DNA of 64,000 nt from an uncultured Bacteroidales bacterium (GTDB lineage Bacteria; Bacteroidota; Bacteroidia; Bacteroidales; UBA932). Each line of letters opens with the position of its first letter. Positions within the stretch are counted from its first letter, which is position 1. Shown piece after piece: positions 1 through 64,000 of this stretch. The DNA lies in contig CALVDI010000001.1 in assembly GCA_944326225.1 (NCBI GenBank), positions 105,691 to 169,690 on the forward strand, given 5' to 3'. Below the pieces are notes generated by a model. It searched no databases. It saw only the letters and a list, made by a program, of their open reading frames with translations, and had not been told where the DNA came from. The position numbers were made by a program, and so were the translations under genes.

Positions 1-693
1 CACCAGATGGGACGGAAGAGGTTCCGGATTGTGAGCGAACTGTCCGGTAGGCTCACAGTTAAGGCCCACACATTCCACACCGAGAGCATCCAGCAGTCTT
101 GGCACTACGAGACCGCCCACTGAATTGACAGCATCTACAACAGCCTTGAAATGCGCTTTTCTTATAGCCTCCCTGTCCACCAGAGGATGGGCCAGCACGG
201 CCTGTACATGCGCATCCGTGAAATCCTTCTCTACGTATGAGCCGAGAGAATCCACATCACAGTATTCAAAACTCTCATCATCTGCAATACGTACAAGTTC
301 TGCGCCCTCAGCGGCATTGAGGAACTCTCCGTGCTCATTGAGCAGTTTCAGTGCGTTCCACTGCCTGGGATTATGCGAAGCCGTCAGGATTATGCCTCCG
401 TCGGCCTTTTCAAATATCACAGCCATCTCCACCGTAGGAGTGGAGGCCAGACCGGCATTGACGACATCGATACCGCATGCTCTGAGAGTTCCGCACACCA
501 GCTCATCCACCATCGGACCGGAAATGCGCGCATCTCTTCCAACCACCACTTTAAGGCGCCGCCCGCCTTTACTGCTATGCAGCATGGAAGAATAAGCTGA
601 TACGAATTTCACAACATCCAGAGGCGTAAGCGAGTCTCCACACATTCCTCCGATAGTTCCTCTGATACCGGAGATGGATTTTATAAGTGTCAT
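1..693 (-). CDS. glmM: Phosphoglucosamine/phosphohexose mutase, C-terminus cut off by the window
   Basis: Phosphohexomutase-family enzyme, probably GlmM, which converts glucosamine-6-phosphate to glucosamine-1-phosphate for peptidoglycan and lipid A precursors. The frame is open from the ATG at 693 to the window edge, giving 231 residues. It shows the N-terminal SGIRGTIGG motif and the phosphoserine loop TASHNP followed by RQWNALK, which is typical of the Bacteroidota GlmM-like branch. Domains 3 and 4, including the phosphate-binding C-terminus, lie outside the window. It starts 12 bp after batE on the same strand and so may be the last gene read from the moxR promoter. Phosphomannomutase activity cannot be excluded from this fragment. 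Confidence 0.85.
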   Translation of the reverse strand, partial: MTLIKSISGIRGTIGGMCGDSLTPLDVVKFVSAYSSMLHSSKGGRRLKVVVGRDARISGPMVDELVCGTLRACGIDVVNAGLASTPTVEMAVIFEKADGGIILTASHNPRQWNALKLLNEHGEFLNAAEGAELVRIADDESFEYCDVDSLGSYVEKDFTDAHVQAVLAHPLVDREAIRKAHFKAVVDAVNSVGGLVVPRLLDALGVECVGLNCEPTGQFAHNPEPLPSHLV

Positions 694-705
694 AGTCTTT
701 AAAGT

Positions 706-1476
706 TTATATTATTTCTACATCTTCTGTCTCAAGCCATCCCTGCCTTCCGTCCGAGAGCTCTATGCGGTACCACTCCCCCAACCTGTCAACGACGGAGA
801 CTTTTGTACCCTCATGCAGGATAAACAGGGACTGGTCCGCCGAGCCGGGCGAGCTCTTTACGCTGCTCACAGGCACAGTCACCACCGCCTCATCCTCTGA
901 CTCCAGTTCGGAGCGCAGATTGAAGGCAAACACAGCGGATATTATCGTCATCAACAGGGCTGCCACAGCCAGGGCGAAAGCTGTCTTGCGCAGTGCCGGC
1001 GAGCCCCCGAAGCGGAACAGTAGCACCATTACCGCCGTCACCAGGAACAGGACCAGCGCAATCCAGGCCCAGGCATCGGAGGACACCGTATCCCGGAACG
1101 CCTTTATCCATGTCAGCAGGATAAACTCCGGCACCTCGTCAATCCTGTCCAGGGTGTACTCCCGGGCTATCGCCAGGTTGACCTGTGCGTCCTCGTAGGA
1201 GGGATCCAGTTTGAGAGCCCTCTCATAATAAAGAATGGACTGTCCGAGACAATTGCCCAGCTTATAGTAGCAGTTGCCTATATTGTAATACAGTTCTCCG
1301 GACACATAGCCGTCCGCTTCCAGAGCGGTGAAGCTGGCCAGGGCCTCCTGATAGTTCTCTTCCGTATAGTCCTTGACCGCCTGATTCCAGAGCGAGTCGG
1401 CATCCTGTGCGGACAGCCATGCCGCCGACACTGTCAGGATGCCAAATATTATCATTATGCGTTTCATCTTTCTCAA
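706..1476 (-). CDS. batE: BatE: TPR and SH3-like membrane protein of the Bat operon
   Basis: 256 residues. There is an export signal or membrane anchor at about 5-24. TPR-like helices follow at about 27-108, with the YYNIGNCYYKLG signature. Two membrane segments lie at about 136-154 and 163-185, and a C-terminal bacterial SH3-like domain at about 195-256 contains the GEWYRIELSDGRQGWL pattern. This order matches BatE. Bat proteins are linked to aerotolerance or envelope stress in Bacteroides and Leptospira, but their biochemical role is poorly defined. The start overlaps the batD stop by 4 bp, suggesting coupled translation. The Met at residue 4 is an equally plausible start. Confidence 0.85.
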   Translation of the reverse strand: MRKMKRIMIIFGILTVSAAWLSAQDADSLWNQAVKDYTEENYQEALASFTALEADGYVSGELYYNIGNCYYKLGNCLGQSILYYERALKLDPSYEDAQVNLAIAREYTLDRIDEVPEFILLTWIKAFRDTVSSDAWAWIALVLFLVTAVMVLLFRFGGSPALRKTAFALAVAALLMTIISAVFAFNLRSELESEDEAVVTVPVSSVKSSPGSADQSLFILHEGTKVSVVDRLGEWYRIELSDGRQGWLETEDVEII

Positions 1477-3266
1477 CTTTCTATATCCGATATCACTTTC
1501 TCCGCCTGACGGTAATGTGCTTCCATGGCCTCCGAGCCGCTGGACGGTGCGTAGCGTGCGTACTCACAGGCATCCAGTACCTCGAACAGGGATTTAATCA
1601 CCGCCTCGTCCCTGCCCCGGGCCCGCAGTTCCTCCTCTATCCTCTCCCGGCTGAGTTCCGATACGGGAAGCATCAGTTTGTCAGAGATATAGCCTTCTAT
1701 GGCCTTGTGCAGTTCCTCGTAGAACGCCGTATAGAGATTCTGCCTGAGGAAGGCGGAGGCAGTTTTAAGTCTTGCCCTGGCCACCTTCATGGCCTTGCGG
1801 TTACGGCTGCCGGCCACGTCCCTGCGAAGAGCGGCGCTTCTTACCAGATATACCCATGCTCCCGCAGTACACAGCAGTATCACTATCGGGACAATATAGA
1901 TTACGGGAGTATCCACCAGAAGCCGGGGTTCCTTACGCAGGCCGGAGGGAGAAGCCGATATGAAGCGGATGTCCTCTCCCAGGCTCTTGACACTCTGTTT
2001 GTTGACTCCTGACGACACCACCGCCGCATCTGTCCGCTGTCCCTGCCCTACCTTCAGTTTCAAGGGGCCTGATGACAGTGTCCTGTAACGCCCGGAGGCT
2101 ATATCATAATACGAGAACTCCACCGGCGCGATGTCATACTCACCGGGGACTCTGGGGATGAAAGGATACTCAAAAGTCACAGTACCTGACGCACCGGCAT
2201 CTCCGGTCGAGACCTTTTCCGTCTTCTTCACGTCATAAGCCTCGAAATCCGAGGGGAATCTCACTTCCGGGGTACTGACAAGGTTGATGTTGCCTGTTCC
2301 GGATATCACCACTTTCAGAGATGCAGCCTCATGCGCGGCCACACTGTCGGAACTGAAAGCGGCCGACAGCCTGAAACTGCCCACACCTCCCGTAAACGAA
2401 GCCGGAGCCCCCGAAGGAAGAGGCGAGACCTCTATCCGCACCGGAGAGCTGGACACCCTCTTGCGGACTGTCTGATATGTATCGAAGAAATCGTCGAAGA
2501 TAGACCTGGATGCCGAAGGCTGCGAGCGCACCTGTACGAGGCAGACCAGCTCTGCCGGATCGATGGTCATACTGCCCGTCTGCTGGGGCAGCAGCATGTA
2601 TCTGCGCAGAAGAGCGGCGTTGTACACCTGGCCGTCATAATTCTCGCGGACGAAAGAAATGTTCTGAGGTGCGTCTATCTCCTGACTCCAGAAGCCGTCG
2701 AAGGACGGGAAACGGATGTCCTCAAACCCACCTATGGCCGAATTCTTAACGTACAGTTTCAGAGTAACGGTTATCGGCTCTCCGACCACCGCCCGCGTCT
2801 TGTTGACCGTCATACGGAGCATGATATCGTCTCCGGCCCGTGGAGCCGCACCCTGCGGGGCGGGAGCCGTGCCCTTGACTACCTCGACATCAGCCGCCTC
2901 AGTAGTGTACGTCTCCTTGCCTATCTTCACGGAAGCAGGGCCTATCCGGTACTTTCCCACTGCTGTCGGCCGCAGCATGTAGGTATAGATGCTGGAGCGG
3001 GACTGGGTGGTCTTGCCGTTTATCATCTGGAAATTGGAGGATGTGGAGGTCAACGGTCCTGCCAGCACCTCGAAGCCCTCAAAGGACGGTGCCTCGAAAT
3101 CGGTCACACGGGCATCGCCGGTAGCCGTAAAGACTACCTTGAAATCCTCGTCCGAGGACACCACTGCGGGCACATCCACCGTAAACGAGTTCTGGGCGGC
3201 GGCTGTCACCGTCCCCAGAAGCACACATACGGATAAAAATAGATTTCTGCTGAATATTCTTGTCAT
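1473..3266 (-). CDS. batD: BatD family protein
   Basis: 597 residues. A signal peptide (1-25, ending TAAAQ) is followed by a large exported part with repeated Ig-like BatD modules up to about 410. A single membrane segment lies at about 455-475, and a basic cytoplasmic tail of about 120 residues is probably helical. This is the usual BatD architecture. The exported part carries FEAPSFEGFEV near residue 57 and a similar DIRFPSFDGFW near 183, which indicates internal module duplication. It sits between the batB-batC fusion and batE, with a 1-bp gap and a 4-bp overlap. It probably forms an inner-membrane complex with the vWA proteins encoded upstream; this is inferred from operon context. Confidence 0.85.
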   Translation of the reverse strand: MTRIFSRNLFLSVCVLLGTVTAAAQNSFTVDVPAVVSSDEDFKVVFTATGDARVTDFEAPSFEGFEVLAGPLTSTSSNFQMINGKTTQSRSSIYTYMLRPTAVGKYRIGPASVKIGKETYTTEAADVEVVKGTAPAPQGAAPRAGDDIMLRMTVNKTRAVVGEPITVTLKLYVKNSAIGGFEDIRFPSFDGFWSQEIDAPQNISFVRENYDGQVYNAALLRRYMLLPQQTGSMTIDPAELVCLVQVRSQPSASRSIFDDFFDTYQTVRKRVSSSPVRIEVSPLPSGAPASFTGGVGSFRLSAAFSSDSVAAHEAASLKVVISGTGNINLVSTPEVRFPSDFEAYDVKKTEKVSTGDAGASGTVTFEYPFIPRVPGEYDIAPVEFSYYDIASGRYRTLSSGPLKLKVGQGQRTDAAVVSSGVNKQSVKSLGEDIRFISASPSGLRKEPRLLVDTPVIYIVPIVILLCTAGAWVYLVRSAALRRDVAGSRNRKAMKVARARLKTASAFLRQNLYTAFYEELHKAIEGYISDKLMLPVSELSRERIEEELRARGRDEAVIKSLFEVLDACEYARYAPSSGSEAMEAHYRQAEKVISDIES

Positions 3267-3267
3267 C

Positions 3268-4986
3268 TTACCAATTTTTCTCCTTCTCTTTTGATTTCTG
3301 CTGCTCCGCCTTGGCCTTTTTCACCTTGTCCTGCGTCTGCTTTTCCTTGTCTTCTATGGCCTGGAGCATCTGCTGGGCCGCCTGAGGAGTTATCTGGGGC
3401 TGGTCCTGCTGCTGTTGCTGATTCTGCTGATCTTGATTCTGATCCTGCTTATTGTCCTGATTCTGTTGATCCTGCTCCTTATTCTGATCCTGGTCCTGCT
3501 GATCTTTCTGATCCTGCTGCTGATTCTGGTTCTGTTGCTGCTGTTGCTGTTCTTTCAGCATCTTCTGCGCATATGCCAGATTGGACTTGGTCTCAAAATT
3601 ATCCGGTTCAAGCCTCAGGGACTCCTTGTACGCATCCACAGCCTCCTGATACTTCTTCTGCTTCAGGGCCAGATTGCCGCTGTTGTGGAAACAGTCCGAG
3701 GCCCTGGACGGAGAGACACTCTTGAGAGAGTCACCCAGTCCCTTAAGATACAGCTCCGCCTCACTGTAGCTTTCCGTCCTGTAAAGGGCATTGCCGAGAT
3801 TGTACTTGGCGGTTATCGACGTGGAGTCCTCAACCAGAGCCCGCTTGTAGTCCAGTTCCGCCTCCCGGAACTCGCCTTTCTTGAACTCCCGGTTGCCTGC
3901 CCTGACCTCCGAACGGTCGCTCTGAGCCTGGAGCATCACTGGCGACGCAAGCATCAGGATGAGCACGACCACCATCCCCTTCCCGACCCCGAAGAGGCTC
4001 CTGCGGTTGCGGGTGTCCGATATCATAAACTCTATCAACATAAATATCAATGCTATGGCAAAGAAATACATATACTGCTCGTCATACTCCTCGAAGACCA
4101 CCGACTGGAAGTCCTTCTCCTCCAGGCTACGGATCTCGTCAATCACCGGATTGAGTCCGAACTCGGTGTTGCCGGCCCTGACATAAAGTCCCTTGCCGGC
4201 CGAAGCCACCTCTTTCAGGGTCGCCTCGTCCAGACGGGTCACTACGATATTGCCGTCCTTGTCCTTCAGCAGCTCGCCGTCCACCGGTATGGGCTTGCCC
4301 TCCGGTGAGCCGACTCCGATGCAGAACACCCGTGCCCCCATATCCACCGCATCCCTGGCCGCAGCCACCGGGTCGTCCTCGTGGTTCTCGCCGTCGGTTA
4401 TCAGGATGATGGCGCGGCTGTTCTCACTCTCGGATGTAAAACTCCTGATGGCCGTCCTTATGGCCTCTCCCATCGCCGTACCCTGAACCGGCACTGACTC
4501 CGTGGTGATGGAACTGAGAAATATCTTGGCCGAGACATAGTCCGAAGTGACAGGCAGCTGCACAAACGACTCTCCGGCAAAGATTATCAGACCGATACGG
4601 TCTCCCTGAAGCTCATCCACCAGCTTGGATATCGCCAGCTTCGCCCTTTCCAGACGGTTGGGCGAGTAATCCTCCGCCAGCATGGAGTTGGAGACATCCA
4701 GCACCACCATGATCTCCGCTCCTTTCACCTGCTTTTCCTTCAGTATGGCTCCCAGCTGAGGCCTGGCCATACCTATGGCAAAGAACAGCAGGGCCAGCGA
4801 GATGAGTGTAAGCTTCAGCCAGCCCTTGCGCCTGGGCACCAGCGGTGCCAGGGAGCTGACCAGGTCCGGGTCTCCGAAACGGGCTATACGTCTCTTCCTC
4901 CATCTGCGCATCAGCCAGTAGGCTATGTACATCAGTGGGATGAGCAGTATCAACAACAGATATAAAGGTTGTGCCAGGTAAATCAT
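3268..4986 (-). CDS. BatB-BatC fusion: membrane vWA domain joined to TPR domain with Gln-rich tail
   Basis: 572 residues. Membrane helices lie at about 5-25 and 58-75. A von Willebrand A domain follows with an intact MIDAS (DVSNS, D97/S99/S101; T170; TDG at 197-199). A helix at about 305-322 comes next, then a second hydrophobic stretch at about 337-353 ending LQAQ, which looks like a former BatC signal peptide. TPRs occupy about 357-474. The tail from 479 to about 532 consists almost entirely of Q, D and N and is followed by a lysine-rich end. BatB and BatC are separate in many relatives, so this is read as a gene fusion. There is a 4-bp overlap with batA upstream. The 3' codons are a CAG/GAC-rich low-complexity tract. 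Confidence 0.85.
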   Translation of the reverse strand: MIYLAQPLYLLLILLIPLMYIAYWLMRRWRKRRIARFGDPDLVSSLAPLVPRRKGWLKLTLISLALLFFAIGMARPQLGAILKEKQVKGAEIMVVLDVSNSMLAEDYSPNRLERAKLAISKLVDELQGDRIGLIIFAGESFVQLPVTSDYVSAKIFLSSITTESVPVQGTAMGEAIRTAIRSFTSESENSRAIILITDGENHEDDPVAAARDAVDMGARVFCIGVGSPEGKPIPVDGELLKDKDGNIVVTRLDEATLKEVASAGKGLYVRAGNTEFGLNPVIDEIRSLEEKDFQSVVFEEYDEQYMYFFAIALIFMLIEFMISDTRNRRSLFGVGKGMVVVLILMLASPVMLQAQSDRSEVRAGNREFKKGEFREAELDYKRALVEDSTSITAKYNLGNALYRTESYSEAELYLKGLGDSLKSVSPSRASDCFHNSGNLALKQKKYQEAVDAYKESLRLEPDNFETKSNLAYAQKMLKEQQQQQQNQNQQQDQKDQQDQDQNKEQDQQNQDNKQDQNQDQQNQQQQQDQPQITPQAAQQMLQAIEDKEKQTQDKVKKAKAEQQKSKEKEKNW

Positions 4987-5978
4987 GCTATCCTCCTTGC
5001 TGCAAAAATTCTCAAAACTATCTCCAGCAGGAACGCGGCCAGGGCCCAGATGGCGAAGCGGCCGAACTCCTCGGTATAGACGGGGAAGGAGTCCACTGTG
5101 ATCCTGACCTTCTCCATCTTATTGATCTCGTCGTAGATCTGCATCAGCTTGGTATTGTCGGTGGCCCTGAAATACGAGCCGCCCGTCTCCTCGGCTATCT
5201 GCCGGAGCAGATCCTCGTCTATCTCCACCTTCACGTCCATGACCCTCACTCCGAACGGAGTCATCACAGGATACGGAGCTGTACCCATAGCGCCTACACC
5301 TATCGTATAGACCCTGATTCCGTAAGTCTCGGCTATCTCGGCGGCTGTCAGGGGCGTCACCTCTCCCCGGTTGTTCACTCCGTCTGTAAGCAGTATCACC
5401 ACCCGGCTCTTGGCCTGGGAGTCCTTCAGACGGGCCACGGCATTGGCCAGACCGTTGCCGATGGCTGTTCCATCGTCTATCAGACCGCATTCTATGTCGT
5501 TGATGAGATTGATAAGCGTTGCCCGGTCAGTAGTCAAAGGACACTGCGTATAGCTCTCTCCGGCAAACACGACCACTCCTATGCGGTCGGAGGGCCTCTG
5601 GGATATGAACTCTATGGCTATGCTCTTTGCGGCCTCGATGCGGTCCGGGGTAAAATCCCTGGCCAGCATACTGGTGGACACGTCCAGAGCCAGGACTATG
5701 TCTATGCCCTCCGAGTCCGTCCTGGTAACATTGGAGGAGGTCTTCGGCCTGGCTATGGCCACGATAAGCAGGGCCACCGCTATCATCCTGAGCACAAAGG
5801 GCAGATGACGCAGCACCCCGGCCGCCCCGGCACTTTTCCGGGACAGAGGAGCCGTCGTGGACATGACGACGTAGGGCCGCTTCTTGCGGAGCTGCCGCCA
5901 CACATACAGTGCGGCCATGGGTATCAGGAGCAGTTCCAGATACAGCAGTGATGGATATTGGAAGAAAAAGTCATTCAT
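4983..5978 (-). CDS. batA: BatA: membrane-anchored vWA protein
   Basis: 331 residues. N-terminal helices lie at about 10-27 and 57-77, with a C-terminal helix at about 310-325. The vWA domain has a complete MIDAS: DVSTS (D99/S101/S103), T171 in DGTAIG and the TDG motif ending at G200. Such domains bind divalent metal and protein partners. It overlaps the neighbouring genes by 8 bp upstream and 4 bp downstream. With the next gene it gives two vWA proteins in a row, the BatA/BatB arrangement. Partner choice and ligand are unknown. Confidence 0.88.
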   Translation of the reverse strand: MNDFFFQYPSLLYLELLLIPMAALYVWRQLRKKRPYVVMSTTAPLSRKSAGAAGVLRHLPFVLRMIAVALLIVAIARPKTSSNVTRTDSEGIDIVLALDVSTSMLARDFTPDRIEAAKSIAIEFISQRPSDRIGVVVFAGESYTQCPLTTDRATLINLINDIECGLIDDGTAIGNGLANAVARLKDSQAKSRVVILLTDGVNNRGEVTPLTAAEIAETYGIRVYTIGVGAMGTAPYPVMTPFGVRVMDVKVEIDEDLLRQIAEETGGSYFRATDNTKLMQIYDEINKMEKVRITVDSFPVYTEEFGRFAIWALAAFLLEIVLRIFAARRIA

Positions 5979-6948
5979 CTTTCCTGCCTCCTTCTGTTGC
6001 TTTACCGTCCGCCTCCAGTTCCTGCATGAAGGTGTCGTTGACGAACCGCACCGCTACGGGCACCGCGTTCTCATTCTCCGCCTCAGTAGCCGAATATTTG
6101 GCGAACTTGACCAGGTCTGCCGTCCCGAACAGCTCCTTGAGGGCCTCGTAGTCAGAAGGAGCCAGGTCCTTCACGGACAGATCGACCAGTATCTCATTGG
6201 ATGTACGCTCTATGGTCTTGATGCCGAAACGCTGCTCTATGTAGACTCTCAGCGTATCTGTAATCTCGGTATAATACTGCTTCTGATTGCCCTTCTGCCA
6301 CAGTTTCTCTCCCCTTATCCGGTCCAGGCTGCGCAGAGCCACGATATGAGGAGGATCCTTCGGGTCCGGCTTGCCGAACACCATTCCCGTCTTTTTACGC
6401 TTGAGGGCAAAATGCACTGTCAGGACGACCACTGCGACGAGAGCCGCCAGCAGCAGGATCCACGGCACCAGTTCCTTGAAAGTCACCGGATAGCGGAACT
6501 GCGGACGGATATCGTACATCTGATAAGTCGTAGTGTCTATCGGCACCGTAGTCACCTCCAGCGGCACCTCCGGCAGCTGCATCGTATCCACGCCCTGTCC
6601 GTCCCGGTAGAAATACACCACCAGCGGAGGCAGCACATAGCTTCCGCTGTCGAACGAGGTGACAAGAGCACGGGTCTCCACCATAGAGAAGTCCTTCTTC
6701 CGCTCCACTGTATCTACCTTAAAGTCCCCTATCAGTTCCACTCCCGGCACCACATAGCCCGACATCGAGTCTATCTTCACGGACATTCCTTTCGGAACCT
6801 TTATCCTGGACTTCCATTCCACCTGGTCTCCGATAAGTATCGTATCCCTGGACACCGTGGCGGAAAGTATGTCCTGTGCCCCGGCCCTGAAAGAGACAGT
6901 CATGGCCGCAAGCACCGCCAGAGAGAGTATCAATTTCTTCATTTTCAT
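5971..6948 (-). CDS. Bat-operon single-pass membrane protein (DUF4381/BatD-like)
   Basis: 325 residues. A signal peptide (1-25, ending RAGAQ) precedes a beta-rich exported domain of about 135 residues. One membrane helix lies at about 162-182, and the cytoplasmic tail of about 140 residues is helical and charged. The layout resembles a short BatD. Proteins in this position between DUF58 and BatA genes are usually annotated as DUF4381-like or hypothetical. Met3 is an alternative start. It overlaps batA by 8 bp and lies 3 bp after the DUF58 gene. A role as a periplasmic/cytoplasmic scaffold for the MoxR-vWA system is inference. Confidence 0.7.
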   Translation of the reverse strand: MKMKKLILSLAVLAAMTVSFRAGAQDILSATVSRDTILIGDQVEWKSRIKVPKGMSVKIDSMSGYVVPGVELIGDFKVDTVERKKDFSMVETRALVTSFDSGSYVLPPLVVYFYRDGQGVDTMQLPEVPLEVTTVPIDTTTYQMYDIRPQFRYPVTFKELVPWILLLAALVAVVVLTVHFALKRKKTGMVFGKPDPKDPPHIVALRSLDRIRGEKLWQKGNQKQYYTEITDTLRVYIEQRFGIKTIERTSNEILVDLSVKDLAPSDYEALKELFGTADLVKFAKYSATEAENENAVPVAVRFVNDTFMQELEADGKATEGGRKDE

Positions 6949-6951
6949 ATC

Positions 6952-7839
6952 CTATGCCCTAGTCTTGAACAAAGCCACCAGGCTCTTCACATAATCCTGG
7001 TCAGTCCTGATGCTGACCGTATCCACTTTATATTTGCGGAGCACCAGCAGCGTCTCCGCATAGGCCTTCCTGGCCCATTCCCCGTAATCCTCCCGCACCG
7101 ACCTGAGCGAGGTATCCACATACACGATCCTGCCGGTCTCGCTGTCCCGGACCGGAAGCAGTCCCACGTCCGGCAAAGTGCGGTCCCGCTCGTCGTAGAT
7201 ATTGATCACCGATATGTCATGCCGTCCTACCGCCACCTTCAGGGCCTCCTCGTAATTGGGATGCAGGGTCGTCCCGTCCACATCCAGCATATCCGAGAGC
7301 AGGAAGGCCGTACAGCGTTTCTTGAGGGCATTGGTCAGAAACCGCAGCGCCTCGCCGATGTCCGTACCCCTGTCCTGAGGCTCGAACTCCAGCACCTCCC
7401 TGATGATACGCAGCAGATGGCTGCGGCCCTTCTTGGGAGGGATGAATTTCTCCACCTTCGTACTGAAGAACAGGGCACCTACCTTGTCGTTGTTGATCAG
7501 GGCCGAGAATGACAGCACCGCCGCTATCTCCGCCGTCAGGTCCTTCTTGGTCTTGGACATGGTGCCGAACATCCCGGAAGCACTGGCATCGATGAGCAGC
7601 ATCACCGTCAGCTCCCTCTCCTCCTCGAACACCTTTATATAAGGAGTGCCTGTGCGCGCGGTGACATTCCAGTCCATATTGCGCACGTCGTCCCCTATCT
7701 GATACTCGCGGACCTCGCTGAAAGCCATACCGCGGCCCTTGAAGGCCGAATGGTACTCTCCGGCGAATATCTGGCTGGAGAGAGCACGGGTCTTGATCTC
7801 TATCTTGCGGACTTTCTTTAACAGGTCGTTGCTGTCCAT
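6952..7839 (-). CDS. DUF58 domain protein
   Basis: 295 residues. The signature region RGMAFSEVREYQIGDDVRNM near residues 36-55 is typical of DUF58. It is followed by a vWA-like fold with LLIDASASGMFG in place of a classic MIDAS, where DxSxS is present as DASAS. No membrane segments are seen, so a cytoplasmic location is likely. DUF58 proteins are regularly encoded next to MoxR ATPases and vWA proteins. Here the gene lies 3 bp after moxR and 3 bp before the DUF4381-like gene. The molecular role is not established. Confidence 0.88.
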   Translation of the reverse strand: MDSNDLLKKVRKIEIKTRALSSQIFAGEYHSAFKGRGMAFSEVREYQIGDDVRNMDWNVTARTGTPYIKVFEEERELTVMLLIDASASGMFGTMSKTKKDLTAEIAAVLSFSALINNDKVGALFFSTKVEKFIPPKKGRSHLLRIIREVLEFEPQDRGTDIGEALRFLTNALKKRCTAFLLSDMLDVDGTTLHPNYEEALKVAVGRHDISVINIYDERDRTLPDVGLLPVRDSETGRIVYVDTSLRSVREDYGEWARKAYAETLLVLRKYKVDTVSIRTDQDYVKSLVALFKTRA

Positions 7840-7842
7840 ATA

Positions 7843-8835
7843 CTACGGAACCTCCACCGCATTGATGATGTCTGAAATAATATTCTCACTGGTGACGTTC
7901 TCCGCCTCGGCCTCGTAGGTAAGTCCGATACGGTGACGGAGCACCTCATAGCATACGGCCCTCACATCCTCGGGGATCACATAGCCGCGACGCTTGATGA
8001 AGGCGTAGGCCTTGGACGCCATGGCCAGGGAGATGGAGGCACGGGGAGACGCACCGTAGGAGATCATGTCCTTGAGGGACTTGAGTCCGTAGTCCTCCGG
8101 AGTACGGGTCGCGTACACTATATCCACGATATAACGCTCTATCTTCTCATCCATATAGACATCACGGACCACACTGCGGGCCTTGATGATATCCTCGGGC
8201 TGGAGCACCGCATTGGCCTTGGGGAACTCGCCGCTGTTGTTCATGCGGATAATCAGTTTCTCCTCCTCCTTCTTGGGATAGGTCACCACCACCTTGAGCA
8301 TGAAACGGTCCACCTGCGCCTCAGGCAATGGGTATGTACCCTCCTGCTCTATCGGGTTCTGGGTCGCCATGACGAGGAACGGCTCTGGCAGCTTGAATGT
8401 CTGCTCGCCGATAGTCACCTGACGCTCCTGCATGGCCTCAAGCAGGGCCGACTGCACCTTGGCCGGAGAACGGTTGATCTCGTCGGCCAGTACGAAATTG
8501 GCGAAGACAGGACCTTTCTTTATCTGGAACTGCTCGCTCTTCTGACTGTATATCATGGTTCCGATAAGGTCGGCAGGCAACAGGTCAGGAGTGAACTGGA
8601 TACGGCTGAACCTGGCATTGATGCACGAGGCCAGCGTATTGATGGCCAATGTCTTGGCCAGACCGGGAACACCTTCCAGCAGGATATGTCCGTTTGCCAG
8701 AAGTCCTATGAGCAGATTCTCGACCAGATGTTTCTGGCCCACGATCACTTTTGTCATCTCCATGGAAAGGATGTCCACAAAAGCACTTTCTTTCTGTATT
8801 CGCTCGTTAAGTTCTTTAATGTTTACGGTGTCCAT
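7843..8835 (-). CDS. MoxR-family AAA+ ATPase
   Basis: 330 residues, the normal length. The Walker A motif is GVPGLAKT at 55-62 and Walker B is FVLADEINRSP from 114. An arginine-finger region and a helical lid (SPRASISLAMASKAYAF) follow. MoxR ATPases are thought to act as chaperones that insert metal or remodel vWA-domain partners. This is the first gene of an eight-gene minus-strand run ending in glmM. A promoter-like TTG-N17-TATTTTTG lies about 40 bp upstream, overlapping the divergent truA promoter. Confidence 0.92.
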   Translation of the reverse strand: MDTVNIKELNERIQKESAFVDILSMEMTKVIVGQKHLVENLLIGLLANGHILLEGVPGLAKTLAINTLASCINARFSRIQFTPDLLPADLIGTMIYSQKSEQFQIKKGPVFANFVLADEINRSPAKVQSALLEAMQERQVTIGEQTFKLPEPFLVMATQNPIEQEGTYPLPEAQVDRFMLKVVVTYPKKEEEKLIIRMNNSGEFPKANAVLQPEDIIKARSVVRDVYMDEKIERYIVDIVYATRTPEDYGLKSLKDMISYGASPRASISLAMASKAYAFIKRRGYVIPEDVRAVCYEVLRHRIGLTYEAEAENVTSENIISDIINAVEVP

Positions 8836-8864
8836 TTTGAAATATTAAAATATTTGTATTTTTG
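8836..8864 (+). promoter_or_regulatory. Promoter of truA
   Basis: TTTG at 8836-8839, a 17-bp spacer and TATTTTTG at 8857-8864 fit the Bacteroidota -33/-7 consensus. The predicted leader is about 36 nt. The -33 box lies at the very start of the divergent moxR gene region. Confidence 0.6.
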
Positions 8865-8877
8865 CTGTCTAAAATTA

Positions 8878-8905
8878 CAAAAATAAGATTTTCTCCGGAA
8901 TACAA
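8878..8905 (-). promoter_or_regulatory. Promoter of the moxR-bat operon
   Basis: On the minus strand a TTG (8905-8903) is followed after 17 bp by TATTTTTG (8885-8878), matching the Bacteroidota sigma-ABfr pattern TTTG...TAnnTTTG. It predicts a leader of about 38 nt before moxR. The box lies within the truA leader, so the two divergent promoters interleave. Confidence 0.6.
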
Positions 8906-9693
8906 TGAGGTTTTTCGCTTCAATATCGTACAACGGCTCAGGTTTCAGCGGCTGGCAGATACAGCAGAACGCCCCGAGTATACAGGACGAGGTGCAGAAG
9001 GCCCTCTCGGCTGTCCTGAGGGAGAAAACCGACGTGACGGGAGCCGGCAGGACAGACACGGGTGTCAATGCCTCCGGATTCACGGCACATTTTGACTTTG
9101 ACGGTGACATCATCCTCAAAGAGCACGACCGCATAATCTACAAAATAAATGCCATCCTGCCCGGAAGGATAGTCGTAAATTCAATAAGGCGTGTCAGAGA
9201 TGACGCGCACGCCCGGTTCGACGCCGTCAGCCGCACCTACAGATACTACATCCACAGCAGCAAGGACCCTTTCGCCAGAGAGTTCTCGTGGTTCTGCAAA
9301 TTCCCTCTGGACGTGGAAGCGATGAACAAGGCCGCAGGCATGATTCTGGGACGCAGGGACTTCAGCTGCTTTGAAAAAACCGGAGGCACTGCGGCCACAC
9401 CATTCTGCGACGTCACATCGGCAGGATGGAACCGGTACACCCCGTCCACGGCCTCCCTGCCCGGAACCGACTATCTGGTCTTCACCATAACAGCCAACCG
9501 TTTCCTGCGCAATATGGTCCGGGCCATTGTCGGCACGATGATTGAGATAGGACGTGGAAAGCGTCCGCCGGAATGGATAGCCGACGTGCTCTCCTCCCGC
9601 GACCGCTGCGAGGCGGGGCAGTCCGTCCCGGGACATGCCCTCTTCCTCACGGACATAGAATACCCGAAAGAAATATTTGAATACAAATTATAA
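8905..9693 (+). CDS. truA: tRNA pseudouridine(38-40) synthase
   Basis: 262 residues, the standard length. TruA converts uridines 38, 39 and 40 of the tRNA anticodon arm to pseudouridine. The catalytic motif GAGRTDTGVNASG places the nucleophilic aspartate at D51. The C-terminal TruA signature FLRNMVRAIVGTMIEIGRG is also present. The ATG at 8905 fits both the promoter and the conserved RFFASISYNGSGFSGWQ start. exbB follows after 20 bp. Confidence 0.95.
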   Translation: MRFFASISYNGSGFSGWQIQQNAPSIQDEVQKALSAVLREKTDVTGAGRTDTGVNASGFTAHFDFDGDIILKEHDRIIYKINAILPGRIVVNSIRRVRDDAHARFDAVSRTYRYYIHSSKDPFAREFSWFCKFPLDVEAMNKAAGMILGRRDFSCFEKTGGTAATPFCDVTSAGWNRYTPSTASLPGTDYLVFTITANRFLRNMVRAIVGTMIEIGRGKRPPEWIADVLSSRDRCEAGQSVPGHALFLTDIEYPKEIFEYKL

Positions 9694-9713
9694 TTTACAA
9701 CAACCTTTTTACC

Positions 9714-10415
9714 ATGCTCACATTACTGCAAGTCAATTCCGAGGCACTCATTCAAGAGGCTGCCGCTCCCGAAAAGATGTCCCTTATCAAGATGGCCGTC
9801 GCCGGAGGCTGGCTGATGCTCGTCCTTCTGGCACTCTCCATCATAGCCGTCTATATCTTAGGCAGCCGCTGGTGGGCTATACGTCAGGCTCTCAAGATAG
9901 ACCCTCATTTCATGGACAACATACGCGGACTGCTGCGCGAGGGAAAGACCCAGGCCGCACTGGCCCTGTGCCGCGACACCCAGTCCCCCATCGCAAGGCT
10001 TATAGAGAAAGGCATCCGGATGCAGGGCCGCCCGCTCCAGGACATCCAGGCCGCTGTTGAGAATACCGGCAACATCGAGGTTTCCAAGATCGAGAAAGGT
10101 ATGCCCATGCTGGCCACGGTGGCCGGAGGCGCGCCCATGGTGGGATTCCTCGGAACGGTCGCAGGTATGATACAGGCCTTCTACAACATGGCCCGGGCCG
10201 GCAGCAACATCGACATCACGCTGCTTTCCGACGGTATCTACACGGCCATGGTGACCACTGTCGGCGGACTCATCGTCGGCATCATCGCCTACTTCGGATA
10301 CAACTGGCTGACCGCCCGCATCGATGACCTGGTCTTCAAGATGGACAGCGCGGTAATCTCTCTGATGGACATATTCAACGGTCAGGACAGCACTGACGGC
10401 AAGAAGGAGATCTGA
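9714..10415 (+). CDS. exbB: ExbB/TolQ-type proton channel subunit
   Basis: 233 residues. Three membrane helices lie at about 32-50, 132-156 and 175-198, with a cytoplasmic segment between the first two. The ExbB/MotA signature covers TVAGGAPMVGFLGTVAGMI and the final helix with TAMVTTVGGLIVG. With ExbD it uses the proton gradient to energise a TonB-like protein. It is immediately followed by exbD (2-bp gap) and tonB. The likely clients are outer-membrane receptors such as the SusC protein encoded at 55394-58387; that link is inference. Confidence 0.92.
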   Translation: MLTLLQVNSEALIQEAAAPEKMSLIKMAVAGGWLMLVLLALSIIAVYILGSRWWAIRQALKIDPHFMDNIRGLLREGKTQAALALCRDTQSPIARLIEKGIRMQGRPLQDIQAAVENTGNIEVSKIEKGMPMLATVAGGAPMVGFLGTVAGMIQAFYNMARAGSNIDITLLSDGIYTAMVTTVGGLIVGIIAYFGYNWLTARIDDLVFKMDSAVISLMDIFNGQDSTDGKKEI

Positions 10416-10417
10416 CA

Positions 10418-10831
10418 ATGGCTATCAAACGGAAAACCAAAGCGGAACCGGCGTTCTCGATGTCCTCGATGACGGACATCGTGTTCCTGCTGCTGATATT
10501 CTTTCTGGTGACATCCACCCTTATCAACCCCAACGCCCTGAAGCTGCTGCTGCCTAAGAGCACCAACCAGATCTCCACAAAGGCATCGGTAAGCGTCTCC
10601 ATAAAGCACTATCCCGAGCGCGGGACTTTCTCGTACCATATCAACGGAGACGAGACTCCCGTGCCCTTCAGCGAGATAGAACCGGACCTGCAGAGACTGC
10701 TGCAGGACTCCGACGACCCGACTTTCTCCATCTACGCCGACAAGACCGTACCTATAGAGGAGGTGGTCAACCTGATGAATATCGCCAAGCGCAATAAATA
10801 CAAAGTAATACTCGCCACATCCCCCGAATAA
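10418..10831 (+). CDS. exbD: ExbD/TolR-family protein
   Basis: 137 residues. A short cytoplasmic N-terminus leads into one membrane helix at about 18-37. The essential aspartate (D20 in SSMTDIVFLLLIFF) sits at its cytoplasmic end, followed by a small periplasmic ExbD fold. It shares one base with the tonB start codon, consistent with coupled translation. It is the proton-pathway partner of ExbB. Confidence 0.92.
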   Translation: MAIKRKTKAEPAFSMSSMTDIVFLLLIFFLVTSTLINPNALKLLLPKSTNQISTKASVSVSIKHYPERGTFSYHINGDETPVPFSEIEPDLQRLLQDSDDPTFSIYADKTVPIEEVVNLMNIAKRNKYKVILATSPE

Positions 10832-11598
10832 TGAAAGGGAAATCCAGATATGCCGGCATAGTCCTCACGGCTGCCGTACACGCAGCGCTGCTCATCCTGC
10901 TTCTGAGCGCGGATATCCGCAGCACTCCGACGGTGCCGCCTGTGGACGGTATGCTCATTGAGTTTACCGAGGAGGACATCCCTGAAGCCGTGGAAGAAAA
11001 GCCGGTGCCGGTCAAGACAGCCGTAGGTGTAGAGCCGAGGGCCGCAGAGCCGGACCCTACGGAGGAGATACGGCTGGTGCAGAAGTCTGAGGCCCAGACC
11101 GTCGCCGAAGCTGAGAATATCAATGCAGAGGCGACTGCCGGAGAGGACGGAGACGTAGAGATTCCCGAGCCTCCCAGAGAGAAACCGGTCAACCGCCGGG
11201 CCCTGTTCCCCGGGATGGGCAAGGCTGAGGACACCACCGCCCTGCATGTGGCCGAGCGCATAACCGAAAGACTTGAGGCCGGTCATCCCGAGGGGAACAC
11301 CGAAGAGGGCAATCCTGAGGGCAGGCCCACGGCCAGACTGGAGGGGCGCACCGTCATGGGCAACCTGCCCCTGCCCGAATACGATGTGATCAAGTCAGGA
11401 ACAGTCGTAGTCCGTATCCTTGTAGACCAGTACGGCACGGTGACCAACGCCGTTCCGGGCGTACAGGGCACCACAGTCCAGGACGCTACCCTGTGGGAGG
11501 CCGCCAGGCAGGCCGCCCTGAAGGCCAAGTTCAACATCAGCGCCTCGGCTCCCGCCATACAGGAAGGCACTATCTCCTACATATTCACTTTGAAATAG
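10831..11598 (+). CDS. tonB: TonB-like energy transducer
   Basis: 255 residues. The N-terminal anchor is at about 8-28. A long acidic, Glu/Pro-rich periplasmic linker spans about 38-175. A C-terminal TonB fold contains VVVRILVDQYGTV and ends in IQEGTISYIFTLK. The linker is rich in E rather than in the classic EP/KP repeats. It is the third gene of the exbB-exbD-tonB unit. Its stop directly abuts the stop of the convergent permease gene, so there is no intergenic terminator. Confidence 0.85.
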   Translation: MKGKSRYAGIVLTAAVHAALLILLLSADIRSTPTVPPVDGMLIEFTEEDIPEAVEEKPVPVKTAVGVEPRAAEPDPTEEIRLVQKSEAQTVAEAENINAEATAGEDGDVEIPEPPREKPVNRRALFPGMGKAEDTTALHVAERITERLEAGHPEGNTEEGNPEGRPTARLEGRTVMGNLPLPEYDVIKSGTVVVRILVDQYGTVTNAVPGVQGTTVQDATLWEAARQAALKAKFNISASAPAIQEGTISYIFTLK

Positions 11599-12876
11599 TC
11601 ATTCGTAGCGCAGGCACTCTATCGGGTCCAGAGCCGCTGCTCTGCGGGCCGGCACATACCCCGACAGCACGCCGACCAGCATACACAGCACCACTGAGAG
11701 AAACATCCACAGCCACGGTATCACGAACGAGGACTCCATGACAGCAGCTACGATATTGCCTACGATGATGCCCAGCACGATGCCGATGACTCCGCCCGCC
11801 TCGCCTATGATGACCGACTCCAGCAAAAACTGGGACTGTATCTTCCTGGAAGAGGCCCCGAGCGCTTTCCGGGTACCTATCTCGCGGGTTCTCTCCCTGA
11901 CCGACACCAGCATGATGTTCATCAGACCCACAGCCGCACCGGTTATGGTGATGAGTCCTATTATCACGGCTGCGGCTGTAAGCGTCCTCATCATCGAGTC
12001 CAGCTCCTCCACCACAGCCTCGCTGCGGGTAATCCGGAAATCCGTATCATCGTACGGAGCCAGCCTCCTTACCGCCCGGAAGATCATCTCGGCCTCGGCG
12101 GCAGCCTCATCCGGAGACACTTCCTGCCCCGGCAGTATTCCTATGGTAAAATCCGGCGAGGACACCTGGAAATTGGCCATTGCACTGGTGTACGGGACCA
12201 GTATGCCGTCATCCATACCGCCGTCAGCCGTATTGCCCATCGCCTCCGCCACTCCGACCACGACATAGGCCACTCCCTGGACATGGACAGGCTGACCTAT
12301 GGCAGGCCCTTCTCCGAACAGGGTACGGGCCACATTGCCGCCCAGCACACAGTAGAAGCGGCCTCCTTCCACATCCTCCACCGTCAGGTCGCGGCCCTCG
12401 CTTATCTCCAGCATACTGTACCTTATATACTTCTCGTCCGAGGCCACCACATGAACGGTGGGATTGGTCCTGCGCCGGCCTGACTCCGCCCTGACATTGT
12501 CCGCTACCACAGTATATACGGACACCGTCGCCGGCACCTTGTAATACTGCACGAACCGCTCCGCCTGCGCCCTCGATATCTGCCTGGGATTCCTTATCCT
12601 CCTCATGGCCGAGGACGCGGAATACTGCGAGCGGATGTTGACGATGCCGGCGCCCATCCGTCCGTATGCATCCCGCAGCGTGGCGTCCATAGAGTCCACT
12701 GCCGTAAGGATTCCCACAAGCGAAGTGATACCGAGCGCTATGATCGCTATAGTCAGTGATGCCCTGAGTCTGTTGGACTTAACTGCTCTCAAGGCCATGT
12801 CCGCATTCTCTGCGAGCAATGCGGTGCGCGTCTTTCCGCGCCTGTCTTTTCTCCTCTTCATAACTTCCTCACTCAA
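11599..12876 (-). CDS. MacB/FtsX-type ABC transporter permease
   Basis: 425 residues. The first helix lies at about 41-62 and is followed by a large periplasmic MacB_PCD domain. Three C-terminal helices complete the FtsX fold, including the [20 protein letters not shown] signature. Such permeases act with an ATPase, and often a periplasmic adaptor, in export or mechanotransmission. No ATPase or adaptor gene is adjacent: the neighbours are tonB and a divergent pseudouridine synthase gene. The partner must therefore be encoded elsewhere. Substrate unknown. Confidence 0.88.
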
Positions 12877-12914
12877 TTAGTGACGTAAAAATAGGAATTT
12901 ATCTCCGATTGACA

Positions 12915-12930
12915 TACCTTTGCGCGCAAA
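12915..12930 (+). promoter_or_regulatory. rluB-era promoter with an overlapping 12-bp palindrome
   Basis: TACCTTTG at 12915-12922 matches the Bacteroidota -7 box about 26 bp before the ATG. A perfect palindrome TTTGCGCGCAAA covers 12919-12930, straddling the end of the -7 box and the expected start site. That is where a repressor operator would block initiation. No clear -33 box is seen. Confidence 0.45.
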
Positions 12931-12947
12931 TTTGACAAAATAATCAT

Positions 12948-14099
12948 ATGAGACCACGTATTAAGAGACCTTCCACCCGGGACGGGCATGAGGGTCAGCA
13001 GAAAGACTACAGGACAAACGACAGAACTCCATTCAGAGAAGGCAGCCGCCGTCCGGACAGGAAGTTTTCCGGCGACAACAGACCGGAGCATCACAGAAGC
13101 CGTCCGGGGCAGGAAAACAGACCGGCATACGGTGACAGGCCCGCACACAGCAGCAGGCCGGGACGTGACAGCAGACCCGCTAACAGCAGGCCCTCCAACG
13201 GCAGACCGGGACGGGACGGCAAGCCCGGATACGGCAGGAAGCCGGAAAGAGACAGCAGACCTGCCTTCAGAAACGGTAACGCCGGACAGGCCGGAAAAGG
13301 CTTCCAGCACAAAGTCAGGACAGCGCACAGCAGACCCGCACAGGCACCGGCACAGCCTCAGCCTCTGAAAGAGAATGACGGACTGGTACGCCTCAACAAG
13401 TTCATAGCCAACTCGGGTATCTGCTCCCGCAGGGAGGCCGACGAGTACATCACTGCAGGACTGGTCACCGTCAACGGCAACGTGGTCACTGAACTGGGCG
13501 TCAAAGTCAGGCCCGAGGAGGACGAAGTACGATTCAACGGTGAGCGGCTGCGCGGAGAGAAGAAAGTCTATGTGCTGCTCAACAAGCCCAAGGACTTTGT
13601 CACCACCACCAGCGACCCCCACGCCGAGAAGAATGTAATGCAGCTCATCAGCCGGGACCTGTGCCCGGAGAGGATATTCCCGGTAGGACGTCTGGACCGG
13701 ACCACCACAGGAGTCCTGCTGCTCACCAACGACGGAGAACTGGCAGAAAGACTGACGCATCCCTCGTACCAGAAGAAGAAGATATATCAGGTCACCCTGG
13801 ACAAGAACGTAAAACAGGAGGACATGAACCGGCTTGTAGAAGGCGTGTCCCTTGAGGACGGCCCCGCATACGCGGACGAGGTGGCCTACAACGGCGACGA
13901 CCGCAGCGTGGTGGGCATAGAGATACATTCCGGCAGAAACCGTATAGTCAGACGTATGTTCGAGGCCCTCGGGTACAAGGTCCGCAAACTGGACCGCGTG
14001 TATTTCGCCGGTCTTACCAAGAAAAACCTGCGCCGCGGACAGTGGAGATTCCTCACCGAAGAGGAGGCCACCATGCTCAAACTCAACTTCTATGAGTAA
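12948..14099 (+). CDS. rluB: RluB/RsuA-family rRNA pseudouridine synthase with a long disordered N-terminus
   Basis: 383 residues. Residues 1 to about 140 are low-complexity and rich in R, G, D, P and S. An S4 RNA-binding domain follows at about 146-205 (LNKFIANSGICSRREADEYI), then the RsuA/RluB/E/F catalytic domain with GRLDRTTTG, where D250 is the expected nucleophile. Family members modify helix regions of 23S or 16S rRNA; RluB specificity is only the best guess. The basic, glycine-rich arm resembles RNA-binding tails seen on other Bacteroidota RNA enzymes. The stop lies inside the start of era (8-bp overlap). Confidence 0.88.
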   Translation: MRPRIKRPSTRDGHEGQQKDYRTNDRTPFREGSRRPDRKFSGDNRPEHHRSRPGQENRPAYGDRPAHSSRPGRDSRPANSRPSNGRPGRDGKPGYGRKPERDSRPAFRNGNAGQAGKGFQHKVRTAHSRPAQAPAQPQPLKENDGLVRLNKFIANSGICSRREADEYITAGLVTVNGNVVTELGVKVRPEEDEVRFNGERLRGEKKVYVLLNKPKDFVTTTSDPHAEKNVMQLISRDLCPERIFPVGRLDRTTTGVLLLTNDGELAERLTHPSYQKKKIYQVTLDKNVKQEDMNRLVEGVSLEDGPAYADEVAYNGDDRSVVGIEIHSGRNRIVRRMFEALGYKVRKLDRVYFAGLTKKNLRRGQWRFLTEEEATMLKLNFYE

Positions 14100-14979
14100 C
14101 ACCGCACCGCACCGCGCCGGATTCGTCAACATCATCGGCAATCCCAACGTAGGCAAGTCCACCCTGATGAACGCCCTCGTAGGCGAGAGGCTCTCCATCA
14201 TCACCTCCAAGGCCCAGACTACCCGGCACAGGATCATGGGCATAGTCAACGGAGAGGACTACCAGATAGTGTACTCCGACACCCCGGGCATCCTCAAGCC
14301 GGCCTATTCCCTGCAGGAGAGCATGATGGAGTACGTGGACACGGCCATAGGCGACGCCGACATCATCCTGTATGTGACCGATGTCGTGGAAAAGGGCGAC
14401 AAGAACCGCAAGTACGTGGACAGGCTGGCCAAAGTGACCTGTCCCGTACTCATAGTCATCAACAAGATAGACCTGAGCGACCAGAATACTGTATCGGAAC
14501 TGGCCGCGCAATGGAGCAGGGAGGTACCCGACGCGGAGATATTCGCCGCTTCGGCCAAGGAGAAGTTCGGACTGGAGCCGATATTCAGCCGCATACTGGA
14601 GCTGCTGCCAGAAGGAGAACCGTGGTACGACAAGGACTTCTTCACCGACCGCAACCTGCGCTTTTTCGCCTCGGAGATTATCCGCGAGAAGATACTCACC
14701 AACTACGACAAGGAGATTCCGTACTGCACCGAGGTGGTCATCGAGGAATTCAGGGAGCATGAGGACCGCTACGACATCCGGGCTGTCATCAACGTCATGC
14801 GCGACTCGCAGAAAGGCATCCTGATAGGCTCACGCGGCTCGGCTCTGAAGCGTATCGGCACCCAGGCCCGCATCGACATGGAGGACTTTTTCCAGAAAAA
14901 AGTATTCCTCCAGCTCTACGTAAAAGTAGACCCGCACTGGCGCGACGACAAGCGCAAGCTCGCCGCCTTCGGCTACTGA
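14092..14979 (+). CDS. era: GTPase Era
   Basis: 295 residues. The G1 motif GNPNVGKS is near residue 17, with G3 in DTPG and G4 in NKID. A C-terminal KH domain contains the RGSALKRIG loop. Era binds the 3' end of 16S rRNA and assists 30S assembly. The ATG overlaps the rluB stop (ATGAGTAA), so the two ribosome-maturation genes are likely translationally coupled. Confidence 0.96.
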   Translation: MSNTAPHRAGFVNIIGNPNVGKSTLMNALVGERLSIITSKAQTTRHRIMGIVNGEDYQIVYSDTPGILKPAYSLQESMMEYVDTAIGDADIILYVTDVVEKGDKNRKYVDRLAKVTCPVLIVINKIDLSDQNTVSELAAQWSREVPDAEIFAASAKEKFGLEPIFSRILELLPEGEPWYDKDFFTDRNLRFFASEIIREKILTNYDKEIPYCTEVVIEEFREHEDRYDIRAVINVMRDSQKGILIGSRGSALKRIGTQARIDMEDFFQKKVFLQLYVKVDPHWRDDKRKLAAFGY

Positions 14980-15197
14980 TAATCCTTCCACTTTCCCGGA
15001 ATACGCAGATTGAAATCAGATTGTTCAAGATGCACAACATCCGGCAGCAGACACTGCTTGAAACGACTTTCATACTGCTTCAAATGTACAGGTCTGCTCA
15101 TCCCGAATGAAGCCAGTTGACGAATACTTATCACGTCATTATTGACCTCAATATCATGTATTTTGTCGACTGGACCCAGATTTCCGTCCAAGTTCAT
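14973..15197 (-). CDS. Possible 74-residue protein of unknown function
   Basis: The ATG at 15197 is preceded by AAGGAGGGG at ideal spacing, which is unusual in a genome where other genes lack such sites. The frame runs 74 residues to a TAG inside the antisense end of era. The product is rich in H, D and N, has no signal or membrane segment, and matches nothing I recognise. It may be the remnant of a transferred gene, since the following kilobase contains decayed repeats. It could also be a chance frame. Confidence 0.3.
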   Translation of the reverse strand: MNLDGNLGPVDKIHDIEVNNDVISIRQLASFGMSRPVHLKQYESRFKQCLLPDVVHLEQSDFNLRIPGKWKDYQ

Positions 15198-15257
15198 AAC
15201 CCCTCCTTGGCACCTACCCTGCGTCTCGTAGAAGCCAACTATCACTATAAAGCCAAC

Positions 15258-15440
15258 CGCCACTATACATTTTAGTTATATTGCATTTTGCTGATTATTA
15301 AGAAGTTCTGCTTTTGCAAGAATGTTAGATGCTGAGGATTCCGGCCAAAACAGGTGTTTTTACCGCCACTTAACATTTTTCACAAAATGCAAAACATAGT
15401 CAATCAGGAAGTTATAGTATAACGAAAATGTATAGTGACG
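15258..15440. repeat. Inverted repeat pair spanning 183 bp
   Basis: CGCCACTATACATTTT at 15258-15273 is matched in reverse complement at 15425-15440 with 15 of 16 positions identical. A partial direct copy (ACCGCCACTTA) occurs near 15361. This looks like the ends of a degenerate small element. No transposase frame is present between the arms. Confidence 0.45.
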
Positions 15441-15617
15441 ATATCTACGGGATGCATACGGGATAAGCGGCAGGCATGAAAGTGCTGCGGCATACTGGCA
15501 ATGTGGCAGTATGCGATCTGCGCAGCGCGGAATGCCCTGAAGCGGCACTCACATGACACCGGCAGAATTGCTCCTCACCATTGGCCGCAAGTATCCAGCT
15601 GCTCTCCAGTCCGTTGA

Positions 15618-15773
15618 CCATAAAGCACCTGTATTGTTGCTAACCTACTATCAATCAGCAATTACCGAAAGTGTCGTTTGCGGTATGGTCTGTTTTTTCA
15701 GGCCATAGAGCCGCTATACTAGAGGTATAAGTCTGGGAATCAGTGCATTAACAAACCACAGGGTGCTTTATGG
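15618..15773. repeat. Small element bounded by 15-16 bp inverted repeats (MITE-like)
   Basis: CCATAAAGCACCTGT at 15618-15632 and ACAGGGTGCTTTATGG at 15758-15773 are inverted copies that differ by one inserted G. The enclosed 125 bp carries a hairpin at 15680-15714 with TATGG/CCATA in its stem and a run of six T in its loop. No coding capacity is seen. Size and layout fit a non-autonomous element, but no target duplication was identified. Confidence 0.4.
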
Positions 15774-16125
15774 GTGACTCACCGCAGCACGCCTCGAAAC
15801 GCGATATTTCCTACGCCTCCAGACAGTCCGACCGTGCCTCAAATACAGCACGTCTGGAAGACCCCATGTCCGACCGCGCCAGGGGATGGGCTACAAAAAC
15901 GGAACACTCATAGGCCCGGCAGGCCGACATATCCGGATTGCATCGGAGGATGGCTTTCCCAGCAGGCACGTCGGTCTATATCATACCCGCAATGGATCAG
16001 AACGCAATCCGGGCAGGAATTCAAATACTGCGTGCAGCCAGATCAAAACAAAGGAAGTCGGTTTGCGGATAACGACAATAGTTTTTTCATAAAGAAAACG
16101 AAAGAATTGTATCCGATATTTTTAA

Positions 16126-16133
16126 TATCTTTG
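16126..16133 (+). promoter_or_regulatory. parC promoter -7 box
   Basis: TATCTTTG lies 11 bp before the first ATG of parC, with a TTG about 16 bp upstream. The predicted leader to the first ATG is only about 7 nt. This makes the Met at residue 5 (ATG at 16157) a realistic alternative start. Confidence 0.55.
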
Positions 16134-16144
16134 CCAGTTGAAAA

Positions 16145-18955
16145 ATGAAATTCAAGATGAGCAGAGAAGACGAAGAAATAGACGACGCAGTGGTGGAAGA
16201 GACCGGGGAAGACTCCTCCGGTTCCGGCAAATTCGACAAGGTCATATCCGACGGTACAAAGAAATACAAGCTCTCGGGCATGTACCGGGAGTGGTTTCTG
16301 GACTATGCCTCCTACGTCATACTGGAGAGAGCCGTTCCGCATATTGAGGACGGTCTGAAACCGGTGCAGAGAAGGATTCTCCACGTGATGAAGGTCATGG
16401 ACGACGGCCGCAAGAACAAGGTGGCCAGTCTGGTCGGAGAAGCCATGAAGTACCATCCCCACGGTGATGCCTCCATCAAGGACGCCCTCGTCCAGCTCGG
16501 ACAGAAAGACCTGCTCATCGACTGTCAGGGTAACTGGGGCAATATCCTCACCGGAGACCCTGCGGCTGCAGGCAGGTACATCGAGGCCCGCCTGACTCCG
16601 TTCGCCAACGAGGTACTGTTCAATCCCAAGCTCACCGAGTGGGTCAACTCCTACGACGGCCGCAACAAGGAGCCGGTCAACCTGCCGGTCAAGTTCCCGC
16701 TGCTGCTGGCCCAGGGCTCCGAGGGCATCGCTGTCGGTCTGGCCTGCAAGATCCTGCCGCACAACTTCAACGAGCTCATAGACGCGTCCATAGCCGTACT
16801 CAAGGGAGAGGAGTTCAATCTCGAGCCCGACTTCCCCACCGGCGGCTACGCCGACACATCGGCCTACAACCGGGGTCTGCGCGGAGGCCGGGTAAGGGTC
16901 CGCGCCAATATCCAGAAAGTCAACAAGAATACCCTTGTCGTCTCCGAGATTCCCTACGGGACCACCACCGGAGACCTCATCGACTCCATACTGAAGGCCA
17001 ATGACAAGGGCAAGATCAAGATACGCAAGATAGACGACAACACGGCCGAGCACGCCGAGATAGTCATCCAGCTCTACAACGACACGTCTCCGGACAAGAC
17101 CATCGATGCCCTCTACGCCTGCACCGACTGCGAGATAAGCCTGTCCCCCAACACCTGCGTGATCAAGGACAAGAAGCCGCAGTTCCTGGGAGTGGACGAT
17201 ATCCTGCGCGACAACACCGAGCGCACCAAGGAACTGATGCGCAAAGAGCTTACGATACGCCTGGAAGAAGTCGAGACCGAATGGCACTACACCTCGCTTG
17301 AGAAAATATTTTTCGAGAACAGGGTCTACAAAGTGCTGGAGAACGATGCCCGCACCTGGGAGAAGCAGCTCGCCGAGGTCAAGACCACCATGCAGGGTTT
17401 CCAGCACCTGCTGCGGAAGGAGATTACGGACGACGACATCCTGCGCCTGGTGGAGAAGCCCGTCAAGAAGATATCCAAGTTCGACATCAAGGCCGTGACC
17501 GACAAGATCAAGGCCATAGAGAAGAAAGAGGCCGAGCTCCGCTACAACCTGGAGCATCTGACCGAATACTGCATCAGTTATTTTACCGCCTTAAAGGACA
17601 AATACGGCAGTCTGCACCCCCGCAGGACCAAGATCACATCCTTCGAGAACATCGAGGTCTCCAAGGTGGTGGCCTCCAACGCCAAGCTCTACATCAACCG
17701 TTCCGAGGGATTCATCGGCACCTCCGCCAAGAAGATAGAAGAGGCGGAATACGTCTGCGACTGCTCCGACATAGACGAGATTATCGTCTTCCTCAAGGAC
17801 GGACGGTACACCCTCCGCAAGATTACCGACAAGCAGTTCGTAGAGAAGAACATCATCCATGCTGCGGTATTCAAGAGAGGTGACACCAGAACCGTCTACA
17901 ATGCCATATACCGGGACGGAAAGGACGGCTACATGCTGGTCAAGAGATTCTCCGTGCCCAGCATCATCCGCGACCGCTGGTACGACCTCACCAAAGGCAC
18001 TCCCGGCTCCATGGTATACTGGTTCACAGCCAACCCCAACGGAGAGGCCGAGACCGTCAAGATATACCTCCGCAACCGGCAGAAACTCAAAAAGCTGATA
18101 CTGGATTTCGACTTCGCGTCACTGGCCATCAAGGGCCGCGGCTCGATGGGCAACATAGTCACCAAGCATCCCGTTCAGAAGATACTCCTCAAGGCATCGG
18201 GCGTATCCACCATCGGCGGCAAGCAGATGTGGTTCGATCATGACATAGACCGCCTCAACGAGGACGGACGCGGAGAGCTGCTGGGCGAGTTCAGGGGCGA
18301 CGAGCATATCCTGGCCGTATGCAGGGACGGCTCGTTCTACACCACCGGTCTGGACCTGAGCACCCGGTTCCAGGGCGACCTGCTGAAAGTGGAGAAATTT
18401 GACCCGGAGAAAATATACACGGCCATATACTGGGACAAGGCCTCGGGTTACTACTACATCAAGCGTTTCTGCTTCGAGCTGAGCGACAACACCTCGCAGA
18501 ACTTCATACCTGTGGACGAGGGAGCCCGCCTGGTAGATGTATCCGAAGACCGCTGGCCGTCGGTCAAAGTGGAATTCATCCCCTCCGGCAACAAGCCCAA
18601 GGAGCCTGCCGTCATCGATGCCGGGGAATTTATCGGGATCAAGAGTTTCCGGGCCAAAGGCAAGAGAGCCGGCGAGAAGATAGCCTCCATCGCATTCGGC
18701 GAGCCGCTGATTAAAGAAGCCGATGAAGAGGATGAAGAGCCGGTCTACTCTCTGGATCTGCCGGACGAAGACACCTCCGCGCTTACTGACAGCCCTGCAC
18801 CGCAATCTGTTTCCGACAGCATGGATACCCCGGACACACCTTCCGATGACAATTCCGGACACAGAGCCGGTGAAGTCGTAGAACTGAATATTGACCTGTC
18901 TCCATCCAACGGCAGCACAGACTACCATGACGACGATGAACCCACCCTGTTCTAA
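16145..18955 (+). CDS. parC: Type IIA topoisomerase subunit A, topoisomerase IV (ParC) type
   Basis: 936 residues. This is the DNA-cleaving subunit of topoisomerase IV, which decatenates and relaxes DNA together with ParE. The catalytic tyrosine is Y145 in GRYIEARLTPF. The quinolone region reads HPHGDAS at 104-110, with alanine (A109) where E. coli GyrA has Ser83. The C-terminal beta-pinwheel has only a degenerate GyrA box (KGRGSMG), favouring ParC over GyrA. An acidic, Ser/Asp-rich tail covers about the last 90 residues. parE is not adjacent in this window. aroK follows after 12 bp. Confidence 0.85.
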   Translation: MKFKMSREDEEIDDAVVEETGEDSSGSGKFDKVISDGTKKYKLSGMYREWFLDYASYVILERAVPHIEDGLKPVQRRILHVMKVMDDGRKNKVASLVGEAMKYHPHGDASIKDALVQLGQKDLLIDCQGNWGNILTGDPAAAGRYIEARLTPFANEVLFNPKLTEWVNSYDGRNKEPVNLPVKFPLLLAQGSEGIAVGLACKILPHNFNELIDASIAVLKGEEFNLEPDFPTGGYADTSAYNRGLRGGRVRVRANIQKVNKNTLVVSEIPYGTTTGDLIDSILKANDKGKIKIRKIDDNTAEHAEIVIQLYNDTSPDKTIDALYACTDCEISLSPNTCVIKDKKPQFLGVDDILRDNTERTKELMRKELTIRLEEVETEWHYTSLEKIFFENRVYKVLENDARTWEKQLAEVKTTMQGFQHLLRKEITDDDILRLVEKPVKKISKFDIKAVTDKIKAIEKKEAELRYNLEHLTEYCISYFTALKDKYGSLHPRRTKITSFENIEVSKVVASNAKLYINRSEGFIGTSAKKIEEAEYVCDCSDIDEIIVFLKDGRYTLRKITDKQFVEKNIIHAAVFKRGDTRTVYNAIYRDGKDGYMLVKRFSVPSIIRDRWYDLTKGTPGSMVYWFTANPNGEAETVKIYLRNRQKLKKLILDFDFASLAIKGRGSMGNIVTKHPVQKILLKASGVSTIGGKQMWFDHDIDRLNEDGRGELLGEFRGDEHILAVCRDGSFYTTGLDLSTRFQGDLLKVEKFDPEKIYTAIYWDKASGYYYIKRFCFELSDNTSQNFIPVDEGARLVDVSEDRWPSVKVEFIPSGNKPKEPAVIDAGEFIGIKSFRAKGKRAGEKIASIAFGEPLIKEADEEDEEPVYSLDLPDEDTSALTDSPAPQSVSDSMDTPDTPSDDNSGHRAGEVVELNIDLSPSNGSTDYHDDDEPTLF

Positions 18956-18967
18956 CTCCTTTCCGGT

Positions 18968-19465
18968 ATGATTATTTCCCTTATAGGTTTTATGGCAGCC
19001 GGCAAGACGACTATGGGCCGGGAACTTTCCGCCAAGCTGGGTGCGCCGCTGATTGACACAGACGCCTACATAGAAGAGCGGGAAGGCAAGACCGTCTCCG
19101 AAATCTTCGCGGCCGGAGGTGAGTCCGGTTTCCGCCGCATCGAGGAAGAATGCCTGGAGGACATCCTGGAAGAGCACATCTCGCAGCATCCCGAGACTCT
19201 GGAAGACATGACGCGCTGCACCCTGGTACTGTCCCTGGGCGGCGGCATCGTCACTACCCCCGGCTGCCGCGACCTGATATCCCGCTTCACCTACTGCGTC
19301 TACGTAAAAACCGACATCGACACCATCCTGGACCGCCTCTCCAAGGACACAGGTGGCCGCACCCTCCTGGAGAACCGCGGCGACGCCTCACTGCGGCAGG
19401 TCATAGAGCGCCTATATAAAGAGCGAGAGCCCCTCTACGAAGCCCTCGCCCGCACCACCGTCTGA
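18968..19465 (+). CDS. aroK: Shikimate kinase
   Basis: 165 residues. It phosphorylates shikimate at O3 in the chorismate pathway. The Walker A motif is GFMAAGKTT near the N-terminus. The shikimate-binding DTDAYIEE and GGESGFRRIE motifs and the LSLGGGIV loop are intact, and the lid region has RTLLENR. The C-terminus is slightly short. Cotranscription with parC is likely (12-bp gap). A second shikimate-pathway gene, aroE, lies 3.2 kb away on the opposite strand. Confidence 0.93.
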   Translation: MIISLIGFMAAGKTTMGRELSAKLGAPLIDTDAYIEEREGKTVSEIFAAGGESGFRRIEEECLEDILEEHISQHPETLEDMTRCTLVLSLGGGIVTTPGCRDLISRFTYCVYVKTDIDTILDRLSKDTGGRTLLENRGDASLRQVIERLYKEREPLYEALARTTV

Positions 19466-19572
19466 CACCTGACTTCATTCCATTCCATGGCATTCCATCC
19501 CATTTCTTCCACCATGAAGCACTTCCCGTTTCCCCATCTCTCACATTATCAACCATTTGCCACAACTCAGCC

Positions 19573-19606
19573 TGCGCTATGGCCCCAAAAAACAGACCAT
19601 AGCGCA
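19573..19606. repeat. Perfect 10-bp hairpin downstream of aroK, second copy of a repeat
   Basis: TGCGCTATGG (19573-19582) and CCATAGCGCA (19597-19606) form a perfect stem around a 14-base loop. Read on the minus strand, the loop has six T, and the core TATGGTCTGTTTTTT-NN-GGCCATAG also occurs on the plus strand at 15684-15708. It lies between the convergent aroK and 19713 genes and could serve as a bidirectional terminator. Confidence 0.6.
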
Positions 19607-19712
19607 CCCCACCCTACCACATATCACTAATAATCAACATCTTTTCAAAGAAAGCCCTGCTTTATACCTTACCCAACCAACACAACTCGGGAACAGTAAA
19701 CGAAAACACAAG

Positions 19713-20228
19713 CTAGAAACCGCGTATCTCCCTGCTGAGGGACATATATGCAGAAAGCCAGTTACTGCGCCAGGACAAATCCCCATTGAATCTATTGACA
19801 TTTATCTCCGGAATCTTAACATAGACAGTTTTACTTTTTTCCCTGTATCCATAAAGGTCTCCAATATGGCCCGTTCTCCTATACTCCTCATCCATCTCCT
19901 CATCCGAACGCTCATACTTCTCATTGTAATTCCAGGTAGTAACAAGATAACCGGCATAAGGGCGCGTCTGCGTAAGCACCATACTGTCTATCGTGATACT
20001 GTTCACACCTTCATACTCCTGCTCATGCAACGGGATATCAGCCCTTTCCCTCTCTACCACCATCCGTTTCACACGCTCGGCATCACTCTCTTCCGGCTGA
20101 ACTTCCTCCTGAGGTTCCTCGGGCTGAGACTCAACGGCCCCTTCGTTCTGCTTCGTCAGCATAACCGCTATAAACACAATAAACACCACATTAAGGGCAT
20201 ACGAAATAACATTCAATAATTTTCTCAT
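19713..20228 (-). CDS. Unknown protein with one N-terminal membrane segment
   Basis: 171 residues. A hydrophobic anchor at about 6-24 is followed by a Glu/Gln/Pro-rich linker to about residue 52, then a mixed domain rich in E, Y and R. No family is recognised. The gene stands alone behind its own promoter-like TAGCTTTG at 20334-20327, in an AT-rich accessory stretch. An inner-membrane protein with a periplasmic domain is the simplest reading. Confidence 0.55.
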   Translation of the reverse strand: MRKLLNVISYALNVVFIVFIAVMLTKQNEGAVESQPEEPQEEVQPEESDAERVKRMVVERERADIPLHEQEYEGVNSITIDSMVLTQTRPYAGYLVTTWNYNEKYERSDEEMDEEYRRTGHIGDLYGYREKSKTVYVKIPEINVNRFNGDLSWRSNWLSAYMSLSREIRGF

Positions 20229-20326
20229 ACAGTCTGCTTTTAGAAGTTACATCTTAATTTCAATTTGTAAAGTTAACAATTTCACGCAAAGTACCCTGGT
20301 TCATTGGAAAAATCTACCGGAAAACG

Positions 20327-20334
20327 CAAAGCTA
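20327..20334 (-). promoter_or_regulatory. Promoter -7 box for the 19713-20228 gene
   Basis: TAGCTTTG on the minus strand fits TAnnTTTG and would give a leader of about 95 nt. No convincing -33 box was found at normal spacing. Confidence 0.35.
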
Positions 20335-20368
20335 TTTTTGACAAACGACTTCAAGACTAATCGCCCCT

Positions 20369-21388
20369 CTAAAGGTCTTTCAGAATATCCTCTTCCGGGT
20401 CCTCCGAAAACAGATAATCGCTGCTGTAATACTCTATACTAAGGGATATCATATCTTGCTCACCATCAAGTGAAAGAAATATCACAGAGAAACCCGTATT
20501 CCAACTTGCCATAAAACTCATATCTCCCTTTTCCACTAATTCTCCCTCAGAGAACCATTGCTGGTCATAATACGTAGCATCTGATTTTTTATCATTGCGG
20601 TACGGTTCACCGTATTTTTTCGTAAGCAACCTTACAAGCCTGTCATAATTACTTACGCACTTATCCGAATTCACATTCGTAAATATATACTTTCCGCTTG
20701 TAAATCTGTCATCTGTAAAACGATAAGCACACATACACTCCATTCCTGCCACATAAGTTTTAAATGAATATATACCCTCTATGTCAAACTCATCCGCCCT
20801 GCCTTCTTTTTTCATTATCTCCTCCATTGAATCACCCCAATATCCTTGACGAAAGTCAGGATTACGGCTAACTGCCGAAACTGCAATTATACGCTGTTCT
20901 CCCTCTCCTGCAGAGATAGTCAAAAACATCGGAACAGCACTGTCCCAAGTCTTGACATCGCCTGTTTTATATCCCATGAATCCCTCATATGCAGTAATTT
21001 CCACATCTTCCATGACATCATCCGGGCTTCCGAGTCTTTCTTCCACTATTCTTTCTATATCTTCAACTTTGTATGTGAAGAATGTCTGGCCAAGTGAATC
21101 CGTCGGCAATGAGATAAGCATAGGTCTTTGCGTCTGAGCATCATACATAACGATTGTCATCGTCCGATATTCTCCAATAAATACATTTCCCAACACATAC
21201 AAATCCGTGCCGGCATCAGGAATTGTATCAGTACTTATTATTACTCTATCCTTATACTTATCAACGAAATCACTTTTTGAAACATTCCAGTCAAATGAAT
21301 ACGCCAAGTCAAAGAAATCAATCGGAACCTGAGCTGACACAGAGATTGCAAAGCCCGCAAGCAACAATAAAACAAATAACCGTTTCAT
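20369..21388 (-). CDS. Unknown exported protein
   Basis: 339 residues from the ATG at 21388. This start is preferred over the one at 21415 because it gives a clean signal peptide, MKRLFVLLLLAGFAISVSA. The longer version would place nine polar residues in front. The mature part is acidic and aromatic-rich, with no membrane segment and no family I recognise. It follows the 242-residue gene on the same strand with a gap of 27 bp, so the two are probably one unit. Confidence 0.6.
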   Translation of the reverse strand: MKRLFVLLLLAGFAISVSAQVPIDFFDLAYSFDWNVSKSDFVDKYKDRVIISTDTIPDAGTDLYVLGNVFIGEYRTMTIVMYDAQTQRPMLISLPTDSLGQTFFTYKVEDIERIVEERLGSPDDVMEDVEITAYEGFMGYKTGDVKTWDSAVPMFLTISAGEGEQRIIAVSAVSRNPDFRQGYWGDSMEEIMKKEGRADEFDIEGIYSFKTYVAGMECMCAYRFTDDRFTSGKYIFTNVNSDKCVSNYDRLVRLLTKKYGEPYRNDKKSDATYYDQQWFSEGELVEKGDMSFMASWNTGFSVIFLSLDGEQDMISLSIEYYSSDYLFSEDPEEDILKDL

Positions 21389-21415
21389 ATTAATTATTTT
21401 TATAAGATGTTTCAA

Positions 21416-22144
21416 CTAAAATTTCAATGCAAAGGTAAGCCCGGCAGTCAATTCCATATTGCTTCCCATCTTCACATAATCTATTGAAGGAAACACGCCA
21501 ATATCCACAGAAGAGCGCTCACGCATATCCTGATAGTACATATTTTTCACTTTTGCCACACGGACAGCGTCAACAATGCTGAAAATATCCAATGATAAAC
21601 ATGCTACCAATCCTACTACCGTTAACACAGCACCAACATCCGAATAACTATAATAAGCGACTGATGTCCCGGCCATTAACGCCATATGTCCCGCAAGAAT
21701 ACCTATACCACGCCCCCATTCTCCACATATACATTCCCCAAGTCCTGGAATAAAAAACGACACAACTCCTGCAACACCAGGCTTATACAAATCATCATAG
21801 CGCGGAACATACTCCCTACGATCATACATTCTTTTTAATTCCTTATATTTCAAATCCCTATATACATTCTTCTCTTTCATCATCTTGGGTTGGCAACTTT
21901 CCTCCTCAGAATAAAATGACTCCACCCTACCTGAAGATTCATATTTAATCATAAGAATTTCGGACTTTTTCATATTGTACAATGGACCTTCCAAATCATC
22001 AAGCAACTTATATTTTACATAATCATCACCTACCTCCACAATTTTAACCTCCAGTACATCTCCTGTTTTCTTTATTATACGGTCCTGCGCATTGCCTACT
22101 AAAGAAACCAAAACAAAAATCATTACAAACATTATGTGTTTCAT
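21416..22144 (-). CDS. Unknown membrane protein with signal peptide
   Basis: 242 residues. The signal peptide is about 1-19 (ending VGNAQ). A soluble part follows with a KKTGDVLEVKIVEVGDDYVKYK-like beta hairpin region, then a charged helix around 95-115. Two or three membrane segments lie between about 120 and 190, including GVAGVVSFFIPGLGECICG. The C-terminus is ELTAGLTFALKF. The soluble/membrane layout is reminiscent of small Bacteroidota envelope proteins such as DUF5683, but I cannot name a function. It lies downstream of the long structured leader at 22212-22394. Confidence 0.55.
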   Translation of the reverse strand: MKHIMFVMIFVLVSLVGNAQDRIIKKTGDVLEVKIVEVGDDYVKYKLLDDLEGPLYNMKKSEILMIKYESSGRVESFYSEEESCQPKMMKEKNVYRDLKYKELKRMYDRREYVPRYDDLYKPGVAGVVSFFIPGLGECICGEWGRGIGILAGHMALMAGTSVAYYSYSDVGAVLTVVGLVACLSLDIFSIVDAVRVAKVKNMYYQDMRERSSVDIGVFPSIDYVKMGSNMELTAGLTFALKF

Positions 22145-22211
22145 AGCATTAAATATTATTAGTTAAACATGTCAGTAATTACCCTAAGACGGCAAACGCT
22201 TAATCTAATCT

Positions 22212-22394
22212 ATAAGAAAAGCGTGGATATGTTTGCTGTTGAGAGGTACGACCAAGCACCTGTACAGACACAAATATACCCACGCTAAAGCGCAGGCATT
22301 TGGTCTATTGTGCTGTCTGTAAGAATTATTTGGTCGTTTTCTCAACAAGACAATAAGCCTAATGCCATCTATGTAATCCAGCCGCAGCCAGATG
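22212..22394 (-). ncRNA. Candidate structured leader or small RNA with two exclusive folds
   Basis: Fold 1 is a 109-nt rod. Its pairs are 22346-22330 with 22255-22238, 22321-22314 with 22270-22263, 22302-22298 with 22275-22271, and 22296-22290 with 22285-22279, closing on a UUUA loop. Internal bulges separate these helices. Fold 2 pairs 22286-22271 with 22235-22220 (14 Watson-Crick pairs, one G-U and one mismatch) and is followed by a U-rich run, like an intrinsic terminator. The two folds share bases 22271-22286 and so compete. A promoter box at 22405-22398 feeds the region. It could be an attenuator or riboswitch for the gene ending at 21416, or a free 6S-like RNA. Confidence 0.45.
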
Positions 22395-22397
22395 AAA

Positions 22398-22405
22398 CAA
22401 AGATA
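22398..22405 (-). promoter_or_regulatory. Promoter of the structured leader
   Basis: TATCTTTG on the minus strand with TTG about 20 bp upstream matches the Bacteroidota consensus. Transcription would start near 22394, about 250 nt before the ATG at 22144. The structured region would then be part of a long 5' leader. Confidence 0.5.
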
Positions 22406-22498
22406 CGAAAAATTCCAGTAAGATTCAATTTATATTGACTCCCGCATCTAAAGCCTCTTTAATATGTGACTGCCGCAGAATCGTTGCGTTTTTGAACA

Positions 22499-22646
22499 GG
22501 CGGTGCGATGCGGATATTAAGACTCCTGAATATCAAAGTATTAGCTCACAGCATTGCACATTTGGACACTTTCAAACATGGTCAAATGTGCAGTGTATTT
22601 TGTAACCGACTGAAAATCAAGGATGATGTTTATAAGGCGCACCGCC
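22499..22646. repeat. Nested inverted repeats between aroE and the structured leader
   Basis: The outer arms GGCGGTGCG (22499-22507) and CGCACCGCC (22638-22646) are perfect complements. Inside, CATTGCACATTTGGAC and GTCAAATGTGCAGTG form a hairpin at 22552-22595 with a 13-base loop and one bulged G. No coding frame is convincing here. Together with the leader candidate it accounts for most of the 554-bp gap at 22145-22698. Confidence 0.5.
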
Positions 22647-22698
22647 ACTTCCAGTTTCACGGATGAACTTTAAATCGGATACGCAGAAATACACATTG

Positions 22699-23760
22699 TC
22701 AAATGTCGGGGCCGAGGACGATGCGGTAGGTGGCGAGGGCCTGGAGACGGAGCCAGACAAGGCCGGAGATGTAGCGGCGGCAGAGGACTCTGTCCAGGCA
22801 GGGAGACTTGTAGGAGGCTTCCAGGATCAGCTTATCTGCGAAGATATCCGGCTGGCCGCCCGGAAGACTGCGGAGAATCTCCTCCGAGCCAGGACCCGGC
22901 AAGGCATTGATCACCACATCGGAATCCATTATCTCCGAGACTATATCCGTCAAGCCTGCTGCCGTCACATGTCCCGGCCTTTCTGACCGGGTATCCGGGA
23001 TATGCCGGTTGAACTGGCTGAGATGCGAGGCAAAAGCCTGTGCGCGGCTGAGGGTACGGTTGCAGATGCAGACCTGCATACCGGCCATATACGCCGCAGC
23101 CGCAGCTGCCTTACCGGCTCCGCCACAGCCGAGCACCAGCACCCTGATACGGCTGGCAAGTCCGGGGAACTCATCGCGCAGAATCTCCATTACCGCCTCA
23201 TAGTCCGTATTGTACGCCACTATGCTCTCACGTTCGCCGTTGAGTCTGGCCAATGACTGTGAATCCGCACCGGATACGGAATCGCATACGGTAAAGCGGC
23301 TTTTCATCAGCAGGTTGGAGGCCTGGCAGAGCCCGGCTGAACGGTCGCGGACATCTGCTGCGCGGAATGCCTCCTCCTTGAACGGAGTGGTGACATTGAC
23401 TGCCACATAGTCCCGCAGAAATGCGGCGTATGCGTCGGGAAAACTATCGCGCTCTATCAGGTCGTAGTTCCAGTGCTGCAATATATCCGGCCTGTCGGCG
23501 AAATACTCCCGGAAGAGCGCGGGACTCTGGCTATGCCCGATCGGATTGCCGATAAGGCCTATCCGCAGACGGTCTGCGTGGAAAGTGAACCGTTTTCCGG
23601 CTTTTTCGGTACACTTTCCTGAAAGGGGAAATGCCGAATCCGCGTCAGAATGGTCTGTAGAGCCGACATGCGAGGATTCTGTACCGGAAAGTGAACCGTT
23701 TTCCGGCTTTTTCGGTACACTTTCCCGGGGGGAAGAGCTGGGGGATGTGTCGTGTGTCAT
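22699..23760 (-). CDS. aroE: Shikimate dehydrogenase with a repeat-derived N-terminal extension
   Basis: 353 residues, against about 250-290 in the family. It reduces 3-dehydroshikimate with NADPH. The enzyme proper begins at about residue 65 (RIGLIGNPIGHSQSP). The catalytic lysine lies in VTTPFKE and the partner aspartate in NTD. The nucleotide loop is GCGGAGKA. There is an extra insert of about 20 residues before NTD. Residues 1-64 are Ser/Pro/Lys-rich, and I found no ATG, GTG or TTG nearer the domain. The ATG at 23760 is therefore the only obvious start, even though the extension contains two palindromic repeats in different frames. It lies 18 bp after the methylase gene. Confidence 0.85.
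   Translation of the reverse strand: MTHDTSPSSSPRESVPKKPENGSLSGTESSHVGSTDHSDADSAFPLSGKCTEKAGKRFTFHADRLRIGLIGNPIGHSQSPALFREYFADRPDILQHWNYDLIERDSFPDAYAAFLRDYVAVNVTTPFKEEAFRAADVRDRSAGLCQASNLLMKSRFTVCDSVSGADSQSLARLNGERESIVAYNTDYEAVMEILRDEFPGLASRIRVLVLGCGGAGKAAAAAAYMAGMQVCICNRTLSRAQAFASHLSQFNRHIPDTRSERPGHVTAAGLTDIVSEIMDSDVVINALPGPGSEEILRSLPGGQPDIFADKLILEASYKSPCLDRVLCRRYISGLVWLRLQALATYRIVLGPDI
23580..23619. repeat. 40-bp palindromic repeat, copy 1, inside aroE
   Basis: The unit starts GGAAAGTGAACCG and ends CGGTACACTTTCC, which pair over 12 of 13 positions around a 14-base centre. It is identical over 40 bp to the copy at 23686-23725. It encodes part of the AroE extension just before the enzyme domain. 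Confidence 0.85.
23686..23725. repeat. 40-bp palindromic repeat, copy 2, inside aroE
   Basis: Identical to 23580-23619. The copies are offset by 106 bp, so they are translated in different frames: SVPKKPENGSLS here and KCTEKAGKRFTF in copy 1. The short hairpin form resembles REP-type elements. Confidence 0.85.
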
Positions 23761-23778
23761 AGACTGTCCAGTGAAAGA

Positions 23779-24612
23779 TCAGAGGTTGCGGAGCGAGTCG
23801 GAAGTGCGGCGCTGGCGAAGGGCCTCGTAACAGAGGACGGCCATGGAGGCAGAGACGTTGAGCGAATCGATGCTGCCCAGCATGGGGATGCGGATATGGG
23901 CATCGGCGGCCTGTCTCCAGATATCGGACAGTCCGTCAGCTTCAGTGCCGAAGACCAGGGCTGTCGGGCGGGTCATGTCGGTGTCATAGTACAGTTCCGA
24001 GTCCTGCAGCTGGGCGGTAAGGATGCTGATGCCCCGTACCTTGAGCCAGGCAATGGCTTCTGCCGAAGTACATACGGCGATATTGCGGGTAAATACTCCG
24101 CCGAGACTGGCGCGGATCAGGTTGGGATTGTAGAGGTCGGTGTGCGGGTCGCAGACAAGCACGGCCGAGACCCCGGAGGCGTCGGCGGTGCGGAGCATAG
24201 CCCCGAGGTTGCCGGGCTTCTCCACGGACTCTACGACTACGATCAGGGGATTGTCTCCGAGGCCATTGCGGTCCAGGGCCTCCAGCGAGCGGTCCTGCGC
24301 ACTGCCGCAGACCACTGCGAGAAGTCCCTCGGTACTGCCCCGGTAGGCTATTTTCCAATACACGGCTTCGGACACCTCGAATATCCTCACTTCTTCGGAA
24401 GGAATGGGAAAGTGCCGGCAGAGCGCCGGACAATAGAACACAGACCGGAGACGGAAACCGCTCTCCACGCAGCGTTCCACTTCCCGCCTGCCCTCCACGA
24501 CAAACAGCCCCTTCTCCCGACGGAGAGAGGAGCTGCTCTGAAGGGCCGTCACCTCCTTGACCTTGGGGTTCTGGAGGGAGGTTATGGTCTCAATGCTACT
24601 TTTCATTGTCAT
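23779..24612 (-). CDS. TrmH/SpoU-family RNA 2'-O-methyltransferase
   Basis: 277 residues. An N-terminal substrate-binding domain contains [12 protein letters not shown]. It is followed by a SPOUT fold with motif 1 ([18 protein letters not shown]), motif 2 ([11 protein letters not shown]) and motif 3 ([19 protein letters not shown]). SAM-dependent ribose methylation of rRNA or tRNA is expected, but the target cannot be read from the sequence. The start overlaps the lysS stop by 17 bp. Met3 (24606) is an alternative with less overlap. Confidence 0.9.
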
Positions 24613-26164
24613 TGGAAGCCGCTTCTTCCTGCTGTGCGGCGGGTTTCTTCTCCGGCCTCATCTGCGGGAAGAACAGCACGTCCTGGATGGAAGGCGAGTC
24701 GGTCATGAACATGGTCAGACGGTCGATGCCCATACCGAGACCGGATGTCGGGGGCATACCGTACTCGAGGGCGCGGACGAAGTCCATATCGATGTACATC
24801 GCCTCGTCGTCGCCCTTGTCCTTGAGCTTGAGCTGCTCCTTAAAACGATAAAGCTGGTCTATCGGGTCGTTGAGCTCGCTGTATGCGTTGGCCAGCTCCT
24901 TACCGTTGACGAAGAGCTCAAAACGCTCGGTCAGAGCCGGATCGCTGCGGTGACGCTTGGTCAGAGGCGAGGTCTCCCAGGGATAATCGGTAATAAACGT
25001 AGGCTGGATCAGATGCTTCTCGCAGTACTCGCCGAAGATGGCGTCTATGAGCTTGCCCACGCCCATGGTCTTGTCCACTTCCACATGCAGGTCGGCGCAT
25101 ACCTTGCGCAGAGCTTCCTCATCCATGCCGCGCACATCCACTCCGGCATATTCCTTGATGGCATCCAGCATGGGCAGACGGCGGTAGGGCTTCTTGAACT
25201 CTATCTCATTGCCCCACACATTGAACCTGGTCCTGCCGTTGACGGCAACAGCCACTTTCTCCAGCAGGTTCTCCACGAACTCCATCATCCAGATGTAATC
25301 CTTGTAGGCCACGTATATCTCCATGCAAGTGAACTCCGGGTTGTGAGACTTGTCCATTCCCTCGTTGCGGAAGTCTTTTGCGAACTCGTAGACACCGGCG
25401 AAGCCACCGACTATCAGCCTCTTGAGGTACAGCTCATTGGCGATACGCAGATACAGGGGAATATCCAAAGCATTGTGATGCGTGATGAAAGGACGGGCGT
25501 TGGCTCCTCCCGGTATGGGCTGGAGTATGGGGGTCTCCACCTCCATGTAGCCGAAGGAGTTGAAATACTCTCTCATGGTCTGCATGATGCGGGTCCTCTT
25601 GACGAACACATCCTTGACCTTGGGATTGACCACAAGGTCCACGTATCTCATACGGTAACGCTGCTCAGGATCCGAGAATGCGTCATAGACCTCACCCTCC
25701 TTCTCCTTCACTATAGGCAGCACCCTGAGCGACTTGGAGAGCACCGTAAGGCTCTTGGCGTGAATGGAGAGCTGACCGGTCTGGGTGATGAAGGCATAGC
25801 CCTTTATGCCGACGAAGTCACCTATATCCAGCAGCTTCTTGAAGACGGTATTGTACATCGTCTTGTCCTCGCCCGGACAGATCTCGTCGCGCTTGACATA
25901 GACCTGAATCCTGCCCTCGGAGTCCTGCAGCTCGATAAACGAGGCGGCTCCCATGATACGGCGGCTCATCATCCTGCCGGCTATTGAAATCTCCGCGAAC
26001 GGACATTTCTCCGGGTCGTATCTGTCCTTTATCTCCGTTGTTGTGACATTGACTTCATAAAGTGCTGCGGGATATGGCTCTATACCCAGTTCTCTCAGCT
26101 TGACGACCGCGTCGCGCCGGTTCTGCTCCTGCTCGTTCAGATCTATATTTTCCATTTTCATCAA
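24596..26164 (-). CDS. lysS: Lysyl-tRNA synthetase, class II
   Basis: 522 residues. The N-terminal OB-fold anticodon-binding domain (about 55-160) carries [16 protein letters not shown]-like sequence, recognisable as IAGRMMSRR. The class II core has motif 2 around [13 protein letters not shown] and motif 3 [14 protein letters not shown]-terminal Lys/Ala/Glu-rich tail of about 20 residues is present. It is the first gene of lysS-methylase-aroE. Met4 is an alternative start. The promoter-like TAAATTTG at 26191-26184 lies within the recJ/lysS divergent region. Confidence 0.96.
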
Positions 26165-26182
26165 GAATTAAACTTTGAATTG

Positions 26183-26231
26183 GCAAATTTAACTTTTTTA
26201 TTTTATATAGGAATATTTGTGTTAAATTTGC
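26183..26231. promoter_or_regulatory. Divergent lysS/recJ promoters within an inverted repeat
   Basis: GCAAATTTAAC (26183-26193) and GTTAAATTTGC (26221-26231) are perfect inverted copies. Each contains a TAAATTTG -7 box pointing outward: 26191-26184 toward lysS and 26223-26230 toward recJ. The recJ box ends only 5 bp before its ATG, so recJ mRNA would be almost leaderless. Confidence 0.5.
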
Positions 26232-26235
26232 AGTC

Positions 26236-27966
26236 ATGGCGATTGAAAAAAAATGGATAGTAAAAGAGCAGGGCAATCCCGCTGCGGTCAGGGCTCTTTC
26301 CGCAGAGCTGGGAATTGACCAAGTCCTTGCCAACTTACTTGTCCAGCGCAATATAACCACAGCGGAAAGAGCCCGGGAGTTCTTCAAGCCGGACCTGTCC
26401 AAGCTCCATGACCCGTTTCTGATGAAGGACATGGACAAAGCTGTGGAAAGACTCGAAAAAGCCATTTCCAATGAGGAGAAAGTGCTCATCTACGGAGACT
26501 ATGATGTGGACGGCACTACGGCGGTGGCTCTGATGTACACGTTTATACGCAATTTCAACCCCAATGTCGAATACTATATCCCCGACCGCTACGACGAAGG
26601 GTACGGCATATCCTATAAAGGCATCGACTGGGGACACGAGAACGGCTATACGCTGATTATCGCCCTGGACTGCGGGATAAAGGCCGTGGAGAAAGTCGCC
26701 TACGCAAAGGGACTCGGCATGGACATGATCATCTGCGACCATCATCTGCCCGACGAGGAACTGCCTCCCGCCGTAGCCATCCTGGACCCGAAAAGACGTG
26801 ACTGTTCCTATCCGTTCGACGATCTGTCCGGATGCGGAGTCGGCTTCAAGCTTATCCAGGCCTACGCCATGCGCAAATCCATACCCTTCGCCTGGGTGGA
26901 GTCCTTCCTGGACCTGGTGGCCGTCAGCATCGCCGCAGATCTGGTATCCATGACTGGAGAGAACCGCATCCTGGCATACTACGGCCTGGAGCGCCTTAAC
27001 CAGTCTCCTCGCAAGGGACTTCAGTCCATCATCCGGCTGTCAGGACTGGAGAATCACAAGATATCGGTGGACGACATCGTCTTTAAAATAGGCCCGCGCA
27101 TCAATGCCGCCGGCAGGATGGAGTCAGGCCGCACCGCCGTGCATCTGCTGGTGTCCCGCAACGACGAGGAAGCCCAGAGTATCGGCAAGATCATAGACCT
27201 TCACAACAAGGAGCGCAAGAGTGTGGACAAGCAGATTACGAAAGCCGCCATAGAGTCAGTGATGAACGACAGCAGTTTCCGTGAGCGCAAGTCCACAGTG
27301 GTCTTCGACCCCAAGTGGAACAAGGGCGTGGTGGCCATAGTCGCCTCCAGACTGGTAGAGGCTTTTTACCGCCCGACCATAGTGCTCACCGAGTCCAACG
27401 GGCTCATCACCGGTTCGGCGAGGAGCATCGCCGGATTTGACCTCTACGAGGCCATCAAGGAGTGTTCGGAATATCTGGAGAACTACGGAGGCCACATGTA
27501 CGCGGCCGGTCTTACTCTCAAGAAAGAGAATCTCATACCATTTGAGGACAAGTTCGAGAAAGTAGTCGCCGAGAAGATTACCGAGGATATCCTGACTCCT
27601 GTAGTACAGATAGACACGTACTTGGACTTCAAGCAGATAACCCCTAAGTTTTTCCGCATCCTGAAGCAGTTCCAGCCCTTCGGCCCAGGCAACCAGTCAC
27701 CCGTGTTCATCACGGAGAACGTCTACGACAACGGCAACGGACGGCTGGTCGGTTCCGGCAACGGCCACATGAAACTGGAGCTCATACAGGAGGACGAGCC
27801 TTACCGCTATATCTCTGCCATAGCGTTTAACAGGGCCGAGCATTTCGAGCACCTGCATGCCGGCAACCCGGTGGACATCTGCTATTCCATAGCCGAGAAC
27901 TACTACCGGGGCATCGCCAACATACAGCTCAGGGTCAAGGACATACACAAAAAAGAACTCTTTTAG
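26236..27966 (+). CDS. recJ: Single-strand DNA exonuclease RecJ
   Basis: 576 residues. RecJ degrades single-stranded DNA 5' to 3' in recombination and mismatch repair. The DHH-family motifs are intact: DYDVDG at 88-93, DCGI, and DHH at 168-170. A DHHA1 motif (GGHMYAAGLTL) and a C-terminal OB-like domain follow. No in-frame Met lies near the N-terminus other than the first, which supports the start despite the very short predicted leader. The next gene follows after 13 bp. Confidence 0.95.
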   Translation: MAIEKKWIVKEQGNPAAVRALSAELGIDQVLANLLVQRNITTAERAREFFKPDLSKLHDPFLMKDMDKAVERLEKAISNEEKVLIYGDYDVDGTTAVALMYTFIRNFNPNVEYYIPDRYDEGYGISYKGIDWGHENGYTLIIALDCGIKAVEKVAYAKGLGMDMIICDHHLPDEELPPAVAILDPKRRDCSYPFDDLSGCGVGFKLIQAYAMRKSIPFAWVESFLDLVAVSIAADLVSMTGENRILAYYGLERLNQSPRKGLQSIIRLSGLENHKISVDDIVFKIGPRINAAGRMESGRTAVHLLVSRNDEEAQSIGKIIDLHNKERKSVDKQITKAAIESVMNDSSFRERKSTVVFDPKWNKGVVAIVASRLVEAFYRPTIVLTESNGLITGSARSIAGFDLYEAIKECSEYLENYGGHMYAAGLTLKKENLIPFEDKFEKVVAEKITEDILTPVVQIDTYLDFKQITPKFFRILKQFQPFGPGNQSPVFITENVYDNGNGRLVGSGNGHMKLELIQEDEPYRYISAIAFNRAEHFEHLHAGNPVDICYSIAENYYRGIANIQLRVKDIHKKELF

Positions 27967-27979
27967 CATTTCCACGTAT

Positions 27980-29008
27980 ATGCTCAATTTCGAATGCGAC
28001 TACATGAAAGGAGCCTGCCCGGCGGTGCTCCAGAGACTGATTGAGACCAATATGGACGAGACCCTCGGTTACGGGGCCGACCCCTATTGCAGGTCCGCCA
28101 TAGAACGTATAAGAGCGGCCTGCGGATGCCCGGAAGCCAGAGTCTATTTCCTGACCGGAGGCACCCAGGTCAATGCTACTGCCATGTACGCTGTACTGAG
28201 ACACTGCCAGGGCGTGATATCGCCCGTCACCGGACACATCAACCATCACGAATCCGGTGCTGTCGAAGCCACCGGGCACAAGGTCATTGCCCTGCCCGGA
28301 CACGATGGAGGAAAACTGAAGGCGGAAGACGTGGAAAGATACCTGAAAGACTACTGGGCCGACGAGAACTACGCCCATATCGTGGAACCCGGCATGGTAT
28401 ACATCACCCACCCTACCGAACTCGGTGCGCTCTACACTATGGATGAGCTTAAGGCCCTGTCTTCCATATGCAGGAGCTACCGCATTCCGCTGTATCTGGA
28501 CGGAGCCAGACTTGCATATGCCCTCGCCTCAGACAAGACGGACATCACGCTTGAAGACATCGCCTCACTCTGCGACATATTCTATATCGGAGGCACAAAA
28601 TGCGGAGCCCTGTTCGGGGAAGCCCTCGTGATTCCGCGTCCGGAACTGACTGGCGAGCTGTTCTCCATCATCAAGCAGAGAGGAGCCATGCTGGCCAAGG
28701 GCCGGCTGCTGGGTCTACAGTTCGATACCCTGTTCACCGACGGGCTCTACGCCCGGAACGGTCTGAACGCCATCGAGACAGCCGACTTGCTCGCCAAAGG
28801 GATCAAGGACAAAGGCTACAGTTTCCTGATACCGCCTCAGACCAACCAGCTGTTTGTCATCATGGAGAACGACAGGATAGAGGAACTGCGCAGGGAGGTC
28901 TCCTTCTCCATGTGGGAGCATGTGGACGCTGACCGCAGCGCGATACGGCTGGTCACCGACTGGGCGACCTCAAAGACCGACATAGAAGCCCTGCTCGCTC
29001 TGCTCTGA
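27980..29008 (+). CDS. ltaE: Low-specificity threonine aldolase / beta-eliminating lyase
   Basis: 342 residues. A fold-type I PLP enzyme that probably cleaves L-threonine or L-allo-threonine to glycine and acetaldehyde. The PLP lysine is K207 in GGTKCGALFGE. The cofactor aspartate lies in YLDGARLAYAL, and the substrate region GHINHHESGA is present. It is cotranscribed with recJ by spacing only; no functional link is evident. It ends 1 bp before the convergent MFS gene. Confidence 0.85.
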   Translation: MLNFECDYMKGACPAVLQRLIETNMDETLGYGADPYCRSAIERIRAACGCPEARVYFLTGGTQVNATAMYAVLRHCQGVISPVTGHINHHESGAVEATGHKVIALPGHDGGKLKAEDVERYLKDYWADENYAHIVEPGMVYITHPTELGALYTMDELKALSSICRSYRIPLYLDGARLAYALASDKTDITLEDIASLCDIFYIGGTKCGALFGEALVIPRPELTGELFSIIKQRGAMLAKGRLLGLQFDTLFTDGLYARNGLNAIETADLLAKGIKDKGYSFLIPPQTNQLFVIMENDRIEELRREVSFSMWEHVDADRSAIRLVTDWATSKTDIEALLALL

Positions 29009-30382
29009 TCAGCGGCCGCCGGCCTTCTCGTCCAGGCCCAGCTCCGGGTGACGGTCGGAAGAGCGGCTGAGCAGCACGGCTGTCACGATAGCGCACACTG
29101 CCAGACCGATAAAGAAATATTCCGCCGCTATGGGCGAGGCCGCCCGGTCGATTATATGCCCCACGACTATGGGAACGGTAAACAGGCCGATGTTCTGTAC
29201 CCAGTAGACCAGTGAGAATGCCGTTCCAAGCTTGTTCTCTGCGATAATCTTCGGTATCGACGGCCACATAGCCGCCGGCACAAGCGAGTAACCCAGGCCA
29301 AGCACCCCTATGGCGATGAATCCGAAAGCCGGTACTCCGGGAGCAAAGGCCACTGTCAGATGCGAGAACAAAATCATGGCCGAGCCTAATATCATGATTT
29401 TCGTACCGCGCCCCACCCTGTCCACCACGGCTCCGAACAGCGGGGCGAAAACCAGTGTGAAGAAAGGTATCATGGCCACCATGACGGACGCCACGCCGCT
29501 GTCTATGCCGAAACGGGGCATGAGTATGGCTGTAGCGAACTTGCGGAACGAGACCACGCAGCAGTAGAAGAACACACAAAGCAGGGATATCAGCAGAAAA
29601 TGCCTGTTCGTGATAACCTTGAGCACATCCCGGAAACGGAACCGGTCCTCGGGTGAAGCCGTTCCGGCAGGTGCCGCCGAGATTCCACGACGGTCAGAGG
29701 CGTAGTCCATCGCCACGAACAAGGCCCACAGAATAAGGCCGGCGAGCAGCAGGGCCAGACCGACCACGGCCGGACGGGATGTCTCGGAGAAAGGTATGTA
29801 GCCGTCCAGAGCCACGATACGCGGCACTACAATGAGAGCCACCGCCGTGCCAAGACGGGCCAGGGCCAGCTGCAGGCCCATCGCGAAGGCTATCTCGCGG
29901 CCTTTGAACCATTTGGCTATCGCCCGGTTGACAGTCACACCGGCTATCTCGCTGCCCAGGCCGAACATCGCGCACCCCGCGTATGCCAACGACAGCGACG
30001 GCTTTGCGAACGTTCCTGAAAGCCAGGCACACAACCGGCTGCCGGCAAAACTCTCAGATATGGCATAGGTAATCAATGCCGCTCCCCCGACCATAAGCCC
30101 GACAAATATCGAGCCGGTCAGCCTCACTCCCCAGCGGTCCAGCAGCATACCGCAGACTATCAGTCCTCCGAAGATGCACAGCAGTGAATAGGCGCTGCGG
30201 TAGAAACCGTAGTCGGTCATAGACCAGCCGAGGGCCACCATCGACGGATCCTCGAACTCCTGATTGATGGTCGAGAAGATGTCGTCGAAGAAGTACGAGG
30301 CGAACATCGGCAGGGCCAGACACAAAAGGGCCACCCATCGGATGGCCCCAGTATCTTTAAGCGTCTTAAGCAGTCTGCTCAT
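29009..30382 (-). CDS. MFS transporter, second of a tandem pair
   Basis: 457 residues with about 12 membrane helices and a central cytoplasmic loop (around 210-240). Motif-A-like GMLLDRWGVRLTG lies after helix 2, and the corresponding position in the second half reads GAVVDRVGRGTK. The sequence is similar along its whole length to the upstream gene, including the start (IRWVALLCLALPMFASYFF versus the paralogue's ARWAALILIALMMFFAY). Substrate unknown. A duplicated pair with 11 bp between genes suggests related but distinct substrates. Confidence 0.88.
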   Translation of the reverse strand: MSRLLKTLKDTGAIRWVALLCLALPMFASYFFDDIFSTINQEFEDPSMVALGWSMTDYGFYRSAYSLLCIFGGLIVCGMLLDRWGVRLTGSIFVGLMVGGAALITYAISESFAGSRLCAWLSGTFAKPSLSLAYAGCAMFGLGSEIAGVTVNRAIAKWFKGREIAFAMGLQLALARLGTAVALIVVPRIVALDGYIPFSETSRPAVVGLALLLAGLILWALFVAMDYASDRRGISAAPAGTASPEDRFRFRDVLKVITNRHFLLISLLCVFFYCCVVSFRKFATAILMPRFGIDSGVASVMVAMIPFFTLVFAPLFGAVVDRVGRGTKIMILGSAMILFSHLTVAFAPGVPAFGFIAIGVLGLGYSLVPAAMWPSIPKIIAENKLGTAFSLVYWVQNIGLFTVPIVVGHIIDRAASPIAAEYFFIGLAVCAIVTAVLLSRSSDRHPELGLDEKAGGR

Positions 30383-30393
30383 ATCCGCGCAGT

Positions 30394-31770
30394 CTATTCT
30401 TCCTTCTTTACTACATTCGGCAGCTCCAGGCCGTATTTCTTCCGACGGTTCTCAGCCTTGAGCAGGAAGCTCAGGATAAATGCCAGAATGCCGAACGAAG
30501 AGAATATAATCATGGGAGCCTGATAGTCTCCGGTCGCCTGAAGCACCTTGCCGATGAGCAGGGGCACCAGGCAGAGACCGATGTTCTGCACCCAGAAGAT
30601 GAGGCAGTACGCGCTGCCGAGAATCTTCTCATCGATAATCTTGGGCACAGACGGCCACAAGGCGGCAGGCACAAGCGAGAAACTTACGCCCAGGATGGCA
30701 ATCAGAGTTACAGCAAGCCACTTGTGAGAATAGACAGGCAGGATGAAGGCAAATGACAGATGGCATACTATCATGATGATAGCACCCAGCATCAGCATGG
30801 TCGCACCCTTGCCCTTGCGGTCCAGGAAGATACCCAGCAGAGGAGTGAGACACATGGCCAGAATCGGGAAGAAACTGAAGAGCTGCGATGCCGTGGCGTT
30901 ATCGACTCCGAGGGTCTCCTCCAGATAATTGGGCGCATACCTCTGGAAGGGGAATATGGCCGAATAGTATAGCACGCAGAGCAGGGCTACCAGCCAGAAC
31001 ATCTTGCTGGAGAATATCTTGCCAAGATCGCGGATATGGAACTCGTCCTCCGGGGACTTCTCCTCAGTGGCCATGCCGGCTGCCACGAGCTGCTTGTCGA
31101 ACTTGGAATCCATCACCGAGAAGACTATGTAGTTGATGAGTCCTATCAGAAGCAGCACGGTGCAGAAACCGACGGGAGCCACCACAGACTGGTCGAACTT
31201 ATTGGAGATGATGGGAGCGAGCCACATCACCGCGAACACACCCAGACGGGCAATTGCCATCTCAAGGCCCATAGCAAGAGCCATCTCCTTGCCCTTGAAC
31301 CACTTGGCTATGGATTTGGACACTGTGGTGCCGGCCATCTCGCAGCCGCAGCCGAAGATCATGAAGCCGAGAGAGGCCATCTTTGCGCTGCCGGGCATGG
31401 CCGTCCACCAGCTGCCGAGCCACTCGTTGAAGCCGGTTGTCTGGAACCATTCACTCACACCGATAAACTTGATACTTGCACCGATTACCATCAGGGAGGC
31501 TGAGAGCACTCCGGTGAAGCGGATGCCCATCTTGTCCAGGATAATACCGGCCAGAATCAGGAAGCCGCACACATTGAGGATATACTCAGATGCCGCATAA
31601 GTTCCGAACGCACCGCTGTCCCAGCCTCTGGTCGACTCCACGAGTGACTTGAGAGGAGACATGACATCCACGAACATATATGCGAAAAACATCATCAGCG
31701 CGATGAGAATCAACGCGGCCCAACGTGCCACTACGCTGTCGTTGAGCATCTTTGCTACTTTTTCTTGCAT
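30394..31770 (-). CDS. MFS transporter, first of a tandem pair
   Basis: 458 residues from the ATG at 31770, with about 12 membrane helices. Motif A reads GIILDKMGIRFTG, and the second-half counterpart is GIFLDRKGKGATM. The ATG at 31797 would extend the protein by nine residues, but it lies at the predicted transcription start (box at 31809-31802). It would also make the protein longer than its paralogue. The downstream start aligns the two N-termini within one residue. Substrate unknown; organic anion or sugar-phosphate transport are only possibilities. Confidence 0.85.
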   Translation of the reverse strand: MQEKVAKMLNDSVVARWAALILIALMMFFAYMFVDVMSPLKSLVESTRGWDSGAFGTYAASEYILNVCGFLILAGIILDKMGIRFTGVLSASLMVIGASIKFIGVSEWFQTTGFNEWLGSWWTAMPGSAKMASLGFMIFGCGCEMAGTTVSKSIAKWFKGKEMALAMGLEMAIARLGVFAVMWLAPIISNKFDQSVVAPVGFCTVLLLIGLINYIVFSVMDSKFDKQLVAAGMATEEKSPEDEFHIRDLGKIFSSKMFWLVALLCVLYYSAIFPFQRYAPNYLEETLGVDNATASQLFSFFPILAMCLTPLLGIFLDRKGKGATMLMLGAIIMIVCHLSFAFILPVYSHKWLAVTLIAILGVSFSLVPAALWPSVPKIIDEKILGSAYCLIFWVQNIGLCLVPLLIGKVLQATGDYQAPMIIFSSFGILAFILSFLLKAENRRKKYGLELPNVVKKEE

Positions 31771-31801
31771 TTGATTTAAGGTATTAGGATTTAACAAATG
31801 C

Positions 31802-31833
31802 CAAAAGTACCGTTTTTTGGCTGAAATGGCAAA
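31802..31833 (-). promoter_or_regulatory. Promoter of the MFS pair
   Basis: TTTG (31833-31830), a 20-bp spacer and TACTTTTG (31809-31802) on the minus strand match the Bacteroidota consensus. The start site falls near 31797, giving a 27-nt leader to the ATG at 31770. Confidence 0.6.
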
Positions 31834-31878
31834 AAATAATGCTATCTTAGCACGTTGAAATTATAAATAATCCTAACT

Positions 31879-32409
31879 ATGTCATTGAATAAAGTCCTAC
31901 TTATAGGAAACGCGGGAAGAGACCCCGAGGTGAGGCATCTGGAAAGCGGTGTGGTCACGGCGACATTCTCATTGGCCACTACAGAAAAATTCAGAGACCG
32001 CACTTCCGGAGAGATGAAAGAACAGACCGAATGGCACAATATCGTGTGCTGGAGAAATTTAGCTGAAGTAGCGGAGAAATATGTCAGGAAGGGAACCCAG
32101 CTTTTCATCGAGGGCCGCATCCGCACCCGCTCATACAACGACAGTAACGGCAACACCAAATATGTGACCGAGATCGTGGCGGACAACATGCAGCTCCTCG
32201 GGCGCAAGTCCGACAACCCGGCCGCTCAGGGGCAGACCGGCGGATGGCAGGGACAGACCTCCCGCCCGTCCACTTACCAGCAGCAGCCTTATCAGCAGCC
32301 TTACCAACAACCTGCATACCAGGCCACGGCACAACCGGTCCAGCCTGCCCAGCCTATGCCTGCCGAAGACATGCCTGCAGACGAGATAGGAGACGACCTT
32401 CCGTTCTAA
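31879..32409 (+). CDS. ssb: Single-stranded DNA-binding protein
   Basis: 176 residues. The OB-fold at 1-110 begins SLNKVLLIGNAGRDPEVR. A Gln/Pro/Thr/Tyr-rich linker follows, and the acidic tip DDLPF recruits replication and repair partners. The length and tip are standard. The linker contains YQQQPYQQPYQQP repeats. purA follows after 10 bp. The upstream TATCTTAG is an imperfect promoter box. Confidence 0.95.
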   Translation: MSLNKVLLIGNAGRDPEVRHLESGVVTATFSLATTEKFRDRTSGEMKEQTEWHNIVCWRNLAEVAEKYVRKGTQLFIEGRIRTRSYNDSNGNTKYVTEIVADNMQLLGRKSDNPAAQGQTGGWQGQTSRPSTYQQQPYQQPYQQPAYQATAQPVQPAQPMPAEDMPADEIGDDLPF

Positions 32410-32419
32410 ATTTTATCAA

Positions 32420-33712
32420 ATGACAGATATGAGCAACAATAATAAAGCGAAAGTAGACGTAGTACTCGGCCTCCAGTGGGGAGACGAGGGAAAAGGCAAG
32501 ATCGTAGACGTGCTTGCCGAGAGGTACAACATCATTGCGCGTTTCCAGGGCGGTCCCAACGCCGGCCATTCCATACAGTACGGAGACAAGAGTTTCGTCC
32601 TGCATTCCGTACCCTCCGGCATATTCAGGGACGGTACGGACAACCTGATCGGCAACGGCGTGGTGCTTGATCCTATTATATTCAAGAAAGAATGCACTGA
32701 GCTGGAGAAGACCGGCGTTCCTGTAAGGGAGCGCATCCGCATATCCAAGAAAGCGCATCTTATCACCCCTACCCACCGCATCATCGATGCCGCCTCAGAG
32801 GCATCAAAGGGCAAGTCCAAGATCGGTTCCACCCTCAAGGGCATCGGTCCCGCATACATGGACAAGACAGGACGCAACGGCCTGAGAGTAGGAGACATCC
32901 TTGCCTCAGACTTCCAGACCAGGTTCGACAACCTCAAAAAGAAACACATAGCCTTCCTGAAACAGTTCGACTATGCATACGACCCCGACATGGACGTAAA
33001 GGAGTGGATGGATGCCGTCGACTATCTCAGAACATTTGACCTGGTGGACGGAGAATACTATATCAACGCCCGCCTCAACTCTGGCGAGAGCGTACTGGCC
33101 GAAGGAGCACAGGGCTCGATGCTCGACGTGGATTTCGGTTCATATCCTTTCGTAACCAGTTCCACCACCACGTGCTCCGGAGCCTGCCTCGGTCTCGGAG
33201 TCGCCCCCGCAACTATAGGCAACGTATACGGCATCTTCAAGGCCTACTGCACCCGCGTCGGCAGCGGCCCCTTCCCCACCGAGCTGTTCGACGAGACTGG
33301 TGAGGAACTGCGCAGGCAAGGCCATGAGTTCGGTGCCACGACAGGCCGCCCCCGCCGTACCGGCTGGCTGGATCTGGTAGCCCTCAAATACGCCGTCATG
33401 CTCAACGGTGTCACCGAGCTTATAATGATGAAAGCCGATGTGATGGATTCCTTCGACACCCTGAAGGTGGCCGTCGGATATGAGGTAAACGGCAAGCGTC
33501 AGGACAGCGTACCCTACGACACCTACGCGGAAGTCACACCTGTATATAAAGAATTCAAAGGCTGGAAACGCAGTCTGTCCAATATCCAGGACTACAATGA
33601 GCTTCCCGCTGAATTCAAAGAATATATATCATTTATCGAACACGAGACCGGAGTTCCTGTCACTGTCATCTCGCTCGGACCCGACCGTGCAGAGACTGTC
33701 TTCAGGAAATAA
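32420..33712 (+). CDS. purA: Adenylosuccinate synthetase
   Basis: 430 residues. It joins IMP and aspartate with GTP hydrolysis in AMP synthesis. The N-terminal loop QWGDEGKGKIVD contains the catalytic aspartate. The IMP/GTP regions STLKGIGPAY and the TTGRPRRTGWLD signature are present. The Met at residue 4 is also possible. dxs starts 5 bp after the stop. Confidence 0.96.
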   Translation: MTDMSNNNKAKVDVVLGLQWGDEGKGKIVDVLAERYNIIARFQGGPNAGHSIQYGDKSFVLHSVPSGIFRDGTDNLIGNGVVLDPIIFKKECTELEKTGVPVRERIRISKKAHLITPTHRIIDAASEASKGKSKIGSTLKGIGPAYMDKTGRNGLRVGDILASDFQTRFDNLKKKHIAFLKQFDYAYDPDMDVKEWMDAVDYLRTFDLVDGEYYINARLNSGESVLAEGAQGSMLDVDFGSYPFVTSSTTTCSGACLGLGVAPATIGNVYGIFKAYCTRVGSGPFPTELFDETGEELRRQGHEFGATTGRPRRTGWLDLVALKYAVMLNGVTELIMMKADVMDSFDTLKVAVGYEVNGKRQDSVPYDTYAEVTPVYKEFKGWKRSLSNIQDYNELPAEFKEYISFIEHETGVPVTVISLGPDRAETVFRK

Positions 33713-33717
33713 CCGGC

Positions 33718-35577
33718 ATGTCGCTTCTGGAGAAAATAGACAGCCCCGGGGACATCCGGGGCTTATCTGTCAAACAGCTTGAGACCCTGTGCGGTGAGAT
33801 CAGGCGGTACATGATAGACTGCTGCGCCAGGAATCCGGGACATCTCGGAGCCAGTCTCGGCGCTGTAGAACTTGCCGTAGCCCTACACTATGTCTACAAC
33901 ACCCCCGTCGACAAGATTGTCTGGGACGTGGGGCACCAGGCTTATGCCCACAAGATACTTACCGGACGCAGAGAGGCGTTCATGACCAACCGTACTTACA
34001 AAGGCATCAGCGGATTTCCCAAGATGTCCGAGAGTCCGTTCGACTCCTTCGGCGTGGGCCACTCGTCCACATCCATCTCAGCCGCCCTGGGCATGGCCGT
34101 AGCGGCAAAGCTCTCCGGCAGCGATGAAAAGATAGTAGCCGTAATCGGTGATGGTGCCATGACCGGCGGCATGGCCTTCGAGGGTCTCAACAACGCCGGA
34201 GCGATGAAGACCGATATCCTGGTCATCCTCAACGACAACCACATCTCCATAGACCAGGGCATGGGAGGCCTGCACAGCTACCTGCTGAAAATATCCACAT
34301 CCGAGACGTACAACCGCATAAAGAACCGCGTATGGGACATGATCGGTTCCTCCAGGCTGCGCCGGGGAGTCCAGAAATTCATGTTCAGCACCAAGATGGC
34401 CATACTTAAAAGCGGTTCTCTGTTCGAGTCCTTCGGATTCAGGTACTTCGGGGCCATCGACGGCAACGACATCGGCCAGCTGACCACCACCCTCGCCTCC
34501 CTGCGCAACATCAAGGGGCCCAAACTCCTGCATGTCATCACAAAAAAGGGCAAGGGATACAGGCCGGCCGAGCAGGACCAGACAGTATGGCATGCTCCGG
34601 GTACATTTGACCCTTTGACCGGCAAGCGCAACATACCCGCCTCCGGCACAGCCGCCAGATACCAGGACGTATTCGGAGAGACCCTGCTGGAGCTCGCCAG
34701 GGCCGACAGGAAGATAGTGGCCGTCACACCGGCGATGGCCTCCGGCTGCGGCATGAACATCATGATGAGGGAGATACCCGAAAGGACTTTCGATGTAGGC
34801 ATTGCCGAACAGCATGCCGTCACATTCTCCGCCGGACTGGCCGCCGCCGGACTCCTGCCGTTCTGCAACATCTACTCTTCCTTCATGCAGAGGGCATACG
34901 ACAGCGTCATACACGATGTCGCCCTCCAGAAGCTGAAAGTCATACTCTGCCTTGACCGAGCCGGACTGGTCGGCGAGGACGGAGCCACGCACCACGGAGT
35001 ATTCGACATGGCCGCGTTCCGCCCGATTCCCAATCTCATCATCGCGTCCCCGCTCAACGAACTGGAGCTGCGCAACCTGCTGTACACGGCTGCAAGCGAG
35101 GCAGTGCAGGGTCCTATTATTATAAGGTATCCCCGGGGCACAGGAGAAGGCATACCCTGGCGCAACGTCAACTTCATGCCCATCCCGATAGGAAAGGGCC
35201 AGCTTATACGCAACGGAAGCGATATCGCCATACTCACCATAGGGCCGATAGGAAACCTAGTTGCAGAAGCAGCCGACAAAGCAGCCGCACAGGGAATATC
35301 CGTCCTGCATTACGACATGCGTTTTCTCAAGCCTCTGGACGAAGACATAATGCAGGACGTCTGCTCCAAGGTATCCAGAATCATCACAGTCGAGGACGGC
35401 ACTGTCACAGGCGGCCTGCACGACGCAGTATCCTCCTACGTCTCGGAACACGCCCCGCACATCCGCGTCACCGGCCTGGGAGTCCCCGACCGCTTTGTCG
35501 AACACGGCTCAGTCAGAGAGCTTCGCAGCGAGTGCGGCTTCTCCTCCGACGACATCCTCAAAACAATTGTTCAATAA
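33718..35577 (+). CDS. dxs: 1-deoxy-D-xylulose-5-phosphate synthase
   Basis: 619 residues. This thiamine-diphosphate enzyme makes DXP from pyruvate and glyceraldehyde-3-phosphate for isoprenoid synthesis. HLGASLG and the GDGAMTGGMAFEGLNNAG thiamine motif are intact. The transketolase pyrimidine domain has DVGIAEQHAVTFSAGLA, where the glutamate activates the cofactor. A C-terminal transketolase domain follows. Cotranscription with purA is likely from the spacing. The gene ends just before the strong tRNA promoter. Confidence 0.96.
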   Translation: MSLLEKIDSPGDIRGLSVKQLETLCGEIRRYMIDCCARNPGHLGASLGAVELAVALHYVYNTPVDKIVWDVGHQAYAHKILTGRREAFMTNRTYKGISGFPKMSESPFDSFGVGHSSTSISAALGMAVAAKLSGSDEKIVAVIGDGAMTGGMAFEGLNNAGAMKTDILVILNDNHISIDQGMGGLHSYLLKISTSETYNRIKNRVWDMIGSSRLRRGVQKFMFSTKMAILKSGSLFESFGFRYFGAIDGNDIGQLTTTLASLRNIKGPKLLHVITKKGKGYRPAEQDQTVWHAPGTFDPLTGKRNIPASGTAARYQDVFGETLLELARADRKIVAVTPAMASGCGMNIMMREIPERTFDVGIAEQHAVTFSAGLAAAGLLPFCNIYSSFMQRAYDSVIHDVALQKLKVILCLDRAGLVGEDGATHHGVFDMAAFRPIPNLIIASPLNELELRNLLYTAASEAVQGPIIIRYPRGTGEGIPWRNVNFMPIPIGKGQLIRNGSDIAILTIGPIGNLVAEAADKAAAQGISVLHYDMRFLKPLDEDIMQDVCSKVSRIITVEDGTVTGGLHDAVSSYVSEHAPHIRVTGLGVPDRFVEHGSVRELRSECGFSSDDILKTIVQ

Positions 35578-35590
35578 TTTTTAAAATTGT

Positions 35591-35621
35591 TTTGGTATTT
35601 TTAAGAAAAGATTTATCTTTG
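35591..35621 (+). promoter_or_regulatory. Promoter of the tRNA-tuf cluster
   Basis: TTTG at 35591-35594, a 19-bp spacer and TATCTTTG at 35614-35621 form the best match to the Bacteroidota consensus in the window. It lies 20 bp before the first tRNA. Confidence 0.75.
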
Positions 35622-35641
35622 CAGTCCCAAAAATAAGAGCT

Positions 35642-35715
35642 GCCGATATAGCTCAGTTGGCCAGAGCAGCTGATTTGTAATCAGCGGGTCGTGGGTTCGA
35701 ATCCCTCTATCGGCT
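35642..35715 (+). tRNA. tRNA-Thr (TGT)
   Basis: 74-nt cloverleaf. Acceptor GCCGATA pairs with TATCGGC. The anticodon stem CTGAT/ATCAG holds TGT, and the T loop is TTCGAAT. The discriminator is T and no CCA is encoded. First of a Thr-Tyr-Gly-Thr-tuf run. Confidence 0.95.
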
Positions 35716-35740
35716 CAAGTTCATTGAATGACAACTATAT

Positions 35741-35823
35741 GGGGAGATACCAAAGTGGCCAACTGGGGCAGACTGTAAATCTGCTGGCGCACGCCTTCGG
35801 AGGTTCGAATCCTTCTCTCCCCA
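35741..35823 (+). tRNA. tRNA-Tyr (GTA)
   Basis: 83-nt class II tRNA. Acceptor GGGGAGA pairs with TCTCCCC. The anticodon loop CTGTAAA gives GTA. A long variable arm (GGCGCACGCCTTCGG region) is typical of bacterial tRNA-Tyr. The discriminator is A. Confidence 0.95.
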
Positions 35824-35872
35824 CACATACATGAAGAGGCATCCGCAGAAGATGCCCCGAATGAACGATGGA

Positions 35873-35951
35873 TTTTTCGTTTTTGAAGGGGCAGATTCAA
35901 GGAATGCGAGCGAGAAGCAATGACGCAGAAGATGCCCCTTCAAAACGAAAA
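35873..35951 (+). repeat. Long hairpin with conserved loop core between tRNA-Tyr and tRNA-Gly
   Basis: Arms TTTTTCGTTTTTGAAGGGGC and GCCCCTTCAAAACGAAAAA pair over about 20 bp. They are joined through tandem G-A mismatches to a core that starts TTCAAGG, contains TGCGA and AAGC, and ends ACGCAGAA. The same core sits inside the unrelated hairpin after rpoC (48653-48735). A partial copy, CGCAGAAGATGCCCC, lies at 35844-35858. The 3' arm ends 2 bp before tRNA-Gly, so it may act in tRNA processing. Confidence 0.7.
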
Positions 35952-35953
35952 AG

Positions 35954-36026
35954 GCGGAAGTAGCTCAGTTGGTAGAGCATCAGCCTTCCAAGCTGAGGGT
36001 CGCGGGTTCGAACCTCGTCTTCCGCT
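35954..36026 (+). tRNA. tRNA-Gly (TCC)
   Basis: 73 nt. Acceptor GCGGAAG pairs with CTTCCGC. The anticodon loop TTCCAAG gives TCC, and the T loop is TTCGAAC. The discriminator is T. Confidence 0.95.
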
Positions 36027-36034
36027 CTTAAAAA

Positions 36035-36106
36035 GCCAGTGTAGCTCAGGGGTAGAGCGCTTCCTTGGTAAGGAAGAGGTCATGAGTTCAAATCTCATCA
36101 CCGGCT
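36035..36106 (+). tRNA. tRNA-Thr (GGT) with an acceptor-stem mismatch
   Basis: 72 nt. Anticodon stem CTTCC/GGAAG holds GGT, and T stem ATGAG/CTCAT is intact. Acceptor GCCAGTG faces CACCGGC, leaving A4 opposite C69. All other pairs are normal. The rest of the sequence matches a typical Bacteroidota tRNA-Thr, so the gene is probably functional. It lies 35 bp before tuf. Confidence 0.9.
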
Positions 36107-36141
36107 CAATTTATTATATACATTAAATTAAATCTCACATT

Positions 36142-37329
36142 ATGGCAAAAGAAACTTTCAAAAGGGACAAGCCGCATGTTAACATAGGTACTATCGGCCA
36201 TGTTGACCACGGTAAAACTACTCTTACCGCAGCCATCACCAAGGTACTGGCTGAGAAAGGACTTTCTGAAGTCCGCTCATTCGATTCCATCGACAACGCA
36301 CCCGAGGAGAAGGAGCGTGGTATTACCATTAACACCGCTCATATCGAATATCAGACAGAGACACGTCACTATGCACACGTTGACTGCCCGGGTCACGCCG
36401 ACTATGTGAAGAACATGGTAACAGGTGCTGCTCAGATGGACGGTGCCATCCTCGTAGTTGCCGCTACCGACGGTCCTATGCCCCAGACCCGTGAGCACAT
36501 TCTGCTCGCCCGTCAGGTGAACGTGCCCAGAATCGTTGTGTTCCTGAACAAAGTTGATATCGTTGACGATCCCGAGATGATCGAGCTCGTTGAGATGGAG
36601 GTTCGTGAGCTTCTGAGCTTCTACGGCTTCGACGGTGACAACGCTCCCGTTATCGCAGGTTCCGCTCTCGGTGCCCTCAACGGCGAGCCCAAGTGGGTTG
36701 AGAAGGTTATGGAGCTGATGAACGCAGTTGACGAGTACATCCCCCTGCCTGTACGTGACAACGAGAAGCCTTTCCTGATGCCTATCGAGGACATCTTCTC
36801 CATCACAGGTCGTGGTACTGTTGCTACCGGCCGTATTGAGACAGGTATCGTTAAGGTCGGCGACGAGGTTCAGATCATCGGTCTCGGTGAGGAGCCCAAG
36901 AAGTCAGTCGTTACCGGTGTCGAGATGTTCCGCAAGATCCTCGACGAGGGTGAGGCCGGAGACAACGTAGGTCTGCTCCTCCGCGGTATCGACAAGAAGG
37001 AGATCAAGAGAGGTCAGGTTATCGCTCATCCCGGTACCATCACTCCTCATAAGAGATTCAAAGCCGCTATCTACGTGCTGAAGAAAGACGAGGGTGGCCG
37101 TCACACTCCTTTCCACAACAAATACCGTCCTCAGTTCTTCATCCGTACTCTGGACATCACTGGTGAGATTACTCTCCCTGAAGGAACAGAGATGGTTATG
37201 CCTGGCGACAACGTAGAGATCACAGTTGACCTCATCTACCCTGTAGCTATCAACGAGGGACTCCGTTTCGCTATCCGCGAGGGAGGACGTACAGTCGGTT
37301 CAGGTCAGGTTACAAAGATTCTCGAATAA
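36142..37329 (+). CDS. tuf: Elongation factor Tu
   Basis: 395 residues. It delivers aminoacyl-tRNA to the ribosome. The P-loop GHVDHGKT, the switch motif DCPGHADY with its catalytic histidine, and NKVD are intact. The beta-barrel domains are complete. T is unusually frequent at third positions (GGT, CGT, GTT), as expected for a very highly expressed gene. Cotranscription with the upstream tRNAs is likely, as in thrU-tyrU-glyT-thrT-tufB of E. coli. Confidence 0.98.
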
Positions 37330-37350
37330 TCTCTCATTAGAGTATAACTT

Positions 37351-37379
37351 AAAGGGGGGCTCTATTCGGCCCCCTTTTT
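37351..37379 (+). terminator. Intrinsic terminator after tuf
   Basis: AAAGGGGG and CCCCCTTT form an 8-bp stem around CTCTATTCGG, followed by a T run. It separates tuf from tRNA-Trp by a few bases, so downstream genes need read-through or their own promoter; no clear promoter is seen. Confidence 0.75.
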
Positions 37380-37381
37380 AA

Positions 37382-37452
37382 AGGGACATAGTTCAAGGGT
37401 AGAATAGCGGTCTCCAAAACCGTTGATGGGCGTTCGAATCGCTCTGTCCCTG
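37382..37452 (+). tRNA. tRNA-Trp (CCA)
   Basis: 71 nt. Acceptor AGGGACA pairs with TGTCCCT. The anticodon loop CTCCAAA gives CCA. The T stem contains one G-U pair, and the discriminator is G. It stands between tuf and secE. Confidence 0.95.
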
Positions 37453-37535
37453 CAAGATACCGGATTGTTACGGACCCGGCATTTTAACGACGGCTTAAGG
37501 CAAGCTTCCGGCTGAGAGCCGACAAATAATTAAAA

Positions 37536-37730
37536 ATGAGCAGAATTTCAGTTTACTTCAAAGAGTCGTACAAGGAACTGACCCAGAAAGTCAGCTGGCC
37601 CACATGGAACCAGCTTCAGAGTTCAGCTATTGTAGTGATGGTGGCATCGGTCATCCTCGCTGCGATAATTTTCCTTATGGACTTCGTGTTCAGACATCTT
37701 ATGACCACGATTTACAACTTATTATACTAA
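37536..37730 (+). CDS. secE: SecE, preprotein translocase subunit
   Basis: 64 residues. An amphipathic N-terminus with KESYKELTQKVSWPTWNQLQ, the SecE signature, leads into one membrane helix at about 33-55. It clamps SecY in the translocase. The short single-helix form is usual outside the gammaproteobacteria. nusG starts 4 bp after the stop. Confidence 0.93.
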   Translation: MSRISVYFKESYKELTQKVSWPTWNQLQSSAIVVMVASVILAAIIFLMDFVFRHLMTTIYNLLY

Positions 37731-37734
37731 GGCG

Positions 37735-38289
37735 ATGGCTGAACTTGAGAAGAAATGGTATGTTATCCGGGTCGCCGGAGGTAAAGAGAAAAAAGCCAAG
37801 GAGTACATAGAGAACGAGATAAAGGCTCTCGGACTTGAAAACTACGTGGCTCAGATTCTCATACCTACCGAAAAGATCTATCAGGTAAGAAACGGTAAGA
37901 AAGTAAGCAAGGAGAGCATCTTCTTTCCCGGCTACGTACTTATCGAAGCACACCTGACAGGTGAGCTCCAGCATATCATCCGCAATGTGCCCCACGTATC
38001 CGGGTTTCTCACGGAAAGACAGGGAAAGGACAAGGAGCCGATCCCTCTCAGACCTGCTGAGATCAACCGCATCCTCGGCATAGTGGATGAGCAGCTTGAG
38101 CAGGACGAGGAGAACATAACTCCCTTCGTTATCGGAGAAGCAGTCAAGATTACCGACGGACCGTTCAACGGTTTCGACGGCACTATTGAGGAGATTCTCC
38201 AGGATAAGAAGAAACTCAAGGTCATGGTCAAGATCTTCGGTCGTAAGACTTTGTTGGAACTGAATTTCGTTCAAGTAGTTAAAGAATAA
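37735..38289 (+). CDS. nusG: Transcription factor NusG
   Basis: 184 residues. The N-terminal NGN domain begins [20 protein letters not shown]. The C-terminal KOW motif is in [20 protein letters not shown]. It binds RNA polymerase and links it to Rho or the ribosome. It sits in the conserved order secE-nusG-rplK. Confidence 0.96.
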
Positions 38290-38303
38290 ATCAAGTAGTA
38301 ATT

Positions 38304-38750
38304 ATGGCTAAAGAAATTGCCGCATTTATTAAATTGCAGATAAAAGGCGGCGCCGCAAATCCTTCACCTCCAGTAGGACCGGCCCTCGGTTCGAAGGGTG
38401 TGAATATCATGGATTTCTGCAAACAATTCAATGCCCGTACTCAGGACAAAGCCGGAAAGGTGCTGCCTGTAATTATTACAGTCTACAGTGACAAATCCTT
38501 TACTTTTGTTGTAAAGCAGCCCCCTGTTGCCGTACAGATCAAAGAAGCCGCCAAGCTCGCCAAAGGCTCATCCGAGCCCAACCGCAGCAAGGTAGGTTCC
38601 CTCACCTGGGATCAGGTAAAGGCCATCGCTCAGGACAAGATGCCTGATATGAACGCCTTCACCCTGAAATCTGCGATGAAGATGGTAGCCGGTACTGCCA
38701 GAAGTATGGGTGTTACAGTAACGGGAACATTTCCTGAAGATATAAAATAA
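38304..38750 (+). CDS. rplK: 50S ribosomal protein L11
   Basis: 148 residues. The N-terminal proline-rich [11 protein letters not shown] segment and the C-terminal rRNA-binding domain are present, ending in the [11 protein letters not shown] signature. It forms the GTPase-associated centre with L10 and L7/L12. rplA follows after 9 bp. Confidence 0.97.
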
Positions 38751-38759
38751 TCACACGCT

Positions 38760-39461
38760 ATGAGTAAATTGACAAAAAACCAGAAGACAGCTGAAGAGAA
38801 AGTTGATTTCGGGAAACAGTACAGACTCCTGGAGGCATGCAGACTGGTAAAGGAGACAAACTACGCCAAGTTTGACGCATCCGTGGATCTCGCTGTACGT
38901 CTCGGCGTCGACCCCCGTAAGGCCAACCAGATGGTGCGTGGCGTCGTGACACTTCCGCATGGAACAGGAAAGGTTACCCGCGTACTTGTTCTCTGTACCC
39001 CCGATAAGGAAAACGAAGCCCGTGAGGCTGGCGCTGACTATGTCGGTTTGGACGAATTCGTCGAGAAGATCAAGGGAGGCTGGACTGATGTCGATGTGAT
39101 CATCTGTACTCCTTCTGTCATGGGTAAGGTCGGAGCCCTCGGCCGCATCCTCGGTCCCCGTGGCCTGATGCCCAACCCCAAGACAGGTACGGTGACCATG
39201 GAGATCGGCAAGGCTGTCAAGGAAGTTAAGGCCGGTAAGATCGACTTCAAGGTAGACAAGACCGGAATCATTCACGCAGCTGTCGGCAAGGTATCCTTCA
39301 GTGCCGAGCAGCTTGCCGAGAACGCCCTGGAACTCCTCAACACAATCGTCAAACTGAAACCTCAGTCCCTGAAAGGTACTTATGTGAAGAGCATCTTCAT
39401 CTCTTCCACCATGAGCCCCGGTATTTGCATAGATTCCAAAACTTTCAGTGCTGCTGAATAA
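38760..39461 (+). CDS. rplA: 50S ribosomal protein L1
   Basis: 233 residues, full length. The L1 signature [18 protein letters not shown] is intact. L1 binds the mobile stalk of 23S rRNA near the exit site, and in other bacteria it also represses its own operon. I did not identify its mRNA target here. rplJ starts 12 bp after the stop, so there is no room for a classic L10 leader between the two genes. Confidence 0.97.
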
Positions 39462-39473
39462 TATTAGAGTATC

Positions 39474-39998
39474 ATGAGAAAAGAGGAAAAAGCACAGATT
39501 ATAGAACAGGTTGCGGCTCAGCTTTCTGAGACCCCCAACTTCTATGTAACCGATATATCGGGTCTCAACGCGGAAAACACATCAGCTCTCCGCAGAGCAT
39601 GCTTCGAGAAGGAGATCAAGCTGATGGTCGTAAAGAACACTCTCTTCATCAAGGCTCTTGAGCGTATTGAAGGAGAGGCTGTAGAGGCCATCAAGCCAGT
39701 AATGGAAGGCTCTTCCGCCATTATGTTCACCACCACCCCCAACACACCCGCCAAGCTCATCAAGGAATATGGTGAGAAAATGGGCAAGCCGGTGCTGAAG
39801 GGAGCGTATGTTCAGGATTGCGCCTACATCGGCGCTGAGAACCTCGAAGTTCTCGTCAACATCAAGTCCCGTGAGGAACTCATCGGTGACATCATCGGTC
39901 TGCTGCAGTCTCCTGCACGCAACGTTATCTCCGCTCTGCAGGCTTCTGCCGGCGGCAAGATCGCAGGACTGGTCAAGACCTTATCGGAAAAAGAATAA
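39474..39998 (+). CDS. rplJ: 50S ribosomal protein L10
   Basis: 174 residues. The N-terminal rRNA-binding domain contains FYVTDISGLNAENTSALRR. The C-terminal helix, which binds L7/L12 dimers, ends VISALQASAGGKIAGLVKTL. It is the stalk base. The start lies directly after rplA with AGT ATC spacing and no Shine-Dalgarno site. Confidence 0.96.
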   Translation: MRKEEKAQIIEQVAAQLSETPNFYVTDISGLNAENTSALRRACFEKEIKLMVVKNTLFIKALERIEGEAVEAIKPVMEGSSAIMFTTTPNTPAKLIKEYGEKMGKPVLKGAYVQDCAYIGAENLEVLVNIKSREELIGDIIGLLQSPARNVISALQASAGGKIAGLVKTLSEKE

Positions 39999-40030
39999 AA
40001 ATAAAACAAACAATTTAATAATTAGAAATC

Positions 40031-40408
40031 ATGGCAGATATCAAAAAATTTGCGGAAGAATTAGTTAACCTCACAGTTAAAGAAGTTCAGGAACTCGCAC
40101 AGGTTCTGAAAGAGGAATATGGTATTGAACCTGCAGCAGCTGCTGCAGTAGCAGTAGCCGCTCCCGCAGCCGGCGGAGCAGCAGCAGAGGCTGAGCAGAC
40201 CCAGTTCGATGTTATCCTGACATCAGCAGGACAGGCCAAACTCCAGATCGTAAAGGTCGTTAAGGAGATCACCGGTCTCGGTCTGAAGGAAGCTAAGGAG
40301 CTTGTAGACAAGGTTCCCGCTCCCGTTAAGGAGAAAGTGTCCAAAGCTGAGGCTGAACAGGTAAAAGCACAGCTCGAAGAAGCCGGCGGAGAAGTTGAAG
40401 TTAAATAA
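40031..40408 (+). CDS. rplL: 50S ribosomal protein L7/L12
   Basis: 125 residues. The N-terminal dimerisation domain and a flexible Ala-rich hinge (about 36-54) precede the C-terminal factor-binding domain, which carries [20 protein letters not shown]. Four copies or more bind L10. A strong hairpin follows, so expression relative to rpoB is probably set by partial termination. Confidence 0.97.
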
Positions 40409-40439
40409 ACATACTCTATCCCGCTGACGGGAATAATTC

Positions 40440-40473
40440 AGGTTTAGAGTCCCTCAGGGCTCTAAACCTTTTT
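40440..40473 (+). terminator. Attenuator-like hairpin between rplL and rpoB
   Basis: AGGTTTAGAGTCC and GGGCTCTAAACCT pair over 13 positions (one G-U) with a CTCA loop, followed by TTTTTG. A smaller TCCCG/CGGGA hairpin lies at 40419-40432. Because rpoB and rpoC must be read through it, partial termination is the likely role, as in the E. coli rplL-rpoB gap. Confidence 0.75.
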
Positions 40474-40513
40474 GTCGTTTTTTTAAGTTTATCTTCAACC
40501 AAAACCGGACACA

Positions 40514-43500
40514 ATGGCGCAAAACCTTAACAATCAACGTATTTCATTTGCATCTTCCAAGACTCTTCTCGATTATCCCGATTTCTTGGAGGTACAGCTG
40601 AAGTCATTTAGAGATTTCTTCCAGCTGGACACAACACCTGAAAACCGCCGCAATGAAGGACTGTTCAAAGTATTCCAGGAAATCTTCCCCATCACTGATA
40701 CCAGAAACAATTTCGTTCTGGAATTTGTGGATTATTTCATCGACCCGCCACGCTATTCGGTAGATGAGTGCCTTGACAGAGGACTTACTTACAGCGTACC
40801 TCTGAAGGCTAAACTGAAACTATACTGTACGGATCCAGAGCACGAGGACTTCGACACATCCATTCAGGATGTATATCTGGGGACTATCCCGTACATGACT
40901 GAGAGAGGCACCTTCGTCATCAACGGTTCGGAGCGCATCGTCGTATCACAGCTCCACCGCTCGCCGGGCGTATTCTTCGGACAGAGCATACACGCCAACG
41001 GCACCAAGCTGTATTCGGCCAGAATCATCCCTTTCAAGGGTTCGTGGATTGAGTTCGCGACAGACATCAACAACGTCATGTACGCGTACATCGACCGCAA
41101 GAAGAAGCTGCCGGTCACGACACTGCTCAGGGCCATAGGATTCGAGAGTGACAAAGAGATCCTCGACATCTTCGGACTTGCACGCGAAGTGCAGGCCACC
41201 AAGGAAGAGCTTACAAAGAATATCGGTTCCAAGCTCGCCGCCCGCGTCCTCAAGACATGGAACGAGGACTTCGTGGACGAGGACACCGGAGAGGTAGTAT
41301 ACATCGAAAGGAACCAGATCGTAGTAGACCGCGAAACCATTCTGGACGAGAGCAATATCGACGACATCATCGACGCTGGCGTCAACACTATCCTGCTCCA
41401 CAGGGACGATGTGGATCTGAGTGACTACACCATCATATTCAACACCCTCCAGAAAGACGTCTGCAACTCGGAAAAAGAGGCCGTCTTCTACACTTACAGA
41501 CAGTTGCGCAACTCTGAACCGCCTGACGAGGCCACAGCCCGCGACGTGATCGACAAGCTGTTCTTCTCCGACAAGCGCTACGACCTCGGTGAGGTGGGAC
41601 GCTACCGTCTCAACCGCAAACTGGGCCTTACCACTCCGGCAGACGTAAGGGTCCTGACCAAACAGGATATCATAGAGATCATCAAGTATCTTATCCAGCT
41701 GATCAACAACAAAGCCGCCATTGATGACATAGACCACCTGAGCAACCGCCGCATCAGGACTGTAGGAGAGCAGCTGGCCAACCAGTTCAGCGTCGGACTC
41801 ACCCGTATGGCCCGTACCATCAGGGAGAGAATGAACGTGAGGGACAATGAGGTCTTCGTTCCCACCGACCTCATCAACGCCAAGACCCTCTCGTCCGTGA
41901 TCAACTCCTTCTTCGGCACCAGCCAGCTGTCCCAGTTCATGGACCAGACCAATCCCCTGGCCGAGATGACACACAAGCGCCGTCTGTCAGCCCTCGGTCC
42001 CGGCGGTCTCTCCAGAGACAGGGCAGGCTTCGAGGTTCGTGACGTACACTACACCCATTACGGCCGTCTCTGCCCTATCGAGACTCCCGAGGGACCGAAC
42101 ATCGGTCTGATATCCTCGCTCTGCGTATACGCCCGGATCAATGATCTCGGCTTCATCGAGACCCCTTATAGAAAAGTGGAGAACGGAAAGGTGGACATGA
42201 CATCCGAAGGATGCGTATACATGAGCGCAGAAGAGGAGGAAGACAAGATGGTGGCCCAGGCCAACATCCACCTTGATGACGAGGGTAATATCCTCGACGA
42301 GCGCATAAGCTGCCGTAAAGAGGCCGACTTCCCTGTCGTAACCAAAGAGCAGGTACACTATATGGACGTGGCCCCCAACCAGATAGCATCCATAGCAGCT
42401 TCGCTGATCCCGTTCCTGGAGCATGACGACGCCAACCGTGCCCTCATGGGATCCAACATGATGCGCCAGGCTGTGCCCGTCATCCGCCCCGAGGCACCTA
42501 TCGTCGGCACCGGTCTGGAAAAAGCAGTAGCCCGCGACTCCCGCACACAGGTTGTGGCCGAGAGAGATGGCGAGGTAGTGTACGTGGATGCCCGCGAGAT
42601 CCATGTCAAGTACGACCGCACCGAAGCGGAGAAGTTCGTAAGCTTCGCTCCGGATGTGACTGTATACCATCTGCCCCTCTACAGGAAGACCAACCAGAGT
42701 ACATCCATCCACCTGAAGCCCATCGTGAGAAAAGGCGAGAGAGTACATCCCGGACAGGTACTTACCGAAGGCTACGCCACACAGGGCGGAGAGCTCGCTC
42801 TCGGACGCAACCTGAAAGTGGCCTTCATGCCCTGGAAAGGATACAACTTCGAGGATGCCATCGTACTCTCAGAAAGGATTCTGCGCGAGGATATCTTCAC
42901 ATCCATCCACGTGGATGAGTACATCATGGAAGTGCGCGACACCAAGCGCGGAATGGAGGAACTGACCTCGGATATTCCCAACGTCAGCGAGGACGCCACC
43001 AAGGATCTGGATGAGCACGGAATCATCAGGGTCGGCGCACATGTCGAACCCGGTGACATTCTCATCGGTAAGATTACTCCTAAGGGAGAGAGCGATCCCT
43101 CACCCGAGGAGAAACTCCTGAGGGCCATCTTCGGAGACAAGGCCGGTGACGTGAAGGACGCATCCCTGAAAGCATCCCCTTCCCTCTCCGGAACCATCAT
43201 CGGCAAGAGACTCTTCTCCCGCGTGGCCAAGGAACCGGGCAAGAGAGGGAAAAATGCTCCCAAGGAAGAGATTGTAAGGGCCGAGGAAGACTTCACTGAG
43301 AAGACCACAGCTCTCCGCAAGCTCTTCATAGACAAGCTTGTCACCCTCACCAAGGACCGCAAGAGCAACGGTGTGTGGGATCTATACGAGACAGAGCTTG
43401 TCCCCAAGGGCACGGCATTCACACGCGCCATACTCGAGAACATCAAGTACGAGGATGTCAATCCGGCCAAATGGACTTCTGACAAGACCGCCAACAGCCA

Positions 43501-44332
43501 GATCAAGACCCTCATCAACAACTACCTTATAGCATATAAGGAATACGACGCTGAGCTCAAGCGTATCAAATACAACCTCACCATCGGAGACGAGCTTCCC
43601 TCCGGCATCATGCAGCTTGCCAAGGTGTATGTGGCCAAGAAGAGGAAGATCCGCGTAGGTGACAAGATGGCCGGACGTCACGGTAACAAGGGTATCGTGG
43701 CCAAGGTTGTCAAGGACGAGGATATGCCTTTCCTCGATGACGGAACCATCGTGGACATCGTCCTCAACCCTCTGGGTGTGCCTTCGCGTATGAACCTCGG
43801 ACAGATTTACGAGACCGTGCTCGGATGGGCCGGCAAGGAACTCGGCCTGAAGTTCAGCACCCCGATCTTTGACGGAGCTTCCCTCGACCAGATCTGCGAG
43901 TACACCGACAAGGCCGGTCTGCCCCGCTACGGAAAGACCCGTCTTCGCGACGGCGGCTCCGGAGAGTATTTCGACCAGCCTGCGACTGTCGGCGTGATCT
44001 ACATGATCAAGCTGGGCCACATGGTGGACGACAAGATGCACGCCCGTTCCATCGGTCCCTACTCCCTCATCACCCAGCAGCCCTTGGGAGGTAAGGCACA
44101 GTTCGGAGGCCAGCGTTTCGGAGAGATGGAGGTATGGGCCCTCGAGGCATTCGGAGCTTCCAATGTCCTGCAGGAGATCCTCACCATCAAGTCCGACGAT
44201 GTCACGGGACGCTCGCGCGCATACGAGGCCATCGTCAAGGGCGACCCCATGCCGACCCCCGGCATCCCCGAGTCCCTCAACGTGCTGCTGCATGAGCTGC
44301 GTGGCCTGGGCCTGAGCATTAAATTAGATTAA
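40514..44332 (+). CDS. rpoB: RNA polymerase beta subunit
   Basis: 1272 residues. The rifampicin pocket reads [20 protein letters not shown] and continues [11 protein letters not shown]477, H487 and S492 correspond to E. coli D516, H526 and S531, all in the susceptible state. The [12 protein letters not shown] active-site region and the C-terminal clamp contact [15 protein letters not shown] are intact. rpoC follows after 31 bp. Confidence 0.98.
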
Positions 44333-44363
44333 GTATAGTATTTGATTAATAGAATTCCAACAT

Positions 44364-48632
<4,269 letters not shown>

Positions 48633-48652
48633 CAGCTACAACTGACCTACTG

Positions 48653-48740
48653 AAAGAGAGTGACCCAAAAGGAGTAATTTCAAGGCTTGCGAATCAAGCG
48701 TAACGCAGAAATTACCCTTTTGAGTCACTCTCTTTTTATA
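48653..48740 (+). terminator. Long branched hairpin terminator after rpoC
   Basis: Arms at 48653-48681 and 48708-48735 pair over about 27 bp with one bulge and end in a T run (CTCTCTTTTTA). Between them lies a core TTCAAGG...TGCGA...AAGC...ACGCAGAA, with its own small GCTTG/CAAGC stem. The core matches that of the tRNA-Tyr/tRNA-Gly hairpin at 35873-35951, although the arms are unrelated. Confidence 0.8.
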
Positions 48741-48758
48741 TGTTTGTTATAGGTATAT

Positions 48759-48790
48759 AAAAAAGGGACTGACCGCGTGGTCAATCCCTT
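48759..48790 (-). terminator. Intrinsic terminator of the SusCD-protease-PorV unit
   Basis: On the minus strand AAGGGATTGACC, a short CACGC loop region and GGTCAGTCCCTT form a stem followed by TTTT. It lies 22 bp past the stop of the PorV/PorQ-type gene and closes the minus-strand cluster. Confidence 0.75.
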
Positions 48791-48811
48791 CACACAAACA
48801 GAGTGCTTCGA

Positions 48812-49756
48812 CTAAAATGCGTATCCTAGACCTACAGAGAAAGTATTCCCTATAGGTGAATCATCCACTGCTATCAGATAAGCGGCATTGAGCGAAATTC
48901 CGATGAGCTTGATACCGACACCCACAGAAGCATAAGAGCCATAGAACAGTTTTGAGGCATCACCATAGTGATAACCGGCACTTACTCTCACCAGATCATT
49001 CCAGGCATACTGCGCACCGATACCGGCAAAGACTGCTGTCTTGTCAAATGTCAGGCCGCCTTCCAGATTGGCTGAAAAAGCATGCCTGTCCTCATTGCCA
49101 AAATACTGAACTGTTCCGACACCGAACTTTAGGTTTGCCGGAAGCCCATACGAAGAGGGCCCGCCATAGTTTATTGTAGAACCTATATTGGACGCAGTGA
49201 CACCTATTCTGACAAACTTGAGATCCACCATCGCACCGAAGTCAACGGCTACTGCAGCTCCTTTCTGAGGACCGCCAATATCACTATGTACATAATTGAT
49301 ATTGGCTCCCAACGAAAGTATAGGAAGTATACGGAAACCGAGTCCTATTCCGGCCTGAAGATCGACTGGTGTGAACTGGCCGGTAACCATTCCTGTCATT
49401 CCGTCCGTAATGTCATAGGGAGAATGTCCGAAATATTTGATTCCCGCAGAGATTGTCATGAATTTTGCTACTCTGCCGTATCCGGCCACAGCTATGGCGT
49501 TGTTGGCCGTAGTTGAGGGCTGCCAAAGCGAATACACGGCTCCGATCCGGAATTTGTCATCAGTAAGCGCTGCTGTGGCCGCATTGTTCCACATAGCATA
49601 GGGAGTAGCTTCAAGAGTGGTACCGGTCCCACCCATACTCAAAGCCACAGGATCAGGATTTACATCCAGAAAACCTACTGTCTGAGCCTTTGATGTCAGT
49701 GTGACTGCGGCAAGCAAAGCCGCAGCTACAGTTATTGTCTTTACACTATTGATCAT
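48812..49756 (-). CDS. PorV/PorQ-family outer-membrane barrel protein
   Basis: 314 residues. The signal peptide is 1-24 (ending SKAQ). A FadL-like barrel begins with NPDPVALSMGGTG and WNNAATAAL, hallmark sequences of the PorV/PorQ (UPF0164) family. It ends in an aromatic residue (LGYAF). PorV shuttles T9SS cargo to the attachment complex, and PorQ is part of that complex. The ATG overlaps the stop of the T9SS-type protease gene (ATGA), so the two are translationally coupled. Whether it is PorV, PorQ or a dedicated relative cannot be settled here. Confidence 0.82.
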   Translation of the reverse strand: MINSVKTITVAAALLAAVTLTSKAQTVGFLDVNPDPVALSMGGTGTTLEATPYAMWNNAATAALTDDKFRIGAVYSLWQPSTTANNAIAVAGYGRVAKFMTISAGIKYFGHSPYDITDGMTGMVTGQFTPVDLQAGIGLGFRILPILSLGANINYVHSDIGGPQKGAAVAVDFGAMVDLKFVRIGVTASNIGSTINYGGPSSYGLPANLKFGVGTVQYFGNEDRHAFSANLEGGLTFDKTAVFAGIGAQYAWNDLVRVSAGYHYGDASKLFYGSYASVGVGIKLIGISLNAAYLIAVDDSPIGNTFSVGLGYAF

Positions 49757-52479
49757 AGTTTTGCTATTTCGTTTGTTATGGTTTGAGTTGTGCCGTCTTC
49801 TGTCGTATACTTTAAGACTACAGTATAGATACCTCCGGTAAGAGATGACATGTCAAGAGCAGCCGGTTCAAACGGAGTAAGATTCCCAAACTCCTCTGAC
49901 AGAACTTCCGAACCGCTGGCTGAGCGTACTGATACTTCCGCATCAGATGCGTTCTCTCCGGTTCTGATATTAAGGACATCTACGACTGGATTGGGATAGA
50001 AGTCCGCAGGTCTTGTTCCGTCACGGACAAGGACACTGAATGTAACGGAAACGGACTCATACAAAGGATCGAGAGCAGTAACGGTAAGTTCGGTCACTCC
50101 CTGCGACTGCGGGGTAATGGTCATAATCCCGCTGCTGTTCACTGTAGCCGATACGATACCGTTTACTGAGAAAGAAGTCCTATAGGTGAGCACATCACCA
50201 TCCGGATCCGAGATATACTCCTTGAGATCTATCTCGATGCTGGACGAACTGCCGCCAAGACCGATTATCACATCCTCGGGATCACCGGTCTTTTCAGGAG
50301 CTGTATTACCCTCTACTTCCAGATTGATAATCCTGACAGCCCTGTCATATCCGTCAGAAGCGACTATAGAGATCTTATGCGTACCCTCACCTATGGCCTG
50401 ACTTGATATCAGTACCCTGATCGTATTGGGATCAACCAGTGTGGCAGACACTCCTGAAGCACCCTCGACAGTGGGGATTATCGTATGTCCATCTGGATCT
50501 TCTACGTGGAAGTCCATAGTCATAGTGCCCGGCTGCTTTAGTGTAGTGTCCACAGGTGTGTCAGGGATGAAGACAGGGGAAGAGTTGACTCCTGTAGTAA
50601 CTGTAAGCAGCGGTGACAGAGCTGACCGGTTACGCGCAAAGTCCTCCGTGGCCACACTGACATAATACATAGTCTCGAAATCCAATCCGCTGATGGAGCC
50701 CTCAATCGGATCTCCCTCTTTCTTGCCTGATATGGAGAATGAATACTGCGGGATGTCTCTCAACGCCTCAGCATCCTCTATATCGAACTGTTCGGTAGAA
50801 TAGAACACAATTGCGGTTCCGGGAGTGCCGTTATCCTCATCAAGGGGCACCGTAAAGTTGAAATCGATGAAATTGGAACGTGAGGAGACCTCGAAGTCAT
50901 CAACAGGCTCCGGAGCCACTGTACTGAGCATGGAAAGGGCAGCACCAACATCCACCAGACCATGGCCCATATAATCCTTGGGAAGATAGGCCGAGATATC
51001 CCTGGCAGAGTTCTCGAGCATATCCCTCAGCTGAGCCGACGTAAAACCGGAGCCTCCGGCTGCCGACAGAAGCAGAGCAGCGACACCTGAGACGTGAGGG
51101 CAGGCCATCGAAGTACCCTGCATTACCCCATACCTGTTGCCGGGAAGTGTACTCAGAACCTGAGGTCCGTCCTGGACATCTCCTCCGGGAGCACAGATAT
51201 CAACCCAGGATCCATAATTGGTATAGTATGCATAGCTGTAGTCTGCCGCTATGGCGGACACAGCAAGGGTTGGCTCGTAAGAGCCGGGATAGCCTGTAGG
51301 CTTCTCATCGTTGCCGGCAGCAAAGACCACCAGGCCTCCGGCCATGGGACCGACCTGATAAGTGCCTGTCTCGTCCATGCCCGCCATCTCAATAAAATAG
51401 TCTATCGCAGCCTTCAAGTATTGAGGAGTGTCACTGATCTGATTCTTTTTCTGGTCATAGCCCCAGCTGTTCTGGGAGATGACTGCTCCGTTGTCAGCAC
51501 TCCATTCATACACCTTTGCCATCTGCGGTTCAGTTGTACCATTTTCTCCCTCGAATATCTGGCAGGACATAATGCGTACTCCCTTAATTCCCGCAGCAGC
51601 GTCTCCTCCGGCAACACCGGCAACACCTATGCCGTTGTTATTGACCGCAGCAACAGTTCCGGCAACGTGAGTGCCATGATCATCCGCTGTAACCTCGCTG
51701 GTATTTCTCACAAAATTAAAACCGAAACTATGTCCGTCAGGGCCGACCCACATATTGTCCGCCAGATCAGCGTGCGTATAGTCGACACCACCGTCCACTA
51801 CGGCTACGATCACCTCCTCATTGCCCACAAATCCTCTTTCCCAAGCCGGAAGCACGTTGATATCAGCCCCGCTGTTGGATTTAGGAAGATGGCCGTCATT
51901 GTAGTAGTGCCACTGCTGGCCGAGCATAGGATCATTGAACACCGTTATCGCTGATTGCGTGGCCGTACCGGGTGCGGGCACTTCCACCTCTCTTATTGTA
52001 TACTCGGGACGGTGAATCTGACGGGTGAACTCTACTGTCTGCACACCGTCGATGCTGGAAAGATCCTCCGACACGCGCGTAAGAGCAGTCGATTTGTCGA
52101 ACTCAAGAACATACCACAGATGCATACCCATTTTGCGTTTACGCGGGGCAAATCTGTCATTGCAATCAAACAAAGGTCTCATGGAGGTCACTCCAAGGGA
52201 AGCAAAGGCATTATCCACTGACTTGACTCCAGTGGTTACGGACTGTCCGGAAGAATCAGTCTGCAGATCAAGCTGCGAGAGAAGATCCTCGGTAAGCTGT
52301 ACTACGGCCGCCCCCGGTTCAAACACGGAAGACGGAACTTCTCGTCCGCCCACCGTCACGGTGTCGGAACTGCGCAGACGGTCCTCATCTATGCTGCACG
52401 AGCATATACCGGCACATACAAGCACCGGGATAAGGAAAGCCGTTGACTTTAATGTTTTCTTGTGCATTTTTCGGTTCAA
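49753..52479 (-). CDS. Subtilisin-family (S8) protease with T9SS type A sorting domain
   Basis: 908 residues. The N-terminus has a lipobox-like ICSC (Cys28) followed by acidic residues. A prodomain-like region covers about 55-165. The S8 catalytic triad is D229 (VVDGGVDYTHAD), H268 (DDHGTHVAGT) and S457 (GTSMACPHVSG), with oxyanion N390 in FAAGN. Fibronectin/Ig-like modules follow at about 520-825. The last 80 residues are a T9SS type A domain: FYPNPVVDVLNI, then LTGGIYTVVLKY and a basic end NEIAKL. A surface-bound or secreted endopeptidase is expected. Having both a lipobox and a sorting domain is unusual. Confidence 0.9.
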   Translation of the reverse strand: MNRKMHKKTLKSTAFLIPVLVCAGICSCSIDEDRLRSSDTVTVGGREVPSSVFEPGAAVVQLTEDLLSQLDLQTDSSGQSVTTGVKSVDNAFASLGVTSMRPLFDCNDRFAPRKRKMGMHLWYVLEFDKSTALTRVSEDLSSIDGVQTVEFTRQIHRPEYTIREVEVPAPGTATQSAITVFNDPMLGQQWHYYNDGHLPKSNSGADINVLPAWERGFVGNEEVIVAVVDGGVDYTHADLADNMWVGPDGHSFGFNFVRNTSEVTADDHGTHVAGTVAAVNNNGIGVAGVAGGDAAAGIKGVRIMSCQIFEGENGTTEPQMAKVYEWSADNGAVISQNSWGYDQKKNQISDTPQYLKAAIDYFIEMAGMDETGTYQVGPMAGGLVVFAAGNDEKPTGYPGSYEPTLAVSAIAADYSYAYYTNYGSWVDICAPGGDVQDGPQVLSTLPGNRYGVMQGTSMACPHVSGVAALLLSAAGGSGFTSAQLRDMLENSARDISAYLPKDYMGHGLVDVGAALSMLSTVAPEPVDDFEVSSRSNFIDFNFTVPLDEDNGTPGTAIVFYSTEQFDIEDAEALRDIPQYSFSISGKKEGDPIEGSISGLDFETMYYVSVATEDFARNRSALSPLLTVTTGVNSSPVFIPDTPVDTTLKQPGTMTMDFHVEDPDGHTIIPTVEGASGVSATLVDPNTIRVLISSQAIGEGTHKISIVASDGYDRAVRIINLEVEGNTAPEKTGDPEDVIIGLGGSSSSIEIDLKEYISDPDGDVLTYRTSFSVNGIVSATVNSSGIMTITPQSQGVTELTVTALDPLYESVSVTFSVLVRDGTRPADFYPNPVVDVLNIRTGENASDAEVSVRSASGSEVLSEEFGNLTPFEPAALDMSSLTGGIYTVVLKYTTEDGTTQTITNEIAKL

Positions 52480-52502
52480 TAAAAAGGTTGTCTTATTACT
52501 AG

Positions 52503-53237
52503 TTACTGCTTATCTTTTAAACTCATATCAGTTTCAGCACAATACTGAAACAGCCCGACCAGGTCATCTAGGTCTTTGAAATCAACTGAGTGCTCCTTGA
52601 TAAATGCGCGCACTTGGTCCGCACACTCAGGGAAAAGCTTGATAAACGACGAGCGGCGTGCCGGGATAGTCCGGCTGCCGTCATCCAGAACATATTCTGT
52701 TTTCAGTTTCCACGGTATCTCCACCTCACGGCCGTACGTTCTTGCATAATCCACACTCTGCACCCGCACCTGCTTTGCTGTAGATGTAGCAGGTATGCCT
52801 GAATATCCGGCATCCTCATCGGGTTCAGAAAACGTAAAGCTACGGCGCTCGCAAAGACTGAGATCTCCGTAAAGTGAGATGCACTTTACAAACTGACCGT
52901 CTCTCTGGATAAGAAGAGTGTCACCGGCCATCACGCTGCTGACAAAGTCCGCATTGGCAAGCAAAAGAGTATCATCGGAGGGATTGATGAATCTCACGGA
53001 ATTGTCCAGAAGGCAGATGTTCACCTTACCGTCAGCACTGGAGCCGTTGGCGTACACAAGTGTAGACTCGGTAAAGGCAGGAAGAAGATACGATACTGAC
53101 TCCGGCAATTTGCGCAGCATATCATCCCTGGACGTAACCCGGATACTGCCCTCACGATCCTGAGCGAGGGATAAGAAACCGCTGTCCGGTACACAGGTAA
53201 GGGCGATTAGACACAACAATAACGTTTTCCTATACAT
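52503..53237 (-). CDS. Unknown exported protein of the SusCD locus
   Basis: 244 residues. The signal peptide is about 1-25 (ending SLAQ). A beta-rich middle part contains two repeats of DTLLL/DTLLI. The C-terminal helical part contains FIKLFPECADQVRAFIKEH. Only three cysteines occur in the mature chain, and no family is recognised. Its place between the lipoprotein and protease genes suggests an accessory role in the same surface system. Confidence 0.6.
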   Translation of the reverse strand: MYRKTLLLCLIALTCVPDSGFLSLAQDREGSIRVTSRDDMLRKLPESVSYLLPAFTESTLVYANGSSADGKVNICLLDNSVRFINPSDDTLLLANADFVSSVMAGDTLLIQRDGQFVKCISLYGDLSLCERRSFTFSEPDEDAGYSGIPATSTAKQVRVQSVDYARTYGREVEIPWKLKTEYVLDDGSRTIPARRSSFIKLFPECADQVRAFIKEHSVDFKDLDDLVGLFQYCAETDMSLKDKQ

Positions 53238-53275
53238 ACTACATCAAATAAAAATTCATCAGCGATTATGCATAA

Positions 53276-53312
53276 GCGTGGGGTTGACCGGTAACTCCTG
53301 ACAACCCCACGC
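53276..53312. terminator. Perfect 11-bp hairpin between unknown-protein and lipoprotein genes
   Basis: GCGTGGGGTTG (53276-53286) and CAACCCCACGC (53302-53312) enclose a 15-base loop. No long T run follows on the minus strand, so it is more likely an mRNA stability or partial termination element that sets lower expression of the protease genes relative to SusCD. Confidence 0.5.
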
Positions 53313-53338
53313 AGAATGTATTTCCAGTTAGCTACAAG

Positions 53339-53851
53339 CTACCTTGAAGCCACGAAGGTCACAGTATTGTTTCCATCGGGAGAGAGGTACTCTCCGACGA
53401 GGGTGAACTGAAGTTCAAGAGACCTCATCCTGCTGAAACTGGGAACACGGATCTCAATGTCAGCAGAAGGAATGAAACTCTCAGAACTCTCAGTAGGATC
53501 CTCAGGATCATATCCTCTGATGTAGAGAACTCCGCTTTCATCAGTAAAGATGATATCACCGCCGTTCTCATAACCCTCCTGATTGTTCTTGAATACCACT
53601 ACCTCTCTTGTGGTTCCGTCCGTGAGGGTCACTGTACCACCGTCATAGGAATAGATGGCCTTGGCTCCCGTTGTAGACTTTTCCACCTGCTGTATCGGAA
53701 GATAGATATACTCAGCAAGAGAGACCTCCACACGGTCTGATGGGAACTCCACCTCTACTGCTCCCGTCTGAGGGACATACTCCCTCTGGTAGCAGGAGAC
53801 CGCCATGAACATTACGGCTGCAGCCGCCAAAAATATCTTAATCTGTTTCAT
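53339..53851 (-). CDS. Unknown lipoprotein downstream of SusD
   Basis: 170 residues. The lipoprotein signal has Cys20 in FMAVSCYQRE. The mature part is beta-rich and acidic, with repeated Val/Glu strands, resembling the small surface lipoproteins that often follow SusD genes. No ligand can be assigned. It lies 21 bp after the SusD stop on the same strand. Confidence 0.7.
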   Translation of the reverse strand: MKQIKIFLAAAAVMFMAVSCYQREYVPQTGAVEVEFPSDRVEVSLAEYIYLPIQQVEKSTTGAKAIYSYDGGTVTLTDGTTREVVVFKNNQEGYENGGDIIFTDESGVLYIRGYDPEDPTESSESFIPSADIEIRVPSFSRMRSLELQFTLVGEYLSPDGNNTVTFVASR

Positions 53852-53872
53852 TGTCTATCTATTGTTTATCTG

Positions 53873-55375
53873 TTAATAACCAGGGTTCTGCTGGCCTGCG
53901 ATGTTGGGGTTGGTATCTATTTCAGCCTGCGGAATAGGATATATCATCATATAATCGTTGTAATCCTTCACAAAATCCTCATTAACCTCAGGCTGCACGA
54001 TAGCGTTCTGATTCTGAGAAGCTCTTCTGTGGAGAGATATCTGGAAACGACGGAGATCCTGGATACGGAATCCCTCACCGATCAGCTCACGGACACGCTC
54101 ATCGAGAATGTTACTCAGAAGATCACCGGTAGTGCTGGCCTGATAGTCAGGGATACGCGCCTCTCTAAGGGCATTGAGATCCGACCAACCGTCCTGTCCG
54201 CTGCGGGCCTTCGCCTCTGCATTGATCAGATACATCTCTGCTATACGGAAGACCTTGGGCTTGTGCTGATAGTTCTGGTCCGCCTCGCCTGAACGCAGAG
54301 CGGGATTGCCGGGGAACTTGATAAGCTCGTACAGCTCGGCCGTCTGACCTCCATAAAGAGTGGTCAGTCTTCTTTTCAAGTGGCAAAGAGTTCTTATATC
54401 GTTGGGATACACCTGGAAAAGATCTACTACCCACTGCTCGGGGACATATGTCGGAACATATATCTGGTTGGTGAAGTCGTAGCCTATGTAACCGTAATCA
54501 TAACTAGGAGCTCCCTCGTTGGGATACTCGGCATAAAGCTGAAGGATGCACTCCTTGCCGGAATCATGAATCCACATCTGATTGAAAGACGCAGTGTCGC
54601 TGATGAGGGGGTATCTGCCGCTGTTGATAAGCGATGTTGCAGCCTCTATAGCTCCGGCATAGTCTCCGGACTCAAGTGAGAAGCGTGCGTCAAGGGCTGT
54701 AACCGCGTCTATGGTAATCCTGGTACTTCCGGCTGCACCGGGAGTATTGATACGGGAAGCCGCGCTGTCAATATCCGCACGGATCTGACGGTAGGTCTGC
54801 TCCAGGGTTCCTCGGGAAGGATACTGGCTACGGTCAGAGGTAGGATTGTATGAAGTCATATACGGTATACCGTAGGACTGCTCGTTGCCGACATAGTCCA
54901 GGCAGAAAGCCTCGGCAAGCTCAAGATGATAGTAAGCACGGAGGAAATAAGCTTCTCCCAGCCATACACTGAGTGTCTGCTTCTCCTCTTGACTCCACTC
55001 TGAAGTATTTACTGTCTTGGCTCCGTTGATAAAGAAATTGACATTGGCTATGACGCCATAGCAGGCACCCCAAAGACTGGAGACGTCACCGTCACCGGGA
55101 GTAAGTGTCCAGTTGTACATAGAGAGACCGTTGTTGCCCCAGCTTGTGGTGGCATGGTAAAGGTCACTGCGGATCTCGTCCCGGTTGGCATAGACACCTG
55201 CGACATTGCCTCTGAAGAAAGCATAGAGACCGTCCCTGAGTCTTTCGGCATCGTCTATTGACTGAAATGCATTGTCAGGTGCGATGACACCGTGAGGCTG
55301 CAGATCCATATTGCAGCTCGTGACACCCATTGTCATCGCTGCAAATAAACTAGCTATAAGTATTTTCTTTTTCAT
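53873..55375 (-). CDS. SusD/RagB-family surface lipoprotein
   Basis: 500 residues. The lipoprotein signal has Cys21 (GVTSCNMDLQP). SusD-type TPR helices follow, with the family regions around YFLRAYYHLELAEAFC and the C-terminal RVRELIGEGFRIQDLRRF, ending in IPQAEIDTNPNI. SusD proteins act as a lid over the SusC barrel and bind the substrate. The RagB comparison rests mainly on the adjacent protease. It follows susC by 18 bp. Confidence 0.93.
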   Translation of the reverse strand: MKKKILIASLFAAMTMGVTSCNMDLQPHGVIAPDNAFQSIDDAERLRDGLYAFFRGNVAGVYANRDEIRSDLYHATTSWGNNGLSMYNWTLTPGDGDVSSLWGACYGVIANVNFFINGAKTVNTSEWSQEEKQTLSVWLGEAYFLRAYYHLELAEAFCLDYVGNEQSYGIPYMTSYNPTSDRSQYPSRGTLEQTYRQIRADIDSAASRINTPGAAGSTRITIDAVTALDARFSLESGDYAGAIEAATSLINSGRYPLISDTASFNQMWIHDSGKECILQLYAEYPNEGAPSYDYGYIGYDFTNQIYVPTYVPEQWVVDLFQVYPNDIRTLCHLKRRLTTLYGGQTAELYELIKFPGNPALRSGEADQNYQHKPKVFRIAEMYLINAEAKARSGQDGWSDLNALREARIPDYQASTTGDLLSNILDERVRELIGEGFRIQDLRRFQISLHRRASQNQNAIVQPEVNEDFVKDYNDYMMIYPIPQAEIDTNPNIAGQQNPGY

Positions 55376-55393
55376 TTCTATACTGCATTAAAT

Positions 55394-58387
55394 TTAGAAT
55401 GTAAACTCAGCACCGATAGTGAACTGTCTGGAGTTAGGATATACACCGAGCTGAAGGTTGGAGTCCACCTCAGGGTCAAATCCGGAATACTCTGTAAAAG
55501 TAAGAAGGTTACGTGCGATAGCATAGATCCTGAATCCAGATATGAATCCAGACCTCTGGATAAGGTTCTTGGGGAACTCGTACGATATCTGCACATTCTT
55601 GAGCTTGAGGAACGATGCATTCTCTATATAGGTATCATCAAAGTTTCTCTGAGATGTCCTGGCAGGAATATCTGTGATGTCACCCGGATCTGTCCAGATG
55701 TTGAGCATCTCCTTCACACCGTTGTATCCACCTGTAATCATATCAGGAGACGTCAGGAAGTAACGGTCGTTATTGATAGTCCACTTGCCGGCAACCCAGG
55801 TAAAGTCAGCACCTACATACAGGCCTTTCCACTGGAAGTTGAGCTGCAGACCTCCGGACCACGGAGCAAAACGCTGCTTTCCTGTCATCACTGCGTTGTC
55901 TTCAGTGAAGACCTTGGTCTTGTTACCGTCCTTGTCATACCACATCTGCATACCGTCACGGGGATCGACTCCTGCCGAACGCACATAGAAGAGCTCTCCG
56001 TAGGGATATCCGGGCTGATATGAGAGACCTGTACCGGTAAGCGTGTACTCGTCACCTGTAGCCAGACTGAGTATCTCGTTGTAGTTGTAGTTGAAGTTGG
56101 CTGTCACACCGAAATAGATGTCATTGGTCTGGATTACGTCAAAACTCAAATCCACATCCACACCGCGGTTGAGCATGTCTCCTCCGTTACCCCAGCCGCC
56201 GGAGTGTCCGGTGGTCATGGAGAACGGTATCTCCATCAAGAGGTCATGTGTCACTTTGTTATAAAAGTCCACGTTAACATTCATGAAGTTCCACAGACGT
56301 GCACTTACACCCACATTGACAGACTCCACGGTCTCCCAGGTAAGTCCGTTGTTGGAGACATTGCCTATACCCCAACCGGGAACACCTTCGTAGTTGGTAG
56401 TGGTTCCGATGGTTCCGATAGCCATGTAAGGATTGATACTGGAGTTACCGGTGGTACCGTAGCTGGCTTTCAGACGGAGGTCGTTGAGCCAGGAAGCACC
56501 GCGCATCCAGTTCTCCTTCTTGATATCCCACATCGCACCTATTGAGTAGAAATTGGCATACTGGTTGCCTTCTCCGAAGAGCGAGGAACCGTCAAGACGC
56601 CAAGATGCATCGAGATAGTACTTGTCGTCCAGGTTATATGACAGACGGACAAAATAGGAGTTGTACGATGTCTCGGAAATCGAATATCCGGGCTGCAGGG
56701 GAGTGGCTCCCTGACTTAGCAGGTTGTTCCTCCAGTCAGTGTATCCCTGAGCGGAAGCGGAGAATGCCTCGTTCTTGTCAAAGATAGACTCCTGACCGAG
56801 GAGGATTATAAAGTTGTTCCTGTCAGCGATATCGAATGTGTACTCGGCTGTATTGGTGAATGTAAGCTGATAGTAACGCTGGAAGGACTCAGCCGCTCGA
56901 GCAGTACCGTCTCCGAAAGGACCCTCCGGATCAGGATTCTGCTTATATGAGTAACGGTAGTCGAAAGCCTCTATATTCTGCTGGGCTCTCAGCACGAGTC
57001 CCTTGATCGGAGTCAGCTGGATGTATGTGCTACCGTTGAGACGGGCGATATTGGTATTGTTGGGCTGCATCTCCTGCAGATACAGTGTATTCCACACTGC
57101 GGAACCGTCAAGCACATACTCATTGAATGTCTTTCGGGGAGAGCTGTAGTCTACATAGTAGTTGCCGCCCTCATCCTGACGGATCTCGTAAGGAGAAACC
57201 CATGTTGCGAACACCTCGGATGCAGTCACAGGGTTGTGCAGGTTGTTGGCGTTATCGCGGTCCGTAAATCCTGCAGCCTCATAATTCTGATACATCAGTC
57301 CGAAATTGGCACCCATCTTCAGCCAGTCGGTCGCCTGGGTGTTGACATTCATACGGAAGTTGTAACGGGAAAGATACGAGTTGGGAGCCGTACCTGTCTG
57401 GTCGAACGCACCGAGGGAGAAGTAGTAGTCGGTCTTCTCTGATGCTCCGGAAACAGATATGTCTGCTGACCACATGGGCGCGGCTTCGTTGAAGAAATAA
57501 TGCATCCAGTCCGTATTGATACCGAGCTCACGGGCAACACGCATCTTGTCTGTCATGACAAAATTAGGATTGACCTTCTCGTTGAATGCGAACCAGTCCT
57601 CGGTCTCCATCAGGTTCATCCTGTGGTTGAGGAGAGTGGATATACCGTACTGACCTCTGAGAGTCACTGTCGGTTTCTCTCCTCTCTGACCTTTCTTGGT
57701 AGTGATGTAGATCACACCGTTGGCTGCACGTGAACCGTAGATAGCTGTGGACGATGCGTCCTTCATCACGACGATACTTTCGATATCGTTACTGTTGAGG
57801 GCTCCGAATACAGCTGATGACACGGGTGCACCGTCAAGCACGATCAGAGGAGTGTTGCCGGCGTTGATGGAGTTCACACCACGCAGACGCATGGACACAT
57901 TCTCGGAAGGCTCTCCTGAAGAGGAGAATACCTGAAGACCCGACACCTGACCCTGGAGAGCATCTCCGGCATTGGCGGTAGGTCTGTTGGCCACAACCTT
58001 CTTGTTGACTGTAGAGGCAGAACCGACAACGGACGATATCTTCCTGGCAGAACCATAACCGACAACGACAACGTCGTCAAGCATCTCGGTTTCAAGTTCC
58101 ATAGCGATGTCCACCGTGCTTCTGCCGTTTACAGGTACTTCCACTGTGGTATAACCCATAAATCTAACCTCAAGAACTCCGTCTGAGGGGACAGTGATAG
58201 TGTAAGAGCCCATCGCGTCGGTCATCACCCACTCAGTGGTGGTGCCCTTGAGCAGGATGGTAGCTCCAGCTATACCCTCTCCTGTCGAAGCATCAGAAAC
58301 AGTTCCTGAAACCTCGATGTCCTGCGCATATGCTGCGGCAGCCACCATCAGTAACAGGCCTGTTAAAAATAGTCTGATCTTTTTCAT
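55394..58387 (-). CDS. SusC/RagA-family TonB-linked outer-membrane transporter
   Basis: 997 residues. The signal peptide is about 1-21. A carboxypeptidase-regulatory-like domain covers about 25-100 (VSGTVSDASTGEGIAGATI). The plug has LDDVVVVGYGSARK, the SusC signature, and GSRAANGVIYITTKKG. A 22-strand barrel ends in an aromatic residue (GAEFTF). There is no STN domain or anti-sigma pairing, so regulation is not by a local sigma/anti-sigma system. It is energised by an ExbBD-TonB system such as the one at 9714-11598. Substrate: peptides are suggested by the downstream protease, not shown. Confidence 0.93.
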   Translation of the reverse strand: MKKIRLFLTGLLLMVAAAAYAQDIEVSGTVSDASTGEGIAGATILLKGTTTEWVMTDAMGSYTITVPSDGVLEVRFMGYTTVEVPVNGRSTVDIAMELETEMLDDVVVVGYGSARKISSVVGSASTVNKKVVANRPTANAGDALQGQVSGLQVFSSSGEPSENVSMRLRGVNSINAGNTPLIVLDGAPVSSAVFGALNSNDIESIVVMKDASSTAIYGSRAANGVIYITTKKGQRGEKPTVTLRGQYGISTLLNHRMNLMETEDWFAFNEKVNPNFVMTDKMRVARELGINTDWMHYFFNEAAPMWSADISVSGASEKTDYYFSLGAFDQTGTAPNSYLSRYNFRMNVNTQATDWLKMGANFGLMYQNYEAAGFTDRDNANNLHNPVTASEVFATWVSPYEIRQDEGGNYYVDYSSPRKTFNEYVLDGSAVWNTLYLQEMQPNNTNIARLNGSTYIQLTPIKGLVLRAQQNIEAFDYRYSYKQNPDPEGPFGDGTARAAESFQRYYQLTFTNTAEYTFDIADRNNFIILLGQESIFDKNEAFSASAQGYTDWRNNLLSQGATPLQPGYSISETSYNSYFVRLSYNLDDKYYLDASWRLDGSSLFGEGNQYANFYSIGAMWDIKKENWMRGASWLNDLRLKASYGTTGNSSINPYMAIGTIGTTTNYEGVPGWGIGNVSNNGLTWETVESVNVGVSARLWNFMNVNVDFYNKVTHDLLMEIPFSMTTGHSGGWGNGGDMLNRGVDVDLSFDVIQTNDIYFGVTANFNYNYNEILSLATGDEYTLTGTGLSYQPGYPYGELFYVRSAGVDPRDGMQMWYDKDGNKTKVFTEDNAVMTGKQRFAPWSGGLQLNFQWKGLYVGADFTWVAGKWTINNDRYFLTSPDMITGGYNGVKEMLNIWTDPGDITDIPARTSQRNFDDTYIENASFLKLKNVQISYEFPKNLIQRSGFISGFRIYAIARNLLTFTEYSGFDPEVDSNLQLGVYPNSRQFTIGAEFTF

Positions 58388-58519
58388 GTAGATAATTTTT
58401 TTAGTTAATAAAAAGTTAAATGTTACAAAATATTAATTCAGTTGTAATTCAAACTGCAAATGTGTATTTTTTTTTTCTTAAAAACAACACTTACGTGAAT
58501 TTTTAAATCATTATTATCG

Positions 58520-60733
58520 CTACAGAATACTGAAAGCCACATTGAGTCCGGCAGTTACGATCGAGACCATGCTCATGAGCTTGATGAGGATATTGAGCGA
58601 AGGGCCGGAAGTATCCTTGAAGGGGTCTCCTACAGTATCTCCTACCACTGTGGCCTTGTGGGCATCGGAGCCCTTGCCGCCCAGGTTGCCCTCCTCAACG
58701 TACTTCTTGGCATTGTCCCAGGCACCGCCGGAGTTGGCCATGAAGATGGCGAGCACGAAACCGGAGCCGAGAGAGCCGACCAGCAGGCCGACAGTACCGG
58801 CCACTCCGAAGAACAGGCCTATGAGTATCGGCACTATGATGGCCAGCAGCGAGGGGAAGAGCATCTCCTGCTGCGCACCCTTTGTGGATATGGCCACGCA
58901 GCGGGCGTAGTCGGGTGTGGCCTGACCGGTCAGTATGCCCTTTATCTCACGGAACTGACGGCGCACCTCGGCCACCATCTTCTGCGCGGCGCGTCCCACG
59001 GCGTTCATGGTCAGACCGCAGAAGAGGAAGGACATCATAGCGCCGATAAATACTCCGGCCAGCACTGAAGGATTCATCAGGTTGATCCTGAAATACTCCA
59101 TGAAGTCGGGGATGGTTGCGGACGCTACCTCCACTGTCCGCCCTGCCACATCTATGGTGGTCTCCCCTATCCTCTGCAGACCTATCTTTATCTCCTCCAG
59201 ATACGAGGCCAGCAGGGCCAGGGCCGTAAGAGCAGCCGAGCCGATGGCAAATCCCTTGCCTGTAGCGGCTGTGGTATTGCCGAGAGCGTCCAGGATGTCG
59301 GTACGCTCACGTACCTGAGGCTCAAGATTGCTCATCTGGGCATTTCCGCCGGCGTTGTCGGCTATAGGGCCGTATGCGTCGGTTGCCAGGGTGATACCCA
59401 GGGTGGACAGCATACCTACAGCTGCGATACCTATGCCGTAAAGTCCGAGACTCAGGTTCTGGGCAGTGAGCATATTGGTCACGTCAAAGCCTATGGCGCA
59501 GAGATAGGCCAGTATGATGGCGGCAACGATGGTTATCACAGGTATGGCGGTGGATATCATTCCAAGGCCCACTCCGGAGATAATCACTGTAGCCGGACCG
59601 GTGGACGAGCTCTCGGCCAGTTTCTTGGTCGGCTTGTAGGAATGGGACGTGTAGTACTCGGTAGACTGGCCGATGATGATACCGGCGACAAGACCTACGA
59701 TCACCGAGCAGGCTATCCAGGCCCAGTTGGGGATACCTAATATATAAAGTATGCCGAAAGTGGCGGCGGCTATCAGGACTGAGGAGACATTGGTACCTAC
59801 ACTGAGTGAGTGCAGGAGCTGCTTCATGCCGGCGCCCTCCTTGGTTCTGACCAGATAGATGCCTATGATGGAGAGGATGATGCCGACAGCGGCTATCAGC
59901 ATCGGAGCAAATACGGCCTTGAGCTGTACCGATGCATCGGCGTAGGAGTAAAATGCGGATGCGCCCAGAGCGGCGGTCGCCAGTATGGAGCCGCAGTAGG
60001 ACTCGTACAGGTCCGCGCCCATGCCGGCCACGTCACCTACGTTGTCTCCTACATTGTCCGCGATAGTAGCCGGGTTACGGGGATCATCCTCCGGGATACC
60101 GGCCTCGACCTTACCGACAAGGTCCGCGCCCACATCAGCGGCCTTGGTATAGATACCTCCGCCGACACGTGCGAAGAGAGCCTGAGTGGATGCGCCCATA
60201 CCGAAAGTCAGCATCGTAGTGGTCACCACTACCAGTTTCTGAGGGCCTTCCGCCCCTATAAAGTGATCCAGAATCAGATACCAAAGCGAGATATCCAGAA
60301 GTCCCAGACCCACTACTGTCAGTCCCATGACGGCTCCGGAGCGGAACGCCAGCTTAAGACCCGAGTTCAATGAACGGCGGGCGGCGTTGGCAGTCCTGCC
60401 CGAAGCGTATGTTGCTGTCTTCATGCCGATAAATCCGGCCAGTCCCGAGAAAAAGCCTCCGGTCAGGAAGGCAAACGGCACCCAGTGGTTCTGCACGTCG
60501 AAACCATAGGCCAGGACGGCGAAGAAAGCGGCAAGGATGATGAATACTATAGTCACTACCTTGTACTGTTGTTTGAGATAAGCCATCGCGCCCTTGCGTA
60601 CATAGGCGGCTATCTCCCTCATAGTCGGAGTGCCCTCGTCCTCTTTAAGCATCCTCTTGTAAAAAAAGAATGCAAATCCCAGTGCGATGAGAGAGGAAAC
60701 AGGCACCAGCCAGAATAATAAATCTACAGACAT
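58520..60733 (-). CDS. hppA: Membrane-bound ion-pumping pyrophosphatase, K+-dependent type
   Basis: 737 residues with about 16 helices. It hydrolyses pyrophosphate and pumps H+ and/or Na+ across the inner membrane. The catalytic loop contains DVGADLVGKVEAGIPEDDPR followed by NPATIADNVGDNVGD. In the motif GNTTAATGKGFAIGSAAL the residue after NTT is Ala rather than Lys, the marker of K+-dependent enzymes. Ion choice between Na+ and H+ is not readable with confidence; Na+ or dual pumping is common in Bacteroidota. It lies 30 bp after murI. Confidence 0.93.
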   Translation of the reverse strand: MSVDLLFWLVPVSSLIALGFAFFFYKRMLKEDEGTPTMREIAAYVRKGAMAYLKQQYKVVTIVFIILAAFFAVLAYGFDVQNHWVPFAFLTGGFFSGLAGFIGMKTATYASGRTANAARRSLNSGLKLAFRSGAVMGLTVVGLGLLDISLWYLILDHFIGAEGPQKLVVVTTTMLTFGMGASTQALFARVGGGIYTKAADVGADLVGKVEAGIPEDDPRNPATIADNVGDNVGDVAGMGADLYESYCGSILATAALGASAFYSYADASVQLKAVFAPMLIAAVGIILSIIGIYLVRTKEGAGMKQLLHSLSVGTNVSSVLIAAATFGILYILGIPNWAWIACSVIVGLVAGIIIGQSTEYYTSHSYKPTKKLAESSSTGPATVIISGVGLGMISTAIPVITIVAAIILAYLCAIGFDVTNMLTAQNLSLGLYGIGIAAVGMLSTLGITLATDAYGPIADNAGGNAQMSNLEPQVRERTDILDALGNTTAATGKGFAIGSAALTALALLASYLEEIKIGLQRIGETTIDVAGRTVEVASATIPDFMEYFRINLMNPSVLAGVFIGAMMSFLFCGLTMNAVGRAAQKMVAEVRRQFREIKGILTGQATPDYARCVAISTKGAQQEMLFPSLLAIIVPILIGLFFGVAGTVGLLVGSLGSGFVLAIFMANSGGAWDNAKKYVEEGNLGGKGSDAHKATVVGDTVGDPFKDTSGPSLNILIKLMSMVSIVTAGLNVAFSIL

Positions 60734-60763
60734 AGTTGGAATTAGAATTAAGAAATCGGTTAA

Positions 60764-61531
60764 TTATATGTTTATCTGATGAAAATCACAGTCTTTCAGA
60801 GTCGGATCAATGGACATGGCCGTCCTGCGCAGCACCTGCATGTCTCCGGTGGAATAAAACTCCCTGATCCGAAGGCCGGAGGAGGTGTCGCGGATTCCGT
60901 CCACGACTCTCCGCGTCTGCGCAGCCACAGCCGGCGCAGGGTTGATGATACGGACTGACGGGCCCGCCGCGGCGGCTATCTGCTCCTGCAGGAAGGGAAA
61001 ATGCGTGCAGCCCAGCACTATCACGTCCACCCCCTCATCTTTCATGGCAGCCACATATTCCCGGATAAGATCATACGGCACCACACCCCTCTCTACCGCC
61101 TCCACAAGTCCGCGGCCCACCTTCTCCACGATCCGGACATCCGAGGCGTACTTCATGACCGTGTCCCTGTAAAGGCTGCCCTTGAAGGTATTGGCCGTCG
61201 CCAATACCCCTACGACCCCGGACCTGGATGCCAGGGCAGCCGGCTTGACCGCCGGTTCCATCCCCACAAAAGGGATATCAAAAGTCCGCCTCAGATACGA
61301 GATGGCGGCGGCCGTAGCCGTATTGCAGGCCACAACCACCGCCTTGGTTCCACGGGACAGGAGAAATCTGACGACTCTGTCCGCCCGTTCGATTATGTAA
61401 TCCGAAGATTTCTCACCATAGGGACAATGAGCGGAATCAGCGACATAGGCATAGTCCCTCCCAGGCATAAGGGCATTGAGCTCCTTCCATACCGACAGGC
61501 CCCCTATTCCCGAATCGTAGACTCCGATCAT
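60764..61531 (-). CDS. murI: Glutamate racemase
   Basis: 255 residues. It makes D-glutamate for peptidoglycan. The N-terminal motif is YDSGIGGLSV. The two catalytic cysteines are C69 (VVACNTATA) and C175 (LGCTHFPFL). The gene lies 8 bp after the TlpA-like gene, with hppA next. Confidence 0.95.
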   Translation of the reverse strand: MIGVYDSGIGGLSVWKELNALMPGRDYAYVADSAHCPYGEKSSDYIIERADRVVRFLLSRGTKAVVVACNTATAAAISYLRRTFDIPFVGMEPAVKPAALASRSGVVGVLATANTFKGSLYRDTVMKYASDVRIVEKVGRGLVEAVERGVVPYDLIREYVAAMKDEGVDVIVLGCTHFPFLQEQIAAAAGPSVRIINPAPAVAAQTRRVVDGIRDTSSGLRIREFYSTGDMQVLRRTAMSIDPTLKDCDFHQINI

Positions 61532-61539
61532 ACCCGGGT

Positions 61540-62652
61540 TTATTTGAGATACTCGTCGAGCAGGGCCTCTATCTCATCCTCAGCCACCTTACGGCCGATG
61601 ATATTGCCCTCGGCATCCACGAATACGTTCTGAGGTATAAAGGACACATTGTAAAGCTGCCCTACTTCACTCTGCCAGAACATAAGGTCGGAGACATGTG
61701 TCCAGTTCAGACCGTCCTCCTCGATGCCCTGTATCCAGGATTCCTTGTCTCTGTCCAGAGACACGCCTATGATGCCGAAACCGAGATCGCGGTACTTCTC
61801 ATATATACCCACGAGAGTGGGATTGAAATTGCGGCAAGGACCGCACCAGCTGGCCCAGAAGTCCAGCATGGTCACTTTGTTGTCCTTGTAGAACTCAGAG
61901 AAAGTGACAGGCTCGCCCTCCGGATTGTCAAGAGTGAAGTCCGGAGCCTTCATACCCGGTGACAAAGCCAGCTCTTTCTGCAGATATTCGTCCAGCTCGG
62001 CAACGATCCTGTTGTCCGCGAAGGCCGGAGACGCCTTGTATGCATCAAGGCGCACGGCGAGAGTATCTGTATCCATGTAGATATATTCCTGCGACATGAA
62101 GTAAAGAGCGAAATTCGACACAGGAGCCTCGGCGATCATTGCCTCCCTCATGTTTCCTACCTCTTCCTGATACTTCTGGTAGGCTTCCATCGCTGCATCA
62201 CGGTCAGCTTCTGTAGCTTCTACACTGCTCAGGACCTCAATAGCCTCGTTGAGTCCGCACTGCTCAGCCAGATCCTCGGCAGAAGCAGAATACCTGTTGA
62301 GCATCTCCTGCGCCTGGCCACCGGAAATCACAGCCTCGGAGAAGACAGTATCAACTCCAGTCACAGTGAAATTGTCGTTCTCCAGGAAGATGGACACCAT
62401 ACCGGGAACACCCTCTATGCTGATAACATATGGCTCAGGTGTAACTACCGTACCCGTAAATTCGAAGACTCCGTTGACCACAGCTGCCGTATCCCTTATA
62501 GGATTCTCCCTGTCCTGATTGAACAGATATGCCACACCATTGATGACAGCTTCACTGTCTCCTGTTATGGTACCCTTTACAGTGTACTTACTGCCACTGT
62601 CACATGCCGCCGCGAGCAGAAGAGCGGCACCGAAAAGCATCAATTTTCTCAT
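61540..62652 (-). CDS. TlpA/ResA-like thioredoxin-fold lipoprotein with DUF4369-type N-terminus
   Basis: 370 residues. Lipoprotein Cys17 is in LAAACDSG. The N-terminal beta domain (about 22-105, YTVKGTITGDSE) resembles DUF4369. A helical linker precedes the C-terminal thioredoxin-like AhpC/TSA fold with CGPC (C270, C273 in ASWCGPCRNF). It is expected to reduce disulfides in the periplasm or at the outer membrane. Proteins of this type are abundant in Bacteroidota and their partners are seldom known. It lies 13 bp after the gamma-CA-like gene. Confidence 0.88.
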   Translation of the reverse strand: MRKLMLFGAALLLAAACDSGSKYTVKGTITGDSEAVINGVAYLFNQDRENPIRDTAAVVNGVFEFTGTVVTPEPYVISIEGVPGMVSIFLENDNFTVTGVDTVFSEAVISGGQAQEMLNRYSASAEDLAEQCGLNEAIEVLSSVEATEADRDAAMEAYQKYQEEVGNMREAMIAEAPVSNFALYFMSQEYIYMDTDTLAVRLDAYKASPAFADNRIVAELDEYLQKELALSPGMKAPDFTLDNPEGEPVTFSEFYKDNKVTMLDFWASWCGPCRNFNPTLVGIYEKYRDLGFGIIGVSLDRDKESWIQGIEEDGLNWTHVSDLMFWQSEVGQLYNVSFIPQNVFVDAEGNIIGRKVAEDEIEALLDEYLK

Positions 62653-62665
62653 AATTACTTAAGTA

Positions 62666-63193
62666 TTAATAGTTGGATTTATCTTTTTCCAGAAACCACT
62701 GCTTATAGACCATATAACCCTGGGCATTCCTGTGCGCGGAGTCCCTGACCGCATCAGTACCGTCCTTCACCTTCTTGGCCGGCACTCCGGCATAGACTCC
62801 CGGCTCCAGCTTTGAATTGCTGAGTACAACCGCCCCGGCGGCGATTATGGAACCGTCGGCAACCTCCACTCCGTCAAGCAGGACAGCTCCCATACCCACC
62901 AGCACGTCATTGCCGACCTTCGCCCCGTGAATCACTGCGTTGTGCCCGACCGACACATCGTCGCCTATCTCCACCACGGACTTCTTATATAAGGTATGCA
63001 GCACCGCACCGTCCTGGATATTGACCCTGTTGCCCAGTCTTATCGGATTCACATCTCCCCTGAGCACCGCTCCATACCATATACTGCAGTCGTCTCCTAT
63101 CTCCACATCCCCGATAATCGCCGCATTCTCAGCGATAAAACAGTTTTTCCCGATTCTAGGCTCCACGCCATTCAAAGGTCTTATAATCGCCAT
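62666..63193 (-). CDS. Gamma-carbonic-anhydrase-like hexapeptide protein (YrdA/PaaY family)
   Basis: 175 residues from the ATG at 63193. Left-handed beta-helix repeats are evident, with the three metal-ligand histidines in AVLHT, VGHNA and VIHGA. A zinc or iron trimer with carbonic anhydrase or thioesterase/transferase activity is possible. The upstream ATG at 63214 lies on the predicted transcription start (box at 63226-63219), so the shorter protein is preferred. It heads a run with tlpA-like, murI and hppA. Confidence 0.88.
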   Translation of the reverse strand: MAIIRPLNGVEPRIGKNCFIAENAAIIGDVEIGDDCSIWYGAVLRGDVNPIRLGNRVNIQDGAVLHTLYKKSVVEIGDDVSVGHNAVIHGAKVGNDVLVGMGAVLLDGVEVADGSIIAAGAVVLSNSKLEPGVYAGVPAKKVKDGTDAVRDSAHRNAQGYMVYKQWFLEKDKSNY

Positions 63194-63218
63194 ATTGGAT
63201 TCTATCTTAAACAATTTA

Positions 63219-63226
63219 CAAATGTA
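63219..63226 (-). promoter_or_regulatory. Promoter -7 box of the gamma-CA-tlpA-murI-hppA run
   Basis: TACATTTG on the minus strand ends about 25 bp before the ATG at 63193, giving a leader of about 20 nt. The -33 box is not clear. Confidence 0.55.
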
Positions 63227-63262
63227 TAAAAAAACTCATTGCCCTGGCACAGCATTACACAC

Positions 63263-63288
63263 AAAAAAGTCCGTGTCCACCGACACAG
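63263..63288 (-). terminator. Intrinsic terminator just upstream of the gamma-CA promoter
   Basis: On the minus strand CTGTGTC, GGTG loop, GACACGG (one G-U pair) is followed by ACTTTTTT. It would stop any transcript entering from the gdhA side. Confidence 0.5.
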
Positions 63289-63567
63289 CCCATACATACC
63301 AAGAGCAATCATCAGAATCTTTCTCTTGTCACATCCGTAACATTAAATTCCAAAGAGTCTCCATTACCAACATCGTCAGCTGAAACCGCCAGGCAGACCT
63401 CATACAGCTAAAGTCGGACTGAGTAGGAGTGCCTCCACGCTACCCCCGTCACCTGCGGCATCTTGCACCGGTGCATTTACGGAATGTGCGGGCATACATT
63501 CTCTTTGACTGTCCTATGGGTATCTTTGCGGATAATCATTTAACAAAATAATACACACGCCCTACAT
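63289..63567. other. Gap between gdhA terminator and the next terminator
   Basis: No open frame is convincing. The stretch contains a perfect 12-bp palindrome TGCACCGGTGCA at 63464-63475 and a plus-strand TATCTTTG near 63518. It is bracketed by two minus-strand terminators, an arrangement that could hold a small RNA, but no minus-strand promoter box was seen. Confidence 0.3.
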
Positions 63568-63605
63568 AAAAAAGGACCGCATCCTTCAATCGGATACGGT
63601 CCCTT
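63568..63605 (-). terminator. Intrinsic terminator of gdhA
   Basis: GGACCGTATCC, a GATTGAA loop and GGATGCGGTCC (one G-U pair) are followed by TTTTTT on the minus strand. It starts about 35 bp after the gdhA stop. Confidence 0.85.
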
Positions 63606-63640
63606 AATCGTAGCAGTTCGCCCGCTATGACAAGCCGAAA

Positions 63641-64000
63641 CTAGATGATACCCTGCTCGAGCATAGCCTGAGCCACCTTCATGAAACCGGCGATGTTGGC
63701 ACCCTTGACATAGTCAACATGACCGTCTGCCTGTGTACCGAACTTAACGCAAGCCTCATGGATGCTCTGCATGATGAAGTGCAGCTTGTCGTCAACTTCC
63801 TGTGCGGACCAGCTGATGTGTGAGGCGTTCTGGGTCATCTCGAGACCTGAAGTAGCCACACCACCGGCGTTGACTGCCTTACCGGGAGCGAAGAGGATGC
63901 CCTTGCTCTGGAACTCGTGGATAGCCTCAGGGGTGCAACCCATGTTGGACACCTCGCAGCAGCACCATGTACCGTTGGCGATCAGCTCCTTGGCATCGTC
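63641..64000 (-). CDS. gdhA: NADP-type glutamate dehydrogenase, C-terminal 119 residues
   Basis: The frame is open from the window edge to the stop at 63641. The visible part has NGTWCCCEVSNMGCTPEA, the APGKAVNAGGVATSGLEMTQN segment and a helical end KVAQAMLEQGII, typical of hexameric GDH50-class enzymes. It interconverts 2-oxoglutarate plus ammonia and glutamate. The coenzyme- and substrate-binding N-terminus is outside the window, so NADP versus NAD preference is inferred from the family only. Confidence 0.92.
   Translation of the reverse strand, partial: DDAKELIANGTWCCCEVSNMGCTPEAIHEFQSKGILFAPGKAVNAGGVATSGLEMTQNASHISWSAQEVDDKLHFIMQSIHEACVKFGTQADGHVDYVKGANIAGFMKVAQAMLEQGII

Follow-up and report, generated by a model that had tools for sequence, protein, structure and literature searches.

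A conserved leader RNA with two competing folds, probably a transcription attenuator, found before unrelated genes in Bacteroidota

The leader and its surroundings in the window

The window, by which we mean the whole 64,000-nucleotide stretch of an uncultured Bacteroidales genome that was analysed, has on its minus strand a leader of approximately 250 nt (22405-22145). It is followed on that strand by a gene for a 242-aa protein (21416-22144) that belongs to no Pfam family and has, by eye, a signal peptide and a membrane stretch, and then by genes for proteins of 348 aa (20369-21415) and 171 aa (19713-20228). The 242-aa gene has a paralogue, 40% identical (G000:C7:28325-29041), with a leader copy of its own (G000:C7:28033-28271). 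Between aroE and the leader there is a hairpin (TGCACATTTGGAC..GGTCAAATGTGCA, 22555-22592), and a very similar one was seen in a genome of the same genus (L320, G013:C8). Elsewhere in the window, a cluster of five tRNA genes occupies the plus strand at 35642-37452.

The preliminary description of this DNA had reported a good promoter box at 22405-22398 on the minus strand, and the sequence there, TATCTTTG, does have the pattern TAnnTTTG, which we take to be the -7 box of the Bacteroidetes-type promoter. The description had also proposed two alternative folds for the transcript, and the arms of both were found in place: an outer stem of GTTGAGAAAACGACCAA (22346-22330) with TTGGTCGTACCTCTCAAC (22255-22238), and a terminator-like stem (22286-22271 with 22235-22220) followed by a U-rich run.

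In the first fold, the rod state, the outer stem P0 is formed by GUUGAGA (22340-22346) and UCUCAAC (22238-22244), both arms being supported by arm swaps and by the rod-state alignment described below. Within it lie P1, formed by ACGACCAA (22330-22337) and UUGGUCGU (22248-22255) and supported by the rod-state alignment and model-found relatives, and P2, formed by UACAGACA (22314-22321) and UGUCUGUA (22263-22270) and supported by arm swaps. The rod is capped by an apical hairpin, H, in which CCUGCGC (22290-22296; rod-state alignment and model-found relatives) faces GCGUGGG (22279-22285). In addition, the P1 helix is flanked by an extra conserved complementary pair, Ps, consisting of AGGU (22258-22261) and ACCU (22244-22247), whose assignment is based on GGY/RCC compensation in relatives.

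In the second fold, the terminator state, the 16-position stem T is formed by AGCGUGGGUAUAUUUG (22271-22286; arm swaps and terminator-state helices 3 and 4) and CAAACAUAUCCACGCU (22220-22235; arm swaps and terminator-state alignment), and behind it is the U-rich run UUUUCUUAU (22212-22220), which is weaker than that of many relatives. The 5' boundary of the element extends beyond the rod to two further arms at 22366-22350. One of these, GGCAUU (22361-22366), pairs with AAUGCC (22295-22300; terminator-state alignment) to form P-2, and the other, UAUUGU (22350-22355), pairs with ACAAUA (22306-22311) to form P-1, for which both arms are supported by arm swaps and the terminator-state alignment. 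GCGUGGG is the strand common to both states, being either the 3' arm of H or the 5' arm of the terminator, with identical columns pairing in the two.

Relatives of the element and covariation of its two folds

Apart from the window, a blastn comparison with 59 genomes (the window's own and relatives) recovered 73 bp in G018, a close relative in the same genus, and 20 bp at the promoter in one genome. Short matches were also present at two loci in other families of the order, each over ...CAGGTGCTTGGTCGTACCTC. At the latter two loci the flanks had diverged, yet the same arms pair. A pattern search allowing two mismatches hit 31 of 247 genomes, a noisy result given that the reversed-pattern control hit 21 of 247. 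The pooled matches of the pattern search, a scan of a species-genome collection and scans of viral contigs comprised at least 165 distinct loci, of which at least 134 had an upstream six-base complement of TGGTCG (or of a variant of it) and 31 had no exact partner.

From 65 of the 134 copies (alignment A2) we built a covariance model, R1, which confirmed 65 of the 69 remaining copies at E 0.01 or better. At that threshold R1 did not match L071, from a gammaproteobacterial metagenome-assembled genome (MAG), or the phage loci L171, L177 and L193, and it had no match in the whole genome of L071. These four unconfirmed copies stay, where present, in the orientation, arm-swap, covariation, U-tract, neighbour-gene and cluster counts given below. 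R1 also matched 8 of the 31 loci without an exact partner (L011, L055, L061, L145, L151, L153, L159 and L162).

The element is widespread. In a phylum search with stricter filters, over a sample of genomes of at least 90% completeness, R1 gave 82 matches in 46 of 296 genomes (the window's included), with up to 7 per genome; the window's genus had 29 matches in 13 of 19 genomes (the window's included), and the window's own genome had three. Most of the records among the pattern matches listed are titled Bacteroidota, and other titles are Deltaproteobacteria, Lentisphaeria, Kiritimatiellae, Ignavibacteria, Kapaibacterium and Verrucomicrobia. Many carriers are MAGs, but the finished Desulfonema magnum chromosome is among them too, and culturable carriers include Bacteroides clarus YIT 12056 and isolates of Flavobacterium and Chryseobacterium. 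R1 matched 13 of the 14 genomes behind loci with non-Bacteroidota titles, with 1 to 8 copies each, in a set that was picked because each genome held a pattern match and is not a sample.

Copies within a genome are diverged and number up to 7 or 8. At two loci, L210 (G017:C21:23447-23943) and L199 (G013:C26:28254-28750), two copies stand in tandem approximately 58 bp apart before the same ORF. At L038 (G124:C130), two elements 5 kb apart are each preceded by a near-identical 148-aa gene; these two genes are probably the two DUF6934 matches among the upstream genes, and their near-identity suggests that gene and leader may have been duplicated together.

To assess both folds we used an arm-swap test, in which pairing of a copy's own arms is compared with pairing to the arms of other copies, on 120 non-redundant copies. 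Own arms beat the median swap in all 120 copies for P0, in 119 for P2, in 116 for P-1 and in 114 for T; the count for P1, which is nearly invariant in the pattern-derived set, was 78 of 120. On A2, 90.4% of the cells of the rod state and 84.0% of those of the terminator state were paired, with two-sided change in 326 cells (shuffled mean 118) and 191 cells (shuffled mean 72), respectively. The covariation score of each state was reached by none of 500 shuffles and collapsed when partners were slid by 1-3 columns. Two of the five measures were weak for the rod state, its two-sided pair count being reached by 81 of 500 shuffles and its pair-type count by 11 of 500. Among individual helices, P0 was paired in 92.1% of cells, with up to 6 pair types per pair. 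In the terminator state, P-2 (helix 1, columns 21-26 with 124-129) was paired in 88.8% and had two-sided change in 6 of 6 pairs, P-1 (helix 2) was paired in 73.2%, and the two parts of stem T (helices 3 and 4) in 86.8% and 70.3%.

The variation of P1 became visible in 58 matches found by R1, whose alignment was fitted to the rod structure, so that its counts lean towards the rod. Here P1 reads ACGACCAA, ACTGGTAA, ACTGCGAA, CTTCTACA and others, with two-sided change in 8 of 8 pairs and 99.8% pairing. The flanking AGGU/ACCU alternates with AGGC/GCCU across relatives, and the third pair of this GGY/RCC motif is U-A in 44 of the 58 rows, C-G in 11 and U-G in 2, with the motif absent in 1 weak row (40, 9, 2 and 1, respectively, among the 52 distinct rows). 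Conserved stretches surround the variable, covarying helices P0, P1 and P2, as in a riboswitch-type core.

The preliminary description had proposed that the two folds are mutually exclusive, and had named a lack of covariation among homologous regions as the result that would speak against them. The comparison of homologous regions gave the opposite result: both folds are conserved, both sets of helices covary with compensatory change in relatives, and we regard the two folds as a real feature of the element. In addition, G-U pairs outnumbered A-C mismatches in the rod (341:30) and in the terminator state (379:71), an excess indicating that the transcribed (minus) strand is the functional one.

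Folding energies placed the two states unequally. The minus strand at 22400-22200 folds at -59.6 kcal/mol (z -3.97), with none of 200 shuffles as good, and the unconstrained fold depends on the 3' end chosen: 22400-22200 gives the terminator state (-59.6) and 22400-22193 the rod (-65.0). In nested folding the rod lay below the terminator state by a mean of 6.7 kcal/mol, the terminator state being lower in 8 of 120 copies, and by nested free energy the rod was preferred in 117 of 120 RNAs cut before the 3' arm of T and in 110 of 120 full-length RNAs. Based on this preference, the terminator state would need either the order of synthesis or a signal in order to form.

The bases at 22271-22286 had been described as taking part in both folds. 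This was borne out for those of the apical hairpin (22285-22279), where H and T occupy identical columns and where, in addition, H overlaps the 3' arm of P-2; elsewhere the rod and T merely cross, and their exclusivity outside the hairpin would be steric. The crossing could instead reflect a single pseudoknotted fold in which the rod and T coexist; the leader would then serve as an aptamer or bind a protein, and would act by another route, such as through translation or the stability of the RNA. Rod and T have bases in common solely via H, P-1 just crosses the rod, P1 and the GGY/RCC pair are each conserved and could build a compact pseudoknot, and the rod is preferred in full-length RNA too. 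We nevertheless rate such a fold as unlikely, as the two-state consensus has H and T competing for identical columns and as, in the window, P0 is joined to the 16-position T stem by only 2 nt, a distance that, by geometry, would be too short to span a rod of approximately 23 pairs and so makes coexistence improbable.

Signals around the leader and the genes behind it

Among 125 copies, the next ORF of at least 60 aa was co-directional in 110, opposite in 12 and absent in 3; when the four unconfirmed copies are left aside, it was co-directional in 107 of 121. It starts a median of 107 nt behind the motif start. A second set, from the phylum search, which has no element in common with the first and in which one place is counted twice (L229, L274), gave 62 of 68 co-directional (5 opposite, 1 with none). 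The upstream gene was co-directional in 71 of 110 copies. Of 119 copies, 63 have a TAnnTTTG box that begins 70-140 nt upstream of P1; 69 such boxes were counted, compared with 5 on the opposite strand and 10 for the mirror-image pattern. In the second set, 47 of 68 copies carry the box close to where the match begins (71 boxes, compared with 8 on the opposite strand). Behind T, the best 8-mer contains 7 or more T in 77 of 120 copies; the corresponding numbers are 10 of 114 for a control place and 19 of 120 for the opposite strand. The co-directional next gene, the upstream promoter box and the U-tract together argue for a leader with a terminator inside it, and the hallmarks of an attenuator are present, namely a co-directional next gene and a terminator hairpin with a U-tract and a competing conserved fold. 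Based on comparison among the copies, the helices of both states, the strand that they share, the terminator-like end, the side of the promoter and the link with the next gene are established as features of the sequence.

A promoter box and a terminator would also be expected if the element were an independent small RNA (a 6S-like or a trans-acting one) whose transcription finishes at the intrinsic terminator, with the next gene a mere neighbour; the 109-nt rod with its internal loops recalls 6S RNA. This reading seems quite unlikely in view of the co-directional next ORF (110/125 and 62/68), the up to 7 or 8 diverged copies per genome and the lack of any Rfam gathering match, 6S included. Moreover, TAnnTTTG was at background level between terminator and ATG, occurring 3 times in 89 copies (9 on the other strand, 1 as mirror image).

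Ribosome-mediated attenuation via a short leader peptide was considered because the window has a tiny ORF, MALGLLSC (22342-22368), that begins at the P-2 arm and overlaps P-2/P-1, and because ORFs of the type MAFRLL.. lie at the same place in at least six members of an Alistipes-like subgroup. However, an ATG occurs in the 85 nt 5' of P1 in 69 of 120 copies, compared with 97 of 120 after single-base shuffling, and no leader peptide is conserved across the family, making this mechanism extremely improbable.

We also weighed the possibility that the element acts as DNA, folding when single-stranded, as a site of recombination or a mobile repeat would. The same module precedes unrelated genes and is patchy in relatives, and the DNA shared with G018 ends inside the rod, as such an element might. 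Such a role is very unlikely, however, as the G-U excess and the U-tract fall on one strand and the orientation to the gene is mostly fixed; in G018, moreover, only a 5' part has remained, which in this one genome pair resembles decay more than a clean excision. Sites of the integron attC type and the ends of IS or MITE elements were also considered, and were dropped because of the G-U excess and U-tract.

The G018 locus (G018:C21; L002/L006) is nearly identical to the window at 22315-22478 on the aroE side. It is without 91 bp, including the promoter box, between the CCGCAG copies at 22382 and 22473, its similarity to the window stops in the 5' arm of P2 (22315), and a gene that is Crp-like by eye comes next. 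From its sequence, this looks like a decayed leader whose gene has gone from the place.

The genes behind the leader are diverse. The 154 downstream proteins (101 of the first set and 53 of the second) formed 116 clusters, the largest being a 66-82 aa helix-turn-helix-like protein (10 members) and SusC/RagA-type receptors (9 members, from one taxonomic family). By a crude rule, 76 of the 154 have a signal-like N-terminus. No Pfam, NCBIfam or PADLOC family dominates among them, and a common gene or pathway was rejected: the top Pfam family accounted for 3 of 101 proteins in the first set, and SusC-type receptors for 9 of 53 in the second, all in the one family. Defence islands were likewise rejected, as the PADLOC families listed (25 of 58), which include methyltransferases, LmuA and RTasMBL, each match 1 of 101 proteins. 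A common upstream gene was also rejected, with HTH_17 at 5 of 110 and others at most 2.

Several of these neighbourhoods were inspected individually. The helix-turn-helix-like proteins, so assigned by eye, are from Bacteroidales and start 34-173 nt behind the motif (L041, L042, L047, L054, L056, L110, L112, L117, L148 and L158), and the SusC-type receptors of the one family are at L228, L230, L232, L233, L236, L242, L246, L273 and L282. At L294, a SusC gene is followed by genes that by eye are SusD-like and S9-peptidase-like. L019 has a 378-aa protein, TnpB/Cas12-like by eye, on the minus strand at -1425 to -288 relative to the motif.

The 242-aa gene has relatives, many of which are partial, in 46 of 149 genomes of the window's family. 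R1 found the leader at E 0.01 or better before 3 of 20 fetched homologue loci (the window included), with a fourth weak match at E 0.66, and at E 0.01 it found none before fetched homologues from outside the window's genus. The four leader copies before homologues of this gene, that of the C7 paralogue included, are all in the window's genus. Its presence before some homologues and absence before others make the leader look like a module that genes gain or lose.

Proposed mechanism and comparison with known RNAs

We consider it probable, from the comparative sequence evidence, that the leader attenuates transcription in cis and represents a new and widespread RNA class, and the best reading of the element is a bistable attenuator class that is a candidate riboswitch. 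It would probably act as an on/off switch for the gene behind it. Transcription would start just behind TATCTTTG. In state T, P-2 (GGCAUU/AAUGCC) and P-1 (UAUUGU/ACAAUA) would close a 5' domain, with the 5' halves of the rod enclosed in its loop, and GCGUGGG would pair with the downstream CCACGC, giving an intrinsic terminator, followed by U's, that halts polymerase ahead of the gene. In state B, P0, P1 and P2 would form the rod and the apical hairpin H would capture GCGUGGG, so that the terminator is blocked and polymerase reads into the gene. The rod of state B might be folded more compactly, as a junction in which P1 pairs into the loop of the AGGU..ACCU hairpin.

We infer that state B is the read-through state, that the switch answers a signal and that the conserved loops around P1 sense it. 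As the genes behind the leader are unrelated, the signal is likely to be general rather than the product of one pathway, and could be a nucleotide messenger, a stress or growth signal, or a transcription-elongation factor. The tandem copies before one ORF and the four copies before homologues of the 242-aa gene also favour the attenuator. The lack of a common function among the downstream genes, which point to no ligand, is unusual for a riboswitch and speaks against the attenuator, as do the copies whose next ORF is opposite or absent, the two weak rod-state measures and the negative R1 result before homologues from outside the genus. In addition, since nested folding favours the rod, formation of the terminator may depend on kinetic trapping or on a signal, or both folds may coexist as one pseudoknot.

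More tentatively, the element is possibly a multi-phylum riboswitch-like class with a general signal as ligand, serving as a portable on/off module before unrelated, often secreted or membrane genes in Bacteroidota, Deltaproteobacteria, Lentisphaeria, Kiritimatiellae and related bacteria. To our knowledge, few regulatory leader RNAs are known that Bacteroidota use before unrelated genes. The element is important in this regard as it is common in the phylum (46/296 genomes), has a complex core that is conserved between phyla, and precedes many uncharacterised genes, so that the identity of its signal would tell what these genes respond to. Knowing that signal could also give gut and environmental Bacteroidota a further general switch, driven by a second messenger or by stress, and might provide a genetic tool for them.

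A search of Rfam 15 at gathering level gave no match at the element in the window or in 20 related loci, and a relaxed threshold returned chance-level, low-scoring matches at the element, far below gathering scores. One weak match, to RF00512 (Leu_leader), scored 16.2 bits against a gathering score of 50. 6S RNA is a long rod with internal loops, which the rod of the element resembles, and a 6S-like RNA had been among the first suggestions for this locus. That suggestion was not upheld, as neither RF00013 nor RF01685 (6S-Flavo) had a gathering match in the window or the 20 related loci. RF01685 had none in the window's genome even at E 10, in a search of weak power, as none of its 14 control genomes gave a match at the family cut-off. 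The element and 6S are alike in length, but the element has a crossing terminator stem and a link in cis to a gene, and a 6S RNA would not be expected to lie directly before co-directional genes or to occur as several diverged copies in one genome.

T-box leaders (RF00230) have a terminator and an antiterminator that exclude each other and a GGU..ACC stretch, and the element is like them in both respects. A T-box was rejected as there was no RF00230 gathering match in the window or the 20 related loci. No tRNA-charging or amino-acid gene family was common among the most frequent downstream families.

In Flavobacterium psychrophilum, structured 5' elements without an Rfam hit have been reported before pheA, hisG, ftsY, acsA, alaS and rimP (PMC9723704). 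Like the present element, these are 5' leaders of Bacteroidota to which no Rfam family has been assigned. Candidate structured RNAs from the human microbiome, several of them in Bacteroidetes, include examples of 38-132 bp (PMC8040213), which as described in the text of the article are shorter and stand beside other genes. A literature search by title and abstract found no description of the element, and parts of the motif may already be listed, unnamed, in the supplements of earlier RNA surveys.

Riboswitches that terminate transcription are 5' leaders with a conserved core and then a terminator, one strand of which can also enter an alternative hairpin, and they can occur in tandem copies. 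The architecture of the element is like theirs, with the differences that it has no Rfam 15 gathering match and that its downstream genes have no common pathway. An attenuator or riboswitch had also been put forward at the outset, and as a class this agrees with what was found: both folds covary, the terminator has a U-tract, and the next gene is mostly co-directional.
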